Shown: piece by piece, positions 1 through 36,222 of the stretch
Layout of the letters: each line of letters begins with the position of its first letter
How positions within the stretch are numbered: position 1 is the first letter of the stretch
Assembly: GCA_019313245.1 (NCBI GenBank)
Contig: JAFDBP010000133.1
Location: forward strand, 1-36,222
Direction: 5' to 3'
DNA: 36,222 nt
DNA from: Deltaproteobacteria bacterium
GTDB lineage: Bacteria; Myxococcota_A; UBA9160; SMWR01
The notes under the pieces: generated by a model
Told to the model about the DNA's origin: nothing
The model's database searches: none
What the model saw: only the letters and a program-made list of their open reading frames with translations
Program-made: the position numbers and the translations under genes

Positions 1-105
1 ATCGGCGACGCCGACAGCCACGCCCACGGGGTCGGCGACGCCGACAGCCACGCCCACGGGATCGGCGACGCCGACAGCCACGCCCACGGGGTCGGCGACG
101 CCGAC
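1..105. repeat. 30-bp tandem repeat (about 3.5 copies) encoding [10 protein letters not shown]
   Basis: Units rtcggcgacgccgacagccacgcccacggg at 1-30, 31-60, 61-90 and partial 91-105. The first base alternates a/g/a/g between units. Confidence 0.95.
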
Positions 106-874
106 GCCGACCGTGACCGCAACGCCGACCGCCACATCGACTCCGACGGCCACGCCGACGGCCACGCCGACCGCGACGCCGACGGCGACACCGACGGCCG
201 AACTCGACCACTACCTCTGCTACAAGGCCGGAAACGCCTGGGGCTCGGACATCTTCCCGAAGACCGAGGTCACGCTGTCCGATCAGTTCCAGGAGCGAAC
301 CACGACGCTCATCAAGCCCATGCACTACTGCAACGCGGTCGACAAGAACGGCGAGGGGGTCGGCAATCCCGACGCGCATCTGACCTGCTACAAGGCCAAG
401 ACGGCCGTCCGGATCACTCCGCAGGTGTCCACGACGGACCAGTTCGGCTCGCAGCAACTGAGCGTACAGAAGCAGACGACCCGTTTGTGTGTCCCCACTC
501 AGCAGTCGGATGAGCCCGGCGATGCGGCGATGACTGCCTCGATCAGCCTCCCCGCAGGCACCGACAACTTCGACCTGTACAAGGCCAAGACGACACCGCG
601 CACGCCGAAGTTCGAAAGCCGCGACGTGACCCTCGTGGATCAATGGATCAATGAGGACGTCACGGTGAAGAAGCCGGTGCGGTTCGGCGTTCCGTCGTCC
701 GTGGACGACGGGGGCATCGCCAACCCGAGCGATCAGCTGACCTGCTACCTGCTGAAGAGGGTCTCGAATTTCAAGAAGCGGGACGTAGCGATCCAAAACC
801 AGTTCGGGGAGTTCACGCTGACGGTGAGGACGCCCAACATGCTCTGCGTGCCGTCCGAGCAGGGATTGCCCTAA
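1..874 (+). CDS. C-terminal part of a secreted protein: Thr/Pro/Ala-rich repeat linker followed by duplicated DUF7450-like modules (5' end lies outside the window)
   Basis: The frame of ORF 113..874 is open back to base 2 ([10 protein letters not shown] repeats), so the listed GTG start is not the true start. Downstream modules repeat the pattern '[14 protein letters not shown]...V.KP......N..D.LTCY.LK....NQFG...L.V....LCVPS'. Confidence 0.75.
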
Positions 875-1077
875 CGGGAGTTGATCGCGCTGCAGGTCGG
901 TGAGCCCGCCGATCCGGATGCCGAAACTCTCCGAGCAGCAGACGGGAGTTCCCATCACCCGTCTGCTCGCGGAGCAAAGTGCCTCTGCTGGTATGCTCGC
1001 GGGGCGAGCGGTGCTGCAGTAGCTCGTTCGGCGGCGGTTTCCGCGATGGATCCGAACCTGGGGCAACCGCGTTGCAG

Positions 1078-2136
1078 ATGTTCTTGAAGAAGGCGGGACT
1101 CGTCCTTTTCGGCGTGTCGGTCGCGCTACTGGCCGGCGAACTGTTGCTGCGCGCGATCGGATTCGGGCAGCTCACGCCGCAGCTGAGCTTCGGCGAGAGG
1201 GCAAAGGAGGCGCTGGAGCAGGGTTACTTCGAACCCGATCAGACCCTCTTCTGGAAGCCCCGCGCGGGCCGGAATCCGCGCTTCCAACGCGCGGCCAATC
1301 TCGTCCACCCCGACGCACCGATCGCGCCGCGCGGAGCGCGACAGCGCCTCATCGTACTGGGTGATTCCTGCTCGCGCCTCGTCTCGAGCGGGCTGCCCTA
1401 TTCGGCATACGCGCAAGTCGAACTCGGGAGCGACGATTGGGAGGTCCTCAACGCGAGCGTTCCCGGCTACTCGTCGCATCAAGGGCTTCGCTGGCTGCAA
1501 TCGCAGTTGCTCGCCGCCGACCCCGATGTCGTCGCGATCTATTTCGGCTGGAACGATCACTGGCGAACGACCGGCCGGACCGACAGGGAATACGAGCGAT
1601 TGATCCGCCCGGGCCGCCTGCGGCTGCTCAACCTGCTGAGTCGCCGCTCCGATCCCCCACCCTTTCGCGTCCCGCCGGACGAATACCGCGAGAACCTTCA
1701 ATCGATGATCGACGAGGTGATCGAGGCGGGCGGGCGGGTCGTGCTGATCGCTGCACCGCACCGCTTCGCCGAGAAGAACCAGCGGCACTACGTAGCGGAC
1801 GCCCAACTACTGCCCGAAGACGACGCCCCCGCAATCCACCGCTCGTATCTCGACATCGTCCGGGAATTTGGCGGCCGGGAAGGAGTCGCGGTCCTCGGAG
1901 CAGATGTCATCTTCGACACTCTGGGTGAAACCCCTCCGTTGTTTCGCAACGATGGGGTCCACCTCACCGAAGCGGGCCAGCGCGCAATGGGCGCGTTGAT
2001 CGCGGAACAGATCCGAAGCGGAACCGGAGCAGACGGGACCGCCACGCCGGCCCTGCTGAACGCCGCGCGCCGCGCCCTCGCCGCATCCAACGCAAACGCA
2101 AGCGGGGACGTTGGTGAATATTCACCCCCCGAGTAG
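1078..2136 (+). CDS. SGNH/GDSL-type hydrolase-like protein with N-terminal transmembrane anchor
   Basis: MFLKKAGLVLFGVSVALLAGELLLRAIG anchor; IVLGDSCSR (GDS block), FGWNDHW (block III), NDGVHLTEAG (DxxH block). ATG at 1078 preferred over the ORF-track start at 979. Confidence 0.8.
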   Translation: MFLKKAGLVLFGVSVALLAGELLLRAIGFGQLTPQLSFGERAKEALEQGYFEPDQTLFWKPRAGRNPRFQRAANLVHPDAPIAPRGARQRLIVLGDSCSRLVSSGLPYSAYAQVELGSDDWEVLNASVPGYSSHQGLRWLQSQLLAADPDVVAIYFGWNDHWRTTGRTDREYERLIRPGRLRLLNLLSRRSDPPPFRVPPDEYRENLQSMIDEVIEAGGRVVLIAAPHRFAEKNQRHYVADAQLLPEDDAPAIHRSYLDIVREFGGREGVAVLGADVIFDTLGETPPLFRNDGVHLTEAGQRAMGALIAEQIRSGTGADGTATPALLNAARRALAASNANASGDVGEYSPPE

Positions 2137-2191
2137 CGTGCAGGTGAGTCGTTGCCTCGGGTACAGGGCGTGAATATTCACCAACGTCCCC
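2104..2191. repeat. Perfect 22-bp inverted repeat GGGGACGTTGGTGAATATTCAC / GTGAATATTCACCAACGTCCCC separated by 44 nt
   Basis: Arms 2104-2125 and 2170-2191 are exact reverse complements. Each arm contains the 12-bp palindrome GTGAATATTCAC. Located between convergent genes. Confidence 0.95.
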
Positions 2192-2199
2192 ACCGCCGG

Positions 2200-3570
2200 C
2201 TATTCGATGGCGCCTCCACTCGTCGCACGGCTTCGCTCGATCTGTGAAACCGGTGCCAATCGCACCCCGGGGATCTGCGCAGCGGCGCGCAGGCCGCTGG
2301 TGAGCGCGGACTCGAGGCCCGGACCGACGAGATAGTCGCCCGCAAAAAACAGCCGCGGAGAGCGGTCGATGCGGCGGCCGAAGCGAATCAGACTCGTGAG
2401 GTAACCCGGGTGGAAGATCGGGTGCATCGGGTCCGTACGCGAAATCGCGTAATCCCGGGGCTCCAGCTGTCCGACCGGCGTGCGCGCGAGTTCTCGCTCG
2501 ACGAAGTCGATGATCTCGGAGTCGCCCGCATCCCAGAGTCGTTCGGTGGCGCGGGCGGCGAGTGTGGCGCGCAGCAGACCCGCTCCCGGAGGCGCGAAGC
2601 CCGGCTTGCGATGTTCGACATCCAGCGCTGCGAGGCCCATCGCAGCCGATCGCGGAAAGGATGCCGTATCGAAGGAAAGCACCCGCGGCGCTCTGTCGAA
2701 CATCAGCGATACCGCGATTTCCCGGGTGTAGTGGATCTGCTCGAAGAAACCGCGCTCGCCCGGGGTGAGCTTCGGACACAGCGCCGCCACCTCGCAGCCG
2801 GGCGTGGCGACCACGACCGCGTCGGCCATCACCCATCCCGCCAGACCGTCGCGCCGGTAGTGGACGCGCGCGCCATCGGTTTCGGTTTCGATGCGCTCGA
2901 CCTCGCAGCCGAATCGGACCGGAACCTCGTCGGCCAGGCGGTCGCTGAGAAGACCCACTCCGCCCTTCAGGATCTTTCGGCGAACCCCGCCGAGTTCGGG
3001 CCGCAGCGCCATCCAACCAAAAGCCCGAGAGAGTTGCTCGGGTGCGCAGCCAAAGCGGCGCGCGAAGAAGGGTGCCATGTAGCTGTCGAGACACTCCCGC
3101 CCCACCACGCGATCCAACGCCGACGAGAGGTTTTCGCCGTCGAGTTCCGCAGCTCCCTCCGGCCGTTGGCGCTCGAGTCTCCTCCAGACCAGCGCGAGTT
3201 CGGCGGCCAGGGTCAAGAGGCGCGCCTTCGCTCCCGCGGAAAGCAGCTGCGAGGTGACCCATGCGGCGGGGGAGTCGAAATCCGCGCGGTGGAAGCGACC
3301 GTCGCGCAGAACGACCGTTTCACCGCTCGAAGCTTCGCGCAGGCGATCGCCGATCCCGAGTCTCCAGGCGATGTCGTACAGATTGTGATCTTCGCTGTCG
3401 AAGCGCGCTGGGCCCGATTCCAATGTGAATCCGTTGCGGATGTCGCTTCGGGTGCGGCCGCCCGATCGAATACCCGCCTCGAGCACTTCGACTTCGTGCC
3501 CGGCGCGGCGCAATTCCCACGCGCAGCTGAGACCAGCGGGGCCAGCCCCCACGACGACGACCGAATTCAT
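2200..3570 (-). CDS. FAD-dependent amine oxidase / protoporphyrinogen oxidase-like protein
   Basis: MNSVVVVGAGPAGLSCAWELRRAGHEVEVLEAG dinucleotide-binding motif (GxGxxG), then GGRTRS; C-terminal FAGDYLVGPGLESALTSGLRAA FAD motif. ATG overlaps the stop of the upstream gene (ATGA). Confidence 0.85.
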   Translation of the reverse strand: MNSVVVVGAGPAGLSCAWELRRAGHEVEVLEAGIRSGGRTRSDIRNGFTLESGPARFDSEDHNLYDIAWRLGIGDRLREASSGETVVLRDGRFHRADFDSPAAWVTSQLLSAGAKARLLTLAAELALVWRRLERQRPEGAAELDGENLSSALDRVVGRECLDSYMAPFFARRFGCAPEQLSRAFGWMALRPELGGVRRKILKGGVGLLSDRLADEVPVRFGCEVERIETETDGARVHYRRDGLAGWVMADAVVVATPGCEVAALCPKLTPGERGFFEQIHYTREIAVSLMFDRAPRVLSFDTASFPRSAAMGLAALDVEHRKPGFAPPGAGLLRATLAARATERLWDAGDSEIIDFVERELARTPVGQLEPRDYAISRTDPMHPIFHPGYLTSLIRFGRRIDRSPRLFFAGDYLVGPGLESALTSGLRAAAQIPGVRLAPVSQIERSRATSGGAIE

Positions 3571-3956
3571 TTCGCCACTCCGGTCGACGGTTGGCGTTCG
3601 ATCGCCTCCACCAACACGCTCGGCGGAAACGGCTTGAGCAGAAATGATCCGTCGCTCGCGCGCAATCGGGATCGAAGTGAATCCGAGAGTTCGGCTCCGC
3701 TGGTCAAGATGACCCGGATCTGGGGCTGCTCTGCGGCGAGCACTTCGAGCACGGCGCCCGCGCCGTCGGGGCCGATCGCCGCGTCGAGCACGATGGCGTC
3801 GATCTCCGAGGGTGTCTTCCGCAACACATCGATCGCGGTCTTGCCGTCTGCCGCAGACACGACCGGGTATCCCCGCTTCTCGAGCACGCGGACGAGCACG
3901 CGGAGAAGCTGGGATTCGTCTTCGGCGATGAGTACACGAGGCAAAGCGACCACCAC
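3567..3956 (-). CDS. Single-domain response regulator receiver protein (start uncertain; GTG at 3956 or 3953)
   Basis: LPRVLIAEDESQLLRVLVRVLEKRGYPVV (acidic pocket ED), IVLDAA (phospho-acceptor D), ILTSG, LLKPF. No output domain before the stop. Confidence 0.8.
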   Translation of the reverse strand: MVVALPRVLIAEDESQLLRVLVRVLEKRGYPVVSAADGKTAIDVLRKTPSEIDAIVLDAAIGPDGAGAVLEVLAAEQPQIRVILTSGAELSDSLRSRLRASDGSFLLKPFPPSVLVEAIERQPSTGVAK

Positions 3957-4002
3957 GACGCATTCTAACCCGCGGCCGAGCGGGTGGACCATTCTCGAGG
4001 CG

Positions 4003-4017
4003 GTTCGAGGACGTTTC
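4003..4017. promoter_or_regulatory. Possible SOS-box-like motif GTTC-N7-TTTC upstream of dnaE2
   Basis: gttcgaggacgtttc; one mismatch to the alphaproteobacterial GTTC-N7-GTTC LexA box. Weak, motif-only evidence. Confidence 0.25.
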
Positions 4018-4063
4018 AGCGAGATCCATTTGCCAAAAAGCGAAACTAGAGCGAAAATCAGGC

Positions 4064-7000
4064 GTGTCCTCCTCCGCTGCCGACTACATCGAACTCCGCT
4101 GCCGAAGCGCATTCACGTTCCTCGAGGCGGCTTCCAATCCCGAAGATCTCGCCGATCGCGCGGCGGAGCTCGGCTATCCGGCGCTGGCGCTCGGAGATGC
4201 CGGTGGCGTCTACGGCATTCCCCGCTTTCACCGGGCGGCGAGCGCCGCGGGGCTCCGGGCCATCGTCGGCGCACAGATCTTCGTCGCCGATCCGAACGCG
4301 CCACCCGCGCCCCTGCTCTTGTTGGTCGAGACACAGCGTGGGTATTCGAATTTATGTCGCATCCTGACGGAGAGCCACCGACATGCGGCGAAGGGGTCGA
4401 CCCTCAATCGCTGGGAGGAAATCGAAGAGCGCGCCGAAGGGCTCACCGCTCTGGCGCGCGGCGACGCCTCGCTTCGGATGTCGGTGCTCGACCGCGCCAA
4501 TGCGATCTTCGGGCGCGGTCGACTCTGGGTCGACGTCTCGCGCCATCTGGATCGCGCCACCGAGGCCGCGGGGCGCCGGGCGGCAGCACTCGCAGAGGCC
4601 GCACGCATTCCCGTGGTCGCCACCAACGACGTGCGCCACGCGCGACCCGAGGGGCGCCAACTCTTCGACGCGCTGACCTGCCTGCGCTGGAAGACCTCTC
4701 TGGATCGCGCGGGCCGCCGCCTCGCCATCAACGCCGAGCGACATCTGCGCTCGCCCCGCGAAATGGCGGCGCGTTTCGCCGACCGGCCCGATTGGATCCG
4801 CGCCACCCGCGAGATCTCCGAGCGCTGCGCGTTCGGTCTCGAGAACCTCGGCTATCGATTCCCCCTCTACCCCGTTCCCGTCGGAGAAACCCAGGCCTCC
4901 TACCTTCGACACCTCACCTGGCGCGGCGGACGCGCCCGCTATGGCTCGCCCATCCCTCCGCGCGCTCGCGCGCAGATCGAACGCGAACTCGACCTGATCG
5001 AGAAACTCGGCCTGGACGGCTACTTCCTGATCGTCCACGACATCGTTCAGTTCGCACGCGACCGGAAGATCCTCACCCAGGGGCGCGGCTCTGCGGCCAA
5101 CAGTGCCGTGTGTTACGCGCTCGGCATCACCGCCGTCGATCCGGTGGGGATGGATCTGCTCTTCGAGCGCTTCCTCTCTGAAGAGCGCGGCGAGTGGCCC
5201 GACATCGACCTCGATCTGCCCTCGGGCGAACCGCGCGAGAAGGTCATCCAGTACGTCTTCGATCGATATGGGGCGCACGGCGCCGCGATGACGGCAGTCG
5301 TAATCACCTACCGCACGCGCATGGCCGTGCGCGAAATGGGCAAGGTGCTCGGCGTGGAACCCGACGCCATCGAACGCCTCGCCAGGACGATCGCTCGACT
5401 CGAACACCGCGAGAACCTCGACGAACTCGAGAGTCTGCTCGAGCAGGCGGGCGTCGACCCCAGGTCCCCGCGCATCGCCACGCTGCTCGATCTGGTCGAT
5501 CGCGTGCGCGGGCTGCCGAGGCATCTCGGTCAACACACCGGTGGCGTGGTGATCTCCGCGGGGCGCCTCGATGAGATCGTCCCGATCGAGCCCGCGGCGA
5601 TGGCCGGGCGCCGCGTCGTGCAGTGGGACAAAGAGGATTGTGCGGATCTCGGAATCATCAAGATCGACCTGCTGGGGCTCGGCATGCTCGCAGCCATCGA
5701 AGACACCATCGGGCTCGTCCGCGACCACGAGGGCGTGGCGATCGATCTCGCCCATCTACCCGCGGACGATCTCACCACCTACGAGATGATTCGCCGCGCC
5801 GACACCATCGGTACCTTCCAGATCGAAAGCCGCGCCCAGATGGCGACGCTGCCGCGCATGAGGCCCGCGCGTTTCTACGACCTCGTCGTGGAAGTCGCGA
5901 TCATTCGCCCGGGCCCCATCGTCGGACAGATGGTGAACCCGTATCTCGAGCGCCGCGCGGGACGCGAGCCGGTCAGCTATCCGCACCCGTCCCTGGAACC
6001 GATCCTCGCGCGCACCCTCGGCGTACCGCTGTTTCAAGAGCAACTACTTCGCATCGCGATGGTGGCGGCCGGCTTCAGCGGCGGCGAGGCCGAGGAGTTG
6101 CGCCGTGCAATGGGATTCAAGCGCTCCATCGAACGCATGGACCGCCTCGAATCGCGGCTCCGAAGCGGCATGAGAGAGCGCGGCATCGTCGGCGACGACC
6201 AGGAGGCGATCGTCCGCGGAATCCACTCTTTTGCGCTCTACGGGTTTCCGGAATCCCACGCCGCATCCTTCGCGTTGATCGCCTACGCGTCGGCATTCCT
6301 CAAAGCCCACCATCCGGCCGCATTTCTGGCCGGCCTGCTCAACGCCTACCCGATGGGCTTCTACAACCCGGCCACACTCGTCAAGGACGCGCAGCGGCAC
6401 GGCGTCGAGGTGCGGCCGATCGACGTCGCGCACTCGAATTGGCGCTGCACGCTCGAGGCGCCGCGCCACCCGAAGGCGTCCCCTCCCGTGCGACTGGGTC
6501 TGCGCTTTGCGAGCGGATTGCGCCGAGAGACGGGCAGCGCACTCGAAGTCGCGCGCGGCGCGGCGGCTTTCAGCAGCGTTGCCGATCTCACCCGGCGCGT
6601 GGCATTTCGCCGCGCCGAAATCGACACCCTCGCCGAGCTCGGCGCGCTCGCGAGCATCGACCGCGCCGCGCACAGTCGGCGCGCGGCGCTCTGGCAGGTG
6701 GCCGCGCTCGAACGCAATCCCGATTCGCTCTTCGCGGGCCTGCCTCCCGCCGAGGAAACTTCGCCACTGATCGAAATGTCTGCGCTCGAACAGACGCTCG
6801 CCGACTACCGGCACAGCGGTCTCACCACGGGCCCGCAGATCCTCACCCATCTGCGGCCGACGCTGCGCGCAAGGGGAATCCTGTCCTCCGCCGATCTGAA
6901 GGGTGTGCCCGATGGGCGCCGGGTCAAAACCGCGGGACAGGTCATCGTTCGCCAGCGACCGGGATCCGCCAAGGGGTTTTGCTTTCTGACCCTCGAGGAC

Positions 7001-7192
7001 GAGACCGGCACCTCCAACGCGATCCTCACGCCCCAGACCTTCCGCCGCTTTCGCGCTCCACTGCACAACTCGGCCATCGTCCAGATCGAGGGGCCGATCC
7101 AGAACCGGGAGGGCGTGATCCACGTTCGGGTCCAGCACCTCGAAGGCCTCAGCGAGCGCGGCCCACTGCCCGAAGGACACGACTACCGCTAG
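4064..7192 (+). CDS. dnaE2: Error-prone DNA polymerase III alpha-like subunit (DnaE2/ImuC type)
   Basis: 1042 aa; N-terminal PHP domain 'YIELRCRSAFTFLEAASNPEDLADRAAELGYPALALGD'; catalytic PDIDLDLPSGEPREKVIQYVFDRYG; KIDLLGLGMLAAIEDTI; C-terminal OB region; ends GHDYR. GTG start. Confidence 0.9.
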   Translation: MSSSAADYIELRCRSAFTFLEAASNPEDLADRAAELGYPALALGDAGGVYGIPRFHRAASAAGLRAIVGAQIFVADPNAPPAPLLLLVETQRGYSNLCRILTESHRHAAKGSTLNRWEEIEERAEGLTALARGDASLRMSVLDRANAIFGRGRLWVDVSRHLDRATEAAGRRAAALAEAARIPVVATNDVRHARPEGRQLFDALTCLRWKTSLDRAGRRLAINAERHLRSPREMAARFADRPDWIRATREISERCAFGLENLGYRFPLYPVPVGETQASYLRHLTWRGGRARYGSPIPPRARAQIERELDLIEKLGLDGYFLIVHDIVQFARDRKILTQGRGSAANSAVCYALGITAVDPVGMDLLFERFLSEERGEWPDIDLDLPSGEPREKVIQYVFDRYGAHGAAMTAVVITYRTRMAVREMGKVLGVEPDAIERLARTIARLEHRENLDELESLLEQAGVDPRSPRIATLLDLVDRVRGLPRHLGQHTGGVVISAGRLDEIVPIEPAAMAGRRVVQWDKEDCADLGIIKIDLLGLGMLAAIEDTIGLVRDHEGVAIDLAHLPADDLTTYEMIRRADTIGTFQIESRAQMATLPRMRPARFYDLVVEVAIIRPGPIVGQMVNPYLERRAGREPVSYPHPSLEPILARTLGVPLFQEQLLRIAMVAAGFSGGEAEELRRAMGFKRSIERMDRLESRLRSGMRERGIVGDDQEAIVRGIHSFALYGFPESHAASFALIAYASAFLKAHHPAAFLAGLLNAYPMGFYNPATLVKDAQRHGVEVRPIDVAHSNWRCTLEAPRHPKASPPVRLGLRFASGLRRETGSALEVARGAAAFSSVADLTRRVAFRRAEIDTLAELGALASIDRAAHSRRAALWQVAALERNPDSLFAGLPPAEETSPLIEMSALEQTLADYRHSGLTTGPQILTHLRPTLRARGILSSADLKGVPDGRRVKTAGQVIVRQRPGSAKGFCFLTLEDETGTSNAILTPQTFRRFRAPLHNSAIVQIEGPIQNREGVIHVRVQHLEGLSERGPLPEGHDYR

Positions 7193-7280
7193 GCGCGTGC
7201 CCCAGAATGAAATCGCGCGACGCCACTCTGTGCGATCGCACGCGCAATTCCAGCAGCGGTGCGGCGGCTATACTCCAGCC

Positions 7281-8210
7281 ATGCACAGGTTCGTTGCGGG
7301 CGCGCTCGCGATCAGTTGGATGGCGGCGTCCGCGGCCACTTCCAACGACCTGGCACTCTCCGAGGCAGAAGTCGCCGCCCAGCGCGAACGCCTCGCGCGC
7401 CTCGGCTTCGCGTCGATGCTCGAACGGCAGAAGCGACTGATCCGGGTGAGTTCCGCCATTCGCCTTCACGGCGCGGCGCTCTGCAACGATCAGCTGAGTC
7501 CGGTCACGGGAATCGTGGCGGCCACTTCTGCGGAAATCCCCGAGGCCTATCGCGAGACCGCCTATCGAGATCACGGCGTCGAGGATCTCTTGAAGGTGCT
7601 CTGGATCCTGCCCGACTACCCCGCCGCCGAAGTGGGCTTGCGGTCCGGCGACACCATTCTCGAGATCGACGGCCGCGAGACGCATTCGGCGGCGTCGCTC
7701 GATCGACGCGATCCGGTGGATTCGCAGATCTTCACGGCGCTCAAGATCGAGCGCGACGGCGAAATTCTCGACCTCCTCTTCGAAGCCCGGAACGGCTGCT
7801 TTCGCCCGGCCGTGCTCTCGATGCTCGACAACGTCGATACCCACACGGAAGGTGCGCGCATGGTGGTCTATTCCGGCATGTTGCGCTTCGCGGAATCGGA
7901 CGACGAACTCGCGATCGTGCTCGCGCACGAGCTCGCGCACGAACTGCTCGGTCAGAAGTTGAGTGTCGAGAACGCGGAGTCGGAAGCGGATTACCTGGGC
8001 CTCTACCTCGTCGCGCGCGCGGGTTACGACGTCGCGGTGGCGACCGAATTTGCGCGGCGACTCGCAGCGGAGTTTCCGTTCGCGCTCGAAGAGCGCGCGG
8101 GGCACATCCACCCGTTCTCCGCCGCGCGCTCGATCGCACTGGCCAACACCCTGCGCGAGATCCAGGGAAAACTCGAGCGCGCTGAACCCCTCGAGCCGAG
8201 GACCCGATGA
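7281..8210 (+). CDS. Secreted PDZ domain-containing M48-family metallopeptidase
   Basis: Signal peptide MHRFVAGALAISWMAASAA; PDZ-like 'PAAEVGLRSGDTILEIDGRE'; zinc motif HELAHE plus ESEADYLGLYLVARAGYD. Confidence 0.85.
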   Translation: MHRFVAGALAISWMAASAATSNDLALSEAEVAAQRERLARLGFASMLERQKRLIRVSSAIRLHGAALCNDQLSPVTGIVAATSAEIPEAYRETAYRDHGVEDLLKVLWILPDYPAAEVGLRSGDTILEIDGRETHSAASLDRRDPVDSQIFTALKIERDGEILDLLFEARNGCFRPAVLSMLDNVDTHTEGARMVVYSGMLRFAESDDELAIVLAHELAHELLGQKLSVENAESEADYLGLYLVARAGYDVAVATEFARRLAAEFPFALEERAGHIHPFSAARSIALANTLREIQGKLERAEPLEPRTR

Positions 8211-9178
8211 GATCGACCGCTGCAATTTCTCTGGCTGCGGGCCTGCTCTTTTCGAGCGCGGGTTGCTCGACCCATCCCGCCGTCACGCCGGATCGCGAAC
8301 TCTCGGACGCGGCGCTCCACGAGGAATTCGCCGAGGCTTCCGTGCGCCTCTACGTGCAACGCCAAGCTCGCCTGCTCGCGGTGAACTACGCGATCCGCAC
8401 CGCAGGTGCAGATCTCTGCGGCGATGCCGTCGGCCCGATCCTCGGGATCGCGGCGTGGCGCAGCAATCCGCTCTTCGGGCGAGCGTTCTTCGAAGCCCTC
8501 GAGCGCAGCTACGGGGTCTGGGCCGGGAGCATCGCGGTGGTGGCCGTGCAACCCGGATCGCCGGCGGATCGCGCGGGCATTCGGGTCGGCGACCAGATCC
8601 TGCACGTGGCGGGCGCTGCGGTCCACTCCGACGTCGACGTCTTCGATCGCGCAGCGGCATTCGAGACCGGAGCGATTCCGATCGGCCTGCTGCGCGGAGA
8701 ACGCGAAATCCGCGTCGCCGTCGACCCACTTCGCGCGTGCCGCCCGGAGGCCTTCCTCGAAATCGGCGACCTGATGCTGACCGACCGCGCGCGTGGCGAT
8801 CACTTCTACGTCACCTCGGGTTTCATCCGCTTCGCGAAGACCGACGACGAACTCGCGCTCGTCGTCGCCCACGAACTCGCGCATCGCATCTCGGGCATGC
8901 GGGTGATCCCGGGCCCCCAGGTCGAAGTTCGGGCCGATCGCCTCGGCCTGTATCTGGCCGCGCGCGCCGGCTACGACATCTCGATTGCGCCCGCGTTCTG
9001 GGACCGCGTCGCCGTCGAGCAACCCTGGTCGCTCTCGGACGACGTCGAGCACTACGGCTGGACCCGCGTGCCACCACACGGCTACATGCCGTCGCGCGCG
9101 GCGGCGATCCGAAAGATCGTCGCCGAGATCCAGCGCAAGATCGAAAACGGCAAACCGCTCCAACCCGGGAAGATCTGA
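8207..9178 (+). CDS. PDZ domain-containing M48-family metallopeptidase, lipoprotein; paralogue of the upstream gene
   Basis: Lipobox LLFSSAGC; PDZ-like 'GSPADRAGIRVGDQILHVAG'; HELAH zinc motif and EVRADRLGLYLAARAGYD. Overlaps the previous stop (ATGA). Confidence 0.85.
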   Translation: MRSTAAISLAAGLLFSSAGCSTHPAVTPDRELSDAALHEEFAEASVRLYVQRQARLLAVNYAIRTAGADLCGDAVGPILGIAAWRSNPLFGRAFFEALERSYGVWAGSIAVVAVQPGSPADRAGIRVGDQILHVAGAAVHSDVDVFDRAAAFETGAIPIGLLRGEREIRVAVDPLRACRPEAFLEIGDLMLTDRARGDHFYVTSGFIRFAKTDDELALVVAHELAHRISGMRVIPGPQVEVRADRLGLYLAARAGYDISIAPAFWDRVAVEQPWSLSDDVEHYGWTRVPPHGYMPSRAAAIRKIVAEIQRKIENGKPLQPGKI

Positions 9179-9200
9179 AGCCGCAGCTCGCCCGTCGGGT

Positions 9201-10034
9201 TTACGGTTTGGGCTCGGGCAGCTTTCGCTTCTGCTCGAGAGTCGAGACCGTGAAGATCCGATCGGGGATCGAAGCGTCGACCTCGAGGTCCGAAATCAAC
9301 ACCTCTGTCGAAGTACCGCGATTGACGTCTCTCACGAGCAGGCGGCTGGGCAGAACGTGCCCTCCTCGCTCGACCATCGAGGAGCGGGGCGATTCGAGCA
9401 CGCGGTAGGGTTCCGACTCGCCGCTCTTGTAGTAGCGAGTCGCGAGAATCGCGTGGTCCAACTGCGCGACGTCGAATTCGACCCGCGAGTAGATTCCCTT
9501 GTGGACGGGTGCCACGCCAATCCGGTAGATCGCCTCGCCTTCGCTTTCGGCCAGCGCGAGTTCACCGAGCTCGAATTCGTCGGTGCGCTTGCGCTCGAGA
9601 TCCTCGTAGGTCAGATCGCTGCCGAAGAACGCGTCTCCCTTCTGGGCCGTCGTCACACGGCGCGTCTTGCCGAGCGACGGGATGAAGGCGAAGGCATCGT
9701 GACTCCGATCCCGCTGTTCGATCGTCAGGATCGTCATTCCGCGGAGGTACTCGGGAGCCGTGAGTCGAGCGATCGAATGCAGCCGCTGATCGATGATCTT
9801 CGTGATGTAATGGACCTTGCGGCGAATTTCTTCATCGGATCCGCCGCGCATCACCAATTCGACCCGCGAAATCGCGTCGATCGCGTAGCGGTTCTCGAAA
9901 GCCGCAGCCAGCACGCTCTCTGACGACGGCGGGGCGCTTTGCGCCCACGCGCCCGCAACGCTGACGAGCGCGACCGCGAACGAGAGCGCAGCGCCCGAAC
10001 CGATTCGCCAGATGAATCCGCCGATTCCTATCAC
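9201..10034 (-). CDS. Outer membrane lipoprotein-sorting protein (LolA-like, TP0789-type fold)
   Basis: Signal peptide; 'VELVMRGGSDEEIRRKVHYITK...LTAPEYLRGMTILTIEQRDRSHDAFAFIPSLGKTRRVTTAQKGDAFFGSDLTYEDLE' pattern typical of this family. Confidence 0.8.
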   Translation of the reverse strand: MIGIGGFIWRIGSGAALSFAVALVSVAGAWAQSAPPSSESVLAAAFENRYAIDAISRVELVMRGGSDEEIRRKVHYITKIIDQRLHSIARLTAPEYLRGMTILTIEQRDRSHDAFAFIPSLGKTRRVTTAQKGDAFFGSDLTYEDLERKRTDEFELGELALAESEGEAIYRIGVAPVHKGIYSRVEFDVAQLDHAILATRYYKSGESEPYRVLESPRSSMVERGGHVLPSRLLVRDVNRGTSTEVLISDLEVDASIPDRIFTVSTLEQKRKLPEPKP

Positions 10035-10074
10035 CCGTTCGACTCCAGAATCACAGTCAGCACGTATCGGCCGA

Positions 10075-10671
10075 TCAGGCCGGAAATGTGAGTCCGGTTC
10101 CGGCCAGAGCGCAATAACCGCCCGGGTTCTTGGCGAGATACTGCTGGTGGTAATCCTCGGCGAAATAGAATTCCGCTGCGCGAAGAATTTCAGTCGTGAT
10201 CTTCCCGTAGCCGGCAGCCGCGAGAACCGCAGCGTAGGCGTCCCGCGAAGCCCGCGCCGCGCTCAGCTGGGCGTCGCCGTAGGTGTAGATCCCAGAGCGG
10301 TACTGGCTGCCGACGTCGTTTCCCTGACGCATCCCCTGGGTGGGATCGTGGTTCTCCCAGAAGATCTTCAGCAGCGCTTCGTAGGAGATCTTCTCGGGAT
10401 CGAAGACGATCCGGACGACCTCGGCGTGGCCGGTTTCGCCCGTGCAGACTTCCGGATAACGGGGATGCGCGATCGAGCCGGCCGTATAACCCGCCGCCGT
10501 GGTGTACACAGGAGCTTCCCAGAACTTCTTCTCGACGCCCCAGAAACAACCCATGCCGAACATCGCGACGTCGAGCCCCTCGAGGATTTCGGCGGGCGGT
10601 TGCATCGGCGTGCCGAGAACGACGTGTTGCGGCGCGACCGCCATCGGCTCATTTCGATCCCGCATGGCCAT
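10075..10671 (-). CDS. msrA: Peptide-methionine (S)-S-oxide reductase MsrA
   Basis: AMFGMGCFWGVEKKFWEAPVYTTAAGYTAG, YPEVCTGETGHAEVV, FWENHDPTQGMRQGNDVGSQYRSGIY, DYHQQYLAKNPGGYC. Start taken at ATG 10671. Confidence 0.95.
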   Translation of the reverse strand: MAMRDRNEPMAVAPQHVVLGTPMQPPAEILEGLDVAMFGMGCFWGVEKKFWEAPVYTTAAGYTAGSIAHPRYPEVCTGETGHAEVVRIVFDPEKISYEALLKIFWENHDPTQGMRQGNDVGSQYRSGIYTYGDAQLSAARASRDAYAAVLAAAGYGKITTEILRAAEFYFAEDYHQQYLAKNPGGYCALAGTGLTFPA

Positions 10672-10825
10672 GTTAGACTCCCCTTCGCGCGAAAGGATAG
10701 CCCCTCCGTACGCGAGAATCGGCCCGATGGGGGATGCGGTAACAGGTGCGCTCCACCCCACCGCCAGGCGATGGACGACGAGCGCTGCGCTCGATAGAAA
10801 CGAAACGTTGTAGAGGGAAAGCTGA

Positions 10826-11221
10826 TTGGCGAGCCAGGAACACTTTGCCCATAACCTCAAGCGCGTGTGCAGCGATCACGCGTGGGAACTCCTGCCCAGC
10901 GGGATACAGGTCAGCTGGCCCAACGGCCGACGCCAGTTGATCGAACTCAAATTCTTCGAGTTCAAACGAGAAGAACTCGTTCGCCTCTTCACCACGATCG
11001 GCGACGTCGAAAGCATGAGTGCGGTTCGGCTCACGGTCGCCCTGCGCATCAACGCCGAGCTCGCTCACGGTTGCCTCGCGGTCCACGACGACCACCTCGT
11101 CATGACCGACACCTTGATGCTGCGGGACGCCGACCCCGCAGAGATCGAGGCCTCGATCGCCTACCTGGCGGAGACCGCCGACTACTACGAAAAGACGCTC
11201 TTCGAAACCGATCAGTATTGA
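10826..11221 (+). CDS. Conserved small protein, YbjN / type III secretion chaperone-like
   Basis: 131 aa with TTG start; 'WELLPSGIQVSWPNGRRQLIELKFFEF...LRINAELAHGCLAVHDDHLVMTDTLMLRDADPAEIEASIAYLAETADYYEK' resembles the YbjN-like fold. No competing gene. Confidence 0.5.
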   Translation: MASQEHFAHNLKRVCSDHAWELLPSGIQVSWPNGRRQLIELKFFEFKREELVRLFTTIGDVESMSAVRLTVALRINAELAHGCLAVHDDHLVMTDTLMLRDADPAEIEASIAYLAETADYYEKTLFETDQY

Positions 11222-11251
11222 CGGGTGGGGCCGCCGCCGCTGGTGGACAAC

Positions 11252-11575
11252 TCAGTTGGTGGCGCTCCCCTGGGCCTTCTTGTCGCCGCCGAAGGCCGCC
11301 ACGGTCTTCCACGCGCTCACGAGCATGCCGCCGCCGAACAGCACGCAGAGCAGCCCGACCGCCCACGCGGCGAAGACGTAGCCCGCCGCGTGCGCGCGCA
11401 GCATCAGCGAAACGAAGATCGTCAGGATCGCCGCGTACATGGCGGTCGTCGACAACCACTCGATCACGGTGCGGCTTCGACTCGGAGGGGTGAACGAAAT
11501 CACCAGCCAACCGATCACGAGGATCGAACCGGATACGATCCAGATGATCTGATAATTACTCAGCTCCATCGCCAC
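11252..11575 (-). CDS. Small integral membrane protein, unknown function
   Basis: 107 aa with several hydrophobic segments (IIWIVSGSILVIGWLVISF; AAILTIFVSLML; GYVFAAWAVGLLCVLFGGGMLV). Confidence 0.6.
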   Translation of the reverse strand: MAMELSNYQIIWIVSGSILVIGWLVISFTPPSRSRTVIEWLSTTAMYAAILTIFVSLMLRAHAAGYVFAAWAVGLLCVLFGGGMLVSAWKTVAAFGGDKKAQGSATN

Positions 11576-11649
11576 TCCCTCGTCTCTCAGCCTCTGTTGT
11601 CGGCACCGCGTCGGAACGGCTTGACACCGTTGCGCAGCTCACCCGCGAC

Positions 11650-13692
11650 TCAGGACGCCACATCGCGTACGTGGCTGCGGACCCGCTCGGCGAGTTGCTC
11701 CGCGGTGAATCCGTACTCGCGCGCGAGGTCCGCACACGGAGCGGAGCTGCCGAAACGGTCGATCCCGTAGAGCAACCCGTTGGCGCCCAGCACGCGCCAC
11801 AGGCTCTCGCCGCGCGCCGCCTCGACGGCGACGACCGGAGTGCCGTCGTCGGGGATCACCCCGCGGCGGAAGTCCGCGCTCTGCTCGAGAAACAGCTCCA
11901 GACACGGCAGCGAAACGACGCGCGCCGCGATGCCGTCGCCGCGCAACTGCGCTGCGGCTTCGACCGCCAGCGAAACCTCGGAACCGGTCGCTACGAGGAC
12001 CACGTCCGCCGACCCCTCCGGATCCTCGAGCACGTAGGCGCCGCGCCCCAGCGCTTCCGGCTCGAACGTCGCCGGGCGATCGAGCGCCTTCAGGGTCTGG
12101 CGGCTGAGCGCGAGCATGGCCGGTCCGTCCCGATGTTCGGCGATCCACGCCCAGGCCAGCGCGGTTTCGATCCCATCCGCGGGGCGGAAGACCCGCAAGC
12201 CCGGAATTGCACGCAGCGAGTCGAGTTGCTCGATCGGCTGATGGGTCGGGCCGTCCTCGCCCAGAAAGATCGAATCGTGGGTAAAGACGAAGACCGACGG
12301 CAGGCGCATCAGCGCGGCGAGCCGGATCGCCGGGCGCATGTAGTCGCTGAAGATCAGGAAGGTGCCGCAATACGGGCGCAGGGTGCCGTCCAGCGCGATC
12401 CCGTTGGTGATCGCGCCCATCGCGTGCTCGCGAATGCCGAAGTGGATGTTGACGCCCGCGAAGGAATCCTCCCCCCCTTCGGCCGGGGTCGAACCCACCA
12501 CGCCCAGGCCCTTCAGGATCGGCGGCGCCGCCGAGCCGGCGAGATCCGCAGATCCGCCGACGAAATACGGCGCGCAGCGCGCGAGTCGATCGAGCGCGAC
12601 GGCGCCGTGTTTTCGGGTCGGGTTGTCGACGCCCTCGAGCCCCTCGCACAGGGTGGCGGCCAGATCGGCGGGCAACCGGTACTCGCGCGCCGCGTCCCAG
12701 GCCCGCGCGAGATCCGGATTCGCATCCCGCCACTGCTGCAGTTCGAGATCCGCGGCGGCGCGCTCCGCGCGCTTCGCGTCGCTGCGCTGCTTGACGTAGT
12801 CGCGCACGTCCTGGGGAATCAGGAAGGTCGGCTCGAGCGGCCAACCCGCCGCCTCCTTGGTGAGCTTGAGTTCCTCGGCGCCGAGCTTTTCACCGTGGGC
12901 CTTGGATTGACCGGCTCGGTTGGGGCTACCGAGGCCGATCGTCGTCGTGGCGATGATCAGCGAGGGGCGATCGGCCTCCGCCCGGGCGGCCTCGAGTGCC
13001 TCGCGAATGCCCGCCCAGTCTTCCCCGTCGACGGACTGTACGTGCCAACGGCACGCCTCGAAGCGCTTCGCCACGTCCTCGCTGAAGCTCACCGAAGTCG
13101 GCCCGTCGATCGTGATCTCGTTGTCGTCGTAGAGGTAGATCAGGTTTCCGAGGCCGAGGTGCCCCGCGAACGAGGCGGCCTCCGCGGAAATGCCCTCCAT
13201 CAGATCGCCGTCGCTCACGATTCCATACACGAAGTGGTGACCCGGACCGGATCCGTCGCGGCCGAAGCGCGCACGCGTCATGCGCCCCGCGAGCGCCATC
13301 CCGACGCCGTGTCCGAAGCCCTGACCGAGGGGGCCCGTCGTCATCTCGACGCCGGGCGTATCCCCGTATTCGGGATGACCGGGCGTCTTCGAGCCGAGCG
13401 CGCGAAAACTCTGGATGTCGTCGAGCGTGAGCTCGAATCCGTAGAGGTGGAGCAGGCTGTAGAGGAGCATCGACGCGTGACCGTTCGAAAGGACGAAGCG
13501 GTCGCGCAGCACCCAGGCGGGATCCGAGGGGTCGAATCGGAGGTGCGCGTCCCAGAGTTCGAGCGCGAGCCGCGCGAGGCCCATCGGAGCCCCGGGATGG
13601 CCCGAACTCGCCTTCTCGATCGCGTCCACGGCGAGGAAGCGGATGGTGTTTTCGATGCGCTCTCGGAGCGCGAGATTGAGGTCAGGCGACAT
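11650..13692 (-). CDS. tkt: Transketolase
   Basis: [107 protein letters not shown] at 13692. Confidence 0.95.
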
Positions 13693-13925
13693 CGGTTCTC
13701 CGACGAGGTGATTATGAATCGACGGGCGAGCCGACTCTACATTGGATGCCGAATTTTCGGAACCTCCAGCGGAGAATCGATCGCCCGCGAGCCGCTCGGA
13801 GGGCCCTTTTTTCGCAGATTCGCCAACCCACCCGGGCCAGCCCTCCGCCACGGCGCCAAACGGCGTTCGCTGGCGGGCCTCCGGGCCGGCTATCCCGCCG
13901 CGGCTCGATGCGGCAAACTCGCGCG

Positions 13926-14294
13926 ATGCCCGACGCGCTGGAACAAACCCTGGAGAAGCTCGGCGTGCGCGAGACGCGCCGGCACATCTTTCTCTGCTGC
14001 GACCAGAGCAAGCCGAAGTGTTCGAGCCGGCAGGAAAGCCTGAAATCCTGGGAGTTCCTGAAGCGCCGACTCGTCGAACTCGAGCTGGTGGGCTCCGGCG
14101 GCATCTACCGCACCAAGGCCAACTGCCTGCAGATCTGCCTGCAGGGCCCCGTCGCGCTCGTCTACCCCGAGGGCGTCTGGTATCGGGGATGCACGCCGGA
14201 AGTCCTCGAGCGCATCATCCAGGAACACCTGATCGGCGGCCGCCCGGTGGCGGAATACGCGATCGCGACGCGGCCGCTGCACCCGCAAGCGTAG
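13926..14294 (+). CDS. (2Fe-2S) ferredoxin domain-containing protein (thioredoxin-like ferredoxin)
   Basis: [21 protein letters not shown]...[50 protein letters not shown]. Confidence 0.85.
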
Positions 14295-14490
14295 AATTCC
14301 ACTCCAGCTGGAGCATTCCGCGCGCAGCCGATCCGCTCTGCCAGCGCGGCGAGCTTCCTCGCGGCCCCGAAGTCGTGCGGCCTAATGGATTGGCGCGCCG
14401 ATTCCGATGTTGAGAGTGGATCGGAGTCTCGCGACAGCCGGATTGGACGCTCCCAACGGCTGAGCGCGGGCCTCCCACTAGAGCTTGGTG

Positions 14491-15714
14491 ATGCGAACTT
14501 TTGGGCACTATCTCGTAGAACAGGGCGTCATCACGAAGGATCAATTCGAAGAGGCCACCCAATCGCGGGTCGTCTTCGGCGGCCGGCTCGGCACCAACCT
14601 GGCCGAACTCGGCTACATGCGCCTCGAGGACATCGGGCGCCACCTCGCCAAGCACCTCGAAGTTCCGCTGGCTCCGGAAGAGTGGTTGAACAACCCGAGC
14701 GCTGAAGCGCGGAAGGCACTTGCCCCCGAGCTGGTCGAGAAACACAACGTGCTCCCCCTGCGCGTCGAACAGCGGACACTTCACCTCGCCATGCTCGATC
14801 CACGCGATCCAGTCCAGACCGACGAGATCGCGTTCGCGACGGGCATGCGCATCGTCGCCTACGTGGTGCCGGAGGTACAGCTGCTCGCACTGCTCGAACA
14901 CCACTACGGGCTGCGCCGCGAGATGCGCTACATCAATCTCGGCAAGGAAGCCGCCGCCGGGTTGACGAAGAAGACCGCGAGCGCGGAGGATTCCGACCAG
15001 CGATTCCCCGAGCTCAATCCCGACGCCGCGGAGGACATGGCTCCGCTCGGCGACAGCCAGGACCTGATCGACGAGGAGAGTTTTCAATCGCTCCACGCGA
15101 ATTCCGATCCGAATTCTTCGACCGCACGATCCCGGGCGACGGACGACCAGACCGCCGAAGTGCCGGAGATGGACATCTCGGAACTCGAAGCTTCGCCGTG
15201 CGTCGAACCGGCGCCCGAACTCGCCGAAGACAGCATCGCCGCGCTCGAGGTTGCGCTCGTGCTCGCGAGCGATCGCGACGCGGTCAGTGAGATCGCGCTG
15301 CGCATCGCGCGCCGCTACACGGAAGCCGCGGCCATCTTCATCGTCCGCGGTGGCATCATCTCGGGCTTCCGCGGCGACGGCGACGCGATCTCGGAACAGA
15401 TTTCAGGAATTCTGCTGCCCGTCGCATCGGATTGCGCGATCACCGCACCGGCTACCTCGAGAACTCCTTTTCGCGGACGACCGCCCGAAGGCGGATTGGA
15501 CGCCACCCTCCTCACGAACCTGAAGCGGGGCGACGCGCGCGAGGTGACGGTCTTCCCGATCACGATCCGCGACCAGGTCGTCAACCTGCTCTACACCGAC
15601 AGCGGTCAGAACCCGCTGGGCGAAACGGGCTTCGCGGCACTCGGCGCACTCGCGACGCTGATCTCCCGCGCCTACGAGCGCCTCATCCTCGAGCGCAAAG
15701 CGGCCATCGAATGA
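14491..15714 (+). CDS. MshEN (GspE/PilB N-terminal) domain protein with C-terminal GAF-like region; no ATPase domain
   Basis: MRTFGHYLVEQGVITKDQFEEA..LGTNLAELGYMRLEDIGRHLAKHLEVPLAP...LAPELVEKHNVLPLRVEQRTLHLAMLDPRDPVQTDEIAFATGMRIVAYV; C-terminal 'IALRIARRYTEAAAIFIVRGGIISGFRG...NLLYTDSG'. No Walker A motif. Confidence 0.75.
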   Translation: MRTFGHYLVEQGVITKDQFEEATQSRVVFGGRLGTNLAELGYMRLEDIGRHLAKHLEVPLAPEEWLNNPSAEARKALAPELVEKHNVLPLRVEQRTLHLAMLDPRDPVQTDEIAFATGMRIVAYVVPEVQLLALLEHHYGLRREMRYINLGKEAAAGLTKKTASAEDSDQRFPELNPDAAEDMAPLGDSQDLIDEESFQSLHANSDPNSSTARSRATDDQTAEVPEMDISELEASPCVEPAPELAEDSIAALEVALVLASDRDAVSEIALRIARRYTEAAAIFIVRGGIISGFRGDGDAISEQISGILLPVASDCAITAPATSRTPFRGRPPEGGLDATLLTNLKRGDAREVTVFPITIRDQVVNLLYTDSGQNPLGETGFAALGALATLISRAYERLILERKAAIE

Positions 15715-15783
15715 CCGCGGGCGCAGACTCCCCGCCGATCAAGTAGACGCCGCAGCTACGATCACCTTCGAGCGGCCGGTGCT

Positions 15784-16410
15784 TCAGCTGGCGCGTCTCA
15801 GATACGCAATCGACAACACACCGGTCCCAACCAGCAAGACACTGAGTGGGACGCCCCAAATCCGACCGGAGGGGACTGCGGGCGGCAGAACGACGGTTCC
15901 CGTATCGCCCGCGAGATTGGTCGGCGAATTCACGCCGACCGTATAGGTCGGAATGTCGGGGTCGTCGACGGTGATCGACATGACGCCGTCGCTCGGCATC
16001 ACGCCGGGGGGAATCTCGATCGTCTGATAGAACCACCAGACGACGGTATCTCCGCTGGGATCGATGATGCCATCGGGCAACACATAGTCGGGCTGCGGAA
16101 CGCCCGGTAGCGCTGCATAGCTTTCGGTGCCCACCAGGAACTTTTGATTCGCTGTCGGAAGCTCGAGATCTGACCCGAGAAGTTCGCTGTGATCGAGGTT
16201 GTAGGTATTGGTTGCGTACCAGTGATTCGAAAGTGCTTTCTCGAAGTCGGAGCCGCCGATCTCCTTCATTTCGATGAACTGAATCTTGCGATCCGGCGAG
16301 CTGTAGAACTCGCTGAAGCGCCACAGATGTGAACCCGAAGTCGCCGGATCTGCCCATAACAGGCTCGCTGTTGTCGCAATCATCAGACACGTCGCCGGAA
16401 ATCTCACCAT
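15784..16410 (-). CDS. Secreted protein with C-terminal sorting-like tripartite tail
   Basis: Signal peptide-like start MVRFPATCLMIATTASLLWA; C-terminus PPAVPSGRIWGVPLSVLLVGTGVLSIAYLRRAS (short motif, hydrophobic helix, basic end). Confidence 0.55.
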   Translation of the reverse strand: MVRFPATCLMIATTASLLWADPATSGSHLWRFSEFYSSPDRKIQFIEMKEIGGSDFEKALSNHWYATNTYNLDHSELLGSDLELPTANQKFLVGTESYAALPGVPQPDYVLPDGIIDPSGDTVVWWFYQTIEIPPGVMPSDGVMSITVDDPDIPTYTVGVNSPTNLAGDTGTVVLPPAVPSGRIWGVPLSVLLVGTGVLSIAYLRRAS

Positions 16411-16520
16411 GCTCGCCTCCGTCATCGAAAACCCGAATCTTCGAAATCCGCCGCAGCACCAATTGCAATGCGATGCGGATTCCAAGCGTTCCGAGTTATT
16501 CTACTACTGGAGGATTTGAC

Positions 16521-17369
16521 GTGTACAGGCGATTTTTTGGCGTCGTCAGAAAGATCGGAATTCCCGCGGGCTTGCTGATTCTCGCGATGCTCGCGTGTGG
16601 CGAATCCGAAGAACCGCAGAAGCTCCGCCCAGCTGCCCCCGAAACGACTCTGCGTATCATCTCACTCTCTCCCGAACTGAGTCGATTGATCGTCTCGTTC
16701 GGGCTGGCAACCGAGATCATCGGTGTGGACGCCGCATCCCACTCACTGCCAAAACTCGAGTCTACGGCGAACCTCGGAACACTCGAGGGCCTCGACACTT
16801 CCGCCGTCACAGCCCTGAAACCGGACTTCGTCTTCGTTCTTGGCGAGGATGACCAGATCCCCATCGCGGCCGAGCTGCGCGAACGCGGCATCCCCCTCTA
16901 CATCTTCAACCCGACCTCCTCGAATGCGGTGATCCAATCGATTCAAGATCTGGGGACTATTCTGGATCGAAAGGAGCGGGCTCAATCTGCCACCCGGCGC
17001 TTGACTCAGGAGATTTCGAAAATTGCGACGGAAAGAGATGGGGAGAAGCGGCCGAGTGTCGCATGGATCCTCCAGCGCGACCCAATCGTCGTCGTCGGTG
17101 ACAGGGGTCTGCTCCACGAGATACTGGAACTCGCTGGCGGAGAAATCGCACTCCATCAGTTCCCGGGCGAGAGAATCGAAGTGAGCCGCCACATGCTCGC
17201 GGCCCGTAAACCAGATCTCATTCTCGACTCGAGCCCGCAGGGTCAACAGGAACCAATCGCAATGGGTGTGCGGACCGAAGTGATTCCAACATCGATTGGC
17301 GAGCTTCCTACCCTGGATCTTCTCGGCAGAATCCAGCTCATCCACGGGCTCCTCGACCCGCCGCAGTGA
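16521..17369 (+). CDS. BtuF-like ABC transporter substrate-binding lipoprotein (cobalamin/siderophore class)
   Basis: GTG start preceded by ggagg; lipobox LAMLAC; 'RIISLSPELSRLIVSFGLATEIIGVDAASHSL...NLGTLEGLDTSAVTALKPDFVFVLGED'; 'VSRHMLAARKPDLILDSS'. Confidence 0.8.
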   Translation: MYRRFFGVVRKIGIPAGLLILAMLACGESEEPQKLRPAAPETTLRIISLSPELSRLIVSFGLATEIIGVDAASHSLPKLESTANLGTLEGLDTSAVTALKPDFVFVLGEDDQIPIAAELRERGIPLYIFNPTSSNAVIQSIQDLGTILDRKERAQSATRRLTQEISKIATERDGEKRPSVAWILQRDPIVVVGDRGLLHEILELAGGEIALHQFPGERIEVSRHMLAARKPDLILDSSPQGQQEPIAMGVRTEVIPTSIGELPTLDLLGRIQLIHGLLDPPQ

Positions 17370-17471
17370 TCCGAAAACGCGCGGCACAGTTTGAGCGGCG
17401 CGTGCTAGCGTCAGCCCGCTCGTCAACGACGCGACCGCCAAATGGGTGCGGTCAAAGGATTCGGGTACCTC

Positions 17472-18851
17472 ATGTCGTATCGCGCGATCAGTTACTGGTT
17501 CGACTCTCTCGGAAGCGACCCCTTGCCCCGCGCGCCGCTGCCGGGTGATCTCGAAATCGACGTCGCGATCGTGGGCGGGGGATTCACGGGCGCCTGGACC
17601 GCCTATTACCTCAAACGCGCCGATCCGGACTGCCGGGTCGCGCTGCTCGAAGCCGACACGGTCGGTTTCGGCGCGTCGGGCCGAAACGGGGGCTGGTGTT
17701 GGGCGTCGGTTGCGGGCCTGCACCACCACTTCGAACGCGACCGCGAAAAAGGCGAAGCGCTGCGGCAAGCCATCGGGGCGACCATCGACGAGGTGGGCGC
17801 GGTCTGCGCCAGCGAGGGGATCGAAGCCGACTACCGCAAGGGTGGCGGCCTCACCATTACGACCAACCCGGCGCAGGCCGAGCGCGTGCGGGCCCACGTC
17901 GATTCCCATCGCGAAATCGGCTGGAGCGAAGAGGAGGTGCACTGGCTCGAGCCCGCCGAGGTGCGCGAACGCATGCGGGTCGCGTCGTGCCACGGCGCGA
18001 TGTTTTCGACCCAGGCGGCGCGCGTGCATCCCGCGAAGCTCGCGCGCGGCGTGGCGGCTGCAGCCGAGAAGCGCGGCGTCGAGATCTACGAACAGACGCG
18101 GGTGACGCGGGTGGAACCCGGCCGCGTGCACACCGCGCACGGCGTGGTGCGCGCGCACCGCATCGTGCTCGGGCTCGCGGGCTACCTGTCCCAGCTGCCC
18201 AGCACTCGGCGCGATGCCATCCCCGCCTACAACTACATGATCGCGACGGAGCCGCTTTCGCGCGAAACCTGGGAGCGCATCGGCCTTGCGAGCGGCACGG
18301 GTTTTGGCGACGCGAGCCGTTTCATCATCTACGCGCATCGCACTGCAGACGACCGCATCGCGATCGGCGGGCGCGGGCTCCGCTACTTCTACGGCTCTGC
18401 GATCGATCCGCGCTTCGAGCACAATCCGCACAGCGAGCGATTGTTGCGCCAGGCACTGCGAGACGTGATTCCCGATCTCGGCGAGGTCGAGATCACGCAC
18501 CGCTGGGGCGGCGCGTTCGGGATCTCTCGCGACATGACCGCGTCGGTCAACCTGGATCCGGCGACCGGGATCGCGAGTGCGGGCGGTTACGTGGGTGACG
18601 GCGTCGCCGCCAGCAACCTGGCCGCCCGCACCCTCAGCGATCTGCTGTTGGACCGCAAGAGCGCGCTGACCGAACTGCCGTGGGTCGGCCACCGATCGCC
18701 GCGTTGGGAGCCCGAGCCGCTGCGCTGGATCGGCGTGCGCGCGGGGACCGCGATCAACGCTTCCGCCGACGCGACCGAAAAACGCACCGGCCGCCGCGCG
18801 CGGCTGCACGACGTCGCGCTCCGAATTCTCGGCGCGAATCTCGAATACTGA
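17472..18851 (+). CDS. FAD-dependent oxidoreductase, DAO family (gamma-glutamylputrescine oxidase-like)
   Basis: SYWFDSLGSDPLPRAPLPGDLEIDVAIVGGGFTGAWTAYYLKRADPDCRVALLEADTVGFGASGRNGGWC; RWGGAFGISRDMTAS; GYVGDGVAASNLAARTLSDLLL. Confidence 0.9.
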   Translation: MSYRAISYWFDSLGSDPLPRAPLPGDLEIDVAIVGGGFTGAWTAYYLKRADPDCRVALLEADTVGFGASGRNGGWCWASVAGLHHHFERDREKGEALRQAIGATIDEVGAVCASEGIEADYRKGGGLTITTNPAQAERVRAHVDSHREIGWSEEEVHWLEPAEVRERMRVASCHGAMFSTQAARVHPAKLARGVAAAAEKRGVEIYEQTRVTRVEPGRVHTAHGVVRAHRIVLGLAGYLSQLPSTRRDAIPAYNYMIATEPLSRETWERIGLASGTGFGDASRFIIYAHRTADDRIAIGGRGLRYFYGSAIDPRFEHNPHSERLLRQALRDVIPDLGEVEITHRWGGAFGISRDMTASVNLDPATGIASAGGYVGDGVAASNLAARTLSDLLLDRKSALTELPWVGHRSPRWEPEPLRWIGVRAGTAINASADATEKRTGRRARLHDVALRILGANLEY

Positions 18852-18873
18852 TCGCGCGGGCCTCGCCCCGCAA

Positions 18874-19206
18874 TCAGCGCATGCGCGCGTCGGCGATCAA
18901 GCTTCCGCGAATCGTGCGGTTGTCGCGGTATTCCGAAAAGTTCCCGTACTCACGCGACGACGTGTAGCGCCAGGGGGCCGTCACCATGTAGGTCCCCAGA
19001 TCGTACGAATAACCCATCGGAAACGTCAGCGGCACGGTGGCGACATAGACCGCCGTCGAAGCCAGTGAAACCACGAACGAAACCGGTCGGACCAGTACGA
19101 AATCGAGAATCTTCATTCCGGCGGGAGCATCGTCGGGTTCCGCCATGGCGGCAGGAGCGGCGAGCAGCATGGACATCGTCAGCACAGCACAGATCAGAAT
19201 CCTCAT
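18874..19206 (-). CDS. Small secreted/membrane protein, unknown function
   Basis: MRILICAVLTMSMLLAAPAAMAEP signal peptide; strong SD aggagg upstream on the minus strand; hydrophobic segment FVVSLASTAVYVATVPLTFPMGY. Confidence 0.6.
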   Translation of the reverse strand: MRILICAVLTMSMLLAAPAAMAEPDDAPAGMKILDFVLVRPVSFVVSLASTAVYVATVPLTFPMGYSYDLGTYMVTAPWRYTSSREYGNFSEYRDNRTIRGSLIADARMR

Positions 19207-19425
19207 CAGGACCTCCTCGCCGACCAGTCTATCCAGCCGCAAAAGAAACGGTCAATCCAATTTTGCGCCGCGATCGCGCTGTGGGGGTGCCGAACGTCGC
19301 CTTCCGAGCCTTTGCGGCGCAGCGGCGATTGCGAGCCCTCCGGCGGGCTGTTAGCGTTTTGCGTCTCGAATCGGACGGCGCGCAGCTTGCGATTCGAACA
19401 TCCCGATCTCCAAGAGGAACCTCCC

Positions 19426-20160
19426 ATGCAGCAGATCGCGGTACTGCTTCTCGCTCTCGTGACCTTCGCCGGCGACGGCTCAGCCGAAGACAAAGTTCAC
19501 TGGGCCTATTCGGGCGAACACGGTCCCGAGCACTGGGGTGATCTGTCGGAGGCCTTCGCCGCCTGCAAGGAAGGCAAGAGCCAGTCGCCGATCGACATCG
19601 TCGATCCGATCGATGTGGAGCTGGCTCCGATCGCGCTCTCCTATCGCGGATCGACGACCGCCGTGGTCAACAACGGTCACACACTCCAGACCGACGTCGG
19701 CCGGGACAATACGCTCGAAATCGACGGGAAGACGTTCGATTTGCTCCAGTTTCACTTCCACAGTCCCAGCGAGCACCGCATCGACGGCGAGTCGTTCCCG
19801 TTGGAAGCCCACTTCGTTCACCGCAATGAGCGGGGCGAGCTCGCGGTCGTCGCCATTCTTTTCCGCCTGGGAGACCGAAACCGCGCCATGGCGACGATCG
19901 TCGCCGCCGCACCCGAAAAGGCCGAAACCAGCAAGCCCCTCGACGAGAACATCGCCAGCCTCGAGATCGTGCCCGAAAACAAGGCCCACTACCGATACAG
20001 CGGCTCACTCACCACACCGCCGTGCACCGAGGGCGTTCTCTGGCTGGTTCTCGAATCCATTGGCTCCGTATCCAGAGAGCAGGTGGCGAATTTCGTGAGA
20101 ATCATCGGCGAGGATGCGCGCGGGCCCCAGCCGCTGAACGGAAGACGGGTCGTACACTAG
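19426..20160 (+). CDS. Alpha-class carbonic anhydrase, periplasmic
   Basis: Signal peptide; HWAYSGEHGPEHWGDL; KSQSPIDI; zinc ligands in LLQFHFHSPSEH and EAHFVHRN; SGSLTTPPCTEGVLW. Confidence 0.95.
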   Translation: MQQIAVLLLALVTFAGDGSAEDKVHWAYSGEHGPEHWGDLSEAFAACKEGKSQSPIDIVDPIDVELAPIALSYRGSTTAVVNNGHTLQTDVGRDNTLEIDGKTFDLLQFHFHSPSEHRIDGESFPLEAHFVHRNERGELAVVAILFRLGDRNRAMATIVAAAPEKAETSKPLDENIASLEIVPENKAHYRYSGSLTTPPCTEGVLWLVLESIGSVSREQVANFVRIIGEDARGPQPLNGRRVVH

Positions 20161-20209
20161 GAGCACCGGTTTCGGACAGCAGGCGATGAACCCGAACACG
20201 AGAGAATCC

Positions 20210-21937
20210 ATGCCTACGAGATTCATCGGGTCGTGCGCGACGCGGGCGTCGCTACTGACCCCTGCCGCGCTCGCACTCGCGTCGGTTCTGGGCTGCACGT
20301 CGCCGGGAAGCGCAACTCCCGCGAACGAGAGTGCGGGAACTCCCGTGCGCCTCGTGCTGCAAATCACCGTCGACGGCCTGCGCGGGGATCTTCTGAACCG
20401 CTATGGCGACCGCTTCGGCGAGGGCGGGTTTCGCCATCTGCTGGAAACGGGCGCGGTCTACGCGAACGCCCACTACCAGCACGCCAACACCGAGACGATC
20501 GTCGGTCACTCGACGCTCGCGACGGGCGCCTCGCCCGACCAGCACGGGATGATCGGCAACGTCTGGTTCGATCGCGAAGCCGGCGAACTCGCCTACAACA
20601 TCGAAGACCCGGAGCACCCGATCCTGCCAAGCCGAGAGGTGGCCATGGAAGGGGCGCAGCTCGACCCCTCTCAAAAGCAGTCGCGCACGAAGGGACGGTC
20701 GCCGCGTTCACTGCTCGCCTCGACCTTCGGCGACGAGCTCTCCGTCCACACGGCGGGCCGCGCAAAGGTGTTCGGCGTGTCGGGCAAGGATCGCAGCGCG
20801 GTGGCGATGGCCGGGCACGTGGGCAAGGCCTTCTGGTACGCGACCGACAGCGGCGACATGGTGACCAGCGACTACTACTACGACGCCTATCCGGACTGGG
20901 TGGCCGAGTGGAACGCCCGCCGCCGGGCCGAGTCCCACGCCGGCGGCAGCTGGAGATTGCTCAACGACGCATCGACCTACCTGCTGGCCGCGTCGGACGA
21001 CCGTCCCTACGAGACGGACCTGAAGGGTTACGGACGAGTCTTCCCGCATCCCTTCGGTGAACTCGGCGACCCGCTCTTCTTCACCCGCCTGATCGCGAGC
21101 CCGGTGGGTGACGCGCTCACGCTCGACTTCGCCAAGGCGCTCATCGCTGCCGAACAGCTCGGTCAGGATGCGACCCCCGACTATCTGTCGATTTCATTTT
21201 CTTCGGTGGACGTCGTCAACCACTTCTTCGGGCCGTCCAGTCTAGAGAACGAAGACATCGTGCTGCAGCTCGATCGCACCCTGTCGGATCTGTTTCGGTC
21301 CGTCGACGCGACCGTCGGCCTCGAGCGCACCCTCGTCGTGCTCTCGGCGGATCACGGCACGCCCGAGATGCCGGAAGCCATGGCCGAAGCGGGTCTTCGC
21401 GCCAGCCGCCTGTATCCCGCGGAAGTGGTGGAGCGCGCCAACGCAGCCGCGCGAAGCCGCTTCGGTATCGAGGGCGCCGTTCGATTCTTCTTCCGCCCCT
21501 ATCTGTATCTGAATCGGGAAAAGATCCGAACGTCGGGCGCCGATCCGGACGAAGTCGAGCAGGTAATCGCAGCAGCGCTCACCGATGTGGATGGAATCGC
21601 ACTCGCGGTGGCGCGGAGCGCGCTGCCGACACTGACGGACGACGATCTCGTCGCCCGGATCCGACGCAACACCCACCCCTCACGCTCGGGCGACATCTAC
21701 GTCGCGCCGGAACCCTATTGGTTCCTCTACGAGAAGGGCCCGATCGCCGCCGCGCACGGATCCCCATGGCGCCACGACACCTTCGTGCCGATCATCTTCG
21801 CCGGCCCGGGCATCGCACCGCAGACGATCCACCGCCTCGTTCACCCCACCGACGTCGCGCCGACACTTTCGGGCTACCTCGGCGTGAAACCGCCCTCGTC
21901 TGCTGTGGGTACACCGCTCGAAGAAATCCTGCCGTAA
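20210..21937 (+). CDS. Alkaline phosphatase family protein (PafA-like / type I phosphodiesterase), lipoprotein
   Basis: Lipobox ALASVLGC; LQITVDGLRGDLLNRYGDRFGEGGFRHLLETGAVY; NTETIVGHSTLATGASPDQHGMIGN; LSADHGTPEMP; AAHGSPWRHDTFVPIIFAGPGI. Confidence 0.85.
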   Translation: MPTRFIGSCATRASLLTPAALALASVLGCTSPGSATPANESAGTPVRLVLQITVDGLRGDLLNRYGDRFGEGGFRHLLETGAVYANAHYQHANTETIVGHSTLATGASPDQHGMIGNVWFDREAGELAYNIEDPEHPILPSREVAMEGAQLDPSQKQSRTKGRSPRSLLASTFGDELSVHTAGRAKVFGVSGKDRSAVAMAGHVGKAFWYATDSGDMVTSDYYYDAYPDWVAEWNARRRAESHAGGSWRLLNDASTYLLAASDDRPYETDLKGYGRVFPHPFGELGDPLFFTRLIASPVGDALTLDFAKALIAAEQLGQDATPDYLSISFSSVDVVNHFFGPSSLENEDIVLQLDRTLSDLFRSVDATVGLERTLVVLSADHGTPEMPEAMAEAGLRASRLYPAEVVERANAAARSRFGIEGAVRFFFRPYLYLNREKIRTSGADPDEVEQVIAAALTDVDGIALAVARSALPTLTDDDLVARIRRNTHPSRSGDIYVAPEPYWFLYEKGPIAAAHGSPWRHDTFVPIIFAGPGIAPQTIHRLVHPTDVAPTLSGYLGVKPPSSAVGTPLEEILP

Positions 21938-22135
21938 TTTCGCCCGCATCACTCGATCGAAAACGACGGTGCCCCGCAGCAGTCCGTATTTGGGCAAAAT
22001 GACTCAGCCGCTGTACATCTATGACCAATTGACTCGGCGGCTTCTGCGGCACTAGCCTGCGCGTGCGGTCGCACCGCTTCGTACCGCGCTCACCGCACGA
22101 GATCTCGCGATCGGCGGAATGCCTGCGCGGTGTGC

Positions 22136-22151
22136 TGGCACCACAATTGCA
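22136..22151 (+). promoter_or_regulatory. Candidate sigma-54 (RpoN) -24/-12 promoter
   Basis: cTGGCACC-ACAA-TTGCA; GG-N10-GC spacing exact, one mismatch to TGGCACG-N4-TTGCW; intergenic, 31 nt before the ATG of the MttB-family gene. Confidence 0.75.
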
Positions 22152-22182
22152 CCTGGCGGTCGGGGCAAAGGGAGAATCGATC

Positions 22183-23616
22183 ATGCGCGTACAGTGTCAG
22201 ATCTTGTCCGAGGACGAGAAACAGAGAATCCACACGGAGAGCCTCAAGATCCTCGAACAGATCGGCGTGAAGTTCCTGAGTCAGCGCGCGCTGAAGATCA
22301 TGAAGGACAACGGCGCCAAAGTCGACGACGACACCGGCATTGCGAAGATCTCCGCCGAAATGGTCGAGCAGGCGCTGAAGACCGCCCCGAAATCGTTCGT
22401 GCTGGGCGGCCGCGATCCCGCGCGCAACGTAGAGCTGCCGCGACCGACGGCGGGTTACGTGCTCGATCTGGGCGGCGTGTTTACGCGCGATTTCAAGACC
22501 GGCGAGAGAAGGTACGCCACGCTGCAGGACAACAACGACGCCATGCGGGTCTTCGACGAGATGGCATTGAGCTCCGTGGTGTGGCCCCACTCGATGGCCG
22601 AAGGAGACACGCCGAACTCGAACGCGATCCGCCTGGTCCTCAACTCGTTCATGTACAGCTCCCTGCACGTTCAGGACGAATTCAGCGAGCCGGAGGAGGT
22701 GCCCTACATCTACGAGGCAATGGCGGCGATCCTCGGTAGCGAAGACGCCGTCAAGCAGCGGAAGCTCTACTCTGTGACGTACTGCACGCTGGCACCGCTG
22801 GTACACGAAGGCGGGATGTGTGACGCCTACCTGGACATGATCGAATTCGAGGCGCCGATCTTGATCTATCCGATGCCGTGCACCGGATCGACGGGGCCGT
22901 GCAGCCTGTTTTCGAACATCGCGATGGGCAACGCCGAGGCCCTCTCCTCGCTGGTGCTGTTCCAGATGGCCCATCCGGGCACACCGCTCATCTTCGGCGA
23001 TGCCTCCGGCAGTACCGACTTCGCGAGCGGGGGCTTCCTCGAGGGTTCGCCGGAAATGGTGCTGATGACGGCGGCTCTGGGCGAAATGGCGCGCTTCTAC
23101 GGCCTGCCCAACACGCAACAGGGTTGTCAGACGGATTCCAAGGAACCCGGTCCCCAGGCCGTGATGGAGAAGCTGGTCACCACGCTGCCCCTGGTGCTCA
23201 GCGGCGCGGATCTCGTGCAGGGGCCCGGTTGCCTCGAAACGAGCGGGTGCCTGTGTCTCGAGCAGATCGTCATCGACGAAGAGATCGGCGGCCTGTGCAA
23301 GCGCATCCGGGACGGCATCGACTTCTCCGCCGCGAAGAACCTCTACGACGATGTCGCGCAGATTGGACCGAGCGGTCACTTCCTGATGCAGGACAGCACG
23401 TTGGAAGCTTGTCGGAGCGACGAGTTCTACGCCCCGAAGCTGTTCGACCGCCACACCTTCGAGCGCTGGTCCGAGCTCGGAAGACCGGATACATATTCCA
23501 AGGCCAGAGAACGGGTGGAGGAAATCCTCGCCACGCCGCAGAAGAACCCACTGCCCGATGATGTCATCGGTAAACTCGAAGAGATCATGCGGAAAGCGGA
23601 CGAGGAACTGAACTGA
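22183..23616 (+). CDS. MttB-superfamily (trimethylamine/quaternary amine) methyltransferase, non-pyrrolysine
   Basis: HTESLKILEQIGVKFLSQRALKIMKDNGAKVDD...; GYVLDLGGVFTRDFKTGERRYATLQD; PMPCTGSTGPCSLFSNIAMGNAEALSSLVLFQMAHPGTPLIFG; TDSKEPGPQAVMEK. No in-frame TAG. SD aaggga. Confidence 0.88.
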   Translation: MRVQCQILSEDEKQRIHTESLKILEQIGVKFLSQRALKIMKDNGAKVDDDTGIAKISAEMVEQALKTAPKSFVLGGRDPARNVELPRPTAGYVLDLGGVFTRDFKTGERRYATLQDNNDAMRVFDEMALSSVVWPHSMAEGDTPNSNAIRLVLNSFMYSSLHVQDEFSEPEEVPYIYEAMAAILGSEDAVKQRKLYSVTYCTLAPLVHEGGMCDAYLDMIEFEAPILIYPMPCTGSTGPCSLFSNIAMGNAEALSSLVLFQMAHPGTPLIFGDASGSTDFASGGFLEGSPEMVLMTAALGEMARFYGLPNTQQGCQTDSKEPGPQAVMEKLVTTLPLVLSGADLVQGPGCLETSGCLCLEQIVIDEEIGGLCKRIRDGIDFSAAKNLYDDVAQIGPSGHFLMQDSTLEACRSDEFYAPKLFDRHTFERWSELGRPDTYSKARERVEEILATPQKNPLPDDVIGKLEEIMRKADEELN

Positions 23617-23641
23617 AGCGCAACCAGACAAAGGAAACGCC

Positions 23642-24271
23642 ATGTCGATAGAGGACATCTTCCAATCCATCCTGCAGCTGAAGCGCGGCGAGATCGCGGA
23701 TCTCGTTCAGGCCGAAATCGACGCCAAGACGGATGTCGGCGTCATCCTGGAGCAGGGCCTGATCAACGCCATGGGCGAAGTGGGCAACCAGTTCACCGAG
23801 GGGAAACTCTTCGTCCCCGAGATGCTGCGCGCGGCCGAAACCATGAAGATCGGTCTCGAAGTACTGCGCCCGCTGCTCGTGGAAGCCGACATCAAACCCA
23901 GAGGCACGGTCGTCATCGGCACCGTCGCGGGAGACCTGCACGACATCGGCAAGAATCTGGTCGGGATGATGCTCGAGGGTGCGGGCTTCACCGTCGTCGA
24001 TCTCGGCGTAGACGTGGCCGCGAAGGCATTCCTCGACGCCGCGGGCGAGCACCAGGCGGAACTCGTGGCGATGTCCGCCCTCTTGACCACGACCATGCCG
24101 GTGATGGCGGATTGCATTGGAAGGTTCAAAGAGGCCAACATGAACTCCCGGATCCTGATCGGCGGCGCACCCGTGAACCAGGACTTCGCGATCAAGATCA
24201 GCGCCGATGGCTACAGTTCGGACGCCCCGGGCGCCGTCGAGCTGGCGAAGAAGCTGGTGCCCGCGCAATAG
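23642..24271 (+). CDS. Cobalamin-binding corrinoid protein (MttC/MtbC-like)
   Basis: N-terminal helical domain plus GDLHDIGKNLVGMMLEGAGFTVVDLGVDV (DxHxxG), SALLTTTMPVM, ILIGGAPVNQDFA, YSSDAPGAVELAKKL. Confidence 0.95.
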   Translation: MSIEDIFQSILQLKRGEIADLVQAEIDAKTDVGVILEQGLINAMGEVGNQFTEGKLFVPEMLRAAETMKIGLEVLRPLLVEADIKPRGTVVIGTVAGDLHDIGKNLVGMMLEGAGFTVVDLGVDVAAKAFLDAAGEHQAELVAMSALLTTTMPVMADCIGRFKEANMNSRILIGGAPVNQDFAIKISADGYSSDAPGAVELAKKLVPAQ

Positions 24272-24372
24272 GTGATGAAGTGGCCCTGCCGCCTCGTTTC
24301 CAGCTGAGGTGCGATGCCGGTCACCGCGCGCACAACCTGTCGGAGTGCGGCTGAACGAGCGGGAAGTCAAGG

Positions 24373-25194
24373 GTGAAGAAGAACCGCTGCTCTCTCATGC
24401 TCGCCAAGGCACTGTGCTCATGGTGCCTGCTGTGTGTGGGATGTGCTGCTTACACGCCAACCGCCAGTCTCGAATACGACCCAACACCGATCTCGGTCTC
24501 GGAACCACTAGACGAGACTGTCGCCGTGCTGCCGCTCGAGGAGGCGCGGGGCCCGAAGCTCTACCCCGGACTCCAAGGGCATCTATTCAAAGCCTACATC
24601 CCGCTTCTCCCCTACGTAACCGTTCCCTACGAGCGACTGGATGAATCGCACATCCTCCATCAGAGGAACCTCGGACGCACTACGCTCCCGGCGGAGCATT
24701 TCACATTTGCATTCGCGCAGGAGATCGCGCGCGATCTTCAACACTCCGGCCTGTTTCGGAAAGTGGACTTCGTAGCGAATGAACAGGAGGCGAGCGAGCA
24801 TGACCTCGTCTTGAGGGGAACTCTGCGCTCGACCCAATTCGACATAACCGTTTCATCCTACATGCTCGGAATGCCGGGCGTCTTACTCTGGTTGCTTCCG
24901 ATCCCGCTGGGCAAGAACACGGCGACCGTAACACTTGACCTCAACCTCGAGGACGATTCCGGAGAGACACTCTGGTCGCATTCGTTCTCGGAACGCGCCG
25001 ACAAGCTGTTCACGCTCTACAACTCCGGTGGGGGGTCGACATCCAGCCGATTTCGCATCGAGATCACGCGGTACGGCTCCAATGATTTGGGAATCGATGA
25101 AAAATCCAATTGGGCGTATCATGCGGAAGCTCTTCGGCGTGGCATGAAGGGGGCGAAAGCTTCGATTTCGGAAACGCTTTTGCCCCACCGGTAG
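24373..25194 (+). CDS. Hypothetical lipoprotein
   Basis: GTG start; lipobox LLCVGC; 273 aa with no recognised domain; TVAVLPLEEARG start of mature region. Confidence 0.65.
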   Translation: MKKNRCSLMLAKALCSWCLLCVGCAAYTPTASLEYDPTPISVSEPLDETVAVLPLEEARGPKLYPGLQGHLFKAYIPLLPYVTVPYERLDESHILHQRNLGRTTLPAEHFTFAFAQEIARDLQHSGLFRKVDFVANEQEASEHDLVLRGTLRSTQFDITVSSYMLGMPGVLLWLLPIPLGKNTATVTLDLNLEDDSGETLWSHSFSERADKLFTLYNSGGGSTSSRFRIEITRYGSNDLGIDEKSNWAYHAEALRRGMKGAKASISETLLPHR

Positions 25195-25237
25195 CAGGCT
25201 GACGCAACTCTGAACAAGACAGAGGTTTCAATTAGGA

Positions 25238-25260
25238 CTGGGATCAGTGTGTGATTCCAG
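25238..25260. terminator. Hairpin between convergent genes (possible bidirectional terminator without a clear T-tract)
   Basis: CTGGGATCA-GTGTG-TGATTCCAG, 9-bp stem with one G-U pair, between the lipoprotein and patatin genes. Confidence 0.4.
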
Positions 25261-25289
25261 CCCGAGGGACGCAGTCCGACAATGGTGTG

Positions 25290-26120
25290 TCAGGCGACGG
25301 CATCGAGTGCCTGCTTGATCGAGTCCATCGCGGCCAGCGTGGTTCGCTTGCCCAGCTCGAAGATCTCGCCGTGGTGCCGGGTGTCGAACAGGCCGTAACG
25401 ATTGAGTTCCGGGCAGCGCAGCAACACGTCGCACTCGTGAAACTTCTGCTTCGAAGTAAAGTGCATCCCCACTTCCAGTGCGCGCTCGGAGACAGCGAGT
25501 ACGCCGTCGATGTCCTCGCGATGCACCCTTCGCAGCGGGCTCGCGTAATGCCCCAGAACGACGTCGCAACGGCCGCGCAGCGGCTCGATCGGGAAGTTGT
25601 TGAGCACGCCCCCGTCCACGTACCAGCGCCCATCGATTTCGGTCGGTGTGAAGACCATGGGCATCGAGCACGAAGCCAGGATCGCGGGGATCAGGGGGCC
25701 CGACTCGAAGATCCTGAGCCGCGCGTTGACGATGTCCGTCGCGGCGAGGAAGAGCCGGATCCTCAGCGCTTCGAAGGAATCTTCCGGGAAGTACTCGCGG
25801 AAGCTCGCCACCACCTTGCCGGTGTCCAGGATCCCCGCCTTACGCACGGTGACGGCCGAGAGCCGAAACGGGCTGGCCCTCTGGAAGAACTCGAGCATCG
25901 TCTCGGTCGGGTGGTCGGCGGCCGCCAGCGCGCCCACGATTGCGCCCGAACTCGAGCCCGCGATGAAATCCGGTTCGAGCCCGTGGCTCCGCAGCGCGTC
26001 GATCACTCCCACGTGGGCGATGCCTCTCGAACCACCTCCGGATAGAACCAATCCCAGTGTCGGCCTGGCACTCAACCCGATCGACCCCTCTTCGGCGCCG
26101 GAACGACGCCAGCGCTCCAA
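25290..26120 (-). CDS. Patatin-like phospholipase family protein (RssA-like)
   Basis: LGLVLSGGGSRGIAHVGVIDALRSHGLEPDFIAGSSSGAIVGAL (oxyanion hole and GxSxG); WYVDGGVLNNFPIEPL (DGG). Start codon uncertain. Confidence 0.9.
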   Translation of the reverse strand: MERWRRSGAEEGSIGLSARPTLGLVLSGGGSRGIAHVGVIDALRSHGLEPDFIAGSSSGAIVGALAAADHPTETMLEFFQRASPFRLSAVTVRKAGILDTGKVVASFREYFPEDSFEALRIRLFLAATDIVNARLRIFESGPLIPAILASCSMPMVFTPTEIDGRWYVDGGVLNNFPIEPLRGRCDVVLGHYASPLRRVHREDIDGVLAVSERALEVGMHFTSKQKFHECDVLLRCPELNRYGLFDTRHHGEIFELGKRTTLAAMDSIKQALDAVA

Positions 26121-26326
26121 GTCGAAACCCCATCCGGGTCGCAGCGGAAAACCCGATGCAGGGAATCCGCCCCGCGACCCGCTCTACGAGGCCCGATGCC
26201 CATGATAGTTCATCGTCAAAACGCGGCCGTGATATACTTCAGCCAGGGCGCCGGATCACCGGAGCCGCTGATCTCGCCCGTCCCGATTCGCTCCGGCCTC
26301 CGACGTCTCGTCAATCGGAGGACCCC

Positions 26327-26875
26327 ATGGAACGCAGCGAAGTACTCGACTGGCTCACCCAGCACACTGAATACGTCCACGACATTCCCGAGCAGCTGCT
26401 CTCGCGTTGCGAGCGAGAGGTCAAACAACACGCCCAGGAAGACGCCTGGCTGCACGCGCGTGATATTGCGCAGCAACACAGCCACGACTGGCGCCACTTC
26501 TGGGGCGCGCACGCCAGCGAGGCCTACATCGCTCGGGAGGCCTGCAGGGATCTCGCCGAGGAGTTCAAACACAACGTACCCGCCCCGCTCGAGGGCCACG
26601 AGAGCGATTTCGTCGACGACGACGTCCTCAGTGCGCTCGACCCCGAGGCGCGCAGCGTCCTTTTCGAGTACGTCCACGATCTGGCACTCGGAGAAGAGCG
26701 GCGGGCCTGGAAGCAGATCACGCGCTTTACCCGCAAGCGAGGCCGAAAGCTGGCCCGCGAGGAGCACCTCTCATCGAACCTGAGCTTCGAGGGAACCAAC
26801 GTCTACTCGGAAACCGCAATTCGGGTGATGGAGATCCTCGCGCGCGACTTCCAGCGCCGCGCCCACGCGCACTGA
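26327..26875 (+). CDS. Hypothetical protein
   Basis: ATG preceded by ggagg; 182 aa, soluble, charged, His-rich 'QQHSHDWRHFWGAHASEAYIAREACRDLAEEF'. No competing gene. Confidence 0.6.
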   Translation: MERSEVLDWLTQHTEYVHDIPEQLLSRCEREVKQHAQEDAWLHARDIAQQHSHDWRHFWGAHASEAYIAREACRDLAEEFKHNVPAPLEGHESDFVDDDVLSALDPEARSVLFEYVHDLALGEERRAWKQITRFTRKRGRKLAREEHLSSNLSFEGTNVYSETAIRVMEILARDFQRRAHAH

Positions 26876-26877
26876 GA

Positions 26878-26954
26878 TCGGTTTTTGTGCGCCCGGAACC
26901 AAGCGGGGCCGTTTCGATCGCCGGCGTGAGCCGCACCACCGAAGCAAAAACCGA
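26878..26954. repeat. 10-bp inverted repeat TCGGTTTTTG / CAAAAACCGA enclosing 57 nt, intergenic
   Basis: Perfect complementarity between 26878-26887 and 26945-26954. Confidence 0.7.
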
Positions 26955-27147
26955 CCGCCGCGCCACCTTGCGCTTCGCGGATCGCCTCATCAGCTGAGGA
27001 CCGACATCAGAAACTGCAAAACTCCCTCGTCCGACCACCCATGATCCTATAGAGTACCGACCCCAGCGAAACGGGATTGCTGCGCGCGCGTGGCGTATGC
27101 TGCGCGTGCCCGAGCGTGAAGTCGATCAGCGGGGGGTGGCAGCGGAA

Positions 27148-28788
27148 ATGGCGAACTCGGAGAAGCTCGCGGTCCAGATCGATCCATCCCAGCACGGCCT
27201 GAAACAGTACGAGATGAAGACATCCACCGTTGTCTTCATGATCTTCTGTCTGACCGCCGCTGGCGCCTACGGGATCGAAGAGATGATCCCGAAGGCGGGT
27301 CCCGGGCTCACGCTCGTGATGCTGATGGTGATCCCGTTCCTCTGGAGCACCCCGATGGGCCTGGTGGCGGCGGAACTCGGCTCAGCGCTGCCGCAGGAGG
27401 GCGGCTACTACAAGTGGGTGCAGCGGGCCTGCGGTGAATTCTGGGGCTTTCAGGCCGGTTGGTGGCGGACCATCTCGGTCTACTTCGACAACACGATCTA
27501 CGTCGTGCTCGCCGGATCCTATCTGGGTTCGGTGCTGCATCTCACGACCATACAGGAGTACCTGTTCAAGGCCTGCGTCATCATCGCCTTCACCTACATC
27601 AATATCCGCGGCATCCGGGATGTGGGATTCGTCAGTACGCTCATCTCCATCCTCGTACTGGTCGCGTTTACCGGCGTCGCCGCGGTCGGCTTTGCGCAAT
27701 GGCAGACGAACCCCTTCGTTCCGTTCATTCCGCCGGGCCAGAGCCTGCTGCAGAGCATTGGATACGGGATCGCAATCGGGATGTGGGTGTACTCGGGCTA
27801 CGAGTCGATGTCGACGGTCGCGGGAGAGATGAAGGACCCGCAGATCATTCCGAAAGCCACGCTGATGACCGTTCCCCTGATCATGGCGGTCTACATCCTG
27901 CCCACCATGGGTGGACTGGCTTCCCTCGGGCGCTGGAGCGAATGGGCGTCGGAAGGGGGCCTGACGTACGGCGACGTGGTCACACAGGTCGCGCCCGCGC
28001 TCGGAGTCTTCTTCGTATTCGTCGCGATCGCCGCGCAGTTCTCGATCTTCAACACCTACATCGCATCCGGCTCGAGGGGTTTCTTCGCACTGGCCGAGGA
28101 CAATCTCGCGCCGCGGATCCTGGTCAAGTGCAGCCAGAAGCGCGGCGTTCCCTATGTCGCGGTGCTGTCGCTCGGCATCTTCAGCCTGATCATCTGCATG
28201 TTTCCGTTCGGCGTGATCGTGGTCGTGGACGTCTTCCTCTTCATGTCCGCCTACGCGCTGATCTTCATCTCCGCCTGCATCCTGCGCATCAGGGAGGGAG
28301 AACTGCCCAGACCCTTCAAGGTCCCGGTCGGGACCAAGGTCTTCATCGCGATGTGCATTCCGTCGCTGATCATGGTCTTCATCGCGTTCTTCATCAACGG
28401 CACCGACTATTTCGTGGGCGGGATGACCGCGCTCGTCTCCGGACCGATCATGTATTACATCTTCAAGACGAGATACGGCGGGCTGACCAAGATCGATCCG
28501 GTGAATCACCCGTTGAACCCGAAGACCGGACTGGCCATCGGAGACACGAAGAGAATGGCGTGGATGTTCGGCATCATGACGTTCGTCGGCATCCTCGCAT
28601 CGTTCTTCCTGCCGTGGTATGAGAACCCGGCGATCTACGCCAGGAAATACGCAGTCGAAGGTCTCTTCGAATTCATGATCACCTCTATCCGCTGGATCAC
28701 GGTCGCCTCGGGCGCGACCACGCTGATTCTGGCGGTCGCGGCCCGCCGGGTCGAGCCGGAATACGCAGGCGCTTCCGCTTCCGAATGA
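27148..28788 (+). CDS. APC-family amino acid permease
   Basis: About 12 hydrophobic segments; 'MKTSTVVFMIFCLTAAGAYGIEEMIPKAGPGLTLVMLMVIPFLWSTPMGLVAAELGSALPQEGGYYKWVQRACGEFWGFQAGWW'. Confidence 0.88.
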   Translation: MANSEKLAVQIDPSQHGLKQYEMKTSTVVFMIFCLTAAGAYGIEEMIPKAGPGLTLVMLMVIPFLWSTPMGLVAAELGSALPQEGGYYKWVQRACGEFWGFQAGWWRTISVYFDNTIYVVLAGSYLGSVLHLTTIQEYLFKACVIIAFTYINIRGIRDVGFVSTLISILVLVAFTGVAAVGFAQWQTNPFVPFIPPGQSLLQSIGYGIAIGMWVYSGYESMSTVAGEMKDPQIIPKATLMTVPLIMAVYILPTMGGLASLGRWSEWASEGGLTYGDVVTQVAPALGVFFVFVAIAAQFSIFNTYIASGSRGFFALAEDNLAPRILVKCSQKRGVPYVAVLSLGIFSLIICMFPFGVIVVVDVFLFMSAYALIFISACILRIREGELPRPFKVPVGTKVFIAMCIPSLIMVFIAFFINGTDYFVGGMTALVSGPIMYYIFKTRYGGLTKIDPVNHPLNPKTGLAIGDTKRMAWMFGIMTFVGILASFFLPWYENPAIYARKYAVEGLFEFMITSIRWITVASGATTLILAVAARRVEPEYAGASASE

Positions 28789-28921
28789 CCCGGCGCAGGG
28801 TGTAGCTGGAATCATCGATCCGGTGAAATCCCGCCGCGCGAGGTATCTGAAGACCTACGGGAATTGCCGGTCACTCCTGGAGACGCCACGAGAACGCGGC
28901 TCGCACCAACCGGTTCGCTCA

Positions 28922-29680
28922 TCAGAGCAAGAAGGGAATGAGCGCCTTGCGGTTTGCCGGGTAATCGGGGAACTGCTCGCGCAACCAGCGGTGGTTGGCG
29001 AAGGCGCGCGGCCCGACATTGGCTGCCGTGTAGAGCGCAAATGCCAACCCGGCCAGCGACCAGGTCGCCAACGCGAAACCCGCCCACTCGATGATCTCAC
29101 CGAGATAGTTGGGGCAACTCACGTATTCGTAGAGCCAACCCCGCGGCACCTTGTAGTCCGTCTCGCCGGGTTTGCGCAGGTTGAGCAGGATCTGGTCGGC
29201 TTTCAGGTTGATGCCGAAACCGAGCGCAAATACCGCCACGCCCGCGATGAAGCGGGGATCCAGCAACCAGTCGCTCGCATATGCGCCGAAGTGTGAAATC
29301 CAGCGCGCGTTCACATAGGCGTTGAGGCAGTTGAATGTGATGGCCATGCCCGCGATGGCCAGGGCCATGCGCTTGCCCTTGGTGCGCAACCGCAGGGGGA
29401 AGATGAACACGCGGTGGATGTAGTGGATCTGCCAGAGGCCGAGAAAGACGAGCGGCACGAGCTCGGCGCGATGCTCTCCCTGCAGAAAGATCCAGCCGAA
29501 GACCGCCACGGCGGGCAGCTCCATTGCGATCCAACCGACGCGATTGGATACCGTGGGCCCCCAACCCGAACGCCGGTGACGGCCATAGGGCGCCGTGATG
29601 AAGAGCAGCGCCACAAAGGTCACCGCCGCGAGGAATATCTCGAGCCAGGTCGCCCAGGTGTGAATTTCCACTTCAGTCAT
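28922..29680 (-). CDS. Steroid 5-alpha-reductase-like (SRD5A/DUF1295-type) membrane protein
   Basis: Polytopic; C-terminal 'GETDYKVPRGWLYEYVSCPNYLGEIIEWAGFALATWSLAGLAFALYTAANVGPRAFANHRWLREQFPDYPANRKALIPFLL' is the classic 3-oxo-5-alpha-steroid 4-dehydrogenase signature. Confidence 0.85.
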   Translation of the reverse strand: MTEVEIHTWATWLEIFLAAVTFVALLFITAPYGRHRRSGWGPTVSNRVGWIAMELPAVAVFGWIFLQGEHRAELVPLVFLGLWQIHYIHRVFIFPLRLRTKGKRMALAIAGMAITFNCLNAYVNARWISHFGAYASDWLLDPRFIAGVAVFALGFGINLKADQILLNLRKPGETDYKVPRGWLYEYVSCPNYLGEIIEWAGFALATWSLAGLAFALYTAANVGPRAFANHRWLREQFPDYPANRKALIPFLL

Positions 29681-29781
29681 CGCGATCTCTTCCAGCTTCG
29701 ATGGCTCGGGCTGACGCGCGCAGCGACGTCAACCGGTCGGTTCGAACGGAATTGCCAGCTGCGGATTGCATCGGGACGCGA

Positions 29782-32223
29782 TCACCACGCCACCGACGCG
29801 CGCGCGCCAAACGTGCGCGGGCGATCGTAGGCGTCGACGAGTGGCGAGCCGAGCAGGCTCGACCCGACCATCTTGGTGGTGGCCACGTCTTTGTCGATGG
29901 CGTTGTCGACGAATACGTCCAGGCCCAGCCGGTGGTCTTCGCTGCGCCACCCCATGCGGAAGTTCAGCAGGTAGTAGGCCTTCTGGGTATCGGCCGGCTC
30001 GTTGGTCGGGCGAAAGTAGACCTTGTCCGATGCGTAGATCTGCGCGTAGGGCGACACGCTGCCGAAGCGGCCGAGGTCGAAACTGTACATCGCGCCAAAG
30101 CTGCCCGAAAAGCGCGGTGCGCGGGAGAGTTCGTTTCCCGTGCAGTCCTGCACCGAGAAATCCTTCGCGTCGCGGCAACCCTTGTAGTCGGTGTAATCCG
30201 TGTCGAGAAACGAAAACTGCGCTTCGAGCGTGAGCGCTGCGGCCGGGATCCACGTCGATTCCAACTCGAGGCCGAAGATGCGCGCGTCCGCCGCGTTCTC
30301 GACGTAGTTCTGGGCCTCGTAGAGCTGGCTCACTTGCAGGTCGTGGTACCAGTAGATGAACGCGGTGCCGTTCAACAACAGCCGGCTGCCGAGCATCGTG
30401 TTCTTCAGGCCGGCCTCGAGGGCGAAGAGGTTCTCGGGGTCGGCGCCAGTCGGGGAAAAGATTCCATCGCAATTCGGGGCGTTGGGATCGTAATCCGGCG
30501 CGTTGGGACCCTCGTAGCAGTCCTGATCCCCGCGCGTGCCGCCGATCGGAGCGATGTCGTTGTTTAGCGTGCCCGCTTTGTAGCCCGTCGAAAATCGGCC
30601 GTACAGCAGTGATTCGTCGGTGATCGGATAATCGAGGCTGAAGCTGCCGGTCGCCTCCCCCCAGTTGTCGCTGCGATCATCGTCGACCCCCTGGAAGAGC
30701 ACGATGGGGGTCGGCGGCTGTCCCTCCTCTCGCACGAAGATCAACGGACTCACGAGATCCGATTTCTTCCAGTCGTGGCTGTAGCGAACCCCGGCCTCCG
30801 CTCGGAGCTTGTCGGTGAGGTGATACCAGCCGTTCACGAAGCCCGCGACCGAATAGGCGCTCGTATCGAATTCCTGATAGAAGGGCACGGGAACGTTGAA
30901 ACGCGTACCGATCGGGGTGAGGATCGGTATGCGCGAGGGCGCATCGATGATCCTGTCACCCGTCGTCCCGAGATGGAAGATTCCCAGCAGCCAGCCGGCA
31001 TCGTCTCCGTAGTCGGACGACCAGTCGATTTCGCCCACCCACTCGTTGCCCTCCCACGATTGGATGGCGACCGCGAGTGACACGTCGGAGTAGTCCTGAT
31101 CCCTGACGCTGTAATCGTCGTAGCTGATGTACGAACCCAGGACGCGCAGCTTCGTCGCGCCGAAGACGGGAATCTTCGGCACCTGCCACTCGATGTTGAA
31201 ATTGCCGCTGATCGTTTCGTTGTCGATGTCGCCCTTCGCATCCAGAAAGATGTGCCGCTCGTTGCCGGGATTGGGCGTGGCTCCGTCGTAGATCGGCTGA
31301 TCCTCGAAGAGTGGAAGCCCGGGAATCAGATCGACGGACTTGAATGGCCCATCGCGCTTCAGCGCGTAACCCACGCCGCGCTTTCGCGCGTAGTTGAAGC
31401 GAAACGTCACGTCGACTGAATCGATCGGTGTCAACAACAGCTGCGCGCGGATGCCGAAGTCGTCGGCGTCGTCGGCATCCTGATCGGAGCCGCTGAACGT
31501 GAAGTTCTCCTGGTAGCCGTCGCGGCTCTCCCAGAATCCGCTCACCCGTAGAGCGGCGAGGTCCTCGACGAGCGGCACGTTCAACACACCGCGGCCCAGC
31601 ATCTGGGAATAGTTGCCGATCTGGAAGTCGGCGAAGACCTCGAATCGATTGCTCGGTGGAACCGAGATGATGTTCATCGCACCGCCCGTCGCGTTGCGAC
31701 CGTAGAGGGTGCCCTGTGGTCCGCGCAGAATCTCGACGCGTTGGATGTCGAAGAAGTTGAACGCCGTGATCGATCTCGCGCGGTTCTGGAAAATGCCGTC
31801 AGTGTGCACCGCCGTCGACTGATCGGTTCCCTGGGCGTTCGAAACGCCGCGAATCGTGATCTTCGCCTCGCCCCGCTCCTGGCCGTAATGCATGTTCGGA
31901 ACGAACGTCTGGATGTCCTGCATCTGCGAGATACCGGCCGCATCGAGCTGTCGACCCGTGACGGCCGACGCCGCGGCGGGCACCTTCTGCAGCGACTGCG
32001 AGCGCTTCTGTACGGTGACCGTGATCTCTTCGACGCCCGCGAACGGCTCTTCCTCGGCGCTCGCGTCCGACGATTCGCCCTCGGCGCTCACGTCCGGCAA
32101 TTCGTATTCGCCGCGATTTTCGTCGGGGTTCTCGTCCTGTGCGCTCGCTGCGAGCGGGATCAGCGCGACCGCAAAGACGAAGAGCCAGGCCTGGCTGAGC
32201 CCGTGATCACCCCACCTCATCAA
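29782..32223 (-). CDS. TonB-dependent receptor
   Basis: Signal peptide; EEITVTVQKRSQSLQKVPAAASAVTGRQLDAAGISQMQDIQTFVPNM plug; VEILRGPQGTLYGRNATGGAMNII; C-terminal beta-barrel ending in RPRTFGARASVAW. Confidence 0.93.
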   Translation of the reverse strand: MMRWGDHGLSQAWLFVFAVALIPLAASAQDENPDENRGEYELPDVSAEGESSDASAEEEPFAGVEEITVTVQKRSQSLQKVPAAASAVTGRQLDAAGISQMQDIQTFVPNMHYGQERGEAKITIRGVSNAQGTDQSTAVHTDGIFQNRARSITAFNFFDIQRVEILRGPQGTLYGRNATGGAMNIISVPPSNRFEVFADFQIGNYSQMLGRGVLNVPLVEDLAALRVSGFWESRDGYQENFTFSGSDQDADDADDFGIRAQLLLTPIDSVDVTFRFNYARKRGVGYALKRDGPFKSVDLIPGLPLFEDQPIYDGATPNPGNERHIFLDAKGDIDNETISGNFNIEWQVPKIPVFGATKLRVLGSYISYDDYSVRDQDYSDVSLAVAIQSWEGNEWVGEIDWSSDYGDDAGWLLGIFHLGTTGDRIIDAPSRIPILTPIGTRFNVPVPFYQEFDTSAYSVAGFVNGWYHLTDKLRAEAGVRYSHDWKKSDLVSPLIFVREEGQPPTPIVLFQGVDDDRSDNWGEATGSFSLDYPITDESLLYGRFSTGYKAGTLNNDIAPIGGTRGDQDCYEGPNAPDYDPNAPNCDGIFSPTGADPENLFALEAGLKNTMLGSRLLLNGTAFIYWYHDLQVSQLYEAQNYVENAADARIFGLELESTWIPAAALTLEAQFSFLDTDYTDYKGCRDAKDFSVQDCTGNELSRAPRFSGSFGAMYSFDLGRFGSVSPYAQIYASDKVYFRPTNEPADTQKAYYLLNFRMGWRSEDHRLGLDVFVDNAIDKDVATTKMVGSSLLGSPLVDAYDRPRTFGARASVAW

Positions 32224-32305
32224 GACCCACCCTCACCCGCGACGCGGGTTCGCTGTTACAGACCCCCCATGTCGACCCGCCACGGGGCACCGCGCTGCGA
32301 AGCCG

Positions 32306-33127
32306 TCAGGCGGAAGCGGCGCCGCGCTCGCGCAGACGACGGAGCCCCGCGAGCCCGAGGACACCCGCGAGCAGCAGGACCTCGCCACTGGGCTCGGGAA
32401 CCACCTCCACGCCCTCCCAGGTGTCCTTCACCGTCGCGTTCGGGTCGGGCCGATCGATGTCGTCCGAGGGATCGCCCGGCGTTCCGTTGTCGCTCACGAA
32501 GGCGTCTCCAAAGGTGTCGATCGTCAGCACGGTGAAGGTCGGCAGGATGACTTCGTTGACTCCGCTCAGATCCCTCGGCCAGGGACCCGCGAGGTCGCAA
32601 AAACTCCCGCCCGAGCAATTCCCCTCGCCGACGACCGTCTCCTGGTAGGCGTTCACGCCCACCTCGTTGTCCCAGGTGATCGTCGAACCGGAAAGCGTGC
32701 CGGTGCCGGTCCGCGACAGCACCGTGCTGAGCACCGTATTCACGAGGGTGAGGCCCGAATCGATGTCCCAATCCCGCTCGAAGTGCGTGTCCGTGATCTC
32801 CACGGGCCCGTCGACGATGTTGCCACCCGGCGCATCTGCGGTGTACTCGATGGTGACGGAAAGCGGGCTCGCCACGTAGACGGTGACGCTCGGATTGCCG
32901 GAATCCACCACATCGAATACGTATTCGGCGTCTCCGAGCCCCAGGGGCGTGCCGGAGATCTTCTGCCTGTAGGCCCCACCGTCGGCGGTTTCCAGACTGT
33001 ATGTGATCGTCACTTTGGGCTCGGGGAGCGCCTCGGCCTGGGGGGCGATGATCGCCACGGATAAGACAACGCCCAGCATGCATGCTCGCCGTAACGAGCG
33101 CGTCGAGAAAAGAGCTTCCGTATGCAT
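32306..33127 (-). CDS. PEP-CTERM sorting domain-containing secreted protein
   Basis: Signal peptide after MHTEALFSTRSLRRACMLGVVLSVAIIAPQAEA; C-terminus VPEPSGEVLLLAGVLGLAGLRRLRERG. Confidence 0.85.
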   Translation of the reverse strand: MHTEALFSTRSLRRACMLGVVLSVAIIAPQAEALPEPKVTITYSLETADGGAYRQKISGTPLGLGDAEYVFDVVDSGNPSVTVYVASPLSVTIEYTADAPGGNIVDGPVEITDTHFERDWDIDSGLTLVNTVLSTVLSRTGTGTLSGSTITWDNEVGVNAYQETVVGEGNCSGGSFCDLAGPWPRDLSGVNEVILPTFTVLTIDTFGDAFVSDNGTPGDPSDDIDRPDPNATVKDTWEGVEVVPEPSGEVLLLAGVLGLAGLRRLRERGAASA

Positions 33128-33160
33128 TCGATTCCTCTCATCATCCGTTCGCGCCCGACG

Positions 33161-33174
33161 GCGCCACGTGGCGC
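33161..33174. promoter_or_regulatory. Perfect 14-bp palindrome GCGCCACGTGGCGC upstream of the PEP-CTERM gene
   Basis: Sequence equals its own reverse complement; 34 bp upstream of ATG 33127 (minus); a candidate -10 (TATAGT on minus, 33218-33223) lies further upstream. Confidence 0.6.
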
Positions 33175-33334
33175 AGCGGCGGCGCGGCTGCTGATACCCC
33201 TCTGGAGTCAACGCCAGACTATACAGCGCGCGCGGGGGAATGACCGGCAACGGGGCAGCTCCGCTCGCCGAGAGAAGCCCGGATTGCGTCTCGATACTTA
33301 TTCTCCGCGAGCGAAAGGGGGGCCAATATTCGTT

Positions 33335-33366
33335 TTTCTGACCAAAATCGCGTTTTCGGTCAGAAA
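33335..33366. repeat. Intergenic hairpin TTTCTGACC-AAAA-TCGCG-TTTTC-GGTCAGAAA
   Basis: Perfect 9-bp outer stem plus A4/T4 inner stem with one bulged C. Confidence 0.8.
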
Positions 33367-33713
33367 GCGGCGTTCGCCGTCAGCCGAGCGGTCTCTGCGG
33401 GCGCCAATCGGCGCCGACCGCAGCGCTCGAACGCGTTTCGAAACATCGTTTGGCGCTTGACGTCGCCCTGGAGAAGATCGAGGTTGGCGCGTTGTGCGCG
33501 GCGACGCAGAAACCCGGCTGGCTCACTTACCGCCCGCGACGTCGCCCCTACGCGGTGGACCGGGACGCGAACGGTGCTCCGAATGCCAGACCGGACGCGT
33601 GCGAAATCCAATTCAAGAAAGACACCGCATCGTGTCTTCCGATTTCGGTTTTGGCACGCGTTTGGACGCGCGCAGCAGGTGGCGCCCCAATCCGTCCGAT
33701 CCGAACGGGTTGT

Positions 33714-33788
33714 TGGTCGGGGTGGTGGGATTCGAACCCACGACGCTGGCCCCCCAAAGACCAGGCTCTACCACTGAGCTACACCCCG
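33714..33788 (-). tRNA. tRNA-Pro (anticodon TGG), CCA encoded
   Basis: Minus strand CGGGGTG-TA-GCTC-AGTGGTA-GAGC-C-TGGTC-TTTGGGG-GGCCA-GCGTC-GTGGG-TTCGAAT-CCCAC-CACCCCG-A-CCA folds into a full cloverleaf; C1-G72 as expected for tRNA-Pro. Confidence 0.97.
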
Positions 33789-33927
33789 ACGCACCGCGCG
33801 CGACGTTACACCCGTGGCTGCTCGGCGAACAGTCCCCGGATCGCCTGGCGGAATTTCGCGCGCGAGGCCAGCGGTCCAAAGCGGCGAATCCCGCTCGCGC
33901 GAACCGCGCTGGGCCGCGGGCTTTCCA

Positions 33928-34593
33928 TCACGCGACCAGCACCGGGTGGACGACCGTTTCGTCGAGCCAACCCACGAGCTGGCGCAGCGCTTCGGGATTG
34001 ATCTCGTGGCCCATCTCGTATTCGCGATAGGTCGTGGGCACGCCGAGTTTGATCAGTTCGTCTCGCGACTCGCGCCCGTGGTCGATCGAGATCATCGGAT
34101 CCCTCGTACCGTGAATCACCAGGGTCTTGAGATTCGCGAGTTCGGGATTCGGTGCGACCGATGCGGCCTTGTCCGAGGGCAGCCACGAAGACAGCGCGAC
34201 GAGTCCCGCGTATCGAACCGGATCCCGCAGCGCGAGCGCGTAGGCCATCACGCCGCCCTGGCTGAAGCCGAGGATCGCGGTCTTGCGCGGATCGACGGGA
34301 AGCGTGGGGAGGGCTTCGTCGAGAAATCGCTGCAGCGAAGCCACGCCCTTTTCGAATTCGGCGGGGTCGACCCCGTCGCCGCCCGTGAACGGAAACCAGC
34401 CGTAGCCGACCTGCCCGGGGCCAGCCTGAAACGCGAGCGGGCCCTGGGGACAGAGTACGACCGAGCGGCCGCCGTCGAAGATCGGCGCGAGGCCGATCAG
34501 GTCGTGGGCGCTCGCCCCCCAGCCGTGGAGTGCGATGATCGCCGGAAAGGGGCCGTCGCCGGCCGGGACGTGCGCGGTATAGAGGAGTTCCAT
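33928..34593 (-). CDS. Alpha/beta hydrolase, phospholipase/carboxylesterase family
   Basis: [43 protein letters not shown] (GxSxG); [35 protein letters not shown]. Confidence 0.88.
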
Positions 34594-34648
34594 CCGCGCA
34601 GCATACGACATGGGGGTCGGCCCGCGCCCGTGCTATCCACCTTGGGCC

Positions 34649-36076
34649 ATGACGACACCGGCCCCCCCGATTTCGAGCGACGCCAACCTGCTGAACAAGG
34701 TCTGGGACGCCCACGCCGTGCGCGAGCTGCCGAGCGGCCAGACCCAGCTCTTCATCGGCCTCCACCTGATCCACGAGGTCACGAGCCCGCAGGCCTTCGC
34801 GATGCTGCGCGAAATGAAGCTGCCCGTGCGCTCCCCCGAGCGCACGCTCGCGACGGTCGACCACATCATCCCGACGCTCTCCCAGCAGCGGCCCCTCGCC
34901 GACGACCTCGCCGAACAGATGATGGGCGCGATCGAGAAGAACTGCGCGGAGCACGGCATCCGCCTGCTCGATACCGCGAGCGGCCAGCAGGGGATCGTTC
35001 ACGTGATCGGGCCGGAGCTCGGGCTCACCCAGCCCGGCATGACGATCGCCTGCGGCGACAGCCACACCTCGACGCACGGCGCGTTCGGCGCGATGGCGTT
35101 CGGCATCGGCACCAGCCAGGTGCGCGACGTGCTCGCCACCCAATGCCTCGCGCTCTCGAAACCGAAGGTGCGCCGGATCGACGTGAGCGGAAAGCTCCGG
35201 CCGGGCGTCTACGCCAAGGACGTCATCCTCGCGATCATCCGCCGGCTCGGCGTCAAAGGCGGCGTCGGTTACGCCTACGAATACGGCGGCCCCGTCATCG
35301 ACGCGATGTCGATCGAAGAGCGGCTCACGATCTGCAACATGTCGATCGAGGGCGGCGCGCGCTGCGGTTACGCGAATCCCGACGAGACCACCTTCGAATA
35401 TCTGCGCGGCCGCGAGTTCGCACCGCAAGGCGCGTCGTTCGACCGCGCCGTCGCCTGGTGGAAGTCCCTCGCGAGCCCGGCGGACGCGGCCTACGACGAT
35501 CGGGTCGAACTCGACGGCAACGCGATCGCACCGTCGGTGAGCTGGGGCATCACCCCGGGTCAGAACCTCGGCATCGACGAGCGCCTGCCCTACCCCGCCG
35601 ACGCACCCGAGGAAGAGCGCGCCTCGCTCGAGGAGGCCTACCGCTACATGTCGCTCAAACCCGGCGACCCGATCGAGGGCACGCCGATCCAGGTCGCGTT
35701 CATCGGCTCGTGCACCAACGGCCGGATCTCGGATTTGCGCGAAGCCGCGCGGGTTGCGCGCAGCGGCCGGGTTGCGCCGGGCGTCAAGGCGCTCGTGGTT
35801 CCGGGTTCGCAGGCCGTCGCGCGCGAGGCCGAGGCCGAGGGCTTGCACGAGATCTTCCGCGCGGCGGGTTTCGAGTGGCGGCTCGCGGGTTGTTCGATGT
35901 GCCTCGCGATGAACCCCGACAAGCTGGTGGATCGCGAGATCTGCGCGTCGTCGAGCAACCGCAACTTCAAGGGACGGCAGGGTTCACCGACGGGTCGCAC
36001 CCTGCTGATGTCGCCCGCGATGGTCGCGGCCGCGGCGATCGAGGGCCACGTGGTGGATGTGCGGGGGATGCTATGA
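34649..36076 (+). CDS. leuC: 3-isopropylmalate dehydratase large subunit
   Basis: [137 protein letters not shown]. Confidence 0.97.
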
Positions 36077-36222
36077 CGGCGATCGACCGCGTAGAAGGGC
36101 GCGCTTGCGTGCTGCGCGGAAATGACATCGACACCGACCGGATCATTCCGGCGCGCTACCTGCGCGCAATCACCTTCGACGGCCTCGGCGAGCACGCGTT
36201 CGAAGACGACCGCATCCAGGCC
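36073..36222 (+). CDS. leuD: 3-isopropylmalate dehydratase small subunit, truncated by the window end
   Basis: ATGA overlap with leu[51 protein letters not shown]. Confidence 0.92.

Follow-up and report, generated by a model that had tools for sequence, protein, structure and literature searches.

The DNA analysed here (henceforth called the window; 36,222 bp) is contig C133 of genome G000, which comprises 3.88 Mb on 308 contigs and is 84% complete. It carries an mttB-family methyltransferase gene of the non-pyrrolysine type (22183–23616 (+), 477 aa; PF06253, E = 2.8e-85), followed after a gap of 25 nt by the gene of its cognate corrinoid protein (23642–24271 (+), 209 aa; PF02607 and PF02310), which is assigned to the same transcription unit. 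The pair is retained in genomes G001, G003, and G006. The methyltransferase was placed in the MttB superfamily (COG5598/PF06253) by a near-full-length match (profile positions 30–497 of 500), whereas its score against the pyrrolysine MttB model TIGR02369 (354.7 bits) stayed under the cut-off of 525. The gene has no in-frame TAG, and Ser316 stands at or next to the column in which paralogues have TAG (pyrrolysine). With the glycine betaine:corrinoid methyltransferase MtgB (PDB 2QNE, 9YCE), the window MttB shares the superfamily, the lack of pyrrolysine, and a partner corrinoid protein; it differs in being only ~30% identical to these structures and in lying on a separate tree branch, outside MtgB, and its corrinoid protein scores under the MtgC cut-offs. 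Its function may be similar to that of MtgB despite this low identity.

Downstream of the corrinoid protein gene, a stretch of ~1 kb (24272–25289) is followed by a convergent patatin-like gene. The stretch contains an ORF of 273 aa (24373–25194) with no match in Pfam or NCBIfam, and it is missing in G003, where the corresponding gap is 115 bp. Hence, judged by gene order, the transcription unit probably consists of mttB and the corrinoid protein gene alone. No riboswitch or other Rfam element was found near the operon.

The predicted sigma-54 promoter site upstream of mttB

The intergenic region between the previous ORF, which ends at 21937, and the mttB start codon (ATG at 22183) contains TGGCACCACAATTGCA at 22136–22151 (+), read directly as TGGCAC-CACAA-TTGCA. 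Its GG (22137–22138) and GC (22149–22150) are spaced by exactly 10 nt, and compared to TGGCACG-N4-TTGCW there is a single mismatch (C for G at position 7). An earlier note on this DNA had described an intergenic near-consensus sigma-54 site with this spacing and mismatch and a 5′ UTR of about 20 nt with a Shine–Dalgarno (SD) sequence, which was confirmed by reading. The site matches TGGCACN5TTGCW exactly, as no other sequence in the 36-kb window does. In scans of selected loci with a sigma-54 position weight matrix (PWM), which is our own approximation of published frequencies and not a fitted model, it scored 16.9 bits, leading the runner-up in the window (10.6 bits) by 6 bits. The chance expectation at this score or above is ~8e-5 per 245 bp of intergenic sequence on one strand, a rough figure that derives from 1 such site in 3 Mb of random sequence with the dinucleotide composition of the window.

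By setting the GC at −13/−12, the transcription start site (TSS) is predicted at ~22162, which yields a predicted 5′ UTR of ~21 nt (22162–22182 (+)). The SD sequence aaagggaga (22167–22175) ends 7 nt upstream of the mttB ATG, and the fit of SD and ATG spacing supports the reading as a sigma-54 promoter. An in-frame GTG at 22063 was considered as mttB start, which would place the promoter within the gene; this was ruled out, as relatives have 2-nt indels between GTG and ATG. An E. coli-type scan from 21900 to 25300 found no sigma-70-like promoter.

Conservation of the promoter region and the candidate enhancer

The orthologous contigs named here belong to “Deltaproteobacteria bacterium” MAGs. 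In the two congeners G001 and G003 (91% protein identity), all 16 promoter bases are identical and located at −47 from the same ATG. Across the upstream alignment of the three congeneric genomes (210 columns), 60% of the columns are invariant. An uninterrupted stretch of 18 invariant nt (GCTGGCACCACAATTGCA) makes up the promoter, a length that was reached in 129 of 20,000 column shuffles. Just 50% of the spacer 22067–22130 is invariant, and 68% of the mttB third codon positions are; these comparisons rest on three close species, and part of the identity is explained by shared ancestry. Upstream of the orthologues with 67–70% identity (G006, L065, L066, and L067), which come from other genera and families, the sigma-54 site is absent, and sigma-54 control is therefore specific to the clade and genus. 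Of the −24/−12 conservation that the earlier note had proposed as a check, the invariance of GG/GC and of all 16 bases thus holds in the two congeners, and that in G006 and Desulfobacteraceae does not.

A second conserved block lies at 21998–22032 (+), ~105–140 bp upstream of the −24 box, which is a usual distance for the sites of enhancer-binding proteins (EBPs). It bears two ATGAC half-sites (21999–22003 and 22021–22025) that are 22 bp, i.e., two helical turns, apart; the region 21994–22032 contains AATGACTCAGC and ATGACC. In the three genomes, 31 of the 39 columns of this region are invariant vs. 34 of 68 between the block and the promoter. The doubled ATGAC pattern is unique in the genome, with no further copies. 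The block was annotated as a candidate enhancer (UAS), a plausible guess from its conservation in three genomes. The preceding gene is codirectional in G000 and G003; in G001, the upstream gene is non-homologous, and DNA homology starts only at window position 21993, a few bases before the candidate enhancer. The regulatory region of ~190 bp thus belongs to, and travels with, the mttB operon.

RpoN, enhancer-binding proteins, and MttB paralogues

RpoN, whose absence from the genome would have spoken against the promoter according to the earlier note, is encoded on C300 of the same genome (PF04552, E = 3.2e-62); the protein is full length (506 aa), with a glutamine-rich N-terminal region and the RpoN box ARRTVTKYRE. 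The genome holds 18 EBP-domain matches, ~15 of them strong; a GAFTGA-type motif was present in many (pattern search), and most of those examined have response-regulator receiver domains. In agreement with the earlier note, none of the 18 lies in the window, and no EBP gene adjoins mttB at any of the loci inspected (the window, the two congeners, G006, and Desulfobacteraceae). RpoN sites, for which the earlier note had suggested a genome scan, were counted by pattern: the exact motif TGGCACN5TTGCW occurs 13 times genome-wide compared to 3 times for a reversed-pattern control, and several of the 13 sites lie 30–90 bp upstream of an ORF. In relatives, TGGCAYN5TTGCW outnumbered its control as well (G001 19/6, G003 13/4, G006 9/0). 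The enrichment and the sites before ORFs have the appearance of a working sigma-54 regulon.

Two consensus sigma-54 sites precede EBP genes in G000, one 48 bp before the gene start (L005:1501–1549; C56:43694) and one 87 bp before it (L014:617–704; C292:617). The sequence of the C56 site recurs in G003 (C124), near the orthologue of the C56 EBP. This suggests that the C56 and C292 EBP genes are sigma-54-driven and possibly autoregulated. Two other EBPs, L020 and L022, are present in G000, G001, and G003 and had no reciprocal best hit in G006 among the matches listed, so that their occurrence parallels the distribution of the promoter, as far as EBP lists that are partial due to MAG gaps can tell. 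By reading, no copy of the upstream block of the window was found in the DNA upstream of L020. With partial EBP lists and an L020 upstream region lacking the block, neither was named as the mttB EBP from co-occurrence.

G000 encodes at least 16 MttB paralogues with mostly unknown substrates. Among the paralogues scanned upstream in G000, G001, G003, and G006, a sister clade is the only other group with a promoter-proximal sigma-54 site (G000 C185:5418–6875 (−), G001 C139, and G006 C29; two genera). In 3/3 genomes, this site reads TGGCA(C/T)C(T/C)GAATTGCT and stands at −61 from a GTG start. The upstream repeat, TGGGGCG / CGCCCC, differs from the window block; its arms are 42 bp apart in every genome, and the spacing between repeat and promoter changes by ≤15 bp in G006. 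A search for further members of the clade across 284 genomes of the phylum turned them up in G000 and G001 alone. Among the paralogues examined outside the two groups, none had a convincing promoter-proximal sigma-54 site; three gave weaker matches (11–13 bits, 176–394 bp upstream), with conservation demonstrated for none.

The tree unites both sigma-54-bearing groups in one clade (support 0.90), to which neither MtgB nor the pyrrolysine MttBs belong. The same clade also holds members without the site (G006 C121 and C298, L065, and L066); promoter type therefore follows phylogeny only partly, and gains or losses occurred. The C185 locus (L068:1–12552) contains three MttB paralogues (5418–6875 (−), 3227–4654 (−), and 7298–8707 (+)) together with a corrinoid protein, a DAO-family oxidoreductase, a sarcosine-oxidase/GCV_T-like protein, and a possible multihaem cytochrome; judged by gene content, it is likely an island for the demethylation of methylated amines, and the second sigma-54 promoter lies within it. 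Three other MttB paralogues of G000 (L069:3806–5215, L070:3779–5176, and L071:1574–2983, on C258, C283, and C94, respectively) each have one in-frame TAG, and the three codons align in one column, as expected for pyrrolysine. Neither PylS nor PylB was clearly recognized in G000, an incomplete genome, and the congener G001 encodes a strong partial PylB (C152, E = 8e-76).

Alternative readings, regulation, and known systems

We consider it highly probable that 22136–22151 is a working sigma-54 (RpoN) promoter of the mttB–corrinoid protein operon, opened by an EBP that is encoded in trans and acts from an upstream site. That a sigma-54 promoter drives this pair, as the earlier note had proposed, is well supported by the motif, the conservation of 16 bases, and the presence of RpoN; the site is the only strong match in the window, conserved in three congeneric genomes, and its motif is enriched genome-wide. 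A chance match, with the operon read from a promoter of another type or by transcription continuing from the phosphatase gene ahead of it, appears improbable. The housekeeping promoters of the lineage are poorly known and could be missed by an E. coli-type scan, and the codirectional preceding gene in G000 and G003 would permit read-through; yet G001 retains the promoter region behind a non-homologous upstream gene, and a chance match, at a probability of ~1e-4, would also have to account for the conservation of all 16 bases at a fixed distance and for independent sites on the sister clade. Sigma-54 holoenzyme binds DNA without activation, and “silent” sites are known in other bacteria, so the site might mainly repress or pause transcription and mask another promoter. 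We regard this as very improbable given the ideal intergenic position with an SD sequence directly downstream, the conserved upstream block at enhancer distance, and the lack of another promoter in the scan from 21900 to 25300.

Nitrogen control of the NtrC type is compatible with a sigma-54 promoter and competes only with control by a substrate. Methylated amines are nitrogen sources, and the receiver domains in most EBPs examined would suit such control; it is nevertheless unlikely, as by reading the conserved upstream block lacks an NtrC-like GCACC-N5-GGTGC palindrome, the repeat upstream of the sister operon is a different one, and no nitrogen-regulation genes were seen nearby. The earlier note had left nitrogen- or substrate-responsive control by an EBP side by side; nitrogen found no support, and substrate-responsive control via a trans-encoded EBP is likely. 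Control in trans follows from established sigma-54 biology and the EBPs found in the genome, and the substrate is the better guess than nitrogen by analogy with Sporomusa (PMC12456013). We infer the activity of the promoter, the enhancer role of the block, the acting EBP, and the signal as follows: RNA polymerase with sigma-54 would bind the −24/−12 box as a closed complex, and an EBP encoded elsewhere in the genome would bind upstream, most likely at 21998–22032, and spend ATP to open the promoter at ~22162. The operon would thus stay off until the signal arrives, probably a methylated-amine or betaine-like substrate.

That sigma-54 controls genes of the mttB family has been published for Clostridia, including Sporomusa (PMC12316311, PMC12456013). 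A survey of sigma-54 regulons from 2025 counts MttB (COG5598) among the groups regulated by sigma-54 and reports this enrichment for Clostridia (PMC12316311); MttB-family methyltransferase genes are the predicted sigma-54 target in both cases, whereas the present genes belong to a deltaproteobacterial lineage and to non-pyrrolysine MttB clades. In Sporomusa sphaeroides KIAC, SigL (RpoN) promoters (TGGCA-N6-TTGC) with mapped TSSs occur in a 58-kb betaine cluster, which includes betaine and TMA methyltransferases and is transcribed specifically on betaine (PMC12456013). There, the sigma-54 regulators are encoded within the cluster, whereas here the operon has two genes, the EBP would be encoded elsewhere, and the promoter and its TSS are predicted from sequence. 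The present case adds a predicted instance from a little-studied deltaproteobacterial lineage, with conservation at the genus level, and takes the published connection of sigma-54 with MttB beyond the clostridia.

A wider reading, which we hold tentatively and with slightly more doubt than confidence, concerns the non-pyrrolysine MttB enzymes of this deltaproteobacterial family. Two sister clades of them would have gained or retained sigma-54 promoters whose enhancers differ, and in each clade a separate EBP would respond to a methylated substrate of its own, whereas paralogues outside both clades would not be under sigma-54. If true, sigma-54 would govern a methylotrophy regulon with two branches in a lineage other than the clostridia. 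A promoter class confined to a pair of related clades that each have a candidate enhancer of their own offers a way to connect orphan enzymes with their regulators and substrates.
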